A stretch of DNA of 38,479 nt from Cellulosimicrobium arenosum (lineage in GTDB: Bacteria; Actinomycetota; Actinomycetes; Actinomycetales; Cellulomonadaceae), in assembly GCF_014837295.1 (NCBI RefSeq), contig NZ_JACYHB010000016.1, positions 1 through 38,479 on the forward strand, read 5' to 3'. The notes under the pieces were generated by a model. The model did no database searches. It had not been told where the DNA came from and saw nothing but the letters and a program-made list of their open reading frames with translations. Position numbers and translations under genes: made by a program. This document shows, piece after piece, positions 1 through 38,479 of the stretch; position 1 is the stretch's first letter, and the number at the start of each line of letters is the position of its first letter.

Positions 1-2
1 AG

Positions 3-95
3 CACGTCGCCCAGCAACTCAACGGACGACCACGCAAAACGCTCGGCTGGAAGACTCCAGCCGAGCGTCTGCGTGATCTACTGACGACCGTCTAG
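3..95 (+). CDS. IS30-family transposase, C-terminal fragment (partial)
   Basis: The third frame reads HVAQQLNGRPRKTLGWKTPA and continues to ERLRDLLTTV and a TAG at 93-95. The LN-RPRKTLGW-TPAE signature is the conserved C-terminal end of IS30-family DDE transposases, which mobilise the element by recognising its terminal repeats. Only 30 residues are present. The catalytic DDE residues would lie upstream, off the window, so whether the full gene is intact cannot be judged. Confidence 0.85.
   Translation, partial: HVAQQLNGRPRKTLGWKTPAERLRDLLTTV
39..68. repeat. Perfect 13-bp inverted repeat inside the transposase 3' end
   Basis: ACGCTCGGCTGGA (39-51) pairs exactly with TCCAGCCGAGCGT (56-68) across the 4-nt loop AGAC. 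It lies within codons for the conserved TLGWKTPAERL stretch, so coding constraint and a strong hairpin coexist. It could act as a transcription terminator or a barrier to read-through between IS and host DNA. Confidence 0.75.
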
Positions 96-103
96 GCCAT
101 CAG

Positions 104-130
104 GTGTTGCGAGGACCCCGAGAATCCACC
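104..130. repeat. IS30-type right terminal inverted repeat (putative)
   Basis: The sequence starting GTGTTGCGAGGACC, just after the transposase stop, resembles the right end of IS30-family elements. Only one end is in the window, so it cannot be confirmed against its partner. Confidence 0.55.
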
Positions 131-165
131 AACCGGTCGCGGGGCCCTGTCGTGTCTCGTGCTGG

Positions 166-462
166 TCAGCTGACGACGACCGCGAGGATGTCGCGCGCCG
201 ACAGGACGAGGTAGTCCTCGCCGGCGTACTTGACCTCGGTGCCGCCGTACTTGCTGTAGATGACCTTGTCGCCGACGGTCACGTCGAGCGGCACACGGTT
301 GCCGTTGTCGTCGATGCGACCCGGACCGACGGCCAGGACCTCGCCCTCCTGGGGCTTCTCCTTGGCGGTGTCCGGGATGACCAGGCCGGATGCGGTCGTG
401 GTCTCGGCCTCGAGGGCCTTCACGACAATCCGGTCCTCGAGCGGCTTGATGGGGACCGACAC
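166..462 (-). CDS. groES: Co-chaperonin GroES (Hsp10)
   Basis: This encodes the 10-kDa lid of the GroEL chaperonin, which caps the folding chamber in the cytoplasm. The 98-residue product begins [20 protein letters not shown]. It carries the mobile loop ([14 protein letters not shown], about residues 20-33), the GEVLAVGPG motif and the C-terminal [13 protein letters not shown] strand, and is of normal family length. The start is a GTG at 460-462 preceded by AAAGGGGAGG, a good ribosome binding site; a longer in-frame reading to 561 would pass through the leader and is rejected. The upstream promoter overlaps a CIRCE operator, so HrcA control is expected. groEL does not follow: the next sequence is the end of an IS30 element only 36 nt past the stop. 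Confidence 0.97.
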
Positions 463-592
463 GTCGGACCTCCCCTTTCGCGATGAGAACTGCAGGCGGA
501 TGGGTCGAGCGGTGACGGCCGTCGTCGCGGGTGCCGGCCGGCATGGTCGCTCGCGTGCCACCGCGGTCCGAGGACCGGGTGACCCGCGGTCA

Positions 593-621
593 AATCTAGA
601 TCCCGGTTAGCACTCGGTCAA
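593..621 (-). promoter_or_regulatory. groES promoter
   Basis: Read on the minus strand, TTGACC (-35, 616-621) is separated by 17 nt from TAGATT (-10, 593-598). This is a near-consensus housekeeping promoter pointing at groES, and the CIRCE operator covers its -35 box and spacer. Confidence 0.75.
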
Positions 622-633
622 GGCGAGTGCCAA
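607..633. promoter_or_regulatory. CIRCE operator (HrcA binding site)
   Basis: TTAGCACTC (607-615), a 9-nt spacer, then GAGTGCCAA (625-633). The established CIRCE consensus is TTAGCACTC-N9-GAGTGCTAA, so there is one mismatch. HrcA binding here should repress groES in the absence of heat stress. The divergent methyltransferase gene begins 75 nt away. Confidence 0.95.
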
Positions 634-707
634 CGACCTGCCGTTCCCGGGGTACCGGGCGGCTCCCGAGCGAGCGGTCGGCGCACGAGAGGTGCAAGGA
701 TCGCGTC

Positions 708-1946
708 ATGGACTCTGCCGCTCTCACCAAGCTGCTCAGCCCCGAGGGATGGACCCTTCTCGGCGCTCTGCCGCCCTACGACGAGCGCCAGGCGCTCGTC
801 CTCGGCGCGGGCCTGCGGGCCAAGGGCGTGGATCCCGAGCTGGCGGCAGCGGCGCTCACCCAGTCGAGGTTGCGCAGCGTCGCTCGTGCGAAGTTCGGGG
901 ACTTCGCCGACGGGATGCTGTTCACCCCGGCCGGTCTCGAGCAGGCCACGCGGCTCGTCGTCGCCGCGCTGCACGCCCAGCGGTATCTCACGGCAGGCGT
1001 CGAGCGCGTCGCCGACCTGACGTGCGGCATCGGTGCGGATGCCATGGCGTTCGCCGGAACCGGGCTGTCCGTGCTCGCGACCGACGTCGACGAGGTCACC
1101 GCCGCGATCGCGACCGTGAACCTGCGGCACTTTCCCGAGGCGGAGGTACGGCACCGCGACGGGCTCTCTCTCGACCTGGCGGCCGAGGGCGTCGACGGCG
1201 TCTACGCGGACCCGGCCCGCCGCACCCGCGCCGGGTCGCGCGTGTTCGACCCGAAGGCCTACGCGCCCCCGCTCGACGCGGTGTGGGCGGTGCGCGACCG
1301 CGTGCCCGCGGTCGGCATCAAGGTCGGTCCGGGCATCCGGCACGAGGGGCTGCCGCACGACGCGGAGACGCAGTGGGTGTCGGTCGACGGCGACGTCGTC
1401 GAGGCGGCGCTGTGGTTCGGGCCGCTGGCCCCCGACGGCCCCGGACGCTCCGCGCACCTCCTGACGAGCGTCACCGACGACGACGGCGCGTCCCGCACCG
1501 TCTCGCGCACCCTCGCCCACCGGGCCGGCGACCCCGACCCCGGGAAGGAGGTCGGCGCCGTCGGGCAGTATCTCTACGAGCCCGACGGCGCGGTGATCCG
1601 TGCCGGTCTCGTGGCCCACGCCGCGGCGGAGCTGGGCGGACGGCTCGTCGACCCGACCATCGCGTACGTCACGACCGACTCCCCCGTACCGCCCGACGCC
1701 TCCGGCCTCGCGGCGGGTCTCGCGCGGGGGTACCGCGTGCTGGACGTCATGCCGTTCGGCCTCAAGCGGCTCCGCGCCTACCTGCGCGCGCGCGGTGTCG
1801 GGCGGCTCACGATCAAGAAGCGGGGCACCGCGGTGACACCGGAGCAGCTGCGCAAGCAGCTCGCGCTGTCGGGAGACGCGGAGACGACGATCGTCCTGAC
1901 GCGCGTAGCGGGTGCCCAGCACGTGCTCGTGGTGGAACCCCGATGA
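708..1946 (+). CDS. Class I SAM-dependent methyltransferase with THUMP-like C-terminal domain
   Basis: The 412-residue protein contains the SAM-binding motif I ADLTCGIGADAMAF (about residues 102-115), a motif II-like LATDVDEV (123-130) and a DPARR motif (168-172) in the position of the usual DPPY/NPPF catalytic loop. The C-terminal third (LDVMPFGLKRLRAYLRARGV and onward) matches the THUMP-like domain of actinobacterial proteins usually annotated only as class I methyltransferases. An RNA substrate is likely but not shown by the sequence. The ATG at 708 follows AAGGA by 7 nt; the earlier ATG at 627 lies inside the CIRCE region and is rejected. The stop overlaps the next start (ATGA), so the two genes are translationally coupled. 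Confidence 0.85.
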   Translation: MDSAALTKLLSPEGWTLLGALPPYDERQALVLGAGLRAKGVDPELAAAALTQSRLRSVARAKFGDFADGMLFTPAGLEQATRLVVAALHAQRYLTAGVERVADLTCGIGADAMAFAGTGLSVLATDVDEVTAAIATVNLRHFPEAEVRHRDGLSLDLAAEGVDGVYADPARRTRAGSRVFDPKAYAPPLDAVWAVRDRVPAVGIKVGPGIRHEGLPHDAETQWVSVDGDVVEAALWFGPLAPDGPGRSAHLLTSVTDDDGASRTVSRTLAHRAGDPDPGKEVGAVGQYLYEPDGAVIRAGLVAHAAAELGGRLVDPTIAYVTTDSPVPPDASGLAAGLARGYRVLDVMPFGLKRLRAYLRARGVGRLTIKKRGTAVTPEQLRKQLALSGDAETTIVLTRVAGAQHVLVVEPR

Positions 1947-3097
1947 GCGCGCCGCGCACCGGCGACCTCCCCTTCGCCCGGTCCGAGCGTTCGACGGTCG
2001 GTCTCGAGTGGGAGCTCGCCCTCGTGGACGCCGACTCCGGCGACCTGCGCCAGGTCGCCCGCACGGTGCTCGACGCCGTCCGCCCACCGGGTGGGGGCGA
2101 GCACCCCGCGATCAAGCAGGAGCTGCTGCTCAACACCGTCGAGGTGGTCTCGGGAGTGCATCGCACGGTGGGCGCTGCGGGCAAGGACCTCGAGCGCTCC
2201 GTCGCGGAGCTCCGGGCGGTGACCGACCCGCTGCGGGTCGAGCTCATGTGCGCGGGCACCCACCCGTTCGCCCGCTGGGCGCAGCAGAAGGTGACCGACA
2301 AGGAGCGCTACCAGACGCTGATCGACCGCACCCAGTGGTGGGGCCGGCAGATGCTCATCTACGGCGTGCACGTGCACGTCGGGATCGAGGACCGCCGCAA
2401 GGTGCTGCCGATCGTGCGCGCGATGCTCACGTGCTTCGCGCACCTGCAGTCGTTGTCCGCGAGCTCGCCGTTCTGGGGCGGCAAGGACACCGGCTACGCG
2501 TCGAACCGCGCCCTGATGTTCCAGCAGCTGCCGACCGCAGGGCTGCCGTTCCAGTTCGAGGAGTGGTCCGAGCTCGAGGGCTACGTCGCCGACATGCTGC
2601 ACACGGGAGTCATCGACCAGTTCGACGAGGTGCGCTGGGACCTGCGTCCGGCCCCGCGGTTCGGCACGCTGGAGACCCGCATCTGCGACGGTGTGACGAA
2701 CATCACCGAGCTGCTCGCGCTGTCCGCCCTGACGCACTGCCTCGTGGAGCACTTCTCGACGATGCTCGACGAGGGCCGCGAGCTGCCGGTCCTCCCGCCG
2801 TGGTTCGCGCAGGAGAACAAGTGGCGCTCCGCGCGGTACGGGATGGACGCGATCATCATCCTCGACCGTGCGGGGAACGAGGAGCTCGTGACGGAAGCCG
2901 TCAGTCGCCTCCTCACGGAGCTGGAGCCGACGGCCGCGCGGCTCGGCTGCCTCGACGAGCTCGACGGGGTCCGCACGATCCTGCGGCGCGGGGCGTCGTA
3001 CCAGCGCCAGCGTGCCGTGGCGCGGCGCCACGGGGGCGAGCTCGACGCTGTCGTGCGCTCGCTCGTCGCGGAGATGCGGGCCCGGCGTCCGCTGTAG
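1943..3097 (+). CDS. GCS2-family glutamate-cysteine ligase-like enzyme (YbdK type)
   Basis: This 384-residue protein belongs to the carboxylate-amine ligase branch of glutamate-cysteine ligase family 2. Members use ATP to join the gamma-carboxyl of glutamate to an amine such as cysteine. Visible family motifs are GLEWELALVDADSG near the N-terminus, CAGTHPFARW, YGVHVHVGIEDR and FGTLETRICDGVTNI. Actinobacteria normally use mycothiol rather than glutathione, so the true product may be another gamma-glutamyl compound; EgtA of ergothioneine synthesis is a related family but no other egt genes are nearby. The ATG overlaps the methyltransferase stop by 4 nt, which fixes the start. Function beyond family level is inference. 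Confidence 0.85.
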   Translation: MSAPRTGDLPFARSERSTVGLEWELALVDADSGDLRQVARTVLDAVRPPGGGEHPAIKQELLLNTVEVVSGVHRTVGAAGKDLERSVAELRAVTDPLRVELMCAGTHPFARWAQQKVTDKERYQTLIDRTQWWGRQMLIYGVHVHVGIEDRRKVLPIVRAMLTCFAHLQSLSASSPFWGGKDTGYASNRALMFQQLPTAGLPFQFEEWSELEGYVADMLHTGVIDQFDEVRWDLRPAPRFGTLETRICDGVTNITELLALSALTHCLVEHFSTMLDEGRELPVLPPWFAQENKWRSARYGMDAIIILDRAGNEELVTEAVSRLLTELEPTAARLGCLDELDGVRTILRRGASYQRQRAVARRHGGELDAVVRSLVAEMRARRPL

Positions 3098-3108
3098 GTC
3101 CCATAGAC

Positions 3109-3146
3109 GCCTGTGCACTGCAGACATCTACCTGCACCGAGCAGGC
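3109..3146. terminator. Candidate terminator between convergent genes
   Basis: The 66-nt gap between two convergent genes holds GCCTGTGCA (3109-3117) and TGCAC..GCAGGC (3133-3146), which pair with a 3-nt bulge. The loop is long (15 nt) and no U-tract follows, so this is a weak candidate. Confidence 0.35.
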
Positions 3147-3163
3147 ACCCTCGTGCGAGCCGC

Positions 3164-4213
3164 TCAGTGCTCCGCGACCACGACCCCCAGGTCCGCGGCC
3201 CGGTCGGCGAGCCACGACGGCGTCCAGTCCTCGACGCCGCACGGCGAGGACGAGTCGGCGGCGAGCGGTTCCATCGCCGCGTCCCAGGACAGGACGCGGC
3301 ACGACGCGTCGGTCTCCACCGCGGTCGTCCACGCCTCGTCCTCGGCCAGGCCCGCGTCCACGGCGGACTGCACGACGTCGAACTGCTGCCACCACTGCAG
3401 CGCGTGGGACAGCTCGTGCGCGAGCACGAACTCCCGCATCGCCGGGTCGGCCGACTCGCCCCACCACAGGAAGATCGTGCGGGGGTGGCGCGGGTTGAAG
3501 CAGCCCGCCGCGCCCCGCTCGTGCGCGTCCGCCTCCTCGATCAGCGGGATGCCGCAGTTCAACGTCTCGTCGTCGGTGACCACCACCTGCATCTCGGCGT
3601 TCCGTGGGTTCACCGCGGCGACCCACTCCTGCGGGTCCGGGTACCCGGGCACGAACTCGGTCGTCGTTCCCGCGCCGGGAACGGGTTCCGCGAGCAGCTC
3701 GGTGTACTCCCCGTCGCGCCACCTCTCCTCCATGCCGCCCGGCAGCGGCGGGGCGGCGGGCTGGGCGAACACGTCCTGCACCTTCGCGCGCGCTGCGGGC
3801 TGGTCGACGAGCAGGATCTTGCCGGGGTCGGACGCCCACGGGACGTTGCCCCCTCGGGACTGCGACCCGAGCTCGCTGACCGTCGCCCACCCACCCGCGA
3901 GGACCGCGACCAGGGCCACCAGGGCCGCGAAGCCCGCGGCTGAGGCCCCGCGTGACCGCCGGCGTCGGGGCACGGGCGGCGGGAGCGGGGCGAGCCGGTG
4001 CTGCGGGAGCCAGACCTGCTGGACACGGTGCTGCTCGAACCAGTACGCGGCGGCGCGCTCCGCCTCCGCGCGCTCCGGGCCGGGAGAGAGCCGCTGGGCG
4101 TGCTCGTGCCAGGCCCGGCCGCGACGCCAGGCCTCGTCCGGGGGGACGGGAGCCTCGGGCGACGGCCTCGGGGCGCCGCCCGTCCATGCGCCGGGTGGCG
4201 GCACCGGACTCAC
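3164..4213 (-). CDS. Membrane-anchored protein with HExxH zinc-metallopeptidase motif
   Basis: The 349-residue protein has a Pro-rich cytoplasmic N-terminus (1-80), a basic patch PRRRRSRG, one transmembrane helix (about 90-112) and a probably extracytoplasmic domain. That domain carries [12 protein letters not shown] with HELSH at 266-270, a zinc HExxH site. An acidic AVETDAS (298-304) follows about 30 residues later and could give the third ligand, as in gluzincins. Two Cys pairs may form disulfides. The start is a GTG at 4211-4213 overlapping the tsaD stop (GTGA), so it is translationally coupled to tsaD; a longer frame to 4570 runs antisense-like through tsaD and is rejected. The specific family and substrate are not recognised. 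Peptidase activity is inferred from the motif alone. Confidence 0.75.
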
Positions 4214-5277
4214 ACGTGGCTGACGGTCAGCGGCATCGACGAGTCGACGCCGATGTCGAGGCTCGACGGCGCGACACCGGCCCGCACGACCGCCGAGCCG
4301 AGCGCGGCGATCATCGCCCCGTTGTCCGTGCAGTAGCGGATCGGGGGGATGCGCAGCTCGATCCCGGCCTCCGCGCACCGCGCCGCCGCCATGTCGCGCA
4401 GCTGGGAGTTGGCGGAGAAGCCACCGCCGACCACGAGGGTGTCCACCTCGTGCCGATGGCACGCCGCGATGGTCTTGGCCGTGAGGACGTCCGCCACCGC
4501 CTCGGCGAACGACGCCGCGACGTCGGGCACGGGGATCTCCTCGCCCGCGTCGGTCCGCGCCTCGACCCACCGCGCCACCGCCGTCTTGAGGCCCGAGAAC
4601 GAGAAGTCGTCCGCGTGCTTCTCCTGGTCCTTGCGCGCCGTGAGCCCGCGCGGGAACCTGATGGCGGTCGGGTCGCCCTCGCGCGCGAGGCGGTCGATGT
4701 GCGGGCCACCGGGGTAGGGCAGGCCGAGCAGGCGTCCCACCTTGTCGAACGCCTCGCCCGCCGCGTCGTCGAGCGTCGAGCCGAGCTCGGTGACCGAGGT
4801 CGCGACGTCGTCGACGAGGAGCAGCGAGCTGTGCCCACCGGACACGACGAGCGACAGGAAGCGGTCCGGGAACGCACCGTGCACGAGCTCGTCGACGGCC
4901 GCGTGCCCGATCACGTGGTTCACCCCGTACAGCGGCTTGTCGAGCGCGAGCGCGAGCGCCTTCGCGGCGGAGGCGCCGATGGTCAGCGGCCCGACCAGGC
5001 CGGGGCCCGCGGTGACGGCGACCGCGTCCACCTCGGACAGGTCGACGTCGGCCGTGCCCAGCGTGCGCTCGAGGGTCGGGATCATCGCCTCGAGGTGGGC
5101 GCGCGAGGCGACCTCGGGGATGATCCCGCCGTAGCGGGCATGATCGTCCATCGAGCTCGCGACGGTGTCGACGAGCAGCTCACGGCCGCGCACCAGCGCG
5201 ACACCGGTCTCGTCGCAGGACGTCTCGATACCGAGCACGAGCGGCTCGCCGCCGGGCGCGGTCACGGGGGAAACCAT
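4210..5277 (-). CDS. tsaD: tRNA t6A threonylcarbamoyltransferase TsaD
   Basis: TsaD transfers threonylcarbamoyl from TC-AMP to A37 of ANN-decoding tRNAs, working with TsaB and TsaE in the cytoplasm. The 355-residue protein has the ASKHA-fold start [15 protein letters not shown], the [11 protein letters not shown] metal-site region, [28 protein letters not shown] and the C-terminal [14 protein letters not shown], all diagnostic of the family. The second His of the usual HxxxH metal pair is replaced here (HLEAM), as I recall for other actinobacterial members. tsaB and tsaE are 2-4 kb upstream on the same strand, separated from tsaD by sseA and the opposite-strand nitroreductase gene. A TACCCT box ends 7 nt before the ATG and there is no clear Shine-Dalgarno, so the mRNA is probably leaderless. 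Confidence 0.96.
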
Positions 5278-5284
5278 GCGGTCC

Positions 5285-5290
5285 AGGGTA
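5285..5290 (-). promoter_or_regulatory. -10 box for leaderless tsaD
   Basis: TACCCT on the minus strand, 7 nt before the ATG. It matches the TANNNT -10 pattern at the distance expected when transcription starts at the start codon. Confidence 0.55.
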
Positions 5291-5364
5291 GCGGTGGCTG
5301 CACTGTCGCCGAGGTCACAGCCGTATCGGGAACACCGGTTTACTCCTCAACTGTTGCTCGAGGC

Positions 5365-5982
5365 ATGAGCACCGACACCCTTGCCCCCGCCCTGTCCGTC
5401 GACGACGCCACTGCCGACCTCTTGTTCCGCGAGGCCCGCACGACGCGCGAGTTCACGGACGCGGAGGTGACCGACGAGCAGCTCGCCGCCGTGTACGACC
5501 TCGTCAAGTGGGGCCCCACCGCGATGAACACGCTGCCGCTGCGCGTGCTCGCCGTCCGCTCCCCCGAGGCCCGCGAGCGCCTCGTCGCGCACATGGCCGA
5601 CGGCAACAAGGAGCGCGTCTCGACCGCGCCCCTGTCGCTCGTCGTCGCCTACGACCCCGCGTTCCACGAGCACCTGGACACGCTCATGCCGCACCTGCCG
5701 GGCATGCGCGACAACCTGCACGCCGTCCCCGCCGTGCGCGAGGACATGGGCCGCACCAACGGCCTCCTGCAGGCGGGCTACCTCGTCGTCGGGCTGCGCG
5801 CCGCCGGGCTGGCCGCCGGACCCATGAACGGCATGGACCACGCAGCGGTCGACGCCGAGTTCTTCGCGGAGAACGGCTGGAGGTCGCTCCTCGTCATCAA
5901 CGTCGGCGTCGCGGCCGGCACCGGGACGACCTACCCCCGCGCCCCGCGCCTCGCAGCCGAGCAGGCCGTCACGACGGTCTGA
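5365..5982 (+). CDS. Nitroreductase-family NAD(P)H oxidoreductase, RutE-like
   Basis: The 205-residue flavoprotein is of the nitroreductase fold, in the group annotated as malonic semialdehyde reductase RutE/HadB-like. Supporting motifs are LLFREARTTREFTDAEVTDEQ, VYDLVKWGPTAMNTLPLRVLAV (the FMN/partner-binding region of this group) and GLLQAGYLVVGLRAAGLAAGPMNGMD. It probably reduces a small aldehyde or nitro/quinone compound using FMN; the physiological substrate is not deducible, and no other rut genes are visible. It is a single plus-strand gene wedged between tsaD and the sseA-rimI operon. Its 3' end overlaps the convergent sulfurtransferase gene by 14 nt. The ATG at 5365 has only a poorly spaced GAGG before it, so the start is likely rather than certain. 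Confidence 0.85.
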   Translation: MSTDTLAPALSVDDATADLLFREARTTREFTDAEVTDEQLAAVYDLVKWGPTAMNTLPLRVLAVRSPEARERLVAHMADGNKERVSTAPLSLVVAYDPAFHEHLDTLMPHLPGMRDNLHAVPAVREDMGRTNGLLQAGYLVVGLRAAGLAAGPMNGMDHAAVDAEFFAENGWRSLLVINVGVAAGTGTTYPRAPRLAAEQAVTTV

Positions 5983-6910
5983 CCCGACCCCTTCCCGTCG
6001 GCAGAGGCGGCGTCCCTGCGGGGGCGTCGCCTCGCGTCGTGACCGGCCGCGCCTCTGCGGTCGCGCCGGTCGCCGCCGGCCGCGCGGGGTCGTTCGACCA
6101 CTGCGACCACGAGCCGGCGTACAGCGCGGCGTCGATCCCGAGCGTCGCGAGCACCGCCACCTGGTGGGCGGCCGTCACTCCCGAGCCGCAGTAGACACCC
6201 ACCGGCGTCCGGCCGGAGACGCCCAGGGCGTCGAAGCGCGCGCGCAGCGTGGCGCCGTCGAGGAGCTCGCCGTCGTCCCCCAGGTTCTCGGTCGTCGGCG
6301 CGCTCACCGCGCCCGGGACGTGCCCCGCGCGCGGGTCCACCGGCTCGACCTCGCCGCGGTACCGCTCGCCCGCACGGGCATCGAGCAGCACCCCCGTGCC
6401 CGACGCCGCGAGCGCGGCCGCGGCGTCGGCGTCCAGCACCGGCATCGACCCCGGCGAGACGACGACGTCGCCGGGCTCCCCCCGCTCCTCGCCCTGCGCG
6501 AGGGCGAGACCGGCACGCTCCCACGCCGCCGGCCCGCCGTCGAGGATCCGCACGTCGTCGTGCCCCGCCCAGCGCAGGAGCCACCAGGCGCGGGCGGCCG
6601 AGGTCCCGCCCGCCGCGTCGTAGACCACGACGCCACGGTCGCGGCGCACGCCCCAGCGCCGCGCCGCGGCCTGCAGGACGTGCGCCGCAGGCAGCGGGTG
6701 ACGACCCGCCGCGGCCGACGGCAGGGCCGCGAGCTCGGTCTCGAGATCGACGTAGACGGCCCCGGGGAGGTGCCCCGCCAGGTAGCGCTCGTGCCCGTCC
6801 GTCACGCCGAGCGCCCAGCGCACGTCCAGGACGACGGGCATGGCCGGGCCGTCGAGCAGACCGGCGAGCTCCCGCACCCCGACGAGCACGCGCTCGCGCG
6901 CGGGGCTCAT
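5969..6910 (-). CDS. sseA: Two-domain rhodanese: thiosulfate or 3-mercaptopyruvate sulfurtransferase
   Basis: The 313-residue protein has an inactive N-terminal rhodanese domain (about 25-135, VVLDVRW, YLAGHLPGAVYVDL, LDGGPAAWERAG) and an active C-terminal one (about 155-285). The catalytic Cys241 lies in YCGSGVTAAH. CGSGVT is the loop of the 3-mercaptopyruvate-type enzymes, so mercaptopyruvate is the more likely sulfur donor. The ATG overlaps the rimI stop (ATGA), placing it as the last gene of the alr-tsaE-tsaB-rimI run and suggesting a link to thiolation or cysteine metabolism, which is inference. About 30 basic and Pro/Gly-rich residues trail the domain and run into the convergent nitroreductase gene. 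Confidence 0.9.
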   Translation of the reverse strand: MSPARERVLVGVRELAGLLDGPAMPVVLDVRWALGVTDGHERYLAGHLPGAVYVDLETELAALPSAAAGRHPLPAAHVLQAAARRWGVRRDRGVVVYDAAGGTSAARAWWLLRWAGHDDVRILDGGPAAWERAGLALAQGEERGEPGDVVVSPGSMPVLDADAAAALAASGTGVLLDARAGERYRGEVEPVDPRAGHVPGAVSAPTTENLGDDGELLDGATLRARFDALGVSGRTPVGVYCGSGVTAAHQVAVLATLGIDAALYAGSWSQWSNDPARPAATGATAEARPVTTRGDAPAGTPPLPTGRGRVRPS

Positions 6911-7446
6911 GCGAGGACGCTCCCGGCGTCGGTGGCCGTGCCGTGGTCGGGGTCGTCGCGCGGACCGGCGAGCTCGAGCCGCATCGTGTAGGCGTCGACG
7001 TCCTCGGGCTGGTAATAGCGCTTGCGCACGCCGAGCTGCTCGAACCCGTACTTCGCGTACATCGCGAGCGCCGGGTCGTTGTCGACGCGCACCTCGAGCA
7101 GGAGCGCCTCGGCACCGATCGCGCGCGAGCGCCCGATGAGCGCCTCGAGCAGCGCCGAGCCCACCCCCTGGTGCTGCAGCGCCGGGTCGACCCCGATCGT
7201 CATGACCTGCGCGACGTCGCCGTCGAACCACAGCCCCGCGTACCCCACGATCTGCTGCGCCCCCGCCGCGTAGACGCGCTCCGGCTCCGCGGCCACGTAC
7301 CAGCGCCCGAGCCCGGCGAGCTCGTCCGCGAGCATGCCGTAGGTCCACGCGCCGCGCCCGAACAGCTCGCGCTCGAGCTCGACCACACGGTCGAGGTCGG
7401 CCGCCCCCAACGGGCGCAGCCGGATCTCGTAGCGGCGCAGGCTCAT
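6907..7446 (-). CDS. rimI: Ribosomal protein S18 alanine N-acetyltransferase RimI
   Basis: A 179-residue GNAT-fold acetyltransferase that uses acetyl-CoA, by family, to acetylate the N-terminal alanine of S18. The acetyl-CoA loop QHQGVGSALLEALIGR (about 91-106), the preceding MTIGVDPA strand and the C-terminal YAKYGFEQLGVRKRYYQPEDVDAYTM block, the RimI hallmark, are all present. It overlaps tsaB upstream (ATGA) and sseA downstream (ATGA). The tsaB-rimI pairing is conserved widely, although in most actinobacteria tsaD follows directly; here sseA takes that place. Confidence 0.95.
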   Translation of the reverse strand: MSLRRYEIRLRPLGAADLDRVVELERELFGRGAWTYGMLADELAGLGRWYVAAEPERVYAAGAQQIVGYAGLWFDGDVAQVMTIGVDPALQHQGVGSALLEALIGRSRAIGAEALLLEVRVDNDPALAMYAKYGFEQLGVRKRYYQPEDVDAYTMRLELAGPRDDPDHGTATDAGSVLA

Positions 7447-8174
7447 CGGGACGCCGCCTCGGGGGTCGGCCCGATCGCCCGCTTGCGGGCCGCCGACTCG
7501 TGCACGTCCGGTCGCCGCAGGTACAGCGGCTCGGAGGGCTGGTGGACACCCGCGGCGCGACGGGCGAGCGCGAGCCGGGCCAGGACCGCGGCGTCGGGCA
7601 CGAGCGGGGCGTCCTGGTCGAGGTCGAGGACGTCGGCGTACAGGGCTCCGCCCTCCCCCACGACCGCGAGCCGCGCGGTCCCCCCGAGGCTGTCGACCAG
7701 GGTCGCCGCCGCGCCGACGTCGGGACCTGCGAGCGTCGCGAGGACCGGGACGGCGTGCGGCCCCTCGTGCGCGACGACGCGGTAGTGCGCCCAGTACACC
7801 TCGCGCCGGCGCGCGTCGGTCGCGACCAGGACCTCGTCGTCCGGCGCCAGCCCGAGGTCGCTCACGGCCTGGGCGGCGATCACGTCCACGCTGGGGACAC
7901 CCAGCACCGGGATACCGAGGGCGAAGCCGAGAGCCCGCGCGGTGACGAGGCCGACGCGCAGCCCGGTGAACGGTGCGGGCCCGGTCCCGACCGCGACGGC
8001 CGAGAGGTCGGTCCGCGCGACGCCGGCGGCAGCGAGGGCCTCCTCGACGAGCGGCGCGAGGGACTCGGCGTGCCGACGACGCTCCGGTGCGTCACGCTCG
8101 GCCAGCCGGGCGCCGTCGTCGGACAGGACGGCAACGGTCACGGATGCGGAGGTGTCGAGCGCCAGAACAGCCAC
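7443..8174 (-). CDS. tsaB: t6A synthesis protein TsaB
   Basis: This 243-residue ASKHA-fold protein is the non-catalytic partner that dimerises with TsaD for t6A37 formation. It begins MAVLALDTSASVTVAVLSDD and contains VGTGPAPFTGLRVGLVTARALGFALGIPVLGVPS, the TsaB signature block, followed by VATDARRREVYWAHY. The start is a GTG at 8172-8174. The upstream tsaE stop is 9 nt away, and a TAGGCT box made partly of that stop codon sits 6 nt before the GTG, so tsaB may also be made from its own leaderless transcript. Its own stop overlaps the rimI start. Confidence 0.95.
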   Translation of the reverse strand: MAVLALDTSASVTVAVLSDDGARLAERDAPERRRHAESLAPLVEEALAAAGVARTDLSAVAVGTGPAPFTGLRVGLVTARALGFALGIPVLGVPSVDVIAAQAVSDLGLAPDDEVLVATDARRREVYWAHYRVVAHEGPHAVPVLATLAGPDVGAAATLVDSLGGTARLAVVGEGGALYADVLDLDQDAPLVPDAAVLARLALARRAAGVHQPSEPLYLRRPDVHESAARKRAIGPTPEAASR

Positions 8175-8180
8175 GGACCC

Positions 8181-8186
8181 AGCCTA
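8181..8186 (-). promoter_or_regulatory. -10 box for leaderless tsaB
   Basis: TAGGCT, 6 nt before the tsaB GTG. The TAG of this box is also the tsaE stop codon. Confidence 0.5.
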
Positions 8187-8840
8187 CGACTGCTGGGCAG
8201 GTCGGGCGGCGGGTGCCGTGCCCGCGTCGCGGGCCAGCGTCGCGACGTCGAGGTCGGCCCACCGCTGCCCGACGCCGCGCAGCACCACGCGCCGCTCGCC
8301 CGCCTCGGGCGCCTCCTCCTCGGACGCCCTGCCCCCGTGCGGGTCGTCGGCACCGTCGGTCGGTACGCCGCCGGCCCCACGCGGGCGCTCGAGCACGACC
8401 TCGAGCCGGTCGCCCGCGAGCGCCTCGACGAGTCCCTGACCCCACTCGACGATCGTCACCGAGTCGTCCAGGCTCGAGTCGAGGTCGAGCGCGTCGACCT
8501 CGTCGAGCGACCCGAGGCGGTACGCGTCCACGTGCACGAGCGCCGGTCCGCCGACGAGAGACGGGTGCTCGCGGGCGACGATGAACGTCGGGGACGCGAC
8601 CTGCCCGCGCACGCCGAGGCCGGCGCCGACGCCCTGCGTCAACGTGGTCTTGCCCGCCCCGAGATCGCCCGTGAGGATCACGAGGTCGCCGGCACGCAGC
8701 CGCGCCGCGAGGGCACGGCCGAACGCGCGGGTGGCGTCCGCGTCGGGCAGGACGAGGACGAGGTCCGGCCCGTCCGGGCCGACCGTCCCGGGTTCGGGTG
8801 CACCCACCTGATGGGTGGCGTTCAGCTCGGGGTCGTTCAC
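8184..8840 (-). CDS. tsaE: t6A synthesis ATPase TsaE
   Basis: TsaE is the ATPase that resets the TsaB-TsaD complex after each t6A cycle. The Walker A motif GDLGAGKTT is at about residues 58-66, followed by VASPTFIVAREH, a DAYRL segment and the conserved IVEWGQGLVEAL block. The 218-residue length exceeds the usual 150-160: there are about 27 extra N-terminal residues and a low-complexity C-terminal extension of about 65 residues (acidic, Ala/Gly-rich). The GTG start at 8838-8840 overlaps the alr stop (GTGA), which supports it; the open frame further upstream is a shadow of alr. Confidence 0.93.
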   Translation of the reverse strand: MNDPELNATHQVGAPEPGTVGPDGPDLVLVLPDADATRAFGRALAARLRAGDLVILTGDLGAGKTTLTQGVGAGLGVRGQVASPTFIVAREHPSLVGGPALVHVDAYRLGSLDEVDALDLDSSLDDSVTIVEWGQGLVEALAGDRLEVVLERPRGAGGVPTDGADDPHGGRASEEEAPEAGERRVVLRGVGQRWADLDVATLARDAGTAPAARPAQQS

Positions 8841-10195
8841 CGTGAGGTCGTCCTCTCGTGGTCCGTCGGGTCGGAACCGGTCGGCGCTGCCGCGGTGGCG
8901 TTCGCCGCGCCCGGGCGTGCGGTCGCCGCCCGGACGAGGGAGCGCGCGGCGTCGTCCAGGACGTCGAGCCCCACGTGCTCGCGCGGGACGCGCCCGCCGA
9001 GCCGCGTCGTGATCTCGTAGCCGATCGTGCCCGCCGCCTGCGCCCAGTCCTCGGCGATCGGTGTGCCGCCACGCCCCAGGCCGGTCCCCGCGCCGAACAA
9101 CGTCACGACGTCGCCCGCGCGCTCGGTCGCACCGGGCCCCAGGTCGAGCACGAGCTGGTCCATGCACACCCGCCCCCGCACGCGCAGCACGCGCCGTCCC
9201 GCGTCCGGCCCGCCGACGAGCACCGGTCCGCCCGGACCGGACCCGGACGGGCCGCTCGAGGCGTGGCGGGGGATCCCGTCCGCGTACCCCAGCGGGACGA
9301 CGCCGAGGACGGTCGGCCCGGTGGTCGTGTACTCCCCTCCGTACGAGACGCCCTGACCCGCACCGACCTGCTTGACGGTCGCGAGCCGCGCCTCGAGCGT
9401 CATGGCGGGGGTGAGCCCGTGCTCCGCCGGCGGGCCGAGCTGCGGGACGGGCGACATCCCGTAGACCGCGAGGCCGGGGCGCACCAGGTCGTAGCGGGTC
9501 CGCGGCGCGGTGAGCGTCGCCGCCGAGTTGGCGAGGTGTCGCACGTCGGGGGCGAGGCCGGACCGCTCGGCGAGCCGGACGGCGTCGTCGAACACCTCCG
9601 CCTGGGCGGCGATGCTCGGGTGGCCGGGCTCGTCCGCGCACGCGAGGTGGGACCAGATCCCGACGACGCGCAGCACGCCCTCGGCCTCGGCGCGGACCGC
9701 GGACGCGAGCACCGCGGGCAGGTCCGTCGGCATGACGCCGTTGCGCCCGAGGCCCGTGTCGACCTCCAGGTGCACGCGCGCCGGGCGCTCCGCCGCGCGC
9801 GCGGCGGCCGCCACGTCGTCGAGCGCCCAGCACGCCGCGACCGACACGTCGACGTCGGCCTCGATCAGGGCGCGCAGCGGCGCCCCGGGAGGGAACAGCC
9901 ACGCCACCAGACGGGACCTGTCCGGGCCGAGCCCGGCGGCGCGCAGCGCGAGGGCCTCGCTCGGCTGCGCGACCGAGAGCCAGGTCGCCCCGCCTGCGAG
10001 CGCCGCGAGCGCGCTCGGGAGGAGCCCGTGCCCGTAGGCGTCGGCCTTGACGACGGCCATGACCTCAGCGCTCCCGGCGTGCCCCCGCAGGGCGCGCACG
10101 TTGTCCCGGATCGCGGCGAGGTCGACGACGGCGCGCGCCGGGTAGCGCGCAGGGTCCGGTCCGTCAGGGCGGGCCGTGCGCGAGGTGTCGTCCAC
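8837..10195 (-). CDS. alr: Alanine racemase
   Basis: A PLP enzyme that makes D-alanine for peptidoglycan. The PLP lysine is K50 in AVVKADAYGHGLLPSA. HLEVDTGLGRNGV, HLANSAAT and YDLVRPGLAVYGMSP are the barrel motifs; the second catalytic tyrosine is in GQGVSYGGEYT, and RVCMDQLVLDLG is in the C-terminal beta domain. At 452 residues it is longer than the usual 370-390 because of a Gly/Ser/Pro-rich insertion after YADGIPRHA and a disordered tail of about 35 residues. The start is taken as a GTG at 10193-10195; another GTG at 10211-10213 is possible. It overlaps tsaE by 4 nt and heads the t6A run. Confidence 0.95.
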   Translation of the reverse strand: MDDTSRTARPDGPDPARYPARAVVDLAAIRDNVRALRGHAGSAEVMAVVKADAYGHGLLPSALAALAGGATWLSVAQPSEALALRAAGLGPDRSRLVAWLFPPGAPLRALIEADVDVSVAACWALDDVAAAARAAERPARVHLEVDTGLGRNGVMPTDLPAVLASAVRAEAEGVLRVVGIWSHLACADEPGHPSIAAQAEVFDDAVRLAERSGLAPDVRHLANSAATLTAPRTRYDLVRPGLAVYGMSPVPQLGPPAEHGLTPAMTLEARLATVKQVGAGQGVSYGGEYTTTGPTVLGVVPLGYADGIPRHASSGPSGSGPGGPVLVGGPDAGRRVLRVRGRVCMDQLVLDLGPGATERAGDVVTLFGAGTGLGRGGTPIAEDWAQAAGTIGYEITTRLGGRVPREHVGLDVLDDAARSLVRAATARPGAANATAAAPTGSDPTDHERTTSR

Positions 10196-10227
10196 GGTCG
10201 TCGATTCTCTCACCCGCGCCGGTGCCG

Positions 10228-11250
10228 TCACGGTCGCCCGGCCGCGGGGCCGGTGGCGTCGGTCGTCGCGGGGCCCCGCACGGTGTCGGCCTCTGCCGGT
10301 GCGGCGACTGCCGGGGCGGACCCCACCGGTGCGTCCCTGCCGCCCCAGGAGTCCAGGACCCGGTCGGTCGTGAACCGGCGGAGGCGGCCGCTGAAGGGAT
10401 CGGTGAGCTCGAGCGAGCGGGACACGAGCTGGAGCGGGCGCGTGTAGTCGTCCGGCGCGACGTCGTACGGGTCGGGGTAGAAGTTGTCGTGGAGGATCGG
10501 CACGCCGAGCCCGGACATGTGCAGGCGGAGCTGGTGCGTCTTGCCGCTGTGGGGCTCGAGCCGGTAGCGCGCGAGACCTCGCCCGGGGTCCACCTCGGCG
10601 AGGCCGACGCGGCTCTCCGCGTTGGGCTCCCCGGCCACCTCCTCGGCGCGCATGATGCCGCGGTGCTTGACGATCCGGCTGCGGACGGTCGTCGGGAGGT
10701 CGAGCGCGGGGTCGTACGGCGCGATCGCCTCGTAGGTCTTGCGGACCTCCCGGCGGGCGAACAGCTCCTGGTACGCGCCGCGCACCTGCGGTCGCACGGT
10801 CAGCAGGAGGACGCCGGCGGTCACGCGGTCGAGCCGGTGCGCCGGGCTGAGCTCGGGCAGGTCGAGGTCGCGACGCAGGCGCACCAGGACGGAACGCTCG
10901 ACGTGCGCGCCGCGCGGGATCGTCGCGAGGAAGTGTGGCTTGTCCACCACGAGCAGGTCCCGGTCGCGGTGCAGGACGCGGATCTCGAACGGGACGTCGG
11001 GCTCGGGCACCAGGTCCCGGTAGAGGAACACGAACCCGCGCGGCTCGTAGGGCGTGCGGGCGTCGACGGGCCGCCCGCGGCCGTCGACGACCTCTCCGGC
11101 CGCGACCTTCTCGTGCAGGCGTGCGGCGTCCGCAGGGAACCGGTCGAGGACGTAGTCGAGCGTGCGGGACCACCGGCCGACGCTCGCGTCGTCGTGCGGC
11201 AGGACGAGACGCGTCGGGTTGAGACCGTCCCGCACGGGCAGAGGAACCAC
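10228..11250 (-). CDS. RluA-family pseudouridine synthase
   Basis: It isomerises specific uridines in rRNA or tRNA to pseudouridine. The catalytic aspartate lies in AHRLDRVTAGVLLL (HRLD about 138-141 from the chosen start), preceded by DLLVVDKPHFLATIP and followed by RLEPHSGKTHQLRLHMSGLGVPI, all RluA/RsuA superfamily motifs. It is about 340 residues, with a 35-residue Ala/Pro/Thr-rich tail. I choose the GTG at 11248-11250 because a TACCGT box ends 6 nt before it and no Shine-Dalgarno supports the alternative GTG at 11271. Which uridine it modifies cannot be read from the sequence. It lies between nnr and alr on the same strand. Confidence 0.9.
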   Translation of the reverse strand: MVPLPVRDGLNPTRLVLPHDDASVGRWSRTLDYVLDRFPADAARLHEKVAAGEVVDGRGRPVDARTPYEPRGFVFLYRDLVPEPDVPFEIRVLHRDRDLLVVDKPHFLATIPRGAHVERSVLVRLRRDLDLPELSPAHRLDRVTAGVLLLTVRPQVRGAYQELFARREVRKTYEAIAPYDPALDLPTTVRSRIVKHRGIMRAEEVAGEPNAESRVGLAEVDPGRGLARYRLEPHSGKTHQLRLHMSGLGVPILHDNFYPDPYDVAPDDYTRPLQLVSRSLELTDPFSGRLRRFTTDRVLDSWGGRDAPVGSAPAVAAPAEADTVRGPATTDATGPAAGRP

Positions 11251-11256
11251 GACTCC

Positions 11257-11262
11257 ACGGTA
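11257..11262 (-). promoter_or_regulatory. -10 box for leaderless RluA-family gene
   Basis: TACCGT on the minus strand, 6 nt before the chosen GTG start. Confidence 0.5.
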
Positions 11263-11340
11263 CCGGCGCACCCCCGGAAGTTGTCAGCGGTCCGTACGTC
11301 CAGGGCCACACCGAGGGCTGACGACGTGGCCGACGGTTGG

Positions 11341-13041
11341 TCAGCGCGCGGCGACCAGCTCGCAGACGACTCCCGGGACGGCTGCCGCGACGTCGAGCGC
11401 CGAGATCGGGCCGCCCGGGTTCGCCCGCTCGGCGGCGAGCCCGTGCACCAGTGCGGCCGCCGCAGCGAGCTCCGCGACGCTCCCCGGCTCCGCGACCGCG
11501 CGCGCCGCGTGGCCTGCCAGGACCACACCGAGGATGCCCGTGAGCACGTCGCCGGCCCCCGCGGTCGCGAGCCACGCCGGCGCGTCCGCCTGCGCGTACA
11601 CCCGCGCCGGCCCGACGACGAGAGTCACCGACCCCTTCAGCAGCACCGTGGCACCGGTCAGCTCGTGCGCCCGCCGCGCCCACCGCAGCGGCTCGGCCTC
11701 TACGCCCGGGCGGTCGACCGCCTCGCCGCGCCCCTGCAGGAGCGTCGCGAGCTCCCCCGCGTGGGGCGTGAGGACGAACCAGGGCGGGCACCGGTCGGGC
11801 AGCAGCGAGAGCGCCCCGGCGTCGACCACCGTCGGCACCGGTCCGCCGCTCGACGTCGCGCCCCCCGGATCGCCCGCCGCGTCCGCGAGCGCCGCGCGGA
11901 TCCGAGCGTGCTGCCCACCGGGATCCGGCTCGTCGTGGCCGGCACCCCCCGCCGCCGCGGCCGGCACGCCCGACCCGAGCGCCCACGCCTGCACACGCCC
12001 CGACGCCGGCACCACCTCGGGACGTGCCGCGAGCACCGCGCGCGCGACGTCGTCGGGCCCCTGGTAGCGGACCATCCCCGGTCCGGTCCGCACCGCGGCG
12101 CTCGTGACGAGCACCGCCGCGCCGGGGAACGTCGGCGTCCCTGCGACCACCCCGAGCACGCCGCGGGTGTACTTCTGGTCCTCCGGCCCGGGCACCGTCC
12201 ACAGGCGCCCGACGTCGCGGGCCTCCAGCCGCCGCACCGCGGGTCCCGGTGGACCGGCCGGATCCGCACCGAGCGCGAGCCCGATCTCGACGACCGCCCC
12301 GTGACCGGCCGCACCGGCAGCGGGTGGCACCAGCAGACCCGGCTTGGCCGCCCCGAACGTCACGGTCCGGTCGGCGCGCAGGACCGTCCCCGGGAGCGTG
12401 CCGTCGTCGACCCCGATGCCGCTCGGGACGTCGACCGCCACCACCCACGGACGGGACCGGACGCTCCCGTCCCCGCCGCGCTCGTCCCGGTCCGTCCTCG
12501 CACCGAGGACCTCGACCAGCCGACGTACGAGCACCGCCGCCGGGCCACGCAGCGCCCCCGACGCCCCGATCCCGAGGAGCCCGTCGAGCACGACGTCCGC
12601 CCCGACCGCCCGGGACACGGCGTCCTCCACCGTCGCCGGGTCCGGGTCCCCCCACCGGGACGCGCCGCCCTCTCCCCCACTCTCCGGGACGAGCTCGACG
12701 ACCCGGCCGCCCGCCCGTCGCAGGGCCGCGAGCCCACCGCCGTGCACGTGCTCCGACGCGAGCACGGCCAGCACGCCCATCCCGCGGCGCACCAGGTGGG
12801 CACCCGCGAACAGCGTGTCGCCGCCGTTGTTGCCCGGCCCGACGAGGAGGACCGCGCGCGCGCCCGTCACGCGGCCGTCGCGCCGCCCCCCGTCCGGGCC
12901 GACGACGGACCGTCTCCGCGCGACGTCACGCGCCACGATCGTCGCGAGCGCGAACGAGGCGCGTTCCATGAGCGGGTCACCTGCGGCGAGGAGGGGATGC
13001 TCTGCAGCACGGACGTCGGCGACGGACCAGGCTTCGATCAT
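11341..13041 (-). CDS. nnr: Bifunctional NAD(P)HX epimerase / ADP-dependent NAD(P)HX dehydratase
   Basis: This enzyme repairs hydrated NADH and NADPH: the N-terminal YjeF_N domain (about 1-240) epimerises NAD(P)HX and the C-terminal ribokinase-like domain (about 265-566) dehydrates the S form using ADP. Visible motifs are LVGPGNNGGDTLFAGAHLVRRG and AVDVPSGI in the first domain, then KYTRGVLGVVAGT, VLTPHAGELATLL, TVLLKGSVTLV and the catalytic LATAGAGDVLTGILG in the second. The 566-residue length fits a full fusion with some Gly/Ala-rich linkers. The ATG at 13039-13041 follows GGATGGGGAC, a good ribosome binding site; the much longer upstream frame runs antisense through the LLM gene and is rejected. 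It is divergent from the LLM gene. Confidence 0.93.
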   Translation of the reverse strand: MIEAWSVADVRAAEHPLLAAGDPLMERASFALATIVARDVARRRSVVGPDGGRRDGRVTGARAVLLVGPGNNGGDTLFAGAHLVRRGMGVLAVLASEHVHGGGLAALRRAGGRVVELVPESGGEGGASRWGDPDPATVEDAVSRAVGADVVLDGLLGIGASGALRGPAAVLVRRLVEVLGARTDRDERGGDGSVRSRPWVVAVDVPSGIGVDDGTLPGTVLRADRTVTFGAAKPGLLVPPAAGAAGHGAVVEIGLALGADPAGPPGPAVRRLEARDVGRLWTVPGPEDQKYTRGVLGVVAGTPTFPGAAVLVTSAAVRTGPGMVRYQGPDDVARAVLAARPEVVPASGRVQAWALGSGVPAAAAGGAGHDEPDPGGQHARIRAALADAAGDPGGATSSGGPVPTVVDAGALSLLPDRCPPWFVLTPHAGELATLLQGRGEAVDRPGVEAEPLRWARRAHELTGATVLLKGSVTLVVGPARVYAQADAPAWLATAGAGDVLTGILGVVLAGHAARAVAEPGSVAELAAAAALVHGLAAERANPGGPISALDVAAAVPGVVCELVAAR

Positions 13042-13088
13042 GTCCCCATCCTGCCCACCCCGACCGCGCCCGCGCTCGCGAGAGCGCC

Positions 13089-13094
13089 TATCGT
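13089..13094 (+). promoter_or_regulatory. -10 box for leaderless LLM oxidoreductase gene
   Basis: TATCGT, 7 nt before the ATG at 13102. Confidence 0.55.
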
Positions 13095-13101
13095 GACGAG
13101 C

Positions 13102-14121
13102 ATGCGATTCGGACTGTTCATCCCGCAGGGCTGGCGGCAGGACCTCGTCGGCATCGACCCGTCCGAGCAGTGGGAGACCATGCGCTCCCTCGCTCGGCAC
13201 GCCGACACCGCGCTCGCGGGCGAAGGGCTCTCCGGGTCGGACCCGGCGTGGGAGTCGATCTGGGTCTACGACCACTTCCACACCGTCCCGGTGCCGACGG
13301 ACGAGGCGACGCACGAGGCCTGGACCCTGATGGCCGCGTTCGCGGCGTCGACCGAGCGCGTGCGGCTCGGCCAGATGTGCACCTGCATGGCGTACCGCAA
13401 CCCCGCGTACCTGGCAAAGGTCGCGGCGACGGTCGACGTCGTGAGCGGCGGGCGCGTCGAGATGGGCATCGGCGCCGGGTGGTACGAGCACGAGTGGCGC
13501 GCGTACGGGTACGGGTTCCCGAGCGCCGGGGACCGTCTCGGCGCCCTCGACGAGGGCGTGCAGATCTTCAAGCAGCTGTGGACCAACGGGATCGCGACGC
13601 TCGACGGCGAGCACTACCAGGTCGACGGCGCGCGCCTCGCGCCCCTGCCGCTGCAGGTCGACGGCCCGCCGCTGTGGGTCGCGGGCGGCGGCGAGAAGAA
13701 GACCCTGCGCATCGCTGCCGAGCACGCGCAGTACACGAACTTCGACGGGACGCCGGAGGTCTTCGCGCACAAGTCCGAGGTGCTGCGCGGGCACTGCGAC
13801 GCGATCCGTCGCCCGTTCGAGGAGATCACGCGCTCGGCGAACTTCAACGTCATCATCGGCGAGACCGCGGCGGACGTCGACGACCGTATCGCCTGGGTCG
13901 AGGAGCACTTCTCCCTGTCGGTCCCCGAGAAGGCCGCGCAAGAGGCCGAGAACCTGCGGCGTGGGCCGCTCGTCGGGACGCCCGAGCAGGTCGTCGAGAA
14001 GCTGACGGAGCTGCGCGGCCTCGGCCTGGGCTACGCGATCACGTACTTCCCCGAAGCGGCATACGACCGCAGCGGCATCGACCTCTTCGAGCGCCAGGTC
14101 ATCCCGGCCCTGGCCCCCTAG
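13102..14121 (+). CDS. LLM-class (luciferase-like) F420-dependent oxidoreductase
   Basis: A 339-residue luciferase-like TIM-barrel protein. The N-terminus MRFGLFIPQGW, the SIWVYDHFHTVPVP strand-loop, VRLGQMCTCMAYRNPAYLAKVAATVDVVSGGRVEMGIGAGWYEHEW and the late VGTPEQVVEKLTELRGLGLGYAITYF are typical of the actinobacterial F420-dependent group. The cofactor is probably F420 (FMN possible). The substrate cannot be inferred and no pathway neighbours are visible. The gene has its own TATCGT box 7 nt before the ATG. A long palindrome starts 19 nt after its stop. Confidence 0.88.
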   Translation: MRFGLFIPQGWRQDLVGIDPSEQWETMRSLARHADTALAGEGLSGSDPAWESIWVYDHFHTVPVPTDEATHEAWTLMAAFAASTERVRLGQMCTCMAYRNPAYLAKVAATVDVVSGGRVEMGIGAGWYEHEWRAYGYGFPSAGDRLGALDEGVQIFKQLWTNGIATLDGEHYQVDGARLAPLPLQVDGPPLWVAGGGEKKTLRIAAEHAQYTNFDGTPEVFAHKSEVLRGHCDAIRRPFEEITRSANFNVIIGETAADVDDRIAWVEEHFSLSVPEKAAQEAENLRRGPLVGTPEQVVEKLTELRGLGLGYAITYFPEAAYDRSGIDLFERQVIPALAP

Positions 14122-14140
14122 CTCGCCACCTCTCCTCCGT

Positions 14141-14218
14141 CGAGCATGTTCCTGTGGCCCGCGCGGGGCCACGGACGGGCAGCTGACACATGGTGGTTCG
14201 TCACCGTCCGCATGCTCG
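14141..14218. repeat. Palindromic repeat, copy 1 (long variant)
   Basis: It begins CGAGCATG and ends CATGCTCG (exact inverse). Inside, GTGGCCC and GGGCCAC form a 7-bp hairpin with a 5-nt loop, and GGACGG/CCGTCC form another pair of arms. It shares the outer 8 bp and the CTGTGGCCCG core with copies 2 and 3 but has an extra roughly 22 nt. It starts 19 nt after the LLM gene stop; a terminator role is likely. Confidence 0.75.
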
Positions 14219-14341
14219 GCGTCGCGCAGATCCGCACGGCTGCGGCGACCTGGCAGTCCACAGGACCGTCTCGTGCGAGGCCGTCCACACGTCGAGCTCG
14301 GCGTCCGGCACAGCGGGTGCAGATCCGCTGAGGTGTCGTCC

Positions 14342-15274
14342 ATGCGACGAGCTCACCTTCCCGTCAGCCTCCCCGCCGTCGGCGCGACGCAGGGTGACCT
14401 CGTCTCGATCGCCCAGTGCCGCGACCACGGCCTCACGGACAAGGACGTCGGAGGGCTCGTCCGGCGCGGTGTGCTCACGCGGGTGACGCGTGGCGTCTAC
14501 GACACGTGCCCGACGCCGGTCCCGGTCCGCCCGTGGGACGCGCGGCGTCTCCGCGCGGCGTGGGCGGGACTGCTCGCCTACGGTGAGGATGCGGTCGCCG
14601 TCGGACAGTGCGCGCTCGCGCTGCACGGGGTGCGCGGTCTGCCCGGGGCGATCCGTCCCGAAGCAGCCGTGCCGTGGGGCAGGAACCGCCGCGACCGCGA
14701 CGGGATCGCGCTCCGACAGTTCGACGCGGGGATGACGACGGCCACCGTCGGCGGCCGGCTCGTCGCTGACATCGACTGGGCGATCGCGCAGGCGGTCCCT
14801 GAGCTTCCTCGCCCGAACGGTCTTGCCGTGCTGGACTCGGCACTGCACCTCGGTCTGCTCGACCGGTCGGGTCTCGACCGGTCGCACGTGCATGCCCGAG
14901 GGAGGCGCGGCGTCGCGCTGCGCCACGCCCTGTGGACCCTGGCCGACCCCCGGTCGGAGTCCCCGCTCGAGTCGTTCGCCCGTCTCGACTGTGTCGACGA
15001 GGGCGTGCCGCCCCACACCTTGCAGCTCCCGGTCCACCTGGGACCGGACTCTCCCACGCTGCGGGCCGACATGGGGTGGCGGCGAGCCGACGGTCGGTGG
15101 CTCGTGGCCGAGCTGGACGGCATGGACGTGCACGACGCACCCGCCGCGGTCTTCGCCGATCGGCAGCGTCAGAACACGCTCGTCGCCACCGGCAGGCTGG
15201 ACGTCCTCCGCTTCACGGGTCGTGACGTCGGGACGATCGGCAGAACTGTTCGCAAGGTACTGCTCGTCACCTGA
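14342..15274 (+). CDS. AbiEi-like N-terminal domain protein with DUF559/Vsr-like nuclease-fold C-terminus
   Basis: The 310-residue protein resembles actinobacterial proteins annotated as type IV toxin-antitoxin AbiEi-family antitoxin-domain proteins. Residues 15-55 (SIAQCRDHGLTDKDVGGLVRRGVLTRVTRGVY) form the winged-helix AbiEi-type start. The middle AVGQCALALHGVRGLPGAI matches the linker region of that group. The C-terminal part resembles a DUF559/Vsr-like PD-(D/E)xK fold: E210 in SESPLESFAR, D243 in LRADMGWRR, then E257 and D259 in VAELDGMDVHD, followed by ADRQRQNTLVATGRLDVLRFTGRDV. No AbiEii-type toxin lies beside it, so a TA pair is not supported. The ATG at 14342 has GAGGTG 6 nt upstream. 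The gene is flanked by palindromes at both ends. Confidence 0.75.
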   Translation: MRRAHLPVSLPAVGATQGDLVSIAQCRDHGLTDKDVGGLVRRGVLTRVTRGVYDTCPTPVPVRPWDARRLRAAWAGLLAYGEDAVAVGQCALALHGVRGLPGAIRPEAAVPWGRNRRDRDGIALRQFDAGMTTATVGGRLVADIDWAIAQAVPELPRPNGLAVLDSALHLGLLDRSGLDRSHVHARGRRGVALRHALWTLADPRSESPLESFARLDCVDEGVPPHTLQLPVHLGPDSPTLRADMGWRRADGRWLVAELDGMDVHDAPAAVFADRQRQNTLVATGRLDVLRFTGRDVGTIGRTVRKVLLVT

Positions 15275-15293
15275 CCATGCGTCTGCTGCTTGA

Positions 15294-15349
15294 CGACCAT
15301 GTGGCTGTCGCCCGTCCGAGCGTCCGGACGAGCCACGACCACATGGTCG
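15294..15349. repeat. Palindromic repeat, copy 2
   Basis: This 56-nt element has two 28-nt arms with 6 mismatches, outer ends CGACCATGTGG and CCACATGGTCG, and an apical CGTCCG/CGGACG stem. It lies 19 nt past the stop of the plus-strand AbiEi-like gene and 20 nt from the stop of convergent acpS, the expected place of a bidirectional terminator. Confidence 0.85.
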
Positions 15350-15369
15350 GCGGGTGGTGTGTGGGGGTA

Positions 15370-15720
15370 TCAGTCTTCTGCGACGACCATGGCTGAGGCG
15401 ATGCCGGCGTCGTGCGAGATGCTCAGGTGCCAGTTCCTGATGCCCAGCTCGGCAGCGCGGGCGGCGACGGTGCCGCGGATCTCCACCTCGGGCGGTCCGC
15501 CGACGACGCGGTGCACCGTCGCGTCGTGCCACAGCATGCCGCCCGGGGCCCCCAGCGCCTTCGCGATCGCCTCCTTCGCGGCGAACCGCGCAGCGAGGGA
15601 GGCGTCCGGCAGGTCACGCTCGGCCTCGGTGAACAGCTTCTCGCGCAGCCGCGGGGTCCGTTCGAGCGTCGACATGAACCGTCCGACGTCCACGACGTCG
15701 ATCCCGACCCCGATGATCAT
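15370..15720 (-). CDS. acpS: Holo-[acyl-carrier-protein] synthase
   Basis: AcpS transfers 4'-phosphopantetheine from CoA to Ser of apo-ACP, activating fatty acid synthesis. The 116-residue length is normal. The magnesium/CoA-binding motifs [14 protein letters not shown] (Asp8) and [16 protein letters not shown] (43-58, with Glu50) are both present, as is the C-terminal [17 protein letters not shown] strand. The ATG is at 15718-15720. It is convergent to the AbiEi-like gene and lies downstream of glmS, separated from it by palindrome copy 3. coaA, an early CoA-pathway gene, is nearby on the other strand. Confidence 0.96.
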
Positions 15721-15770
15721 GCGGCCACCCTACGTCCCTCCCCGCCAACGAGAATGCCCTCCCTACCTGT

Positions 15771-15826
15771 CGAGCATGTGGCTGTGGCCCGTCCTGACGT
15801 CAGGACGGGCCACAGGCACATGCTCG
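15771..15826. repeat. Palindromic repeat, copy 3 (near-perfect)
   Basis: A 56-nt element with two 28-nt arms (15771-15798 and 15799-15826) that are inverse complements except at one position and meet with no spacer at GAC/GTC. Outer ends are CGAGCATGTG and CACATGCTCG. It starts 8 nt past the glmS stop and precedes acpS by 50 nt; it probably terminates glmS transcription. The DNA could also extrude as a cruciform. Confidence 0.9.
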
Positions 15827-15834
15827 GCGGGGGG

Positions 15835-17712
15835 CTATTCCACCGTGACCGATTTGGCCAGGTTGCGGGGTTGGTCTACGTCCAGGCCCTTCGCCGTCGC
15901 CAGCGCCATGGCGAAGATCTGGAGCGGGACGACCGCCAGCAGCGGGCTCAGGAGCGTCGGGGACCGTGGGATCCAGAAGATCTCGTCCGCGTACGGAAGC
16001 ACCGCGTCGTCGCCGTCCTCCGCGATGACCAGCGTCCGCGCACCACGCGCCCGGATCTCCTGGATGTTGGAGATGACCTTCGAGTGCAGGCCCTCGCGAC
16101 CGTGCGGGGACGGCACGATGACGAACACCGGCTGGCCGTCGTCGATCAGCGCGATCGGGCCGTGCTTGAGCTCACCCGCGGCGAACCCCTCGGCGTGGAT
16201 GTACGCGAGCTCCTTGAGCTTGAGCGCCCCCTCCAGCGCGACGGGGAACCCGACGTGGCGGCCCAGGAACAGCACCGACGCGGTGTCCTTCATCGACCGG
16301 GCCGTCGCGCGCACGTACTCGCCGCGCTCGATGACCGTCTGGATCTTCGCCGGCATCGCCCGCAGGTCCTCGAGGATCGCCGCGATCTCGTCGGGGAACT
16401 TGTTCCCGCGCAGCTGCGCGAGGTACAGCCCCAGGAGGTAGGCGGCGGTGATCTGCGACAGGAACGCCTTGGTGGACGCGACCGCGACCTCCGGGCCGGC
16501 GTGCGTGTAGAGCACCGCGTCCGACTCGCGCGGGATCGTCGAGCCGTGCGTGTTGACGATCGAGATGACCTTCGCACCCTGCTCGCGCGCGTGGCGCACG
16601 GCCATGAGCGTGTCCATCGTCTCGCCGGACTGCGTCACGGCCACGACGAGCGTGCGCTCGTCCACGATGGGGTCGCGGTAGCGGAACTCGTGCGCGAGCT
16701 CCACCTCGACGGGGATGCGGCACCAGTGCTCGATCGCGTACTTGGCGACGTGACCGGAGTACGCGGCGGTCCCGCACGCCACCACGATGATCTTGTCGAC
16801 CGAGCGCAGGACGGCCTCGTCGATGCGCAGGTCGTCGAGCACGAGCTTGCCCGAGGTGTCGGTACGGCCGAGCAGCGTGTCCCCGACAGCGTGCGGCTGG
16901 TCGTGGATCTCCTTGTCCATGAAGGAGTCGAAGCCGCCCTTCTCGGCGGCCGCGGCGTCCCAGTCCACGGTGTACCGCTTCGCCTCGGCCGGGTTCCCGT
17001 CGAAGTCCGTCACCTCGACCGCCGTCGGCGTGATCGTGACGATCTGGTCCTGGCCGAGCTCGAGCGCCTCGTGCGTGTGGGAGATGAACGCGGCGACGTC
17101 CGAACCGAGGAAGTTCTCGCCCTCCCCGAGCCCGACGACGAGGGGCGAGTCGTGCCGCGCGCCCACCACCGTGTCGGGCGCGTCGGCGTGGACGGCGAGG
17201 AGCGTGAAGGTGCCCTCGAGCCGCCGGGCCACCTGGCCCATGGCGAGCGTGAGGTCGTGGGTGTCCCGGTAGGCGCGCGCCAGGAGCTGCGCGGCGACCT
17301 CGGTGTCCGTCTCCGACAGGAACTCGACGCCGTCGGAGAGCAGCTCGGCCTTGAGCACGGCGAAGTTCTCGACGATCCCGTTGTGGATGACCGCCAGCCG
17401 GTCGGAGTCCGCGAGATGGGGGTGCGCGTTGGTGTCCGTCGGTCCCCCGTGGGTCGCCCAGCGCGTGTGCCCGATCGACGCCGTCGCGACGGGGAGCGGG
17501 TGCAGCTCGATCTCCTCGACCAGGTTGGCGAGCTTGCCCGACTTCTTGGCGAACGCGACCGCGTCGATCTGCGGCCCGACGAGCGCGACCCCCGCCGAGT
17601 CGTAGCCGCGGTACTCGAGCCGGCCGAGTCCTTCGAGAGCGACGTCGAGGGGTCGCCCCGACGCCTCGCCCACCATGGTTCCAGGGCCCACGTAGCCCAC
17701 GATTCCGCACAT
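15835..17712 (-). CDS. glmS: Glutamine-fructose-6-phosphate aminotransferase (isomerising)
   Basis: GlmS makes glucosamine-6-phosphate from fructose-6-phosphate and glutamine, the entry to UDP-GlcNAc for peptidoglycan. The N-terminal glutaminase has the nucleophile Cys2 (MCGIVGYVG), [33 protein letters not shown] and HNGIVENF. Two SIS domains carry [20 protein letters not shown] and [16 protein letters not shown], and the C-terminus KSVTVE is the conserved loop end. The 625-residue length is normal. The ATG at 17710-17712 has a TACACT box 8 nt upstream and no strong Shine-Dalgarno. No glmS ribozyme is expected in this phylum and the leader is too short to hold one. GlmM, the next enzyme, is encoded about 3 kb away. 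Confidence 0.97.
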
Positions 17713-17720
17713 GGTGGTCG

Positions 17721-17726
17721 AGTGTA
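17721..17726 (-). promoter_or_regulatory. -10 box near the glmS start
   Basis: TACACT on the minus strand, 8 nt before the glmS ATG; a leaderless or very short-leader transcript is suggested. Confidence 0.45.
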
Positions 17727-17784
17727 TCCGCGCTGCCCCGGCCCCCGGGCACGGCCGGGTTGTCGGTCCGGCGTGTTCGTCCGG

Positions 17785-17790
17785 CACAAT
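17785..17790 (+). promoter_or_regulatory. Possible -10 box for coaA
   Basis: CACAAT lies 6 nt before the coaA GTG, which has no Shine-Dalgarno. It differs from TANNNT at the first base. Confidence 0.35.
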
Positions 17791-17796
17791 CACCGG

Positions 17797-18804
17797 GTGG
17801 ACCGTTCTCCCCGTGACATCGAACGATCGTCGCCCGGCACCGGACCCGACGTCCTCGGCGGTCTCCCGACGGCCCCGTCCCCGTACGTCGACCTGGACCG
17901 CGCGGCGTGGAGCCGCCTCTCGGAGTCGACCCCGCTCCCCCTCACCGACGACGACGTCGCACACCTGCGCGGCCTCGGCGACCCGATCGACCTGGCCGAG
18001 GTCGACGCCGTCTACCGCCCGCTGTCACGCCTCCTCAACCTGTACGTGACCGCGAGCGCGGGACTGCACGAGGCCACCTCGACGTTCCTGCGGGAGGACA
18101 CCGGCAGCACGCCGTACGTGATCGGGGTCGCGGGCAGCGTCGCGGTGGGCAAGTCGACCACGGCGCGGATCCTGCGCGAGATGCTCGCGCGCTGGCCGGA
18201 GACGCCCCGGGTCGAGCTGATCACCACGGACGGGTTCCTGCTGCCCAACGCCGAGCTCGCGCGGCGCGGGCTCATGGAGCGCAAGGGCTTCCCCGAGTCC
18301 TACGACCGCCGCGCGCTCGTCCGCTTCCTGTCCAAGATCAAGGCCGGACGGGACGAGGTCCGGGCACCGGTCTACGACCACCTCACGTACGACATCGTCC
18401 CCGGGGCAGAGGCCGTGGTCCGCAAGCCGGACGTGCTCATCGTCGAGGGCCTGAACGTGCTGCAGCCGGCGCGTCCGAGCGCCCACGACGAGCCGACGGT
18501 CGCCGTGTCGGACTTCTTCGACTTCTCGATCTACGTCGACGCGCGCACCCGCAACATCCGGCAGTGGTACGTCGACCGGTTCCTCACGCTGCGTCGTACG
18601 GCGTTCGCCCGGCCAGAGTCCTACTTCCGTCGCTACGCCGGGCTCACGGACGACCAGGCGGTCGACCGTGCACGATCGATCTGGGACTCGATCAACGCCC
18701 CCAACCTCGAGCAGAACATCCTGCCGACCCGCGGTCGCGCGACGCTCGTCCTGACCAAGGGCACGGACCACTCGGTCCAGCGCTTCCGGCTGCGCAAGCT
18801 CTGA
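17797..18804 (+). CDS. coaA: Type I pantothenate kinase
   Basis: CoaA phosphorylates pantothenate with ATP, the first committed step of CoA synthesis. The 335-residue protein has Walker [10 protein letters not shown] (about 113-121), [45 protein letters not shown] and [21 protein letters not shown], all hallmarks of the bacterial type I enzyme, and the usual FRLRKL-type C-terminus. Start at the GTG 17797-17799; the family core begins near [11 protein letters not shown], so about 28 residues are a variable N-terminus. It is divergent from glmS (84-nt gap) and convergent with the DedA gene (34-nt gap). Confidence 0.96.
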
Positions 18805-18838
18805 CCCCGTGGGCCGCGGCGCGCCCCGTGGTCGACGC

Positions 18839-19549
18839 TCAGTCCGCGAGCCCTGGGTGCTTGCCGGCGCCCGCAGGAGTCGCCTCGGCCACGGACTCGT
18901 CCGTCGTGACCGCCCCGAGGTCCGGGTCGCCCCGGCGGCGGGACCGCGTCATGAGGAGCCGGTCGATGACGAAGCCGGTGGCGACGCCGAGGACCACGCC
19001 GACGACCATGGCCAGCAGCGGTTCGTGCCCGAGCCACCGTGCGGCGACGAGCCCGATCAGCACCGAGTACACGGCCCAGGTGACCGCGGCGATCCCCGAG
19101 AACAGCATGAACCGGGACCGCGGATAGCCGACCGCGCCCGCCGTCATGTTCACCGCGACCCGACCGATGGGGATGTACCGCGCGGCCAGGATGAACGAGG
19201 CCCCGCGGTGGGCGAGTGCCCGCTCCGCCCAGGCGACGGCCCGACGACCTCGAGGTCCACGGAGGAAGCGCACCCGGTCCGTCCCGACCGCGCGGCCTAT
19301 CGAGAACGCGATCTGGTCCCCCAACCAGGCGCCCAGCGCGGCGACGACGAGGACGAGGACGAGGTTCGGTGAGCCCGTCGCGTGCGCCGCCACGGCGAGC
19401 GTGATGACGACGGACTCGCTCGGCACCGGGGGGAAGAATCCGTCGATGGTCGCGAACGCGAACAGCGCCGGGTAGATCCATGCGGACGCCGACAGCGCGA
19501 GGACCCAGTGCTCCAGGTTCTCCAGGAAGGTCGTCACGGCCTCGGTCAA
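18839..19549 (-). CDS. DedA-family membrane protein
   Basis: The 236-residue polytopic inner-membrane protein belongs to the DedA/SNARE-associated family, whose members act in lipid-carrier or phospholipid flipping and membrane homeostasis. Visible motifs are FPPVPSESVVITLAV, GAWLGDQIAFSIGRAVG and the conserved ARYIPIGRVAVNMTAGAVGY, with further helices at about 145-165 and 175-195. The C-terminal roughly 35 residues are charged and probably cytoplasmic. The start is a TTG at 19547-19549 with GAGGGA 5 nt upstream; a GTG four codons in is the alternative. The exact lipid substrate is not deducible. Confidence 0.9.
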   Translation of the reverse strand: MTEAVTTFLENLEHWVLALSASAWIYPALFAFATIDGFFPPVPSESVVITLAVAAHATGSPNLVLVLVVAALGAWLGDQIAFSIGRAVGTDRVRFLRGPRGRRAVAWAERALAHRGASFILAARYIPIGRVAVNMTAGAVGYPRSRFMLFSGIAAVTWAVYSVLIGLVAARWLGHEPLLAMVVGVVLGVATGFVIDRLLMTRSRRRGDPDLGAVTTDESVAEATPAGAGKHPGLAD

Positions 19550-19812
19550 CGGTTCCCTCGGTTTCGTCTGCTGGGGTGAGCCAGTCCGGTGCGGCGTCGT
19601 GCGTCCGTCGCCACACCAAGCCTAAGCAGTGCAACGCGATTCGCCATCAGGGTTATCCCGGGCTCTTCCCGGGGGTGTCCCGCACCCCGTCGCACGGCCG
19701 CCGTCGGCGGCGCTCAGTCGATTCTCCCGCGCGGTGCCGCCGCGGGCATCATCCTGACGACGGACTCCGCCGACCCCGCTTCTCCACCGGAAGGACCAGG
19801 ACGGTGCGCGGC

Positions 19813-19841
19813 GGCGGACCGGTCGCGACGCGACGTCCGCC
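19813..19841. terminator. Terminator-like hairpin after def
   Basis: GGCGGAC (19813-19819) and GTCCGCC (19835-19841) enclose GTCGC/GCGAC with a 3-nt loop, leaving a 2-nt bulge. It starts one base after the def stop. The remaining roughly 260 nt up to the DedA start hold no gene; a CCCGGG-CTCTT-CCCGGG hairpin and a TAGGCT box (19619-19624, minus) are the only other structures I see. Confidence 0.55.
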
Positions 19842-19842
19842 G

Positions 19843-20451
19843 TCAGTCCGCGGGAGCGCGGCGCGGCAGGCGCGCGACACCCTCCGTGGAGGCGAGGGTC
19901 CGCAGGTCTGCGCCGTCGAGGTAGAGCTCCCCGCGCAGATGATCGGTCTCGTGCTGCACGATCCGGGCGGGCCAGCCCACGAGCTCGTCGTCGACGGGAC
20001 TCCCGTGCTCGTCCTGCGCCTGCAGCCGGACGCGGCGGTGCCGGGTGCGTTCCGCCTGCCACCCGTGCACCGAGAGGCACCCCTCGACGAACGTCCGAGA
20101 CTCGTCCCCGACGGGGGCGTAGCGCGGGTTGACCAGGACTCGGAAGGGCAGCGGCGGCCGCTCGTGCTCGTCGTCGCCGGGGAGGCCCGGGTCCTCGACG
20201 ACGGCGATCGCGATCCCGACCCCTACCTGGGGAGCAGCGAGCCCGACGCCGGGGGCGGCCCGCATCGTGCGGTGCATCGCCTCGAGGAATCGGGACAGCA
20301 GGTCGCCGAGCTGTCCCGTGTACGGCGCGGCGGGCGTGCGGAGCACCGGGTGCCCGGCCTGCACGATCGGCAGGACGCCGTCCTCGAACGTCGCGAGCAG
20401 CTCGCCCACGGAGGTCGTCAGGCCGAGGTCCTCGCCCGGGGGGAGACTCAC
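19843..20451 (-). CDS. def: Peptide deformylase
   Basis: Def removes the N-formyl group from nascent proteins using a bound Fe2+ or Zn2+. All three motifs are intact: [10 protein letters not shown] (68-77), EGCLS (123-127, metal ligand Cys125) and QHETDH (166-171, two His ligands and catalytic Glu). At 202 residues it is slightly long, with about 25 extra N-terminal residues and a basic C-terminal tail, as in other actinobacterial deformylases. The GTG at 20449-20451 overlaps the glmM stop (GTGA), so translation is coupled to glmM. Confidence 0.96.
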
Positions 20452-21806
20452 AGCGCGAGCCGGGACCGCACGACGTCGGCAAGCTCGGCGGCGACCGCGT
20501 CGGCCTGCTGCTGCGTCGCTGCCTCGACCATCACGCGGACGAGCGCCTCGGTGCCGGAGGGACGCAGCAGCACGCGTCCCGTCTCCCCGAGCGTGGTCTC
20601 CGCACGGGCAACGGCCTCCAGGAGCACGTCGTCGGTCCGGGCGCGCGCCTTGTCGACGTCGGACACGTTGACGAGCGTCTGCGGCAGCCGCCGGACGACC
20701 CCGGCGAGGTCGGCCAGCTTCTGTCCGGACGACGTGACCCGGGCCGCGAGCTGCAGAGCCGTGAGCACGCCGTCCCCCGTCGTGGCGTGCCGCGACAGGA
20801 TGATGTGACCCGACTGCTCGCCGCCGAGCGCGTACCCTCGGGCGCGCATCTCCTCCAGGACGTAGCGGTCCCCGACGGCCGTCTGGATGGTGCTGATGCC
20901 GGCGTCACGCAGGGCGAGGAGGAGACCGAGGTTGCTCATCACCGTGACGACGACGGTGTCGGCCGCCAGCTCGCCCTGCTCCTTGAGCGCGAGCGCGAGC
21001 ACGCCCAGGATCTGGTCCCCGTCGACGACGACGCCGGCGTGGTCGACCGCGATGCACCGGTCGGCGTCGCCGTCGAACGCCACGCCGAAGTCGGCCTCCG
21101 ACGCGACGACGACGGCCTGGAGCTGCTCGGGGTGGTTCGACCCGCACGCCGCGTTGATGTTCCGGCCGTCGGGGCTCGCGTTGATGACGACGACGTCGGC
21201 GCCCGACGCGCGCAGCGCCGCGGGGCCCACGTCGCTCGCCGCGCCGTTCGCGCAGTCCACCGCGATGCGCAGCCCCGCGAGAGGCTTGTGGTCCTCGTCG
21301 GCGCCGATGCTGGACATGAGGTGCTCGACGTACGCGGTGCCGGCACGGCCCGTGTCGGCCGAGATGCGCCCGACCCCGTCGTGCGTCGGGCGCGACCACT
21401 CCTGGTGGAGCGCGGCCTCGATCGCGTCCTCGACCCCGTCGTCGAGCTTGACCCCGCCTCGCGCGAGGATCTTGATCCCGTTGTCCTGCATGGGGTTGTG
21501 GGACGCCGAGATCACGACGCCGAAGTCGACGTCCATGGTCGCGGCCAGGTACGCGACCCCGGGCGTGGGCAGCACCCCCACGTCCTTGACGTCCACCCCG
21601 GCGCTGGCCAGCCCGGCCGCGAGCGCCGTCGCGAGGAACTCGCCGGAGACCCGGGTGTCCCGGCCGACGACGGCACGCGGTCGGTGCCCCTCGTCGGTGC
21701 GGGCGAGGACGCGCGCGGCCGCAGAGCCGAGCCCGAGCGCCAGCTCGGCCGTCACGTTCCCGTTGGCGAGGCCGCGTACCCCGTCGGTGCCGAAGAGCCG
21801 TCCCAT
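20448..21806 (-). CDS. glmM: Phosphoglucosamine mutase
   Basis: GlmM converts glucosamine-6-phosphate to glucosamine-1-phosphate via a phosphoserine enzyme. The 452-residue protein has the start [14 protein letters not shown], the phosphorylated Ser102 in [13 protein letters not shown], the Mg-binding DGDADR loop, the sugar-binding GGEQSGHII and the phosphate-binding [15 protein letters not shown] near the C-terminus. ATG at 21804-21806. It follows rpsI by 155 nt, with a strong terminator in the gap, so it probably has its own promoter there. def is coupled downstream. Confidence 0.97.
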
Positions 21807-21912
21807 GGCAGTCCTTCCTTCGTCGGGCCGTCCGCCGCCGCCGTCGCGGACCGGGCGTCCCGTCCACGCCCGCGCGGTCCGGCGGGCTCGTCACGAGCCT
21901 CAGCAATGCCGA

Positions 21913-21943
21913 CGGCCCCGGTGGACGGTGTCCACCGGGGCCG
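21913..21943. terminator. Terminator after rplM-rpsI
   Basis: A perfect 14-bp stem, CGGCCCCGGTGGAC (21913-21926) with its inverse complement (21930-21943) and a 3-nt loop, 18 nt beyond the rpsI stop. No U-tract follows, as is usual in high-GC actinobacteria. Confidence 0.85.
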
Positions 21944-21961
21944 ACGAGCCCGAGCGCTGGA

Positions 21962-22450
21962 TCAGCGCTTGGAGTACTGCGGTGCCTTGCGGGCCTTCTT
22001 GAGCCCGGCCTTCTTGCGCTCGACGACGCGCGCGTCGCGGGTCAGGAAGCCGGCCTTCTTCAGCGCGGCGCGGTTGACGTCGGTGTCGATCGCGTTGAGC
22101 GCGCGAGCGATACCGAGGCGCAGCGCACCGGCCTGGCCGGAGGTGCCGCCACCCGAGATGCGGGCGACGACGTCGAAGCGACCCTCGACGTCGACCAGCT
22201 TCAGGGGGGAGTTCACCAGCTGCTGGTGCACCTTGTTCGGGAAGTAGCCCTCGAGCGTGCGGCCGTTGATCTTCCACTGGCCGGTCCCGGGAACCAGGCG
22301 CACGCGCGCCACGGCCTCCTTGCGGCGGCCCAGTGCCTGGCCGGGGGCGGTGATGCTCTGACCGGCGCCGATGGGTGCGGCGCTCTCGGAGGTGTAGGTG
22401 CTGGGGGTCTCGTCACCCAGCGTGTCGGTCTCGACGGTGGTCTCGGCCAC
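21962..22450 (-). CDS. rpsI: 30S ribosomal protein S9
   Basis: S9 sits in the head of the small subunit, and its C-terminal tail reaches the P-site tRNA. The core (about 40-162) starts [17 protein letters not shown] and includes [21 protein letters not shown] and the invariant C-terminal KAPQYSKR. The N-terminal 38 residues are an acidic, Thr/Ser-rich extension not needed for the fold. GTG start at 22448-22450. It is second in the conserved rplM-rpsI operon, 44 nt after rplM. Confidence 0.98.
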
Positions 22451-22494
22451 GGGTGTGTCCTCGCGTCTTTCTGTCGGCTACGCCTGGACGGCGA

Positions 22495-22938
22495 TTACTG
22501 CGCGACCTGGGTGATCTCGAACGGCTTCGGCTGCTGAGCGGTGTGCGGGTGCTCGGCACCCGCGTAGACCTTCAGCTTGCCGAACTGGGCGCGGCCGAGG
22601 CTCGTGTGGGGGATCATGCCGCGAACGGCTCGCTCCACGGCACGCTCGGGGTGCTTCTCGAGCAGCTCGCCATAGGCGACGGCACGCAGGCCACCCGGGT
22701 AACCGGAGTGGTTGTAGGCCATCTTCTGCTCGCGCTTGTTGCCGCTCAGCGCGACCTTGCCGGCGTTGATGACGATGACGAAGTCACCGCCGTCGACGTG
22801 CGGGGCGAAAGTCGGCTTGTGCTTGCCGCGCAGCAGGGTGGCCACGTGGGTGGCCAGGCGGCCCAGGACGACGTCGGTCGCGTCGATGACGTACCAGTCG
22901 CGCTGGATGTCGCCGGGCTTCGGGGTGTACGTACGCAC
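22495..22938 (-). CDS. rplM: 50S ribosomal protein L13
   Basis: An early-assembly large-subunit protein. The 147 residues include [41 protein letters not shown] and [25 protein letters not shown], all L13 signatures. The start is a GTG at 22936-22938, with GAAGG 8 nt upstream. The 160-nt region before it contains a long-range 9-bp hairpin that may be a regulatory leader. rpsI follows. Confidence 0.98.
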
Positions 22939-23026
22939 GGTCGTAGCCTTCGTTTCTGTCAGGTGTCTTCTTCGGCTGCTGAAGCGTGCGGCCGAGAGGG
23001 CGTTGTCGTTGCGCGGCGGGCTCGAC

Positions 23027-23080
23027 TGACACCCGCTCCTTGGCCGGCAGCGAGTGGGCGCGCTAGCGACACGGGTGTCA
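23027..23080 (-). promoter_or_regulatory. Possible leader hairpin upstream of rplM
   Basis: TGACACCCG (23027-23035) and CGGGTGTCA (23072-23080) are exact 9-bp inverse complements around a GC-rich 36-nt loop that can form further stems. It lies 89-142 nt before the rplM start. It may be an autoregulatory L13 leader or the end of the trhO transcript (stop 19 nt away). Confidence 0.4.
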
Positions 23081-23098
23081 TGAGGTGAGCACAACGAC

Positions 23099-24019
23099 TT
23101 AACAGAATAGCGGTGATTCGGCAGCACGGTCAACGTGACGAGCAGCGCACACCTCGCAGCGCCGCTCGCGCGCGACGTGCGCGCAGCCTGCGCAGTACAG
23201 CCGCAGGGTCCGGCAGCCCGGATCCACGCAGTTCTCGTACTTCGCCGTGGGTGCGGCGCACGCGACGCACTCCCCCAGCGGGGTCGATCCCGGCCCCAGC
23301 TCCACGTGCATCCGCTCGTCGAACACGTACAGCGACCCCTCCCACAGACCCTGCGACCCGAACTGCTCGCCGTAGCGCACCACGCCGCCGTCGAGCTGGT
23401 ACACCTCGTCGAACCCCCGCGTGCGCAGGATCGCGGACAGCACCTCGCACCGCACGCCACCCGTGCAGTAGGTCACGACCGGTCGACCCTTGAGGTCGTC
23501 GTAGCGCCCGGAGTCGATCTCGGCGACGAATTCCCGCGTCGTCGCGACGTCCGGCACGACGGCGTCCCGGAAGCGCCCGATCGCCGCCTCGAACGCGTTG
23601 CGCCCGTCGAACATCACGACGTCGTCCCCGCGCTCGTCCACGAGGTCGTGCAGCCCCTGCGGGGAGAGCCGGGTCCCGCCGCCGACCACGCCGTCCTCGT
23701 CCACCACGACCACGCCCGGGGCACCGAACGTCACCAGCTCGGGCCGGACCTTGACCGACAGCCGCGGGAAGTCGAGGCCGGTCCCGTCGGACCACTTGAC
23801 GTCGATCCGCTCGAAGCCCGGGTACTGCCGCGTGGTCTTCACGTACTGCTTGAGGTCCTCGACCGTGCCGCCCAGCGTCGCGTTGATCCCGTGGTCGGCG
23901 ACGATGACCCGGCCCGTGAGGTTCCACCGCTCGGCCAGCGCACGCTGCCACAGCTGCACCGCGCGCGGGTCCGCGAGCGGCGTGAAGGCGTAGAAGAGCA
24001 CGATCTTGTGGACAGCCAT
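23099..24019 (-). CDS. trhO: tRNA uridine(34) hydroxylase TrhO (rhodanese-domain)
   Basis: TrhO (YceA family) makes 5-hydroxyuridine at position 34 of certain tRNAs using oxygen. The N-terminal domain (1-95) has VLFYAFTPL and [18 protein letters not shown]. The rhodanese domain (about 130-225) has the active loop YCTGGVRCE with Cys185. The C-terminal extension carries four Cys pairs (CVAC, CVDPGC, YCAGC, CEVC) and ends SPLFC, which probably binds zinc. The 306-residue length is normal. ATG at 24017-24019 with TATCCT 6 nt upstream and no Shine-Dalgarno. Confidence 0.93.
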
Positions 24020-24025
24020 CCGACC

Positions 24026-24031
24026 AGGATA
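24026..24031 (-). promoter_or_regulatory. -10 box for leaderless trhO
   Basis: TATCCT on the minus strand, 6 nt before the trhO ATG. Confidence 0.55.
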
Positions 24032-24108
24032 GGGACCCGGACGCGTTCCCCTCGTCGCGTCCCGGGTCCGTGCTGCGACCGGCTGTCCGAGGTGCCAGGC
24101 TGGGGGGC

Positions 24109-24507
24109 ATGAGCGACACGACCGGAACGACGCCCGACCCCGAGACCGGCGGCGAGGGCGACAACGACCAGCTCCAGGCCGAGGACACGCTGCTCGACCG
24201 CGGCGTCGACGACGTCCTGGACGAGGGCTACTCGCCGCCCGATCGACCCCGCTCGAACCACTACGGCGAGACGGCGTGGGAGGAGACGCACGGCGAGCCG
24301 CTCGACCAGCGTCTCGCCGAGGAGGAGCCGGACACCTGGGAGGCCGACCCTCTCGACCGGCCGGACCAGACGCGCGCAGGCCGCCTCGTGGCGGACTCCG
24401 AAGCCCTCGACGGGCGGCAGAACGACACGTTCGCCGAGGACGAGGGCATCGACGGCGCCGGGGCGAGCGCGGAGGAGGCCGCCGTCCACGTCGTCGACGA
24501 GCCGTAG
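24109..24507 (+). CDS. DUF5709-family acidic protein
   Basis: A 132-residue, very acidic protein matching the actinobacterial DUF5709 pattern: [49 protein letters not shown] and [39 protein letters not shown]. No catalytic motif, signal peptide or membrane segment is visible, and much of it is probably disordered. Function is unknown. The ATG at 24109 is 7 nt after CAGGCT, a near match to the leaderless -10 pattern. It is divergent from trhO and convergent with truA, 7 nt apart. Confidence 0.85.
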
Positions 24508-24514
24508 CAGCGGG

Positions 24515-25441
24515 TCAGCAGCCCACGCTGGTCCCCGAGGGCGGGGAGTCGTCGCAGACGTCCTCCTCGTTGCGTACCGCGCGTACGCGCTCGGCGCGCG
24601 TGGCGAGGTCACCGTCGGGCGGGTAGGTCACCTCCTCCAGCACGAGCCCGTGCGCCGGGACGACGCCGGCAGCGCCGTCCCGGCGTCGGCTCGCGAGCAG
24701 CGCGGCAGGCCAGGCGACGTCGCGCCGCCCCTCCCCCACGGCGAGCGACGCTCCCACGAGAGAGCGGACCATGTTGTGGCAGAACGCGTCCGCGCGGACG
24801 TGCGCGACGACGAGGCCGGCGTCCGGACCGCTCGCCGGCCTCGTCCACGACATGGCCTGCAGCTCGCGGATCGTCGTCGCACCGGGCCGCGGCTTGCAGA
24901 AGGCCGCGAAGTCCCGGACGCCGAGCAGCGGCCGGACGGCGTCGTCCATCGCCGCGACGTCCACGGGGCGCCTGTTCCACAGCACCCACTCGCGCCGCAG
25001 CGGATCGCGCAGCGCGTGCCGGTCGACCACCCGGTACGTGTAGGCGCGGTGGAGCGCCGAGAACCGGGCATCGAAACCTGTCGGCGCCCGCGTCGCCCGC
25101 TGCACGACCACGTCGCCGGGGAGCACCCCACCCAGCCTGCTGACGAGCGCGTCCCCCGGCGCCCGGTCGGACCGTCCCGGCAAGGCGGTCCACTGCTCCG
25201 CGGTCAGGTCCACGTGCACCACCTGACCGCGTGCGTGCACACCCGAGTCGGTCCGTCCCGCGACCGTGAGCCGCGGGGCGTCGGCGCGCAGGAGGGTGGC
25301 GAGCCCGTCGGCCAGCGCGCCCTCCACGGTCCGCAGACCCGGCTGCCGGGCCCAGCCGGCGAAGTGCGTGCCCTGGTAGGCCAGGTCGAGACGGACACGC
25401 ACGACGTCGTCGGGCACGCCCGGAGAGAGGTCGGTCGTCAC
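24515..25441 (-). CDS. truA: tRNA pseudouridine(38-40) synthase TruA
   Basis: TruA modifies uridines 38-40 in the anticodon stem-loop. The catalytic Asp65 is in VAGRTDSGVHARGQVVH. LAYQGTHFAGWARQPGLRTVEGAL, FDARFSALHRAYTYRV, DFAAFCKPR and FCHNMVRSLVGASLAVGEGR are further family blocks. The 308 residues include a C-terminal tail of about 25 acidic residues. I choose the GTG at 25439-25441 because TACGGT lies 7 nt upstream; a GTG two codons earlier is possible. In many actinobacteria truA follows rplQ; here the polyphosphate-glucokinase-like and hydrolase genes intervene. Confidence 0.95.
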   Translation of the reverse strand: MTTDLSPGVPDDVVRVRLDLAYQGTHFAGWARQPGLRTVEGALADGLATLLRADAPRLTVAGRTDSGVHARGQVVHVDLTAEQWTALPGRSDRAPGDALVSRLGGVLPGDVVVQRATRAPTGFDARFSALHRAYTYRVVDRHALRDPLRREWVLWNRRPVDVAAMDDAVRPLLGVRDFAAFCKPRPGATTIRELQAMSWTRPASGPDAGLVVAHVRADAFCHNMVRSLVGASLAVGEGRRDVAWPAALLASRRRDGAAGVVPAHGLVLEEVTYPPDGDLATRAERVRAVRNEEDVCDDSPPSGTSVGC

Positions 25442-25448
25442 ACGCACC

Positions 25449-25454
25449 ACCGTA
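25449..25454 (-). promoter_or_regulatory. -10 box for leaderless truA
   Basis: TACGGT on the minus strand, 7 nt before the chosen GTG. Confidence 0.55.
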
Positions 25455-25517
25455 GCCAACGCGCGGCCGGAGCACGGACGTCCTCGTCCTCGCGCTGCAC
25501 GGGCACCGCGCACTGCC

Positions 25518-25523
25518 TACGCT
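25518..25523 (+). promoter_or_regulatory. -10 box for leaderless PPGK-like gene
   Basis: TACGCT, 7 nt before the ATG at 25531. Confidence 0.55.
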
Positions 25524-25530
25524 GCGGAGC

Positions 25531-26289
25531 ATGGGCGAGGTCCGCACGCTCTCCGTCGACTGCGGCGGAGGTGGCATCAAGGCGAACGTGCTGGACACCT
25601 CCGGCACGGCCCACGCCGCCGCCGTCCGCGTCCCCACGCCCTACCCGCTCCCCCCGGAGCTGCTCGTCGAGACGGTCGCCGTCCTCGCCGGCAGCCTCCC
25701 GTCGGCCGACCGGGTCACCGTCGGCATGCCGGGCATGATCCGCAGCGGCGTCGTGGTCCACACGCCGCACTACGTGACGCGCGCCGGGCCGCGCACCCGG
25801 GTGGACCCGGCACTCGTCGCGGCCTGGTCGAGCTTCGACGTGCAGGCTGCGGTGACGCAGCGGCTCGGTGTACCCGCCCTGGTGCTCAACGACGCCGAGG
25901 TGCACGGCGCCGGGGTGGTCGCGGCGTCCGGTCTCGAGCTCGTGCTCACCCTCGGGACGGGCCTCGGTTCCGCGCTCTTCCACGGCGGACGGCTCGCTCC
26001 GCACCTCGAGTGGTCGCGCGCACCGGTGCGCCGCGGCACGACGTACGACGAGTACGTCGGCGAGCCGGAGCGCCGACGGCTCGGGAGCGCCCTGTGGTCC
26101 CGCCGGGTGCTCACCGTCGTCGACGGGCTGCGCGCCGTGTTCTGGTGGGACCGGCTCTACCTGGGCGGCGGGAACTCGCGCCGGATCAGCCCCGCTGCGC
26201 TCGAGCGGCTGGGAGACGACGTCGTCGTCGTCCCCAACTCCGCCGCGCTCGTGGGCGGTGCGCGCGCGTGGGACCTGCCGCCCGCGTGA
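25531..26289 (+). CDS. Polyphosphate-glucokinase-like ROK-fold protein with altered motifs
   Basis: The 252-residue protein aligns by eye over its length with actinobacterial polyphosphate glucokinases, which phosphorylate glucose with polyphosphate or ATP. Kept features are the phosphate-1 region VDCGGGGIKANVLD (9-22), VGMPGMIRSGVV, the catalytic-type Asp121 in VLNDAEVHGAG and LTLGTGLGSALF (139-150). Altered features: the usual DxGG(S/T)GIK has a Gly in place of Ser/Thr, and the NTE-x-GHLE glucose-binding segment reads PHLEWSRAP, losing the conserved His. It is therefore either a kinase of altered specificity or a non-catalytic relative. ATG at 25531 with TACGCT 7 nt upstream. Convergent with the hydrolase gene. 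Confidence 0.75.
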   Translation: MGEVRTLSVDCGGGGIKANVLDTSGTAHAAAVRVPTPYPLPPELLVETVAVLAGSLPSADRVTVGMPGMIRSGVVVHTPHYVTRAGPRTRVDPALVAAWSSFDVQAAVTQRLGVPALVLNDAEVHGAGVVAASGLELVLTLGTGLGSALFHGGRLAPHLEWSRAPVRRGTTYDEYVGEPERRRLGSALWSRRVLTVVDGLRAVFWWDRLYLGGGNSRRISPAALERLGDDVVVVPNSAALVGGARAWDLPPA

Positions 26290-26300
26290 GCCCGTCGGGC

Positions 26301-27101
26301 TCAGCGGCCGTCCGCCACCGCGACGGCACCGGCCGCCGAGGAACCGTGGCGCTCGCCGGACGACGCGACGTCGTCCACCGCCGCCAGCACCACCCGGGTG
26401 AAGGCGACGGGCGCGTCCAGGCTCACCAGGTGACGCGCTCCCGGGAGCACGACCAGTCGCGCGGGCGCCCCGCCGCGCGCGGCCGCCGCGACGTACGCGC
26501 GTTCGGCGAGGCGGAAGTGGTCCCAGCGCCCGTTGACCACCCAGACGGGCGAGCCCGATGACGCCAGCGCCGTCAGCGGGTCGCACCGACCGACCTCCGC
26601 CAGGATCGCGCTCATGACGTCGAGCGCGAAGCCGCCCGCGGCCAGGTCCGTCGCAGCAGGCCCGGACAGGGTCCGGTCGACCAGCGCCTGGTTGAGAGCT
26701 GCACCGCCGTCCCGCATCCGCTCGATGCGGCGCGCCGCGACGAGCCAGGCCCTGCGCAAGGGAGTACGTGGGAGCGTGCAGCAGGAGGCGGCGACGAGGG
26801 CGAGCACCCGCTCGGGATGGCGCGCGCGCACCTCGATCCCCACGTACCCGCCCAGAGACAGCCCGACGACGACCGCGCTGCCACCCACCTCGTCGATCCC
26901 CCGGACGACCGCGTCCACCGCTCCGTCGAGCGTGAACGGCTCCCCCCGGCGAGTGCCGTGCCCCGGCAGGTCCACCGCGAGCGTCTCGACGCCGGCCCTG
27001 CCCAGTGCCGCCACCTGAGCCCGCCACATCGTCCGTGACGTCCGGGAGCCGTGGACCAGCACCACGGGCGGGACGGACCTCGTGCCTCTCGCCGACTGCA
27101 T
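26301..27101 (-). CDS. Alpha/beta-fold hydrolase
   Basis: A 266-residue alpha/beta hydrolase. The oxyanion-hole HG is in VVLVHGSRTSRTMW (17-18), DLPGHGTRRG follows, the nucleophile Ser82 is in VVGLSLGGYVG, the acid is probably in VNGRWDHFRLA and the His in GARHLVSLDAPVAF. The catalytic triad looks complete. The substrate is unknown; esterase or lipase-like activity is inferred only from the fold. ATG at 27099-27101 with TAGGGT 6 nt upstream. The rplQ terminator separates it from the ribosomal operon, so it is an independent unit. Confidence 0.88.
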   Translation of the reverse strand: MQSARGTRSVPPVVLVHGSRTSRTMWRAQVAALGRAGVETLAVDLPGHGTRRGEPFTLDGAVDAVVRGIDEVGGSAVVVGLSLGGYVGIEVRARHPERVLALVAASCCTLPRTPLRRAWLVAARRIERMRDGGAALNQALVDRTLSGPAATDLAAGGFALDVMSAILAEVGRCDPLTALASSGSPVWVVNGRWDHFRLAERAYVAAAARGGAPARLVVLPGARHLVSLDAPVAFTRVVLAAVDDVASSGERHGSSAAGAVAVADGR

Positions 27102-27107
27102 CTCTCG

Positions 27108-27113
27108 ACCCTA
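27108..27113 (-). promoter_or_regulatory. -10 box for leaderless hydrolase gene
   Basis: TAGGGT on the minus strand, 6 nt before the ATG. Confidence 0.55.
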
Positions 27114-27173
27114 GGCGCCCACGCGGTTCCGTGCGTCTCCCGGCGGGCCCGGTCAGGAGACGTCAGGAGACGA

Positions 27174-27209
27174 CGACGGGCCCGGAACCGCGAGGTTCCG
27201 GGCCCGTCG
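27174..27209. terminator. Terminator of the alpha ribosomal cluster (after rplQ)
   Basis: A perfect 16-bp stem, CGACGGGCCCGGAACC (27174-27189) with its inverse complement (27194-27209) and the loop GCGA, 15 nt past the rplQ stop. Confidence 0.9.
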
Positions 27210-27224
27210 AGAGAGGAAGGGTGC

Positions 27225-27761
27225 TCAGGCGTCCTTCGACTCCGCAGACTTCTCGTCGGCGGCGTCGGTGACGGGGGCGTCCTCGACCTTGGCGTCCTCG
27301 GCCGGGGCGTCCTCGACCTTGGCGCTCTTCTTCGCCGGCGTCTTCTTGCTCGACCTCTCGGCAGCCTTCTCCGCCTCGCGGACGACGGCCTGCTTGGGGC
27401 TCACCGGCTCGGTGACCAGCTCGATCACGGCGAGGGGCGCGTTGTCACCCTTGCGCGTCCCGACCTTCGTGATGCGGGTGTAGCCGCCGTCGCGCTCCGT
27501 CATCTGCGGGGCGATCTCGGTGAACAGCGTGTGGACGACGGACTTGTCGCGCACCACGCGCAGCACGCGGCGGCGCGCGTGCAGGTCCCCGCGCTTGGCG
27601 AACGTGATGAGACGCTCGGCCACCGGACGCAGGCGCTTCGCCTTGGTCTCGGTCGTCGTGATGCGGCCGTGCTCGAAGAGCTGCGTGGACAGGTTCGCGA
27701 GGATCAGACGCTCGTGAGCCGGGCCACCGCCGAGCCGCGGGCCCTTGTTGGGGGTAGGCAT
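27225..27761 (-). CDS. rplQ: 50S ribosomal protein L17
   Basis: The L17 core (1-120) starts [25 protein letters not shown] and includes [30 protein letters not shown] and [24 protein letters not shown]. The remaining roughly 55 residues are a Lys/Ala then Glu/Asp-rich tail with the repeat AKVEDAP twice; such tails are common but variable in actinobacteria. ATG at 27759-27761. It is the last gene of the cluster and is followed by a strong terminator. Confidence 0.98.
27274..27324. repeat. Direct repeat in the rplQ tail
   Basis: A 21-bp sequence beginning GGGGCGTCCTCGACC occurs exactly at 27274-27294 and 27304-27324, a 30-bp period that encodes the repeated KVEDAP of the L17 tail. It probably arose by slippage duplication. 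Confidence 0.8.
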
Positions 27762-27845
27762 GGGATGTGCTCCTTGGGAAGTGATCGCGACCCGGGGACT
27801 GTCCCGGGCGCGCTGAAGGTGAGGGCGTCGCCGACTGGCGCAGAC

Positions 27846-28865
27846 TCAGTACTGCTGCTCCGTGTCCGAGAAGGTGGCGTCGCCGCCCTCGTCCTCGTAG
27901 TACGACGCGGCGGACGGGTCGAAGTCCAGCGGGGAGTCCTTGAGGGACAGGCCGAGCTCTGCGAGCTTCTCCTTCACCTCGTTGATGGACTTCGCGCCGA
28001 AGTTCCGGATGTCGAGCAGGTCCGCCTCGCTGCGTGCCACGAGCTCCCCCACCTGGTGGATGCCCTCGCGCTTGAGGCAGTTGTACGAGCGGATCGTGAG
28101 GTTGAGCTCCTCGATCGGCAGTGCCAGGTCCGCGGCGAGAGCCGCGTCCGTCGGCGACGGCCCGATCTCGATGCCCTCGGCCTCGACGTTGAGCTCACGG
28201 GCCAGGCCGAACAGCTCGACGAGCGTCTTGCCAGCGGACGCCAGGGCGTCACGGGGGGTGATCGCCGGCTTGGCCTCGACGTCGACGACGAGCTTGTCGA
28301 AGTCCGTGCGCTGCTCGACTCGCGTCGCCTCGACCTTGTAGGTCACCTTGAGGACGGGCGAGTAGATCGAGTCGATCGGGATGCGTCCGATCTCGGCCTC
28401 GTAGGACTTGTTCTGCGACGCGGACACGTAGCCGCGCCCGCGCTCCACCGTCAGCTCGATCTCGAGCTTGCCCTTGTCGTTGAGCGTGGCGATGTGCAGG
28501 TCCGGGTTGTGGACCTCCACGCCCGCCGGCGGCACGATGTCCGCCGCGGTCGCCGCACCGGAGCCCGCCTTGCGCAGGTACATCACGACCGGCTCGTCGT
28601 TCTCCGACGAGACGACGAGGTTCTTGATGTTGAGGATGATCTCGGTGACGTCCTCCTTCACCCCCGGGACCGTGGTGAACTCGTGGAGCACACCGTCGAT
28701 CCGGATGGAGGTGACCGCCGCGCCCGGGATGGACGAGAGCAGCGTGCGACGCAGCGAGTTGCCGAGCGTGTAGCCGAAGCCGGGCTCCAGCGGCTCGATG
28801 GAGAAGCGCGAACGGTTCTCCGAGATGACCTCTTCGGTCAAGGTGGGGCGCTGTGCGATCAGCAC
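27846..28865 (-). CDS. rpoA: RNA polymerase alpha subunit
   Basis: A 339-residue alpha subunit. The N-terminal assembly domain (about 1-230) includes [34 protein letters not shown] and [30 protein letters not shown]. The C-terminal domain (about 255-312) has [43 protein letters not shown], which contacts UP elements and activators. An acidic tail follows. GTG start at 28863-28865 with GAAAGGAAA upstream. The 179-nt gap to rpsK contains a terminator-like hairpin, so a promoter of its own is possible. Confidence 0.98.
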
Positions 28866-29002
28866 TGGTGGTTTCCTTTCGGTGAGCGTCCGCCATATGA
28901 CGCTGCACGGTTCAGGGCGAGGCGCGCCGTCGGCGCGCCGTCCCGGCCGGGATCCTGTCTACCCGGCCAGGAAGGTGTCGTCAGGACGACAGGGTGCTGG
29001 TG

Positions 29003-29033
29003 ACCGAGGGCCCGGCACAGCCGGGTCCTCGGT
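29003..29033. terminator. Terminator-like hairpin between rpsK and rpoA
   Basis: ACCGAGGGCCCGGC (29003-29016) pairs with 29020-29033 with one mismatch and a 3-nt loop, 11 nt past the rpsK stop. Two further self-complementary stretches (28922-28940 and around 28941-28953) lie nearer rpoA. No rpsD is present in this gap. Confidence 0.65.
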
Positions 29034-29044
29034 CGGCACGGACG

Positions 29045-29446
29045 TCAGACGCGGCGGCGCTTCGGCGGACGGCAGCCGTTGTGCGCCTGCGGCGTCACGT
29101 CCTGGATCGAGCCGACCTCGAGGCCCGTGGCCTGGAGGGAGCGGATCGCGGTCTCACGGCCGGAGCCGGGACCCTTGACGAAGACGTCGACCTTCTTCAC
29201 GCCGTGCTCCTGGGCACGGCGCGCGGCCGACTCGGCCGCGAGCTGCGCGGCGAACGGCGTCGACTTCCGCGAACCCTTGAAGCCCACGTGGCCGGCGGAG
29301 GCCCACGAGATCACGGCGCCCGACGGGTCGGTGATCGAGACGATCGTGTTGTTGAACGTGCTCTTGATGTGCGCCTGGCCGACGGGGACGTTCTTCTTGT
29401 CCTTGCGGCGAGGCTTGCGCGAGGTTGCGCGAGTCTTGGGAGGCAT
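29045..29446 (-). CDS. rpsK: 30S ribosomal protein S11
   Basis: S11 is on the platform of the small subunit, near the mRNA exit. The 133 residues contain [68 protein letters not shown] and the conserved end [20 protein letters not shown] at 29444-29446 with GGAGAGAAGAAG upstream. It follows rpsM after a 105-nt gap with a hairpin. Confidence 0.98.
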
Positions 29447-29502
29447 CTGCTTCTTCTCTCCTGGTCTGAGGTGGTCGGACCGCGGGGATCACCGGCCGCC
29501 CG

Positions 29503-29521
29503 ACGACGCGTGGGGCGTCGT
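29503..29521. terminator. Hairpin in the rpsM-rpsK gap
   Basis: ACGACGC and GCGTCGT form a perfect 7-bp stem with a 5-nt loop. It could be an attenuator, processing site or weak terminator. Confidence 0.4.
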
Positions 29522-29551
29522 GCGGTCGGGGCCCGCCCTGCGGACTGCTGC

Positions 29552-29926
29552 TTAGCGGGCCTTCTTCTTGCCGGCCACGGTGCGCTTCGGTCCCTTGCGC
29601 GTACGCGCGTTGGTCTTCGTGCGCTGTCCGCGCACGGGAAGGCCGCGGCGGTGACGCAGGCCCTGGTAGGTGCCGATCTCGACCTTGCGGCGGATGTCGG
29701 CGGCCACCTCACGGCGGAGGTCACCTTCGAGCTGGTAGTTGCCCTCGAGGTAGTCGCGCAGCGCGACGAGCTCGGCGTCGCCGAGGTCCTTCACGCGCGC
29801 GTCCGGGCTGATGCCCGTCGCTGCCAGCGTCTGCTGGGAGCGGGTACGACCGACGCCGTAGATGTAGGTGAGCGCAACCTCGAGCCGCTTGTCGCGGGGG
29901 AGGTCGACGCCGATGAGACGTGCCAT
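29552..29926 (-). CDS. rpsM: 30S ribosomal protein S13
   Basis: S13 lies in the head of the 30S subunit and forms the bridge to the 50S. The 124 residues start [31 protein letters not shown] and end with the tRNA-contacting basic tail, including [27 protein letters not shown] at 29924-29926. It follows rpmJ by 224 nt, a long gap for this operon, which holds hairpins but no gene. Confidence 0.98.
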
Positions 29927-29991
29927 GTGCCTGTCGGCTCCTCGTACTTCGTCCGGAGGTCTGCCGCACCGCCCTCCCGCGAGACCGCGGG

Positions 29992-30011
29992 CCCCGGCCT
30001 CCGGGCCGGGG
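29992..30011. terminator. Hairpin in the rpmJ-rpsM gap
   Basis: CCCCGGCC and GGCCGGGG form a perfect 8-bp stem with a 4-nt loop, 65 nt before rpsM. A leader structure is as likely as a terminator. Confidence 0.4.
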
Positions 30012-30105
30012 GTTCCCCCTCGCCGTCGGACATCGCGGTGAGCGATGCGGGGCGCGGGTTCGTGGTGGTGCGCTGAGGGTGACCGCCGGCAGGCGGACGA
30101 CCCTG

Positions 30106-30131
30106 GTGATCCGGTCCGTCAGGACCGTCAC
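30106..30131. terminator. Hairpin downstream of rpmJ
   Basis: GTGATCCGGTCC (30106-30117) pairs with GGACCGTCAC (30122-30131) around a 4-nt loop with a 2-nt bulge, 19 nt after the rpmJ stop. Confidence 0.5.
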
Positions 30132-30150
30132 CCGTGGCGCAGGCGCAGGG

Positions 30151-30264
30151 TCAGCCCTGGCGCTGCTTGTGCCGCAGGTTGTCGCAGATCACCATGACGC
30201 GACCGTGCCGGCGGATCACCTTGCACTTGTCGCAGATCTTCTTGACGCTGGGCTTGACCTTCAT
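30151..30264 (-). CDS. rpmJ: 50S ribosomal protein L36
   Basis: The 37-residue product reads [20 protein letters not shown] and continues [17 protein letters not shown]. Cys11, Cys14, Cys27 and His32 form the zinc ribbon of the C+ type of L36. The gene lies in its usual place between infA and rpsM. Confidence 0.97.
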
Positions 30265-30363
30265 CAGTGTTCCCTCAGTGGTGCTCCGCCGCCGTGCGCG
30301 ACCGACGGGGTGTACCCGGCGGCCCGGCAGCGATGGCTGTGGTGAGTGGTGGACGCGTGACGA

Positions 30364-30585
30364 CTACTTGTAGCGGTAGACGATCCGGCCGCGGGACAGG
30401 TCGTACGGGCTCAGCTCCACCACGACCCGGTCCTCCGGGAGGATGCGGATGTAGTGCTGGCGCATCTTGCCCGAGATGTGCGCGAGAACCTTGTGCCCGT
30501 TGGCCAGCTCCACGCGGAACATCGCGTTCGGCAGTGCCTCGACCACGCTGCCCTCGATCTCGATGACACCGTCCTTCTTTGCCAT
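30364..30585 (-). CDS. infA: Translation initiation factor IF-1
   Basis: The 73-residue OB-fold protein starts [20 protein letters not shown] and includes [33 protein letters not shown] and the end [13 protein letters not shown]. It occupies the 30S A site during initiation. The ATG at 30583-30585 has GGAGGA 1-6 nt upstream. A 265-nt gap separates it from map, holding a promoter candidate and a long leader. Confidence 0.98.
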
Positions 30586-30624
30586 GTCCTCCGCTAACTC
30601 TCGTCTGAACTGCTGATCTCGCGC

Positions 30625-30641
30625 ACGGACCATCGGTCCGT
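30625..30641. repeat. Hairpin in the infA leader
   Basis: ACGGACC and GGTCCGT pair exactly around the 3-nt loop ATC, 40 nt before infA. Confidence 0.6.
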
Positions 30642-30798
30642 CCACAAGGGTTCGTGCGTGAAGCCGTGCGGTCCGGCCGCCACCCGGCGCCCACGACACG
30701 CGACCCCTGGAGCACGCGACTGCTTGCATCGGCACTCGCCAAGGTGGCTGAGGTGGTTGTGGTGGCGGACGTCGCACACGGACGACACCCAACGGAAC

Positions 30799-30828
30799 AT
30801 CCTACGGCATCGGCCAAGCAAAGGGAAA
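30799..30828 (-). promoter_or_regulatory. Candidate infA promoter
   Basis: On the minus strand, TTTCCC (30823-30828), 18 nt, TAGGAT (30799-30804). Transcription would start near 30792 and give a leader of about 200 nt before infA. The -35 is weak. Confidence 0.45.
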
Positions 30829-30850
30829 CCGTGCGATCCCGGACCTTCGG

Positions 30851-31690
30851 TCAGCCCTGGTCGAGCGCGGCCACCGCTATCCCGCGCGCACCGAGCTCCA
30901 CCGCGCCCCCGTCGGCCTCCGTCAGGACCCACAGCCCGTCGTCGAGGACGGCGACGGTGTGCTCCCAGTGCGCGGCCCTGCCGCCGTCGTCGGTGACGAC
31001 CGTCCACCCGTCCTCGCACACCTGGGTGAAACGCTCCCCGAGGGTCACCATCGGCTCGATCGCCAGACACATCCCTGGCCGGACGCGCGGGCCACGCTCC
31101 CGGGCAGCGTAGTTGAGCACGTCCGGCGCCTGGTGCATCGTGGTGCCGATGCCGTGACCCACGTACTCCTCGACGATCCCGTAGGCCGCGCCGTCCGTCA
31201 GCGCGCGACCACGGACCGTCGCCTCGATCGCCGCGCCGACCTCGCCCAGACGGGTGGCGCCGGCGAGCGCGGCGATCCCGTCCCACATGGCTCGGCGCGT
31301 GGCCTCGACCAGCGCCTCGTCCACCGGGTCTGGCTCACCGACGACGAAGGACAACGCCGCGTCCGCGTGCCAGCCGTCGATGATGGCGCCGCAGTCCACC
31401 GAGACCAGGTCTCCCCGCTCGAGCTCTCGTGCTCCGGGGATGCCGTGCACGACCTCGTCGTTGACGGACACGCACGACGACGCGGGGAAACCCTCGTAGC
31501 CGAGGAACGAGGCGACAGCGCCGGCATCGGCGATGACCGCGACCGCGAGCTCGTCGAGGTCCGAGGTCGTCATCCCGGGGCGGGCGGCGTCCCGGACGGT
31601 GTCCAGGCAGCGCCGGACCACGAGGCCCGACCGACGCATCGCCCGGACGTCTGCTGTCGACTTGTACTCGATCCGTTCCCGGCCGAACAT
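30851..31690 (-). CDS. map: Type I methionine aminopeptidase
   Basis: Map removes the initiator Met after deformylation (Def is encoded in the same window). From the chosen start, the metal ligands are all present: Asp99 (VSVDCG), Asp110 (WHADA), His179 (GHGIG), Glu212 (AIEPMV) and Glu243 (HWEHTV), with catalytic His82 (EVVHGIP). The 279-residue length fits the actinobacterial type Ia/Ic range. I take the ATG at 31688-31690 because GAGGTGG is placed just upstream; the ATG four codons earlier lacks a ribosome binding site. It lies 37 nt after adk. Confidence 0.95.
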   Translation of the reverse strand: MFGRERIEYKSTADVRAMRRSGLVVRRCLDTVRDAARPGMTTSDLDELAVAVIADAGAVASFLGYEGFPASSCVSVNDEVVHGIPGARELERGDLVSVDCGAIIDGWHADAALSFVVGEPDPVDEALVEATRRAMWDGIAALAGATRLGEVGAAIEATVRGRALTDGAAYGIVEEYVGHGIGTTMHQAPDVLNYAARERGPRVRPGMCLAIEPMVTLGERFTQVCEDGWTVVTDDGGRAAHWEHTVAVLDDGLWVLTEADGGAVELGARGIAVAALDQG

Positions 31691-31727
31691 CGGCCACCTC
31701 ATCCGGTCGTCGCCGTCGTCAGGACGT

Positions 31728-32309
31728 TCAGACGCCGAGCGCCGCAGCGATGCGGTCGCTCACGACACCGATCTCGCCGATCCCGTCGGCGCGACGAAGC
31801 AGCCCGCGGTCGGCGTACGCCGACGTCAACGGTGCCGTCTGCTCGGCATAGATGTCGAGCCGGCGCGCGATGGTCTCCTCGGTGTCGTCCTCCCGCCCCT
31901 CCAGCTCGGCGCGCTTCGCGAGACGGGCCAAGAGCTCGTCACGCTCCGCGGTCAGCTCGACCACGGCGTCCAGAGACTGGCCGAGGTCGCCGAGGATCCC
32001 GTCGAGCTCGACGACCTGCGCCGCGTTGCGGGGGTAGCCGTCGAGGATGAATCCCACCGTGGCGTCGTCCTGGGCGAGCCGGTCCCGGACCATCGCGTTC
32101 GTCACGGAGTCGGGGACGAGCTCACCCTTCGCCGTGTACTCCTGCGCGAGCCGACCGAGCTCCGTCCCACCCTTGATGTTCTCCCGGAAGATGTCACCGG
32201 TGGAGATCGCGGGGATCGCGAGCCGCTCGGCCAGGAGAGCCGCCTGCGTCCCCTTGCCTGCGCCCTGGGGTCCCATGATCACCAGGCGCGCGGGTGTGGC
32301 GTTGCTCAA
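31728..32309 (-). CDS. adk: Adenylate kinase
   Basis: Adk equilibrates ATP, ADP and AMP. The 193-residue protein is the short-LID form without zinc Cys. Motifs are the P-loop GPQGAGKGT (13-21, with Gln where many enzymes have Pro), AISTGDIFRENI, GFILDGYPRNAAQ and ETIARRLDIYAEQTAPL. The start is a TTG at 32307-32309 overlapping the secY stop (TTGA), giving tight coupling to secY; the next in-frame GTG (LVIMG) would cut into the first strand. The secY-adk-map order is standard. Confidence 0.95.
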   Translation of the reverse strand: MSNATPARLVIMGPQGAGKGTQAALLAERLAIPAISTGDIFRENIKGGTELGRLAQEYTAKGELVPDSVTNAMVRDRLAQDDATVGFILDGYPRNAAQVVELDGILGDLGQSLDAVVELTAERDELLARLAKRAELEGREDDTEETIARRLDIYAEQTAPLTSAYADRGLLRRADGIGEIGVVSDRIAAALGV

Positions 32310-33601
32310 CGGAGGAACCCTTCGTAGTGACGCTGCTGCAGCTGGGAGTCGATCTGCTTGACCGTCTCCAGGCCCACGCCGACGATGATGAGGATCGACG
32401 AACCGCCGAACGGGATGTTCGTGGTCACACCCAGTCCGATGAGCACGAGCGTCGGCAGCAGCGCGACGAGCGCGAGGTAGATCGAGCCCGCCGACGTGAT
32501 GCGCGTGATGACGTAGTCGAGGTACTCCGCCGTCGGACGCCCGGCACGGATCCCGGGGATGAAGCCGCCGTACTTCTTCATGTTGTCCGCGACCTCGTCC
32601 GGGTTGAACGTGATCGAGGTGTAAAAGAAGGCGAAGAAGACGATGAGCAGCACGTAGATCGCGATGTGCAGCGGCGCGTCCTGGGGCACGAGGTTCGCAC
32701 TGATCCACAGGACCCAGTCGGCGCTCTGGTCGCCGAACTGGGCGATGAGCCCCGGGACGGCGAGGAGCGAGGCCGCGAAGATCACCGGGATGACCCCGGC
32801 CATGTTGATCTTGATCGGGATGTAGGTGCTCGAGCCGCCGTACATCCGACGTCCCACCATGCGCTTGGCGTACTGGACGGGGATGCGACGCTGCGACTGC
32901 TCGACGTACACGACCAGGCCGATGACCAGGACGATCACGGCGATCATGACGATGAAGTTGAACGCCCCGTTGGTCCCGCCCACGATCGACCAGAGCGCGG
33001 CCGGGAAGCTCGCGGCGATCGACGTGAAGATCAGGAGCGACATGCCGTTCCCGACGCCGCGCTCCGTGATGAGCTCGCCGAGCCACATGATGAGGCCCGT
33101 GCCCGCGGTCATGGTCACGACCATCAGGGCGAGGGTCACGAAGTTCGCGTCCGGGATGACGTCTGCGTCACAGCCCTGGAACAGCAGACCGTTGCGCGCG
33201 GTGGTGATGACCGTCGTGGACTGCAGGATCGCCAGCGCGATGGTCAGGTAGCGCGTGTACTGCGTCAGCTTCGCCTGACCGGACTGGCCCTCCTTGTGCA
33301 GGGCCTCGAACCGTGGGATCACGACGCGCAGGAGCTGCACGATGATGCTCGCGGTGATGTACGGCATGATCCCGAGCGCGAACACCGACAGCTGCAGGAG
33401 TGCTCCACCGCTGAAGAGGTTCACGAGACCGAGCAGGTTGTCGTCGGCGACCTGCTCGGTGCAGATCTGCACGTTCGTGTAGTCCACGCCCGGCGTCGGG
33501 ATGAACGACCCCACACGGAAGATCACCATGATCGCGAGCGTGAACAGCAGCTTGCGCCGCAGGTCGGGCGTCCGGAAAGCCCGGGCGAATGCGCTGAGCA
33601 C
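32306..33601 (-). CDS. secY: Protein translocase subunit SecY
   Basis: SecY forms the pore of the SecYEG channel. The 431-residue protein starts MLSAFARAFRTPDLRRKLLFTLAIMVIFRVGSFIPTPGVD and has ten hydrophobic segments. PYITASIIVQLL, the YAKRMVGRRMYGGSSTYIPIKINMAGVIPVIFA block (cytoplasmic loop 4 and TM7) and FNPDEVADNMKKYGGFIPGIRAGRPT (loop 5) are diagnostic. GTG start at 33599-33601 with a perfect AGGAGG (33606-33611) upstream. It is separated from rplO by a strong terminator and its own promoter candidate. Confidence 0.98.
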   Translation of the reverse strand: MLSAFARAFRTPDLRRKLLFTLAIMVIFRVGSFIPTPGVDYTNVQICTEQVADDNLLGLVNLFSGGALLQLSVFALGIMPYITASIIVQLLRVVIPRFEALHKEGQSGQAKLTQYTRYLTIALAILQSTTVITTARNGLLFQGCDADVIPDANFVTLALMVVTMTAGTGLIMWLGELITERGVGNGMSLLIFTSIAASFPAALWSIVGGTNGAFNFIVMIAVIVLVIGLVVYVEQSQRRIPVQYAKRMVGRRMYGGSSTYIPIKINMAGVIPVIFAASLLAVPGLIAQFGDQSADWVLWISANLVPQDAPLHIAIYVLLIVFFAFFYTSITFNPDEVADNMKKYGGFIPGIRAGRPTAEYLDYVITRITSAGSIYLALVALLPTLVLIGLGVTTNIPFGGSSILIIVGVGLETVKQIDSQLQQRHYEGFLR

Positions 33602-33683
33602 CTATCCTCCTGGCCCGCCGAGGCGGGTTCTCGTGTCGCCGGGAGGCCCGGCGAGTGTGACGCACGGCACGGCGCCAAGAGGC

Positions 33684-33714
33684 ACCTTAGCCCGTGCGCC
33701 GCGTCATACGGCAA
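33684..33714 (-). promoter_or_regulatory. Candidate secY promoter
   Basis: On the minus strand TTGCCG (33709-33714), 19 nt, TAAGGT (33684-33689). It lies between the rplO terminator and secY and would give a leader of about 75 nt containing two small GC hairpins. Confidence 0.5.
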
Positions 33715-33839
33715 GTCGGCGTCCACCGACCAGAACGGTCGACCCCCGTCCGCGAGGCGGACGACGGACCGACCGGAAGTCTATCCGGGCCCCGACGGCG
33801 GTCGGGACCACGGGCTGGGACCGAGCCGGTCCCGGCAAG

Positions 33840-33875
33840 CGACAGGGCCGACGGCGTGCGCCGTCGGCCCTGTCG
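33840..33875. terminator. Terminator after rplO
   Basis: A perfect 16-bp stem, CGACAGGGCCGACGGC (33840-33855) with its inverse complement (33860-33875) and the loop GTGC, 5 nt past the rplO stop. Confidence 0.9.
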
Positions 33876-33880
33876 TCAGG

Positions 33881-34456
33881 TCAGTCCTGCGAGACCGATC
33901 CGCCGGCCGCGAGGATCTTCTCGCGTGCCGAGCCCGAGAGCGCGTCGACCGCGACCTCGAGCTTGACGGTGATCTCCCCCGCGCCGAGCACCTTGACGGG
34001 CTGGCCCTTGCGGACCGCGCCCTTCGCGACGAGGTCCTGGACGGTGACAGAGCCACCGTCGGGGTACAGCGACGCGAGCTTGTCCAGGTTCACGACCTGG
34101 TACTCGGTGCGGAACGGGTTCTTGAAGCCCCGGAGCTTGGGCAACCGCATGTGCAGCGGCATCTGCCCGCCCTCGAATCCGGCGGCGACCTGGTAGCGGG
34201 CCTTCGTGCCCTTGGTCCCACGTCCTGCCGTCTTGCCCTTCGACGCCTCGCCACGGCCCACACGGGTCTTGGCCTTCTTGGCGCCGGGAGCCGGCCGCAG
34301 GTGGTGCATCTTCAGGGTGCCGCCGGCGCCCTGATCCGTCTGCGCGGGAGCGGCCTCGGTCTTGGCCGGAGCCTTCGCCGCAGCCTTGGTCGACGTCTTG
34401 GCAGGCGTCTTCTTCTTCGGAGCCTCAGCGGTCTCCTTCGTGGCCTTCTCAGCCAT
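33881..34456 (-). CDS. rplO: 50S ribosomal protein L15 with N-terminal extension
   Basis: The L15 core begins at about residue 46 ([39 protein letters not shown]) and ends near [16 protein letters not shown]. Before it is an extension of about 45 residues rich in Lys, Ala, Thr and Pro, so the 191-residue product exceeds the usual 145-155. The ATG at 34454-34456 is chosen; a GTG two codons earlier overlaps the rpmD stop (GTGA) and lies closer to GGAGG, so either may be used. Last gene before a terminator. Confidence 0.95.
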
Positions 34457-34458
34457 GG

Positions 34459-34641
34459 TCACTCGACCTCCTCAACGGCGACGAGATGCGCCACCGTCGC
34501 GACCATGCCACGAATCTCCGGGCGGTCCTCCTTCACGGCGGTGTCGCCGATCCGCTTGAGGCCCAGAGAGCGCAGCGTGTCACGCTGGTTCTGCTTGCCG
34601 CCGATGGCGGACTTCTTCTGGGTCACCTTCAGGCGAGTCAT
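34459..34641 (-). CDS. rpmD: 50S ribosomal protein L30
   Basis: The 60-residue protein has the L30 pattern [32 protein letters not shown] followed by [14 protein letters not shown]. Its ATG shares a base with the rpsE stop (TGATG), and its stop overlaps the alternative rplO start, so rpsE-rpmD-rplO are tightly coupled. Confidence 0.98.
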
Positions 34642-35297
34642 CAGGACTTCACCCCCGCAGCCTGTGCACGCAGGAGCGCCGCCGGAGCGACGTCCTCGAG
34701 CGGGAGGCCACGACGCGCGGCAACAGCCTCAGGCTGCTCCAGGTTGCGCAGTGCCTCGACGGTCGCGTGCACGATGTTGATCGCGTTCGACGAACCGAGC
34801 GACTTGCTCAGCACGTCGTGGATGCCGGCGCACTCCAGCACGGCACGCACCGGACCACCGGCGATGACGCCGGTACCCGGCGACGCCGGGCGCAGGAAGA
34901 CGACGCCAGCAGCGGCCTCACCCTGGATCGTGTGCGGGATGGTGCCCTGGATGCGGGGGACCTTGAAGAAGTTCTTCTTGGCCTCCTCGACACCCTTGGC
35001 GATCGCCGAGGGCACCTCCTTCGCCTTGCCGTAGCCGACACCGACCGTGCCGTCGCCGTCCCCCACCACGACGAGCGCGGTGAAGCTGAAGCGACGGCCG
35101 CCCTTGACGACCTTGGAGACGCGGTTGATGGTGACGACGCGCTCGAGGAAGGCGTTCTTGTCGGCGGCGTCGCCGCGACGGCCGTCGCGGCGGCCGTCGC
35201 GACGGTTGTCGCGACCCCCGCGAGCGTTCTGACCGCCCGACTCGTTGGCGGCGCCGCCCGTGGGGGCGCCGGTGGTGCTGCGCTGCCCTGCAGCCAT
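34641..35297 (-). CDS. rpsE: 30S ribosomal protein S5
   Basis: The S5 fold (about 48-210) includes [46 protein letters not shown] and [39 protein letters not shown], the region in decoding fidelity. The first 47 residues are a Gly/Asn/Arg-rich extension with [11 protein letters not shown]-type repeats. ATG at 35295-35297. Total 218 residues, against about 165 in E. coli. Confidence 0.98.
35171..35216. repeat. 12-bp tandem repeats in the rpsE 5' region
   Basis: Imperfect copies of a 12-bp unit (CGCGACGGCCGN on the minus strand) run about three and a half times and encode the RRDG repeats of the S5 extension. Confidence 0.75.
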
Positions 35298-35349
35298 CAG
35301 AGAATCCTTTGCTGTCGTACCGACGATGCGGCGCTGATCACGTTGTCCA

Positions 35350-35721
35350 TCACAGGGCCAGACCGCCCTCGCGGGCACCGTCGGCAACCGCGGCCACACG
35401 GCCGTGGTACTTGTTGCCGCCACGGTCGAAGACGACCGAGTCCACGCCGGCCTCCTTCGCACGGGCAGCCACGAGCTCGCCGACCTTGCGCGCCTTGGCG
35501 GACTTGTCGCCGTCCGAGGCACGCAGGTCCGCCTCGAGCGTCGAGGCCGACGCCAGGGTCTGACCGATCGTGTCGTCCACGACCTGTGCCGTGAGGTGAC
35601 GGGAGGATCGCGTGACCACGAGACGCGGACGCGCGGGCGTTCCCTTGATCTTCTTCCGCAGGCGAAGGTGCCGACGCTGTCGCGAGACGGCCTTGCCCTT
35701 GCCGAGAACCTTGAGAGCCAT
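35350..35721 (-). CDS. rplR: 50S ribosomal protein L18
   Basis: The 123-residue 5S-rRNA-binding protein has [48 protein letters not shown] and the C-terminal [26 protein letters not shown]. It lies 52 nt upstream of rpsE and 2 nt after rplF in transcription order. Confidence 0.98.
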
Positions 35722-35723
35722 GG

Positions 35724-36260
35724 TTACTTACCAGCCTTTCCGACCTTGCGGCGGACGACCTCGCCGGCGTAACGCACACCCTTGCCCTTGTACGGCTCGG
35801 GCTTGCGGATCTTGCGGATGTTCGCCGCGACCTCGCCGACCTGCTGCTTGTCGATGCCGGCGACCGAGAACTTCGTGGGGCTCTCGACCGCGAACGTGAT
35901 GCCCGCGGGGGGCGCCACGACGACCGGGTGGCTGAAGCCGAGGGCGAACTCGAGGTCCGAGCCCTTGGCGGTCACGCGGTACCCGGTACCGACGATCTCG
36001 AGCTTCTTGACGTAGCCCTCGGTGACGCCCTGGACGAGGTTCGCCAGCAGGGTGCGGGTCAGGCCGTGCAGGGCACGCGACTCGCGCTCGTCGTCCGGGC
36101 GCGACACCACGAGGGTGCCGTCGTCCTGGGCGACCTGGATGGGGGCGGCGACGTTGTGCTCGAGAGAACCCTTGGGGCCCTTCACGGTCACCAGTGCACC
36201 GCTGATCGTGACGTCCACGCCGGCCGGGACCGGAACGGGGATCTTGCCGATTCGAGACAT
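35724..36260 (-). CDS. rplF: 50S ribosomal protein L6
   Basis: The 178-residue protein starts [19 protein letters not shown] and includes [36 protein letters not shown] and the C-terminal [27 protein letters not shown] at 36258-36260 with GGAGAT upstream. It sits at the factor-binding site of the 50S. Confidence 0.98.
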
Positions 36261-36279
36261 TGGCGTATCTCCTTTCCGA

Positions 36280-36678
36280 TTACCAGACGTAGGCGAGGAC
36301 TTCTCCGCCCACGCCCTTCGTGGAAGCCTGCTTGTCGGTGAGCAGACCTGAAGACGTGGACAGGATCGCCACGCCGAGGCCGCCGAGCACCTTGGGCAGG
36401 TTGGTGGACTTCGCGTACACGCGCAGGCCGGGCTTCGACACGCGGCGCACGCCGACAAGGCTGCGCTCGCGGTTCGGGCCGAACTTGAGGTCGAGCGTGA
36501 GGTTCTTCCCCACACGTGCGTCCTCGACGCTCCAGCCGGTGATGTAGCCCTCGGCCTGGAGGATCTCAGCAATGTGCTGCTTCAGCTTCGAGTACGGCAT
36601 GGTCACCGACTCGTGGTAAGCCGAGTTCGCGTTTCGCAGACGCGTGAGCATGTCTGCGATCGGGTCGGTCATCGTCAT
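36280..36678 (-). CDS. rpsH: 30S ribosomal protein S8
   Basis: The 132-residue protein reads [33 protein letters not shown] and ends with the RNA-binding [26 protein letters not shown]. In E. coli S8 is the translational repressor of the spc operon. The ATG at 36676-36678 is used; another ATG two codons in is possible. The 82-nt gap to rpsN holds no clear structure. Confidence 0.98.
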
Positions 36679-36760
36679 TGGGCTCTAGCCCTTCCTCGCC
36701 GGGGTATCCGGTCGGTGGCGCCGTGCGGCGTCCCACCCGACCGGACCTGCGACGTAGTTG

Positions 36761-36946
36761 TTACCAGCTGCTCTTGGTGACGCCGGGAAGCTCACCACGG
36801 TGGGCCATGTCGCGCACGCAGATGCGGCACAGGCCGAACTTGCGGTACACCGAGCGCGGACGACCGCACTTCTGGCACCGCGTGTACGAGCGGACCGCGA
36901 ACTTGGGCTTGGCGGCCGCCTTGTTGACTAGGGCCTTCTTCGCCAT
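36761..36946 (-). CDS. rpsN: 30S ribosomal protein S14, zinc-binding type (type Z)
   Basis: The 61-residue protein carries Cys24-x2-Cys27 (RCQKCGR) and Cys40-x2-Cys43 ([23 protein letters not shown]), the zinc site of the short C+ form. A zinc-free long S14 paralogue elsewhere in the genome, as in many actinobacteria, cannot be checked here. It starts 1 nt after the rplE stop. Confidence 0.98.
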
Positions 36947-36947
36947 G

Positions 36948-37517
36948 TCAGTTCTCCTTGAAGGGGAAGCCGAGACGGCGCAGCAGGGAGCGTCCCTCAG
37001 CATCGGTGGTGGCGGTCGTCACCAGGGTGATGTCCATACCGCGGACCCGGTCGATCTTGTCCTGGTCGATCTCGTGGAACATCGACTGCTCCGTCAGACC
37101 GAACGTGTAGTTGCCGTGGCCGTCGAACTGCTTGGGCGACAGTCCGCGGAAGTCGCGGATGCGCGGCAGCGCGATCGACAGCAGGCGGTCGAGGAACTCC
37201 CACATGCGGTCGCCCCGCAGCGTGACGTGGGCACCGATCGGCATGCCCTCGCGCAGCTTGAACTGCGCGATGGACTTGCGGGCGCGCGTCACCTGAGGCT
37301 TCTGACCGGTGATCGCGGACAGGTCGCGAATGGCGCCCTCGATGAGCTTGGAGTCCTTCGCCGCGTCGCCGACGCCCATGTTCACGACGATCTTCGTGAC
37401 GCGCGCGACCTGGTTGACGTTCTCGTGCCCGAACTCCTCGCGCAGGCCGGCGACGATGTCGTCGCGGTAGCGCTGCTTGAGGCGCGGGACCTCGGGGGCT
37501 GCGATCTCAGTGCTCAT
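36948..37517 (-). CDS. rplE: 50S ribosomal protein L5
   Basis: The 189-residue 5S-rRNA-binding protein has [107 protein letters not shown] and [27 protein letters not shown]. Its ATG overlaps the rplX stop by one base (TGATG). Confidence 0.98.
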
Positions 37518-37858
37518 CAGATGTCCTTACCGGAGCGCTTGGCGACCCGCACCCGAACGGTGCGCTTGCGGCCGTCACGCTCGACCTCTTCGGTGCGGTA
37601 CCCGACGCGGGTGCCCTTCTTGGTCTCCGGGTCGACGACCATCACGTTGCTGACGTGGATCGGCGCCTCGACGGTCTCGATGCCACCGGTCCGGGTGCCG
37701 CGCTGCGACTGGCCGACCTTGGTGTGCTTCGTGACGCGCTGGACGCCCTCGACGACGAGCCGGTCGCTGTCCTTGAGCACCTCGAGGACGCGCCCCTGCT
37801 TGCCCTTGTCCTTGCCGGCGATGACGACCACGAGGTCGCCCTTCTTGATCTTCGCCAT
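37517..37858 (-). CDS. rplX: 50S ribosomal protein L24
   Basis: The 113-residue KOW-domain protein starts [28 protein letters not shown], includes [15 protein letters not shown] and [20 protein letters not shown], and is an assembly initiator of the 50S subunit. The ATG follows the rplN stop by 2 nt. Confidence 0.98.
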
Positions 37859-37860
37859 GT

Positions 37861-38229
37861 TCAGATCACCTCCGGAGCCAACGAGATGATCTTCATGAAC
37901 CGCTTGTCCCGCAGCTCGCGACCCACGGGGCCGAAGATGCGGGTGCCGCGCGGCTCACCGTCGTTCTTGAGGATCACCGCGGCGTTCTCGTCGAACTTGA
38001 TGTAAGAACCGTCCGGACGACGGCGCTCCTTGGCGGTACGGACGACGACCGCCTTGACGACGTCGCCCTTCTTGACGTTGCCGCCCGGGATCGCGTCCTT
38101 GACGGTAGCGACGATGGTGTCGCCGATTCCGGCGTAGCGACGGCCCGAGCCACCGAGAACACGGATGCAGAGAATCTCCTTCGCACCCGTGTTGTCGGCG
38201 ACACGAAGTCGCGACTCCTGCTGGATCAT
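37861..38229 (-). CDS. rplN: 50S ribosomal protein L14
   Basis: The 122-residue protein starts [50 protein letters not shown] and ends [19 protein letters not shown]. It forms bridges to the 30S subunit. ATG at 38227-38229 with AGGAG 8 nt upstream. The 250 nt beyond it to the window edge hold no recognisable rpsQ or other gene. Confidence 0.98.
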
Positions 38230-38328
38230 GTAATGAACTCCTGTCGTCGAGCCGGTTCTCGCGTGCTGCGAGCCTTGCCGAACGGATAGCTGTCAGTGCC
38301 GGGTCCCTCGCGGGTGAACCGGCCAGGA

Positions 38329-38391
38329 GAGACGGTGGTCCCGTCTCGCCCTGTCCTCACTGGTTGCCGCACCGCGGTGCGGCACGAGACG
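38329..38391 (-). promoter_or_regulatory. Mutually exclusive hairpins upstream of rplN (attenuator-like)
   Basis: Read on the minus strand the order is CCGTCTCG (38384-38391), the 20-nt palindrome TGCCGCACCGCGGTGCGGCA (38365-38384), CGAGACGG (38341-38348), then CCGTCTC (38329-38335). The middle segment can pair with either the first or the last, giving alternative folds. Whether this is transcribed is unknown. Confidence 0.45.
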
Positions 38392-38398
38392 GTCGTGG

Positions 38399-38479
38399 GG
38401 GGGGGGCCGGGGGCCCGCCCCCCCCCCGGCCGCCCGGCGGTGGGCGGGGGGGGCATGGGCCGCTCGGGGGTAGGCCCCC
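38399..38479. other. Low-complexity G/C homopolymer end, probable assembly artefact
   Basis: The last 80 bases consist of long runs of G and C with almost no A or T and no coding sense. rpsQ, expected upstream of rplN, is not seen. This looks like low-quality read ends or collapsed sequence at a contig edge. Confidence 0.7.

Follow-up and report, generated by a model that had tools for sequence, protein, structure and literature searches.

The hairpin unit and its neighbourhood

The window, a 38,479-nt stretch of Cellulosimicrobium arenosum DNA (contig NZ_JACYHB010000016.1), carries three palindromes of one repeat family between a gene for an F420-dependent LLM class oxidoreductase and a gene which, from its domains, we take to be glmS, with a further gene, presumably acpS, between copies 2 and 3 (Table 1). 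The repeat unit comprises a 56-nt hairpin of the form CGANCATG-N40-CATGNTCG and, at a distance of 21-22 nt from one of its ends, an additional half-site. Copy 1 starts 19 nt past the stop codon of the oxidoreductase gene, and the TGA within the third half-site of copy 2 doubles as the stop codon of a nuclease-like ORF ('ABI') that lies between copies 1 and 2. Neither the third half-site nor this gene had been mentioned in the initial annotation, which was made from the sequence alone. Its description of copies 2 and 3 as exactly 56 nt long, and of copy 3 as loopless with a single mismatch, agrees with our analysis; copy 1, which it took for a single 78-nt palindrome, is really a decayed 56-nt hairpin followed by a third half-site 22 nt on. 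We interpret a Shine-Dalgarno-like spacer that precedes the third half-site as a degenerate arm copy.

Table 1. Positions of the hairpin copies and genes in the window
Feature	Position	Strand	Remarks
F420-dependent LLM class oxidoreductase	13102..14121	+	neighbour
Copy 1, hairpin	14141..14196	+	decayed, 56 nt, 64% paired; right end CATGGTGG
Copy 1, third half-site CATGCTCG	14211..14218	+	exactly 22 nt from right half-site of hairpin; faces nuclease-like gene
Nuclease-like ORF 'ABI', 310 aa	14342..15274	+	bracketed by copies 1 and 2
Copy 2, third half-site TGACCATG	15272..15279	-	faces nuclease-like ORF
Copy 2, hairpin	15294..15349	-	56 nt; 20 nt past acpS stop
acpS (presumed)	15370..15720	-	neighbour; ACPS domain
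Copy 3, third half-site CGAGAATG	15749..15756	-	degenerate
Copy 3, hairpin	15771..15826	-	56 nt; 27/28 positions pair, no loop; 8 nt past glmS stop
glmS (presumed)	15835..17712	-	neighbour; SIS and glutamine amidotransferase domains

A palindrome scan ranked copy 3 first in the window with a score of 25, the runner-up being an ordinary hairpin with a score of 17. The motif CATGTGGCTGTGGCCCG with at most 3 mismatches matched the window five times, always inside the three copies (expectation 0.22; at most 2 in 100 shuffles). With a covariance model from relatives (24 training sequences, copies 2 and 3 included and copy 1 excluded), copies 2, 3 and 1 were detected in register at 77.3, 83.5 and 36.0 bits, respectively, and no other convincing match was present in the window (next best 26.1 bits). 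Among the collected copies, the hairpin base is conserved as (GC)CGANCATG and the length is nearly fixed, with 55-57 nt for the hairpin, arms of 28-30 nt and 21-22 nt to the third half-site. A known RNA family was rejected, as Rfam 15 gave no gathering-score match for positions 13000-17000 and two miRNA models stayed far below the cut-off.

Dispersal, placement and covariation of the copies

Exact copies number 13 in the host genome and up to 51 in relatives, compared with 0-1 per genome for a reversed-pattern control, and covariance-model matches are present in 17 of 17 members of the genus Cellulosimicrobium. After removal of copies that were less than 55% paired or less than 150 nt from a locus end, 154 were collected, 127 of which overlap no gene called by our home-made hexamer model by at least 30 nt, so that the family is mostly extragenic. 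Tabulated against stop codons, as the initial annotation had proposed, 110 of the 127 intergenic copies have a neighbouring gene that points at them; of the copies facing a gene end, 79% lie at most 30 nt past its stop, compared with 22% for random intergenic positions. Convergent gaps carry 48 of the 127 but make up only ~12% of the intergenic length. The random scatter in coding sequence that would have spoken against such a family is not what was found: the fully intragenic copies, which come from about eight gene families, share one reading frame in 24 of 25 cases, in a count that enters orthologous sites repeatedly. Median arm pairing is 0.86 outside genes and 0.71 inside.

The position behind stop codons, the enrichment in convergent gaps and the better pairing outside genes would all be expected if the host kept the hairpins as bidirectional terminators or 3'-end hairpins that end or protect transcripts, with the nuclease-like gene as an insulated passenger. 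We nevertheless consider this unlikely, as it does not account for the single open frame of the intragenic copies, and the flanks of the copies contain no T-run. On the sense strand G.U pairs are not in excess over A.C (36 vs 39, tandem contexts), so that no strand bias is seen; when copies were oriented by the third half-site, a weak G.U excess appeared (72 vs 51, p=0.07). Moreover, one site between two stop codons is occupied in three relatives and empty in four, and these four manage with convergent genes 4-7 nt apart and no hairpin. Inward-facing third half-sites and the gene-specific hairpins at other DUF559-type genes (see below) are also left unexplained. Of the two possibilities named in the initial annotation, the standardised terminator is not supported, while the dispersed REP/MITE-like family is retained on the basis of the 13 exact host copies, the occurrence throughout the genus and the site with empty and occupied alleles.

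The two arms covary, with 67 doubly changed cells against 23.5 after shuffling (reached in 0 of 500 shuffles) and 226 against 72 in 85 intergenic copies. On 308 flanks, a third half-site occurs 90 times at offsets 21 and 22, compared with ~0.9 for each other offset, and the third half-sites at these offsets match the subtype of their own hairpin (CATG, CCTG or CGTG) in 138 of 146 cases; 83 hairpins have none at offsets 21/22. A search for target-site duplications covered 9 lengths with 625 boundary pairs apiece and gave no signal, either for 84 copies (best z 2.8 among 5625 tests) or for 154 (best z 3.5 among as many); old copies could hide one. No transposase was recognised by eye among the called genes beside copies at nine loci.

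Known origins were searched for as well. A REP family served by RAYT was rejected, as the Y1_Tnp domain (PF01797) was detected in 0 of 57 genomes of the same family, host included; G072, G084, G085, G065 and G089 lay outside this set, and two of these, G072 and G084, are high-copy genomes. Overall, PF01797 was found in 2 of 91 genomes, both from other families, and 5 of 14 controls were positive. Origin from a phage or plasmid was likewise rejected: plasmids gave no match in blastn with positions 14141-15835 or in tblastn with the window protein at 1e-5, phages none with the Isoptericola ortholog, and viral contigs yielded no relative. Pairing was checked in 80 of the 103 stretches with a viral pattern match; a single one attained 0.75, which we took as chance. 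One search had reported 111 stretches, and mean pairing was taken over the first 80. Five pattern matches (Parabacteroides, a MAG, Paenibacillus, Actinomadura) turned out to be tandem repeats or unpaired. Protelomerase, attC and iteron readings were also considered and set aside.

The bracketed nuclease-like gene and its relatives

For the 'ABI' ORF the ATG at 14342 was chosen as start, the frame being open from 14273. The N-terminus is an AbiEi_4 winged helix (26.6 bits vs a cut-off of 25), and the C-terminus is PD-(D/E)XK-like, of the DUF559/MTES_1575 type, with a score that in the window protein does not reach the Pfam cut-off; DUF559 itself exceeded its cut-off in the relatives L547, L550 and L551 and was absent from the domains reported for the window protein. 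Among 11 divergent proteins E210, D243 and D259 are invariant and E257 is nearly so, and the domain search reported no strand-transfer domain. Antitoxins of the AbiEi type bind inverted repeats that lie upstream of the genes encoding them, and an AbiEi-like regulator that binds half-sites around its own gene, the scattered copies being its regulon or decoys, would fit this behaviour as well as the one subtype common to the three half-sites. Such an operator function is, however, improbable, as the copies follow stop codons and are not at promoters, arms that are not conserved covary, and the conserved E...D...ExD residues are suggestive of a nuclease.

Eight 'ABI' orthologs in three chromosomal places adjoin these hairpins; the gene is bracketed in nine genomes and at three chromosomal places, with inverted hairpins in several of them, and all 12 flanks on which hairpin and third site are both recognisable have the third half-site pointing at the gene. 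In a uniform flank test only 4 of 9 'ABI' orthologs pass because their two hairpins have diverged. At the LLM-acpS locus the gene is present in 7 and absent in 14 of the 21 genomes in which the locus was read. Exact copies in 16 Cellulosimicrobium genomes number 13, 7, 24, 51, 11 and 7 with the gene at this locus and 0, 2, 1, 2, 7, 0, 0, 0, 0 and 1 without it (p=0.0016). This link between copy number and gene weakens with covariance-model counts (38, 121, 81, 142, 120 and 60 with the gene; 17, 87, 38, 69, 85, 53, 24, 17, 26 and 62 without; p=0.051), both statistics ignoring phylogeny, and genomes that lack the gene here are still rich in copies, e.g. G005 with 87 model matches.

The same arrangement, with hairpins unrelated in sequence, surrounds distant relatives of the gene. 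Matching gene-specific repeats, mostly hairpins, occur on both flanks in 8 of 9 such relatives (Isoptericola, Tsukamurella, Arthrobacter), the flanks of L549 having direct repeats only; for the Nonomuraea relative, whose gene ends are unsettled, no flanking repeat was found. Repeats on both flanks were seen in 2 of 113 non-ABI control genes, mostly from Cellulosimicrobium, and in 0 of 10 neighbour genes from the same records, these ten being the only controls from the Tsukamurella and Arthrobacter records. Flanking repeats recurred elsewhere in the same organism in 5 of 6 cases tested; the L553 hairpin was seen only at its own gene. Short, palindromic and dispersed copies that are present or absent between species and persist in genomes whose LLM-acpS locus lacks the gene might also be MITEs that owe their movement to an unrecognised transposase encoded at another place in the genome, the nuclease-like gene being a hitchhiker. 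We regard this as quite unlikely, as a signal of target-site duplication is absent and a hitchhiker would not predict that sequence-unrelated hairpins bracket the same gene family in other genera.

Proposed mechanism and comparison with known systems

The bracketed gene in the host and its relatives suggests that actinobacteria harbour a small mobile element of an undescribed kind, in which the hairpin most likely has as its partner the gene that copies 1 and 2 enclose. The reading we prefer, and hold to be slightly more probable than not, is a hairpin element with a REPIN/RAYT-like way of working that is served by an unrelated DUF559/AbiEi nuclease family. We infer that the 'ABI' protein binds, cuts and moves the hairpins; no movement of a hairpin was observed. 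Each palindrome would then be a copy of a small, mobile hairpin of DNA, whose half-sites would be recognised by the AbiEi-like winged helix and whose base, or an extruded cruciform, would be cut by the PD-(D/E)XK nuclease. Either a single hairpin or the gene between two inverted hairpins might be copied or moved to new sites, and joining might be left to host repair, in which case no target duplication would arise. The surviving copies would be the least harmful ones, located behind a stop codon and ahead of the following gene or, in the one soluble frame, within protein linkers. Extended to the Actinomycetota, the chances seem evenly balanced that AbiEi-DUF559 proteins serve as the enzymes for hairpin mobile elements that form a class of their own, in which each gene is bracketed by its own inverted hairpins and solo copies of that hairpin are seeded genome-wide by a PD-(D/E)XK nuclease and host repair without a known transposase.

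If this link holds, a function would be assigned to a gene family annotated only as DUF559 or AbiEi antitoxin domain, and the enzyme of this element class would lack the signatures of DDE, HUH, serine and tyrosine recombinases. The REPIN-RAYT way of life would have arisen independently with another nuclease, and a testable partner system of one protein and one hairpin would be at hand, with several matched pairs per organism in Tsukamurella and Arthrobacter. The family also adds an actinobacterial case of in-frame palindromes within ordinary proteins.

REP hairpins have the conserved tetranucleotide GTAG/GGAG at their base, in place of which the present hairpins carry (GC)CGANCATG. REPs are located in the DNA on the flanks of each RAYT gene, and every partner gene is accompanied by a hairpin class of its own (PMC3116915). 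The present hairpins resemble REPINs and the REP-RAYT system in being short, many-copied and mostly extragenic and in that the repeat class adjoins, and is specific for, its partner gene, here of AbiEi/DUF559 type. They differ in that this partner is of the AbiEi/PD-(D/E)XK type, with Y1_Tnp absent from the 57 family genomes searched, in the extra half-site at 21-22 nt of the window family, and in the bracketing of the partner gene by an inverted pair. A review describes Rickettsia palindromic elements as palindromes that also lie in frame within ordinary protein genes, where they share a peptide (PMC10969869); the in-frame copies of the present family are similar, whereas its unit of 56-78 nt compared with about 150 and its placement mostly just past stop codons with a candidate partner gene set it apart. 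With MITEs the units share small size, inverted-repeat structure and a non-autonomous nature, but no target-site duplication signal was obtained, and inspection by eye of the genes called beside copies at nine loci showed no parent transposon with a known transposase. Like intrinsic terminators the hairpins are found shortly past stop codons; unlike them they have a near-fixed length of 55-57 nt, conserved half-sites at the base and a third half-site, as well as in-frame intragenic copies and no T-run. With the DUF559/AbiEi nuclease family the window protein shares an AbiEi-type N-terminus and PD-(D/E)XK residues.

A palindromic repeat family in and around the window

A direct check bore out that copies 2 and 3, two of the three window palindromes described in the initial annotation, are exactly 56 nt long; copy 3, for which long arms with one mismatch and no loop had been noted, is paired at 27/28 positions and was the top palindrome of a scan of the window. 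The motif shared by all three copies, with up to three mismatches, was found five times in the window (0.22 expected), always inside the copies. For copy 1, a decayed 56-nt hairpin with an extra half-site 22 nt further on is a better description than the 78-nt palindrome proposed before. A covariance model (R1), trained on 24 oriented copies including copies 2 and 3 and excluding copy 1, places copies 2, 3 and 1 in register with 77.3, 83.5 and 36.0 bits, respectively. Two strong ordinary hairpins at 33840-33875 and 27174-27209, with 17- and 16-bp stems and a sequence unrelated to the palindromes, fit standard terminators.

Features of the window and repeats flanking distant relatives of its nuclease-like gene (L handles are sequence records)
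Record	Feature	Position	Description
Window	Copy 1	14141-14196	read as decayed 56-nt hairpin
Window	Copy 1, extra half-site	14211-14218	CATGCTCG; 22 nt beyond hairpin
Window	Nuclease-like ORF (ABI), + strand	14342-15274	N-terminus AbiEi_4, above cut-off
Window	Copy 2, extra half-site	15272-15279	TGACCATG; its TGA also ends the upstream ORF as stop codon
Window	Copy 2	15294-15349
Window	Copy 3, extra half-site	15749-15756	degenerate
Window	Copy 3	15771-15826
L550	Flanking repeats		64-65-nt palindromes on both flanks
L547	Flanking repeats		60-nt hairpins on both flanks
L548	Flanking repeats		28-nt inverted match within hairpins
L552	Flanking repeats		hairpins on both flanks
L553	Flanking repeats		hairpins and extra direct arm copies; one hairpin begins at the stop codon
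L551	Flanking repeats		22-nt perfect inverted repeat
L549 (Tsukamurella)	Flanking repeats	1124-1230 and 2404-2510	107-nt direct repeats, 86% identical, only; no hairpins

The anatomy was derived from 154 distinct CATG-type copies. At an offset of 21 or 22 from a hairpin end, 90 third half-sites were counted over 308 flanks, compared to a mean of 0.9 at other offsets, and the logo of 84 oriented copies reads GC-CGANCATG...CATGNTCG-GC, then about 12 nt, then CATGNTCG. Two more subtypes carry the half-sites CACG/CGTG and CAGG/CCTG, and the third site has the letter of its own hairpin in 138 of the 146 cases in which it was found (83 hairpins are without one). At L066:1501-1600, a locus of G085 from the Oerskovia group, two extra tandem 22-nt units (TGGGACGACAACCGCATGNTCG) lie beyond the right half-site of the hairpin, as if an arm could be added repeatedly. 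The inner arms vary between genera and copies yet remain largely complementary, and in an alignment of copies 88.1% of the cells are paired; doubly changed cells number 67, compared to 23.5 when shuffled and 14 to 21 when slid. In the 85 intergenic 56-nt copies there were 226 such cells, compared to 72 (maximum 94) with halves shuffled; the 23 intragenic copies had 33, compared to 21 (maximum 34), inside the shuffled range. In tandem contexts, mismatches on the transcribed strand were G.U in 36 and A.C in 39 cases, which gives no indication that an RNA hairpin is under selection there; orientation by the third site led to 72 G.U and 51 A.C (p=0.07).

That the palindromes form a dispersed repeat family, as had been suggested, was confirmed by further copies in the window's own genome and its relatives. 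The pattern CGANCATG-N(39-41)-CATGNTCG gave 13 exact matches in the own genome (reversed control 0) and is present in 57/149 genomes, own included, reaching 51 in the richest of them; lone matches in distant genomes are as expected by chance. Searching the genus with R1 led to matches in 17/17 genomes, 17 to 142 each, with both strands counted and up to 150 candidates scored per genome. Among 396 sampled genomes of the phylum, a sample otherwise without same-family genomes, the three-site pattern occurs only in the window's own (9 times). A scan of named genomes detected 111 stretches in Cellulosimicrobium, Isoptericola and Oerskovia species, apart from five in four other organisms, which were rejected as tandem repeats or unpaired. 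Records L373 and L378 of Parabacteroides sp. PFB2-10 hold apparently unrelated 22-nt tandem repeats with CGANCATG/CATGNTCG words.

Placement at genes and variation between genomes

The 154 copies comprise 62 in tandem gaps, 48 convergent, 17 divergent and 27 overlapping a called gene. A gene reads toward the copy in 110 of the 127 intergenic cases, and tabulation against stop codons showed 79% of these 110 within 30 nt of that gene's stop, compared to 22% of random intergenic positions; convergent gaps hold 38% of the intergenic copies versus approximately 12% of intergenic length. Random scatter in coding sequence, which the initial annotation had named as the refuting outcome, was not seen, as 24 of 25 fully intragenic copies share one frame. 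The remaining one is at codon 1, where the start of the gene may have been called wrongly. Intragenic copies occur in about eight gene families, some with several orthologs, including S9 peptidase, error-prone DNA polymerase, TatD, leucyl-tRNA synthetase, biotin carboxylase and a TilS-like protein. For the CoA-transferase and TIM-barrel genes, and possibly for leucyl-tRNA synthetase, the true start may be downstream of the hairpin. The bias towards one frame can be explained by tolerance, because this frame is poorest in stops (24 of 254 readings versus 46 and 64 for the other frames) and Cys and Trp are nearly absent from it. The S9 peptidase linker is short in genomes G013 and G018; in L127-L129 (G012, G002, G010) it carries a CACG-type hairpin at 1815-1870, and the same in-gene site is CATG-type in the window's genome (G000), G004 and G009.

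Eight genomes could be aligned across a site between two convergent genes, one of which we take to be mfd (G000, G002, G003 and G010 were not alignable). The site is empty in G004, G006, G007 and G011, with stop codons 4-7 nt apart, and occupied by a hairpin in three others, of CATG type in G008 and G009 and of CAGG type, together with its 22-nt third site, in G005; G012 has a different sequence between the stops. At the orthologous site after glmS the hairpins are CATG-type in G000, G004 and G009 and CAGG-type in eight species, with altered ends in G006. In C. marinum (G015, L089) what follows glmS instead of the hairpin family is another inverted repeat, which is GC-rich and very long. Target duplication was looked for at the copies and none was detected.

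The nuclease-like gene and its distant relatives

The C-terminus of the ABI protein, encoded between copies 1 and 2, weakly matches REase_MTES_1575 (E 0.22, compared to 0.0009 with the ortholog of Isoptericola sp. BMS4), and its residues E...D...ExD are invariant or nearly so across 11 divergent proteins. The AlphaFold model of the window protein has a mean pLDDT of 78.5; no convincing match came from searching the sequences of solved structures with a profile. The Y1 transposase family was absent from 57 same-family genomes searched, including the high-copy genomes G009, G004, G025, G036 and G038 but not G072 and G084.

ABI orthologs were found in G002, G004, G009, G010, G015, G036 (I. halotolerans), G084 (Isoptericola sp. 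BMS4) and Oerskovia turbata, at three places: between acpS and the gene of an F420-dependent LLM class oxidoreductase (LLM), beside a presumably mshA-like gene, and beside what we take to be a transporter permease gene. Hairpins with the third half-site toward the gene are present on both flanks in G000, G015, G036, G084 and O. turbata and on one flank each in G004 and G009; the third half-site faces ABI on 12/12 flanks where hairpin and third site are recognisable. On the other flank in G004 the outer half-site and third site remain with spacing and direction unchanged, G002 and G010 keep a hairpin 3' of the ABI stop without recognisable third site, and in G009 the gene is missing its 5' end. 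ABI at the LLM-acpS locus shares the strand of LLM in G000, G015 and G036 and has the opposite one in G002, G004, G009 and G010; it is inverted between its flanking repeats among these genomes. In G009 (L185:10700-17900) about 6 kb separate the truncated ABI and its LLM neighbour from acpS; this rearrangement has a hairpin at its edge. LLM directly adjoins acpS without ABI in 14 other genomes, two of which, G038 and G057, have a lone CACG-type hairpin in between (L196:9344-9398, L197:10929-10983). For the 16 Cellulosimicrobium genomes in which this locus was read, with the gene scored there only and phylogeny ignored, exact copy numbers were higher with ABI (p=0.0016), but R1 counts with versus without ABI gave p=0.051.

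A distant ABI relative in I. halotolerans (L441:6623-7573; 36% identity over 148 aa) has a perfect palindrome of 66 nt on one flank; on the other is a 44-nt palindrome adjoining an extra arm copy. The core common to both is unrelated to the window hairpins, and no further copy was found in the loci examined. Tblastn of this protein and one Tsukamurella homolog against a plasmid collection led to eight further distinct genes, seven of them with matching repeats on both flanks. No flanking repeat was found for the Nonomuraea relative, whose gene ends are unsettled. In a uniform test, in which the two 250-nt flanks had to match each other at E 1e-4, 8/8 relatives entered were positive (8/9 with Nonomuraea taken as negative), compared to 2/113 non-ABI control genes (p=4e-10; 2e-8 without counting L549) and 0/10 neighbour genes taken from Tsukamurella and Arthrobacter records. 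Only 4/9 ABI orthologs pass, because their paired hairpins have diverged. The flanking repeats recur in the same organism, with 20 places in 8 records for L550, 11 in 9 for L547, at least 40 in 2 for L548, 10 in 2 for L552, 5 in 3 for L551 and 3 in 1 for L553, the last of which we take as the flanks of its own gene, and the two strands of one palindrome can count twice in these numbers.

Comparison with known repeat systems

Among the literature matches listed, which were open-access with most subscription papers outside the scope, no description of these repeats or of a DUF559-hairpin link was found. For REPINs and RAYTs, PMC3116915 describes numerous solitary hairpins, partner genes with hairpins of their own class on the flanks, and more than one class in the same genome, all of which our hairpin family resembles. 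However, the family failed the defining enzyme test in the 57 same-family genomes searched for a Y1 transposase and is therefore not assigned to REPIN/RAYT. Rickettsia palindromic elements, as described in PMC10969869, are similar in their in-frame copies but differ in size, place and partner. The reading proposed from these comparisons is a hairpin element with an AbiEi-PD-(D/E)XK protein as its partner. Such a protein would recognise the half-sites, cut, and move the hairpins.
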